Origin: Phascolarctobacterium sp.
GTDB taxonomy: Bacteria; Bacillota; Negativicutes; Acidaminococcales; Acidaminococcaceae
Assembly: GCA_024405645.1 (NCBI GenBank)
Contig: JAKSOJ010000019.1
Coordinates: forward strand, 1 to 12,301
Length of the DNA: 12,301 bases
Direction: 5' to 3'
Of the stretch, positions 1-12,301 are shown one piece after another. Made by a program: the position numbers and the translations under genes. The notes beneath the pieces were generated by a model. That model was not told the DNA's origin, made no database searches, and saw nothing but the letters and a program-made list of their open reading frames with translations. Numbering within the stretch: position 1 is the stretch's first letter; each line of letters starts with the position of its first letter.

Positions 1-210
1 TGGACAACTCAGGTCTGTGGTTGAAAGTCGATGCCAGTTGCAGGCAAAACGATCCACGTAAGCAGTCAAATGGACTGTGAGCACGGTGCAGCTTAGAAGT
101 AAGACCTGCCGCGAAAAGCGAGAGAGGTAGTAGTGGGGAGCGAGGAATGCTTAGGAGCGAACCTTCCAGCAGGCGAGTGTGGGGGCGAAAACCAGGTCAG
201 CTGAGTTGTT
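1..210 (+). ncRNA. Structured non-coding RNA, possibly raiA-type
   Basis: This stretch has no convincing reading frame and is clearly richer in G+C than the AT-rich DNA that follows, as expected of a folded RNA. Bases 5-12 (CAACTCAG) pair perfectly with 201-208 (CTGAGTTG) and close a unit of about 205 nt. Internal hairpins include 63-67/73-77 with loop AAATG, and 110-112/118-120 with loop GAAAA, the latter extended by 104-107/125-128. Purine-rich loops such as GCGAAAA and GGGGAGCGAGGAA lie on this strand, which favours + orientation. raiA-motif RNA is a broadly conserved RNA of about this size in Firmicutes, found near the hibernation-factor gene. That gene often precedes secA-prfB, which lies 3.7 kb downstream here. 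Family assignment is inference from size, context and overall look; I could not match it to a model. The 5' end and promoter may lie outside the window. Confidence 0.6.
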
Positions 211-259
211 TCATTATTGTCTTATTAGTTAATGTAATAAACAAAATATCATATTTCAC

Positions 260-288
260 TTTACCTATTGACGCTTTCATTATATAAT
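260..288 (+). promoter_or_regulatory. Sigma-A-type promoter for the first binding-protein gene
   Basis: A -35 box TTTACC (260-265) is separated by 17 bp from a perfect -10 box TATAAT (283-288), giving a predicted start near 295 and a leader of about 40 nt. A competing reading uses TTGACG (268-273) with TGTAAT (292-297) at 18 bp spacing. The rest of 211-334 is AT-rich, and I see no operator or riboswitch in it. Confidence 0.7.
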
Positions 289-334
289 ATTTGTAATTAT
301 AGTTATTCGCAGAATTTATGTAGGAGGAAAAGAA

Positions 335-1114
335 ATGAAAAAATATTTAGTATGCGCATTAGCTGCATTGACCATGACTTCTATGATGGTTGTTGGCTGT
401 GGCGGTGGCGATAAAAAAGCTGCTGACAAACCTGCTGAAAAGGTTCTCCGTGTTGCAACTGAACCTTCCTTTGCACCTTTTGAATTCCAAAAGAAAGGTA
501 CTAACGAAATCACTGGTTTCGATATCGACCTTATTAAAGCCGTAGGCACTAAAGCTGGTTACAAAGTTCAAATCATGAACATGGGCTTTGATGCTTTGAT
601 TCCTGCTCTTGGCACTGGCAATATCGATGTTGCTGCTTCTGGTATGACTATTACCGACGAACGTAAAAAAGCAGTAAGCTTTACCGATCCGTACTACACC
701 TCTGGTTTGATTGTTCTTGTCGACAAAAACAACACCACCATTAAGAGCATTAAAGATTTGGAAGGCAAAAGAATCGCATGCCAAATCGGTACCACTGGCG
801 AAAAGAAATCTCGCAGCGTAAAAGGTGCTAAAGTAACCGCATTCAACACCAACGTTGAAGCTACTATGGAACTCAAAAACAAAGGCGTTGATGCTGTTAT
901 TAACGACGCTCCAGTAGTTGGTTATTTCCTGGCTCAAGGTGGCAATGAATATGCAAAGACTGTTGGCGAAGTTATGGAAGCTGAACAATACGGTTTTGCA
1001 GTTAAGAAAGACAGCAAACTCGTTGGCGAATTAAACAAAGCTATGGCTGAAGTTAAAAAATCTGGCGATTACGACAAAATTTACAAAACTTGGTTTGGCG
1101 AAGTTAAAAAATAA
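335..1114 (+). CDS. Polar amino-acid ABC transporter substrate-binding lipoprotein (copy 1)
   Basis: This is a family 3 extracellular solute-binding protein (GlnH/HisJ type) of 259 aa that captures a polar amino acid and delivers it to the permease encoded next. The start has AGGAGG at 322-327, 7 nt upstream. The N-terminus is a lipoprotein signal: Lys-Lys, a hydrophobic core, then lipobox VVGC with Cys22 as the lipid-anchored residue, followed by a short GGGDKK linker. The family signature GFDIDLIKAV is at 61-70. Arg110 in TDERKK is the expected ligand carboxylate contact, and Asp191 in INDAPV is the expected amino-group contact. The C-terminus YKTWFGE is typical. It is about 77% identical over 225 residues, without gaps, to the second binding protein at 2747-3514 (hand count). 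A strong terminator follows, so this gene is probably expressed above the permease and ATPase. The exact substrate cannot be read from sequence. Confidence 0.95.
   Translation: MKKYLVCALAALTMTSMMVVGCGGGDKKAADKPAEKVLRVATEPSFAPFEFQKKGTNEITGFDIDLIKAVGTKAGYKVQIMNMGFDALIPALGTGNIDVAASGMTITDERKKAVSFTDPYYTSGLIVLVDKNNTTIKSIKDLEGKRIACQIGTTGEKKSRSVKGAKVTAFNTNVEATMELKNKGVDAVINDAPVVGYFLAQGGNEYAKTVGEVMEAEQYGFAVKKDSKLVGELNKAMAEVKKSGDYDKIYKTWFGEVKK
437..1114 (+). repeat. Gene duplication, copy A (paired with 2837-3514)
   Basis: The mature parts of the two binding proteins align base for base at a constant offset of 2400 bp with no gaps. Stretches of up to 29 identical bases occur (740-768 versus 3140-3168). 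The signal-peptide regions and promoters have diverged, and copy A carries four additional codons in its linker. This is a paralogous duplication flanking the permease and ATPase genes rather than a mobile repeat. Confidence 0.85.
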
Positions 1115-1140
1115 TCATTCAATACTTTTTTGATTTATGC

Positions 1141-1182
1141 AACGGAGCATAGCAAGTGTTCTATGCTCCGTTTCGCTTTTTT
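1141..1182 (+). terminator. Intercistronic rho-independent terminator between binding protein and permease
   Basis: A perfect 12-bp stem (1141-1152 with 1161-1172, core ACGGAGCATAG) has an 8-nt loop and is followed by TTTCGCTTTTTT. The T run is interrupted by CGC, which suggests partial termination. No promoter is visible between it and the permease, so the permease and ATPase must rely on read-through or an unseen promoter. This is a common way to make more binding protein than membrane parts. Confidence 0.85.
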
Positions 1183-1218
1183 ACCCTAATTTTTCGAGTT
1201 TTTGATAAGGATAAACCT

Positions 1219-1875
1219 ATGAGCATTAACTATGATATTATTGCCGAAAGCATTCCTCTTTTGATTGCGGGTGCTGGCATTACTATACAAATTACAGCTA
1301 CAGCAGTATTCTTTGGCTTCCTGATTGGTTGCCTGGTTGGCATTGCTCGTTTGTGCAATATTAAGGCTCTGCGTATGTTGGCTGCAGTTTATGTCGATTT
1401 TATTCGCGGTACTCCGCTTTTGGTACAAATCTTTATTGCATATTTTGCTATGCCTGCAATTATCGGGCATCGTGTCGATCCCTTTGTAGCAGCAATCTGT
1501 GCTTGCTCCATTAACTCTGGCGCGTATATCGCAGAAATTTTTAGAGCAGGTATCCAATCCATCGATAAAGGCCAAATGGAGGCCGGTCGTAGCCTTGGTA
1601 TGAGCTGGTCTCAAACTATGCGCTATGTTATTCTTCCGCAAGCGTTCAAACGCGTTATTCCTCCTCTTGGTAATGAATTCATTGCTATGTTGAAGGATTC
1701 TTCCTTGGTATCCGTTATCGGCTTTGAAGAGTTGACTCGTCGTGGTCAAATCATCATCGCACGTACCTATGCATCCTTGGAAATTTGGACCTGTGTAGCT
1801 TTTATGTACCTCATCATGGTACTTATTGTTTCTCGCTTTGTAGCTTACATGGAAAGGAGATATAAGACCGAATGA
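1219..1875 (+). CDS. Polar amino-acid ABC transporter permease
   Basis: This is an inner-membrane permease of the His/Glu/Gln/Arg family, 218 aa from the chosen start, in the usual size range. An ATG at 1156 in the same frame lies inside the terminator loop and would add 21 residues. The ATG at 1219 has AAGG at 1207-1210 with 8-nt spacing and gives the normal N-terminus [13 protein letters not shown]. Hydrophobic segments are visible at about 12-38, 52-82, 88-106 and 190-210. The coupling-helix (EAA) motif runs from EAGRSLGM (121-128) to YVILPQA (136-142) and contacts the ATPase. [10 protein letters not shown] at 61-70 is also family typical. It ends in an ATGA overlap with the ATPase gene, so the two are translationally coupled. 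As a short single permease it presumably acts as a homodimer. Confidence 0.94.
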
Positions 1876-2603
1876 GTAAAGATATGATTAAGCTTACCAA
1901 TCTGCATAAATATTTTGGTAAACTGGAAGTATTAAAAGGTATTGATCTCACCATCGCTGAAGGCGAGGTTTTAGTAATCATCGGACCTTCTGGCTGTGGC
2001 AAATCCACCATGCTTCGTTGCATTAACTACCTTGAAGAACCTACTGATGGTACTATCGAAATCGATGGTATGATTGTTAAAGGTGATGAGGGTATTAACG
2101 AATTGCGTAAAGAGGTTGGCATGGTATTCCAACGCTTTAACCTTTTCCCACATATGACTGTTATGGAAAACCTCACTTTAGCTCCTATCAACGTACGTGG
2201 CATTTCCAAAGCTGAAGCAGAAGAAACTGCTAAAAAGTATCTGACCACTGTTGGTATGCTGGAAAAAGCGAATGCGTATCCCGAACAATTATCCGGTGGT
2301 CAACAACAACGTGTTGCTATTGCTCGTGCGCTTTGCATGCGTCCAAAAGTTCTTTTGTTTGACGAACCAACTTCTGCTCTTGACCCAGAAATGGTTAAAG
2401 AAGTACTGGATGTTATGGTTGAACTTGCTGAAGAAGGCATGACCATGGCTTGTGTAACTCATGAAATGGGCTTTGCTCGTGAGGTTGCAGACCGTGTAAT
2501 CTTCATTCACGATGGTAAGATTTTGGAACAAGGTACTCCTGAAGAAATCTTTGATCATCCGAAAGAAGCAAGAACCCAAGACTTTTTATCAAAGATTCTG
2601 TAA
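1872..2603 (+). CDS. Polar amino-acid ABC transporter ATP-binding protein (GlnQ-like)
   Basis: This is the cytoplasmic ATPase that powers amino-acid uptake by the permease; 243 aa is normal for GlnQ/HisP proteins. All expected motifs are present: Walker [10 protein letters not shown] (38-46), Q-loop Gln87, signature LSGGQ (140-144), Walker B LLFDEP with catalytic Glu165, D-loop SALD (168-171) and switch His197 in THEMG. The C-terminal EQGTPEEIF is typical of this amino-acid subfamily. The start overlaps the permease stop by 4 nt (ATGA), and AAGGAGA lies 11 nt upstream inside the permease gene. A second ATG at codon 5 is possible, but its spacing is poor. A terminator follows, closing this transcription unit. 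The enzyme would serve both binding proteins of this locus. Confidence 0.96.
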
Positions 2604-2610
2604 AACAATG

Positions 2611-2643
2611 TCGTTACGCTTTGTGGCGTAACGATTTGTTTTT
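2611..2643 (+). terminator. Rho-independent terminator after the ATPase gene
   Basis: A perfect 9-bp stem (TCGTTACGC 2611-2619 with GCGTAACGA 2626-2634) has a 6-nt loop and is followed by TTTGTTTTT. It separates the permease/ATPase unit from the second binding-protein gene. Confidence 0.88.
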
Positions 2644-2671
2644 GTATACATTATTATTTACGCAAAGTGTC

Positions 2672-2700
2672 TTTACATGTATTAATATTCGTAATATAAT
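2672..2700 (+). promoter_or_regulatory. Strong sigma-A-type promoter for the second binding-protein gene
   Basis: A -35 box TTTACA (2672-2677, one mismatch from consensus) is followed by a 17-bp spacer and a perfect TATAAT (2695-2700). The predicted start is near 2707, about 40 nt before the ATG. Lying directly after a terminator, it makes the second binding-protein gene a separate unit. Confidence 0.82.
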
Positions 2701-2746
2701 GATACAAACTTATAAATATTCATTGAAATGTTATGGAGGGAATATT

Positions 2747-3514
2747 ATGAAAAAATTATTAGTATTTATCGTAGCTGCTATGACTCTCATGGCAATGTTG
2801 TTAACTGGTTGTGGTGGCGGAGAACAAAAAGCTGCTGAAAAAGTTTTGAAAGTTGGTACTGAACCTTCCTTCGCTCCCTTTGAATTCCAAAAAGAAGGCA
2901 GCAAGGAACTGACCGGCTTCGATATTGATCTTATTAAAGCTGTTTGCAAACAAGCTGGCTACAAGGCTGAAATTTCCAGCATGGGCTTCGATGCACTCAT
3001 TCCTGCAATTATGTCTGGCAATCTGGATATTGCTGTTTCTGGTATGACTATTACCGAAGAACGTAAGAAAAAAGTTACTTTCTCCGATCCGTACTATACT
3101 TCTGGTCTTATTATCATGGTTAATAAGGACAACAATGAAATTAAGAGCATTAAAGATTTGGAAGGCAAGAGAATTGCTGTACAAATTGGCACTACTGGCG
3201 AAGCTAAAGGCCGCAGCGTAAAGAATGCTAAAGTTACTGCTTTCAACAACAATGTTGAAGCTGCTATGGAACTTAAAAACAAAGGCGTTGATGCTGTAAT
3301 TAACGATGCTCCTGTTGCTGAATACTACCTGGCTACTGGTGGCAATGCAACCGCTAAGCTTGTTGGTGAAGTTATGGAAGCTGAAGAATATGGCTTTGCA
3401 GTAAAAAAAGACAGCAAGCTTGCTGGCGAATTAAACAAAGCTTTGAACACCCTGAAGAAAAACGGCGAATATGACAAGATTTACAAAACTTGGTTCGGCG
3501 AAAAGAAAAAATAA
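2747..3514 (+). CDS. Polar amino-acid ABC transporter substrate-binding lipoprotein (copy 2)
   Basis: This is a second family 3 solute-binding lipoprotein of 255 aa. The frame is open upstream to an ATG at 2621, but that start lies in the terminator hairpin. The ATG at 2747 has GGAGGG at 2735-2740 and directly begins a normal signal peptide, ending in lipobox LTGC with Cys22. The family signature GFDIDLIKAV is at 57-66, ligand Arg106 is in TEERKK, and Asp187 is in INDAPV. It aligns without gaps to residues 35-259 of the first copy at about 77% identity. Differences cluster around 75-90, 122-133 and 190-206, some of which may shape the pocket or the permease contact. It has its own promoter and terminator and no permease, so it likely shares the permease/ATPase just upstream. 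Whether its ligand differs from copy 1 is unknown. Confidence 0.95.
   Translation: MKKLLVFIVAAMTLMAMLLTGCGGGEQKAAEKVLKVGTEPSFAPFEFQKEGSKELTGFDIDLIKAVCKQAGYKAEISSMGFDALIPAIMSGNLDIAVSGMTITEERKKKVTFSDPYYTSGLIIMVNKDNNEIKSIKDLEGKRIAVQIGTTGEAKGRSVKNAKVTAFNNNVEAAMELKNKGVDAVINDAPVAEYYLATGGNATAKLVGEVMEAEEYGFAVKKDSKLAGELNKALNTLKKNGEYDKIYKTWFGEKKK
2837..3514 (+). repeat. Gene duplication, copy B (paired with 437-1114)
   Basis: This is the second arm of the duplicated binding-protein sequence. Direct repeats of this length flanking about 1.7 kb could in principle recombine and delete the permease and ATPase genes, but divergence of roughly a quarter of residues makes this less likely. Confidence 0.85.
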
Positions 3515-3567
3515 TAATCTAAAAGCTTAATAAAAGTTATAGAAATGACAAACTTTTAGACTATAAT

Positions 3568-3603
3568 GAGAGCCTAGAAAACTCTAGGCTCTCGTTTATT
3601 TTT
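3568..3603 (+). terminator. Rho-independent terminator before secA
   Basis: A perfect 11-bp stem (GAGAGCCTAGA 3568-3578 with TCTAGGCTCTC 3583-3593) has a 4-nt AAAC loop and is followed by GTTTATTTTT. It ends the second binding-protein transcript and isolates secA from it. Confidence 0.9.
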
Positions 3604-3615
3604 GCCTTTTGTTTT

Positions 3616-3644
3616 TTGCTTTTTAATGCGATTTCTGTTATAAT
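3616..3644 (+). promoter_or_regulatory. Extended -10 promoter for secA-prfB
   Basis: TATAAT (3639-3644) is preceded by TGT (3636-3638), forming an extended -10. A weak -35 TTGCTT (3616-3621) sits 17 bp upstream. The predicted transcription start is near 3651. The extended -10 probably compensates for the poor -35. Confidence 0.75.
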
Positions 3645-3653
3645 GTACAATTA

Positions 3654-3673
3654 GGTGTATAGTGTTTTACACC
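3654..3673 (+). promoter_or_regulatory. Stem-loop at the 5' end of the secA transcript
   Basis: GGTGTA (3654-3659) pairs with TACACC (3668-3673) around an 8-nt loop. It starts within a few bases of the predicted transcript start, then an A-run leads to AAGGAG (3683-3688). A T tract does not follow, so it is not a terminator. It may stabilise the message or act in control; this is inference. Confidence 0.45.
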
Positions 3674-3696
3674 CAAAAAAATAAGGAGTTACCGTT

Positions 3697-6174
3697 ATGC
3701 TCGAAGGACTTTTGAAAAAAATTTTTGGCGATCCCAACGAGAAAGAATTAAAACAAATTCGTGTTATCGTAGATAAGATCAATGGCTTTGAAAAATCTCT
3801 GGAAGCTTTGAGTTCTGGCAACTTGGCTGCTAAAACCAAAGAATTCCGCGTTCGTTTAGCTAAAGGAGAAACTTTAGACGATATTTTACCGGAAGCATTC
3901 GCTGTTGTACGCGAAGCTTCTCGTCGTGTTACTGGCATGCGTCACTTTGACGTGCAAATGATTGGTGGTATTGTTCTTCACCGTGGCAAGATTGCTGAAA
4001 TGCGTACTGGTGAAGGTAAAACCTTGGTTGCAACTCTGCCAGTATATTTAAATGCTTTAACTGGCAAAGGTGTACATGTTGTAACCGTTAACGATTACTT
4101 GGCTACTCGTGACAGCCGTGACATGGGCCGTATTTACGAGGCTCTTGGTCTCACTGTTGGCCTTGTAACCCATGATATGAACTATGTGCAACGTAAGCAA
4201 GCTTATCGTTGTGACATTACCTATGGTACAAATAATGAATTCGGCTTTGACTATTTGCGTGATAATATGGTTACCACACTTGACGAAATGGTTCAACGCG
4301 AACTCAACTATTGTATCGTCGACGAAGTTGACTCCATCTTAATCGATGAAGCTCGTACTCCGCTCATTATCTCTGGCCCTGGCGAAAAATCTACTGAACT
4401 TTACGAAATCCTAGCACAAGTTGTTGCAAACATGGACGAGGGTGAAGACTATACTGTAGACGAAAAACAACGCCAAGTTGCTCCTACCGAAAAAGGTATT
4501 GCCAAAGCAGAAAAAATGCTTGGCATCTCCAACCTCTATGACAATGAACATGGCATGGACTTCTCTCACCAAATCATGTCTGCAATAAAGGCAAAAGCTT
4601 TGATGCATCGTGACCGTGACTATGTTGTTAAAGATGGCCAAGTAATAATCGTTGATGAATTTACTGGTCGTTTGATGTTTGGTCGTCGTTTCTCCGAAGG
4701 CTTGCATCAAGCTATCGAAGCAAAAGAAGGCGTTAAGGTTCAACGCGAAAGCCAAACTCTTGCAACCATCACCTTCCAAAACTACTTCCGTATGTACAAA
4801 AAGCTTGCTGGTATGACTGGTACTGCCAAGACCGAGGAAGCAGAATTTGAAAAGATTTATGGTCTTTCCGTTGTTGTAGTTCCTACCAACAGACCTATGA
4901 TTCGTAAGGATGAACCGGACGTAATCTATAAATCTCGTATTGCTAAATATAAGGCTGCAGTTAACGAAATTTGCGAATGTAATGCTAAAGGTCAACCTGT
5001 TTTGGTTGGTACCACTTCTATCGCTCAATCCGAAGAACTGTCTGCAATGTTAAAACGTCGTGGCGTTCCTCATAATGTATTGAATGCAAAATACCATGAA
5101 AAAGAAGCAGAAATCATCGCTGATGCTGGTCAATTTGGTGCAGTAACCATTGCAACCAATATGGCTGGCCGTGGTACCGATATCGTGCTGGGCGAAGGTG
5201 TTCCTGAATTGGGCGGTCTCCATATTATTGGTACCGAACGTCATGAAAGCCGTCGTATCGATAACCAATTGCGTGGTCGTTGCGCTCGTCAAGGCGATCC
5301 TGGTTCCTCCAAATTCTTCCTGTCTTTGGAAGACGATTTAATGCGTCTCTTTGGTTCTGATAATATCTCTGGTATTATGGATAAATTGGGCATGGAGGAT
5401 GATGAACCCATTACCCATAGCCTCGTTACTAAGTCCATAGAGAATGCTCAAAAGAAGGTTGAAGCTCGTAACTTCAGCATTCGTAAGCATGTCCTTGAAT
5501 ATGACGATGTAATGAATCAACAACGTGAGGTTATTTACGCAGAACGTAAACAAATCCTCAACCAAGAAGACCTTTCTGGTAAGATTCATGAGTTCATTGA
5601 AAAGGTTGTTCAACGTACTCTGGCAATGTATGCTCCTGCAGAGGTTTACTCTGAAGATTGGGATTTGTCTGCATTGATTAACTATGCTGAAGACTTCTTT
5701 GCTTATCACGGACAAATCGAAAAAGAATATATCCAAAACTTGTCTCGTGAAGAATTGGATGAATATTTGCATGCAGTTGCAAAGGCTAACTATGATATTC
5801 GTGAAGAAACCTTTGGCTCTGAAATTATGCGTGAACTTGAAAATCTGGTAATGCTTAAAGTTGTAGATAATCACTGGATGGAACATCTTGACGCTATGGA
5901 CATGCTGCGTGAGGGCGTAGGTCTTCGTGCATATGGTCAAAAGGATCCGCTGGTAGAATATAAGTTCGAAGCATATGATATGTTCGAAGCTATGCTTGAA
6001 GAAATTCAAGATGACGTCGTTCGTTACATCTATCGTGTAAACGTAGTAACTGAACCTCAACATGAAATCGAAGAAGCCGAAGAAGTTCCTGAAATTGAAG
6101 CAAGTTCTGAAGAAGAAGGCGCTCCAGTTGTCATCAATGCTAGCGGCAACGATAAAAGAAGTTTTGATTTTTAA
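3697..6174 (+). CDS. secA: Protein translocase ATPase SecA
   Basis: SecA is the cytoplasmic and membrane-associated motor that pushes preproteins through SecYEG. The 825-aa protein begins with the typical [12 protein letters not shown]. Walker A MRTGEGKT is at 102-109, DEVD (Walker B) at 209-212 and LIDEART near 215-221. The preprotein-crosslinking region runs roughly 225-370, followed by AGMTGTA (371-377). The second helicase domain carries NMAGRGTDI (488-496) and an arginine-finger motif reading [11 protein letters not shown] (526-536); Ser-Gly or Ala-Gly is more usual where Cys-Ala stands. [13 protein letters not shown] (598-610) marks the helical scaffold. The tail (about 786-825) is acidic, ends in DKRSFDF, and has none of the cysteines of the SEC-C zinc motif found in E. 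coli and B. subtilis SecA. AAGGAG lies 8 nt before the ATG. prfB follows 30 bp later in the same transcript. Confidence 0.98.
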
Positions 6175-6204
6175 TTAAACTCGTTTAGAAAGGTTGTATT
6201 CACT

Positions 6205-7311
6205 TTGTTAATTGAAGAATTCAGACCAGAAATCAACAATTTACAAGCTAAATTAGAAGAAATGCGTGGCTCCCTTGACATTGAAGTCAAGGAAGACCGC
6301 ATTGCTGAATTAGAACATAAAATGGGCGATCCTACATTTTGGGATGACCCAGATAAAGCTCAAAAAATCGCTCAAGACGTTAATGCTCTTAAAGAAGAAG
6401 TAGATGGCTTCCATGGTTTAAGTGCAGATGTTGACGATTTAGAGGCTCTTTGGGAAATGGCAAGCGAAGAAGGGGACGAAGACCTCATTCCAGAGATGGA
6501 AGAACTCCTTGCTAAATCCAAAGAAACCTTGGAGCATTTAGAATTAGGCATGCTGCTTAGTGGCGAATATGATGCTAATAATGCCATCATTACTCTCCAT
6601 GCTGGTGCAGGTGGTACCGAAGCACAAGACTGGACTAGCATGCTTTATCGTATGTTTACTCGTTTTGCAGAACAACAAGGCTTTACTATCGACGTGTTGG
6701 ATTTCCTACCCGGTGATGAAGCAGGTGTTAAATCTGCAACTTTCCAAGTAAATGGTCATAATGCCTATGGCTTCTTAAAATCCGAAAAGGGCGTACATCG
6801 TCTGGTAAGAATTTCTCCCTTTGATGCTAACGCTCGTCGTCATACTTCCTTTGCGGCGGTGGACGTAATGCCTGAATTGGATGATACTGTTGAAGTTAAT
6901 CTGAACATGGCTGATGTTCGTGTAGATACTTATCGTGCTTCTGGCGCCGGTGGACAACACGTTAACAAAACATCCTCTGCAGTTCGTATGACACATGAAC
7001 CTACTGGTATCGTAGTTGCTTGCCAACAAGAACGTTCCCAAATTCAAAACCGCGAAAAATGCTTGCAAATGTTGCGTGCTAAATTGTGGGAATATGAAAA
7101 GGCAAAACAAGATGCTTTAGTTAGCGATATTGCTGGCGACTACCAAAACATCGAATGGGGTAGCCAAATTCGTTCCTATGTATTCCAACCCTATACCATG
7201 GTTAAAGACCATCGTACTAGCTGCGAAACTGGTAATATTGGGGCTGTAATGGATGGGGATTTGATGAAATTTGTGGAAGCGTATTTGCGTAGTCAGCAAC
7301 GTAAGATTTAA
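6205..7311 (+). CDS. prfB: Peptide chain release factor 2 (RF2), no programmed frameshift
   Basis: RF2 reads UGA and UAA stop codons and triggers peptide release on the ribosome. The 368-aa frame starts at a TTG codon with AAAGG about 11 nt upstream, and aligns with the usual RF2 N-terminus. The stop-recognition tripeptide SPF is at 204-206 and the catalytic GGQ at 249-251 within RASGAGGQHVNKT. In most bacteria the gene is interrupted near codon 25 by an in-frame UGA at CTT-TGA-C and needs a +1 shift. Here the equivalent site (6274-6279) reads CTT-GAC (Leu24-Asp25), so the two halves are fused in frame, and the internal Shine-Dalgarno-like AGGGGG is replaced by CGTGGC. The autoregulatory shift is therefore absent. 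It is co-transcribed with secA. No canonical terminator follows; an inverted-repeat element does. Confidence 0.97.
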   Translation: MLIEEFRPEINNLQAKLEEMRGSLDIEVKEDRIAELEHKMGDPTFWDDPDKAQKIAQDVNALKEEVDGFHGLSADVDDLEALWEMASEEGDEDLIPEMEELLAKSKETLEHLELGMLLSGEYDANNAIITLHAGAGGTEAQDWTSMLYRMFTRFAEQQGFTIDVLDFLPGDEAGVKSATFQVNGHNAYGFLKSEKGVHRLVRISPFDANARRHTSFAAVDVMPELDDTVEVNLNMADVRVDTYRASGAGGQHVNKTSSAVRMTHEPTGIVVACQQERSQIQNREKCLQMLRAKLWEYEKAKQDALVSDIAGDYQNIEWGSQIRSYVFQPYTMVKDHRTSCETGNIGAVMDGDLMKFVEAYLRSQQRKI

Positions 7312-7314
7312 TAA

Positions 7315-7415
7315 AATGTCCATAGCGGGCTATCTGCGTTGTCAGCCCTCCTAGACGTACGCTTTTTCAGTACGCCGTCGTCGGGCTTCCTAGCATCTAA
7401 CCCACTCTGAACATT
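7315..7415. repeat. Imperfect inverted-repeat element, probable dispersed intergenic repeat
   Basis: The outer arms AATGTCCATAGCGGG (7315-7329) and CCCACTCTGAACATT (7401-7415) are inverted repeats matching at 12 of 15 positions. Inside are a second helix AGCCC/GGGCT (7344-7348 with 7383-7387) and an inner hairpin from GACGTAC (7354-7360) and GTACGCCGTC (7370-7379) around a T-rich loop. The element is GC-rich, non-coding and sits just 3 bp after the prfB stop, between AT-rich flanks. This architecture is typical of REP- or MITE-like intergenic repeats that fold as long hairpins in RNA. Only one copy is in the window, so dispersal is inference. Confidence 0.6.
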
Positions 7416-7436
7416 TTGACGTGAAGCATAAACGTT

Positions 7437-7465
7437 TTGATGTAAATATCAAATTAATTTATAAT
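7437..7465 (+). promoter_or_regulatory. Sigma-A-type promoter for the DUF5693-csaB-ftsEX operon, with overlapping inverted repeat
   Basis: TTGATG (7437-7442) and TATAAT (7460-7465) are 17 bp apart, with a predicted start near 7472 and a leader of about 85 nt. An inverted repeat TTTGAT-N6-ATCAAA (7436-7453) overlaps the -35 box and could be an operator, although AT-rich DNA gives such pairs by chance. The leader 7473-7556 shows nothing else beyond a ribosome site. Confidence 0.65.
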
Positions 7466-7556
7466 TCATAAATTGCTTGCGATTTATTCTTTCGCTCAGC
7501 AATCCTTTGTGCCGTTTGCTTTGTGTATAACTTATAACCAAGAAAGGTGTTCCTTC

Positions 7557-9635
7557 ATGAAAAGCCGTTATAATCCCATTTTACTAGTGGTTATCCTTAT
7601 AGGTTTTGTAGTTGCGTTGATGCTCAATGTGACTCGCCACGAAATCGAACAAAAGAATAATACTGTTGAAATGGCAATGGAGTATGAAAATCTCTTGAGA
7701 TTGGCTTCTCTAGAAGGTATTCCAGAAGAAAAGGTTCTTAAAGAATTTAAAGCTGCTGGAATTAATTCCCTCATGATTTTTGACACCACCTTGCGTCGTC
7801 TGAACTTTAAAGGCGATCTCATGGTGGCTACTGGGGAAGAACTCAGGGATAAAAAGGCAGGGGCTGTTTTTGCGAATGTTCCTGCGGATAAAATCGACAA
7901 GGATGCTGCCTTTATTTCCCCTGCAAAGGATGAAGCTATCTATAATGATGTAGTTGAAGATTTAAAACTTCGCTATGGTCAAGAACGTGTGGAGGAGGTA
8001 TGCGCAAGCCCTCGTATTACTCGCGTTTTAGGTAGTACTGCTATTATTCCTGACGATAAATATGACGAGCCCTTGGGCGTGCTTCAAGCTCCTTTAGGAC
8101 TGCCTATTCAAGATATGAAAAAGGTTAGCTCCATGGGCTTCAATATTATTGTTCGTCCTCAAAACTATATTAATCCTACCAAAGAAAAAATCGATGCGGT
8201 ATTTGCTCGTATCGAAAAAAGTGGTGTAAAGGTTCATGCTTTCATGCCTTGCGGCAAGGAATCCTTGGGTTATCCTAGTCAAATCGATTACCTAGGAAAA
8301 AAACTTAATGAAAAGAAAATGACCGTGGTTGGTCTTGAGCATTATACTCAACTGCAATTTGCTAAAATTGATGGCTCTATTCCATTGATGGAAGCTGTTA
8401 ATTATAAAGTTGCTCGTTCCTATGTTATTGATGGCTTGGAACAAAAGAAAATTCCTGTTGCCACCGCTCTCCATCGCTGGGCGCTTACAGATGAAGAACG
8501 CAACATTCGCGTTAATTATATTCGTCCCTTCTATATGCCCGTGGATGGAAAGCCTTTAATGGAAACCAATCTTCAATACGTGCGCGACATTGTTAAAAAT
8601 GTTAAAGCTCGTGGCTATGAGATTGGTGAGGCTGGTGTATTCTCTTCTGCTGAAGATTATGCTCCGTATTTCCCTGCTAAAATTAAATTCATACCTCTTG
8701 CTTTGGCAATCGTTGCGGGTGGTGTGCTTTATCTGTCTCTTATTCTTAACCTTTCCAAAAAGGTGGAAATTGGACTTTGGGCAGTGCTTGGTTTAGGTGC
8801 TTGTGCACTTCTAATGCTTGGTCGTGGATTATTTACACGTCAACTTTTGGCATTGGGTGCTGCTTCTATCTTCCCAGTTCTTTCCATGAATTTCATCTTT
8901 GATATTTGGGATAAGAATAAGACCAGTGATAATTCTTGCATTAAAATTATTTTTAATGGACTGTGGCAATTAGCTTTTGCTATTGCACTTTCTCTTGTTG
9001 GTGCGGCATTCCTGTCAGGTATTTTAACCGATAGCCGTTTCCTTCTTGAAATCGACATTTATCGTGGCGTTAAGTTGACCTTTATGTTGCCTGTAATCCT
9101 GACAGCAATTCTTTTTGTTAAACGTTATGACTTGTTGGAGGTTAAGGATGGCAATTTAGGCTTACTTGCTAGTCGTTTAAATAATGTTTTGGACACTCGT
9201 TTGACCTATAAGCATGTGGCTGCACTTTTGGTGTTCCTCATTATTGCTTTCTATTTTGTAGGTCGCAGTGGACATACTGGCGGCGTACCAGTACCTGCAA
9301 TTGAGCTCAAGATGAGAGCTTTCCTGGAACAGGTAATGTATGCTCGTCCTCGTGAAAAGGAATTCATGGTTGGCCATCCCATGTTCTTCATGGCTGTTAT
9401 GGCTGCTTATAAATGTGCTCCTAAACTTTTGCAATTTGTCCTGGTTTGCGCGGCTGTAATTGGCCAAGGAAGCTTAGTACAAACCTTCTGTCATATGCGT
9501 ACACCTGTTATTATGAGCTTTGTACGTGCACTTGACGGTTATGTTGTTGGCATAATTTTCGGCATTGTAGGTGTCATTGTTATGTCCATGTTCTTGCCCC
9601 TTATTGGCAAGCTTAAAAGGAGATATCTCGACTAA
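7557..9635 (+). CDS. DUF5693-family multipass membrane protein
   Basis: This 692-aa protein has one membrane segment at about 7-24, a large outward-facing soluble part (about 30-375) and a C-terminal bundle of roughly eight hydrophobic segments (about 377-399, 405-424, 427-448, 467-491, 507-521, 553-569, 622-640 and 660-682). I recognise it as the DUF5693 family, which commonly sits beside csaB in Firmicutes. The motif RPREKEFMVGHP (597-608) is a family hallmark, placed between membrane segments. The soluble part has alternating strands and helices, for example GINSLMIFDTTLRRL and GFNIIVRPQNY. The frame extends upstream to a TTG at 7473, but the ATG at 7557 has AAAGGTG about 8 nt away and directly begins a signal-anchor. 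Its biochemical role is unknown; context suggests a step in assembly or export of the cell-wall polymer that CsaB modifies. Its stop overlaps the csaB start by one base. Confidence 0.85.
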   Translation: MKSRYNPILLVVILIGFVVALMLNVTRHEIEQKNNTVEMAMEYENLLRLASLEGIPEEKVLKEFKAAGINSLMIFDTTLRRLNFKGDLMVATGEELRDKKAGAVFANVPADKIDKDAAFISPAKDEAIYNDVVEDLKLRYGQERVEEVCASPRITRVLGSTAIIPDDKYDEPLGVLQAPLGLPIQDMKKVSSMGFNIIVRPQNYINPTKEKIDAVFARIEKSGVKVHAFMPCGKESLGYPSQIDYLGKKLNEKKMTVVGLEHYTQLQFAKIDGSIPLMEAVNYKVARSYVIDGLEQKKIPVATALHRWALTDEERNIRVNYIRPFYMPVDGKPLMETNLQYVRDIVKNVKARGYEIGEAGVFSSAEDYAPYFPAKIKFIPLALAIVAGGVLYLSLILNLSKKVEIGLWAVLGLGACALLMLGRGLFTRQLLALGAASIFPVLSMNFIFDIWDKNKTSDNSCIKIIFNGLWQLAFAIALSLVGAAFLSGILTDSRFLLEIDIYRGVKLTFMLPVILTAILFVKRYDLLEVKDGNLGLLASRLNNVLDTRLTYKHVAALLVFLIIAFYFVGRSGHTGGVPVPAIELKMRAFLEQVMYARPREKEFMVGHPMFFMAVMAAYKCAPKLLQFVLVCAAVIGQGSLVQTFCHMRTPVIMSFVRALDGYVVGIIFGIVGVIVMSMFLPLIGKLKRRYLD

Positions 9636-10711
9636 TGAGTAAAATCGTAATTTCCGGTTACTATGGCTTTGCCAATGCCGGAGACGAAGCGATGCTTACT
9701 GCCATCATCAAGCTTTTGCGTAGTAAAGAAAAGGATGTTGAATTAACCGTAATATCTGGTAATCCTGACGAAACTAGTAAAAAGCATAATGTTGACAGCA
9801 TTCATCGTTTTGCGTTTTTTGATATAATTTCTGCAATTAAAAATTGTGATTTGCTCCTTTCTGGTGGTGGCAGTCTTTTGCAAGATGTAACTAGTAAGAG
9901 AAGCCTCTTGTACTATCTGTTCATCATCTATCTAGGTAGCTTTTTCAGTTCTAAGGTAATGCTTTTCGCACAAGGAATTGGACCAATTCATTCCATGTTA
10001 ATGCGCAAATTAACTAAGTATGTGTGCTCCAAAGCAGATTTGATTACCGTGCGCGATAAGGACTCCCTGTACGAGATTAAACGTATAGGCATTCCATCTT
10101 CCAAGGTAGAGCTTACTGCTGATGCAGTTCTGACACTTCCTCGCGAAGAGATGGACAATGGCAAGGAGCTGCTGATTAAGAATGGCGTTCCTACTGATAA
10201 AATGCTTATCGCTATCGCAGTCCGTAATTGGAAGGATGACGACGCATACCTTGTAGAATTGGCTAAAGCTGCTGACGTATTAGCAGGAGCTCAAAATGCT
10301 CATATCGTATTGCTACCCCTGCAATACCCTGTCGATATGGCTGCTTGTGAACGCGTGGCTGATCTGATGGCTGACAAATCACTGGCAACAGTTCTCGACA
10401 TTAATTGCAGTACTGAAGAATATTTGAGTATAATGGGCAATTTTGACTTGCTCATTGGTATGCGACTTCATGCACTAATTTTTGCTGCAGTTATGGGAGT
10501 ACCCTTTGTAGCAGTATCCTACGATCCCAAAATCGACGGCTTCGTCAAGGATGTGGAAGGAGTTAGTGCAGGTAAGGTTTCCAATTTGGAAGCCAAAGAA
10601 ATTGTTTTTGCCTGTCACAATGCTATGAAAATTAAGCACGGAGATTGTTTGACCAAGCTTCGTAAACTTTCTGCTTCTAATGCAACTAAAGCATTTTCTT
10701 TGTTAGAGTGA
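9635..10711 (+). CDS. csaB: Polysaccharide pyruvyl transferase CsaB
   Basis: CsaB transfers pyruvate from phosphoenolpyruvate to a cell-wall polysaccharide, creating the ketal that SLH domains bind; in diderm Negativicutes SLH proteins help tether the outer membrane. The 358-aa protein has the full-length family layout: N-terminal GYYGFANAGDEA (8-19), LLLSGGGSLLQD (73-84), FAQGIGP (111-117), VRDKDS (139-144), and the C-terminal half with GMRLHAL (275-281) and YDPKI (296-300). It has no signal peptide, so it is a cytoplasmic, perhaps membrane-associated, enzyme. It starts in a TAATG overlap with the upstream gene, with AAGGAGA 11 nt before the ATG, so the two are translationally coupled. It lies 10 bp before ftsE in the same operon. 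The actual acceptor polymer in this organism is not known from sequence. Confidence 0.93.
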   Translation: MSKIVISGYYGFANAGDEAMLTAIIKLLRSKEKDVELTVISGNPDETSKKHNVDSIHRFAFFDIISAIKNCDLLLSGGGSLLQDVTSKRSLLYYLFIIYLGSFFSSKVMLFAQGIGPIHSMLMRKLTKYVCSKADLITVRDKDSLYEIKRIGIPSSKVELTADAVLTLPREEMDNGKELLIKNGVPTDKMLIAIAVRNWKDDDAYLVELAKAADVLAGAQNAHIVLLPLQYPVDMAACERVADLMADKSLATVLDINCSTEEYLSIMGNFDLLIGMRLHALIFAAVMGVPFVAVSYDPKIDGFVKDVEGVSAGKVSNLEAKEIVFACHNAMKIKHGDCLTKLRKLSASNATKAFSLLE

Positions 10712-10721
10712 GGTACTGACA

Positions 10722-11408
10722 GTGTTATTAATGGAAAACATTAGCAAGGTTTATCCTGGTGGATCCGTAGCCTTGCAAGACGTTAATGTACATATCGAAC
10801 CTGGTGAATTTGTGTTCCTTGTTGGACCGAGTGGAGCCGGTAAATCTACATTTATCAAATTATTGTTTAGAGAAGTATTACCCACCGAAGGCAATATTTA
10901 TGTGGATGGCATAGATCTTTTGAACTTGAAGCATGACGAGATTCCTTATATGCGTCGTAAATTAGGCATTATTTTCCAAGATTATCGTCTGCTTCCTGAC
11001 CGTACTGTTTACGAAAATGTAGCTTTTGCTATGGAGGTTATTGAAACTCCTCGTCGTAAAATAAAACGTACTGTTCTTAATGTTTTGGAATTGGTTGGCC
11101 TGCGTAGTCGTGCCAATGCCTATCCCAACGAATTATCCGGTGGTGAGCAACAAAGAATTGCGATTGCTCGTGCCATCGTGAATAATCCTCGTCTAGTAAT
11201 TGCTGACGAACCAACTGGTAACCTTGACCCGGAAACTAGCTGGGAAATCATGCAAATCTTTAAAGAAATCAACGAAACTGGTACAACCATTGTCATGGCA
11301 ACCCATGATAAGGATATTGTAGATGCTATGGGCAAACGCGTAATTGCTATCGAACATGGCAATATTGTGCGTGATGAAGTAAACGGGGTATATGGTTATG
11401 AGATTTAG
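10722..11408 (+). CDS. ftsE: Cell division ATP-binding protein FtsE
   Basis: FtsE is the cytoplasmic ATPase of the FtsEX complex, which transmits ATP hydrolysis through FtsX to control peptidoglycan hydrolases during division. The 228-aa protein shows Walker A GPSGAGKST (35-43), Q-loop Gln86 in IIFQDYRLL, signature LSGGE (138-142), Walker B LVIADEP with Glu163, D-loop NLD and switch His195. NISKVYPGG near the N-terminus and DYRLLPDRTVYENV are typical of FtsE rather than uptake ATPases. A GTG start at 10722 is chosen because GAGG (10710-10713) lies 8 nt upstream and the length then matches the family; the ATG at 10731 would be 17 nt away. It overlaps ftsX at its 3' end. Confidence 0.96.
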   Translation: MLLMENISKVYPGGSVALQDVNVHIEPGEFVFLVGPSGAGKSTFIKLLFREVLPTEGNIYVDGIDLLNLKHDEIPYMRRKLGIIFQDYRLLPDRTVYENVAFAMEVIETPRRKIKRTVLNVLELVGLRSRANAYPNELSGGEQQRIAIARAIVNNPRLVIADEPTGNLDPETSWEIMQIFKEINETGTTIVMATHDKDIVDAMGKRVIAIEHGNIVRDEVNGVYGYEI

Positions 11409-12285
11409 TACGAAAGAATATTTTGTGCGTGAAACTTATAAATCTGTACGTCGCAATGGTTTTATGAGCGTAGCTTCTGTGTCTACCGTTGCAGTTGCAC
11501 TCTTAGTTTTAGGCATGTTTTTACTGCTTTTCTTAAACACTAACAACATGGCTAAATACTTGGAAAGCCAAGTGCAGATTTCCGTTTACATGCAAGACTC
11601 TGCAAATTATGAGGATCTTAACAAAACTAGAGCAACTTTAACAAAGATTCCTGGTGTTGTTAAGGTAACCTTTGTCGATAAACAACAAGCTTTAAAACGT
11701 TTTGAAGAACGTTTAGGGGACCAAAAACAACTTTTGAATAGCTTGGGTAAGGACAATCCCTTCCCTAATTCCTTTGATGTACAGGTTGATAAACCCGAAC
11801 GCATTAAAGAAGTAACTCCTCAAATTCAAAAAATTCCTAAGATTGAAACTGCTAAATTTGGTCAGGAAATTTTAGAAAATCTTTTCCAATTAACGCGTAT
11901 TTTACGCTTTGGCGGTATCGTTCTAGTTCTGTTCTTAGCAATGGCAACATTGTTTATTATCTCTAACACCATACGCTTAACGGTTTTTGCAAGGCGTAAA
12001 GAAGTAAGCATCATGAAATATGTTGGTGCTACAGACTCCTTCATTCGCTGGCCCTTCCTGTTGGAGGGCATGAGCTTGGGCTTTATCGGAGCAATTCTTG
12101 CTTCGGTTATCCTTGCCATCATCTATACTAGTATGGTAGACCGTATTCATAGCACTTTGGCGTTCATGCCTATTTTAAGTCCTTCTCCCTTGCTTTGGTG
12201 GGTAACTTTTGGACTTTTAGTGGCAGGTACTGCAATTGGTGCTCTGGGCTCTTTCATCTCTCTTCGCAAATTCTTGCGCGTTTAA
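11398..12285 (+). CDS. ftsX: Cell division protein FtsX
   Basis: FtsX is the four-span membrane partner of FtsE, with a large outer loop that recruits or activates murein hydrolases. From the chosen start it has 295 aa. A cytoplasmic N-terminus MRFSTKEYFVRE leads to membrane segment 1 (about 25-47). An extracytoplasmic domain (about 50-165) carries ISVYMQD and VTFVDKQQAL, and segments 2-4 lie at about 171-190, 222-245 and 266-286. The cytoplasmic loop RRKEVSIMKYVGATDSFIRW (199-218) is the conserved FtsE-contact region. An ATG two codons earlier (11392) is only 3 nt after GGGG (11385-11388), whereas 11398 has about 9-nt spacing, so 11398 is preferred. Either start overlaps ftsE by 11 to 17 nt, indicating coupled translation. 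Confidence 0.95.
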   Translation: MRFSTKEYFVRETYKSVRRNGFMSVASVSTVAVALLVLGMFLLLFLNTNNMAKYLESQVQISVYMQDSANYEDLNKTRATLTKIPGVVKVTFVDKQQALKRFEERLGDQKQLLNSLGKDNPFPNSFDVQVDKPERIKEVTPQIQKIPKIETAKFGQEILENLFQLTRILRFGGIVLVLFLAMATLFIISNTIRLTVFARRKEVSIMKYVGATDSFIRWPFLLEGMSLGFIGAILASVILAIIYTSMVDRIHSTLAFMPILSPSPLLWWVTFGLLVAGTAIGALGSFISLRKFLRV

Positions 12286-12301
12286 TGGAGGCGACAAGTA
12301 T
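12286..12301 (+). promoter_or_regulatory. Ribosome binding site of the next, cut-off gene
   Basis: GGAGG (12287-12291) lies 8 nt before a terminal AT at 12300-12301, which would be a start codon if the next base is G. No terminator separates it from ftsX, so the operon continues. In related Firmicutes an M23-type peptidase (murein hydrolase activator) often follows ftsX, but nothing in the window shows this. An ATG overlapping the ftsX stop (12285-12287) is the alternative start. Confidence 0.55.

Follow-up and report, generated by a model that had tools for sequence, protein, structure and literature searches.

The raiA motif is a widespread bacterial non-coding RNA, called ModT in Clostridioides difficile and raiA RNA in Clostridium acetobutylicum. 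Growing cells of these two species contain it at very high levels, and it works in trans on the transition from growth to stationary phase (PMC11706538). The phenotypes of its deletion were complemented in trans in two species, and in C. difficile the deletion of ModT raises c-di-GMP (PMC11706538). Like GOLLD, ROOL and OLE, it is a large, intricately structured bacterial non-coding RNA, but these three form multimers, whereas the raiA RNA was resolved by cryo-EM as a compact monomer (PMC12286853). Two pseudoknots, pk-1 and pk-2, and non-canonical pairs have also been described from cryo-EM of the raiA RNA (PMC11751092). The location of the motif near genes for periplasmic-binding proteins and near raiA genes has already been described (PMC11477304), and in an earlier survey, as quoted in PMC11706538, 66% of the RNAs had raiA genes next to them. 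The original prediction for the locus described below, made from its letters alone, called the function of the raiA RNA poorly understood; this is true only in part, since deletion phenotypes and cryo-EM structures are now in print (PMC11706538, PMC11751092, PMC12286853).

The locus lies in a Phascolarctobacterium sp. assembly (family Acidaminococcaceae, class Negativicutes), in a stretch of 12,301 nucleotides which forms a whole contig and which we refer to as the window. A search of the window against Rfam returned the raiA-motif family, RF03072, at bases 4–209 of the forward strand, spanning model positions 1–209 of 209 with a score of 198.3 bits (E = 1.2e-51) against a curated cut-off of 101.3 bits. 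No other Rfam family matched at gathering scores anywhere in the window, and the match is the single one to RF03072 in the assembly (1.4 Mb, 73% complete). The feature, its coordinates and its family had all been predicted correctly, as had its setting in a G+C-rich block free of open reading frames: G+C content is 0.50–0.59 over bases 1–200 versus 0.21–0.23 over bases 201–350 (measured in segments 100 bases long), and no open reading frame of at least 80 amino acids overlaps bases 1–210 on either strand. In an alignment of 88 distinct copies, the window itself among them, 105 columns reach a conservation of 97% or more, and at every one of them the window carries the majority base. Bases 4–209 are almost certainly a raiA-motif (ModT) RNA, and the object itself is a further copy of a known RNA class with its core intact. 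With other RF03072 RNAs it shares the whole model, the terminal helix P1, the pseudoknot pk-1 and the periplasmic-binding neighbourhood (Table 1).

Table 1 Features of the window, with the evidence for each.
Feature	Position	Strand	Evidence
raiA-motif (ModT) RNA, full length	4–209	+	RF03072 match; 105/105 conserved columns kept
P1 terminal helix, 5′ arm	4–12	+	Pairs with 201–209
Pseudoknot pk-1, P3 loop half	36–42	+	Seven pairs with 87–93; assigned here after the description in PMC11751092
Pseudoknot pk-1, pk-loop half	87–93	+	Pairs with 36–42
Insertion point of longer relatives	114–115	+	Extra bases after base 114
P1 terminal helix, 3′ arm	201–209	+	Pairs with 4–12
Promoter-like site between RNA and transporter	260–288	+	TTTACC-17-TATAAT, consensus match
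Amino-acid ABC transporter substrate-binding protein	335–1114	+	PF00497, E = 7.7e-43; best NCBIfam match GlnH, below its cut-off
Transporter permease	1156–1875	+	PF00528, E = 9.2e-27; first in-frame start, true start may be later
Transporter ATPase	1872–2603	+	PF00005, E = 4e-41
Second substrate-binding protein	2621–3514	+	PF00497, E = 1.6e-44; first in-frame start, true start may be later
secA	3697–6174	+	PF07517, E = 5.8e-135
prfB, open frame from 6205	6205–7311	+	PF03462 and PF00472

The structure of the RNA was compared across 92 aligned copies, of which 88 are distinct; 56 of the 92 come from the family and the other 36 from elsewhere in the class; the copy in genome G040, cut by a contig end, had been removed before alignment. 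The perfect 8-bp helix that had been proposed to close the block (5–12/201–208) is present in the window and extends by one further pair to 4–12/201–209. In the 88 distinct copies, 723 of 789 P1 cells are paired; with the 3′ arms swapped between sequences (300 swaps), the count averages 543.9 and never exceeds 573. Pairing counted end to end, without the alignment, gave 723 of 792 cells, and the corresponding 500 swaps averaged 532.4 and peaked at 562. A-U, G-C, C-G and U-A pairs interchange among the copies, the compensatory change for which the original prediction had suggested looking in relatives. For pk-1, 607 of 616 cells are paired (swap mean 575.5, maximum 583), and both sides change at 39/90 and at 42/87. 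P1 and pk-1 are thus both present in the window and covary across the copies. Pairing in P3a, P3b and the other inner P1 pairs is no higher than in their own swaps across the 88 copies, so these elements are uninformative on covariation, and a guessed fifth inner P1 pair, 18/192, was discarded as it forms in 0 of 88 copies. The minimum-energy fold is unremarkable (z = −1.15, with 26 of 200 shuffles equally or more stable); a plain minimum-energy fold cannot represent pseudoknots and this z was not used as evidence. Five long copies of 239–285 nt, including L113 (G035), L114 (G036) and L162 (G055), carry 31–78 extra bases, all in one place, after the base corresponding to 114 in the window.

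Within the family the RNA was found in 57 of 59 genomes, in 56 of them over the cut-off; no match was obtained in G030 (63% complete) or in G039 (95%), and the copy in G040 is cut off 2 bases from the contig end. Across the class, 181 of 300 genomes gave a match, none of them in family f15. Spo0A was matched in 0 of the 59 family genomes by a search that did match in the Bacillus subtilis genome used as a control. In a hand tally over the class, the RNA is present in 51 of 56 genomes with Spo0A versus 130 of 244 without; it is commoner in the company of Spo0A, yet not dependent on it, and this difference fits a sporulation link and shared ancestry alike. A GGDEF domain found no match in 30 of the 59 family genomes, and a full RNA is present in 28 of these 30; among the 16 with a completeness of 95% or more, 15 have it. 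The domain of the ribosome hibernation factor found no match in six of the 59, and five of these carry a full RNA, namely G013 (100% complete), G041 (98%), G012 (89%), G000 (73%) and G037 (60%), although the genome of the window (73%), G037 and G012 may merely miss the domain through incompleteness. As the RNA is kept without Spo0A, without GGDEF and without the hibernation factor, none of the three can be its universal partner.

The genes downstream of the RNA follow a usual order in the family: at least one substrate-binding gene, a permease, an ATPase, a hibernation-factor gene and secA. Where sequence downstream of the RNA is available, 48 of 54 family loci have a substrate-binding gene there, and a hibernation-factor gene was seen downstream in 41 of 57, the sequence of several loci stopping at contig ends. 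Beyond the family, many further families of the class likewise have transporter and hibernation-factor genes after the RNA. In the window, a second substrate-binding gene fills the place of the hibernation-factor gene between the ATPase and secA (2604–3696); no hibernation-factor gene was found in this slot and no match to its domain in the rest of the 73%-complete assembly. The absence of this gene from its slot and of Spo0A from the family, known here from sequence, sets the locus apart from the studied raiA/ModT carriers. The secA-prfB neighbourhood named in the original prediction is there, both genes lying downstream. A 720-aa open frame (7473–9635), flanked by prfB and a gene for a polysaccharide pyruvyl transferase, matches DUF5693 (E = 1e-177). 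Transporter and hibernation-factor gene are both missing from the locus in G012 and G013, where secA begins about 300 bases after the RNA, and at seven loci of families f7 and f35 none of the neighbours searched for is present.

Among 36 loci of the other families, 20 have a frame with a zinc-finger domain (zf_Tbcl, PF13451) after the RNA, the domain having been typed in one of them; L187:6225–6590 is an example, alongside 19 further loci. The first start lies 34–42 bases after the RNA in 13 of the 20, whilst the frame opens earlier in the other seven. A promoter would hardly fit into a gap of 34–42 bases, and the RNA may therefore belong to the leader of the zinc-finger gene at these loci. 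As an obligate partner of the RNA this gene was rejected, because the domain occurs in 225 of the 300 class genomes, many of them in the RNA-less family f15, and found no match in the RNA carriers of genus g2.

On the other side of the RNA, an HD_5 protein gene (PF13487, E = 2.1e-39) stands upstream in divergent orientation in 54 of 57 family loci, and the remaining three have 0, 3 and 154 bases of upstream sequence. A stand-alone HD-GYP-like gene is found, for example, at L141:4560–5186, and such genes stay in many genomes without GGDEF. All 57 HD-GYP-like neighbours compared, 52 from the family and five from families f28 and f31, retain the HD and HHE residues, but only two have the K after HDIG; in the VAD motif further on, the D is unchanged in 25 and replaced by N in 32. 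In other families, as in genomes G063, G085, G111, G115 and G134, 20 kb or more separate the RNA from the closest HD relative upstream, and at the sole locus that was typed, in G115, fliD and fliS are upstream of the RNA. With a distant HD relative and flagellar genes beside the RNA elsewhere, loss of the intervening genes can explain the adjacency seen in the family, and the HD-GYP-like gene was provisionally set aside as a dedicated partner, a step against which the tally of class genomes given below speaks.

The contig starts 3 bases 5′ of the RNA, so the upstream region of the RNA is invisible in the genome of the window. In relatives, the best promoter-like sites in the 70 bases 5′ of the RNA have a mean of 9.76 out of 12 matches, compared with 7.47 for shuffled bases (91 of 93 loci scored, the sequence of the other two being too short), which suggests that the RNA of the window would have a sigma-70-type promoter of its own, lying a short way beyond the start of the contig. 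The RNA lies less than 200 bases from a contig end in six of 57 family loci (the window, at bases 1–3, G020, G027, G037, G040 and G048) versus 1.07 expected (P about 0.0006, for a cut-off of 200 bases picked after the cases were seen); strong conservation between co-resident species may break assemblies at the RNA, as it does with rRNA.

Three other explanations have to be weighed against a stand-alone RNA. The type label that Rfam gives to RF03072, ‘Cis-reg; riboswitch’, suggests a cis-acting, riboswitch-like leader controlling the adjacent amino-acid transporter; the frequency with which a substrate-binding gene comes after the RNA is in keeping with this, as is the lack of any terminator-like site found in bases 210–334. 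The stretch between RNA and transporter speaks differently from genus to genus. The promoter-like site in the window is the sole one in bases 1–1200, and alone it is no evidence, as shuffles give a mean of 2.3 such sites; the same hexamers and spacing, however, recur with different spacers at all five loci that could be scored in the genus of the window. Genus g17 has 11 scored gaps, none of which reaches nine of 12 matches, so transcription may read through into the transporter there. Family-wide 20 of 34 gaps reach nine matches (mean 8.12 versus 7.71 in shuffles), the 34 scored being drawn from 57 loci of which the rest had no start passing the pattern or a gap of less than 40 bases. A separate transporter promoter, as had been predicted, is thus supported by consensus matches as a putative element in the genus of the window, and is not supported across the family. 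Apart from the promoter, the association with the gene is not constant, with six of 54 loci lacking a substrate-binding gene besides the f7 and f35 loci without any searched neighbour, and the RNA stays where the adjoining transporter is gone (G012, G013, G028, G033, G034 and G041). Since deletions can also be complemented in trans (PMC11706538), we consider control of the transporter in cis very unlikely, and the RNA is likely to act in trans and stand-alone. The original prediction had likewise argued against a cis riboswitch, a view supported for the genus by the recurring promoter-like site and for the class by the published complementation.

An RNA working with the ribosome hibernation factor (raiA/hpf, the namesake of the motif), for instance by controlling or binding it, would account for the 41 of 57 family loci with the gene downstream and for the 66% of the earlier survey. 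It is at odds with the five genomes in which a full RNA persists without a domain match, and with G012 and G013, which hold nothing of the factor between RNA and secA; such a partnership seems very improbable as the conserved role. The conserved task might instead be the setting of c-di-GMP levels, perhaps with the divergent HD-GYP-like gene upstream, a reading to which both the rise of c-di-GMP after deletion in C. difficile and the adjacency in the family lend weight. It also draws on a hand tally of 120 class genomes, in which the RNA is present in 84 of 85 with a close HD relative versus nine of 20 listed without one, a further 15 without a close HD relative being unlisted and outside these 20; family f15, with no RNA among the 181 positives, may drive this contrast. 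Set against it are the 28 of 30 GGDEF-less family genomes that keep a full RNA, those with a full RNA and no close HD relative (for example G127, G061, G062, G072 and G074), and the distance of the HD relative in other families, where gene loss can explain the adjacency. We therefore judge a conserved c-di-GMP task to be unlikely.

The explanation we prefer is that bases 4–209 are a stand-alone raiA-motif (ModT) non-coding RNA with a role in trans, and this we hold to be highly probable; a general job behind that role is a step at about even odds. Its conserved molecular job would, from the pattern of genes, either be separate from sporulation, c-di-GMP and ribosome hibernation or act ahead of them; a general function, for example on stable RNAs or translation, appears more likely, and its loss would lead to stationary-phase defects that are specific to each species. 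Taking the retention pattern together with the published action in trans, we tentatively treat the common task as general and the sporulation and c-di-GMP effects as consequences. In its most specific form, namely a general task in growing cells (for example on tRNA, 5S RNA or ribosomes) which needs neither sporulation nor c-di-GMP nor the hibernation factor, with the published sporulation and c-di-GMP effects downstream of it, we find the proposal evenly balanced between right and wrong.

Transporter, hibernation-factor, HD-GYP-like and zinc-finger genes are each absent in some carriers, and the neighbours of the RNA are a poor guide to its function. The useful part is the pattern of retention: the RNA keeps its core unchanged in a family where Spo0A is undetected throughout and a c-di-GMP synthase domain goes undetected in half of the genomes. 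We did not meet this argument in a literature search based on excerpts, which did not extend to the main synteny paper, Soares et al. 2024, and claim no priority for it. Because the two studied pathways can be avoided by the choice of organism, a direct role of the RNA becomes easier to test, and if the general task is real, relatives of Phascolarctobacterium that have neither Spo0A nor GGDEF would offer a clean background for identifying the direct target of the RNA.
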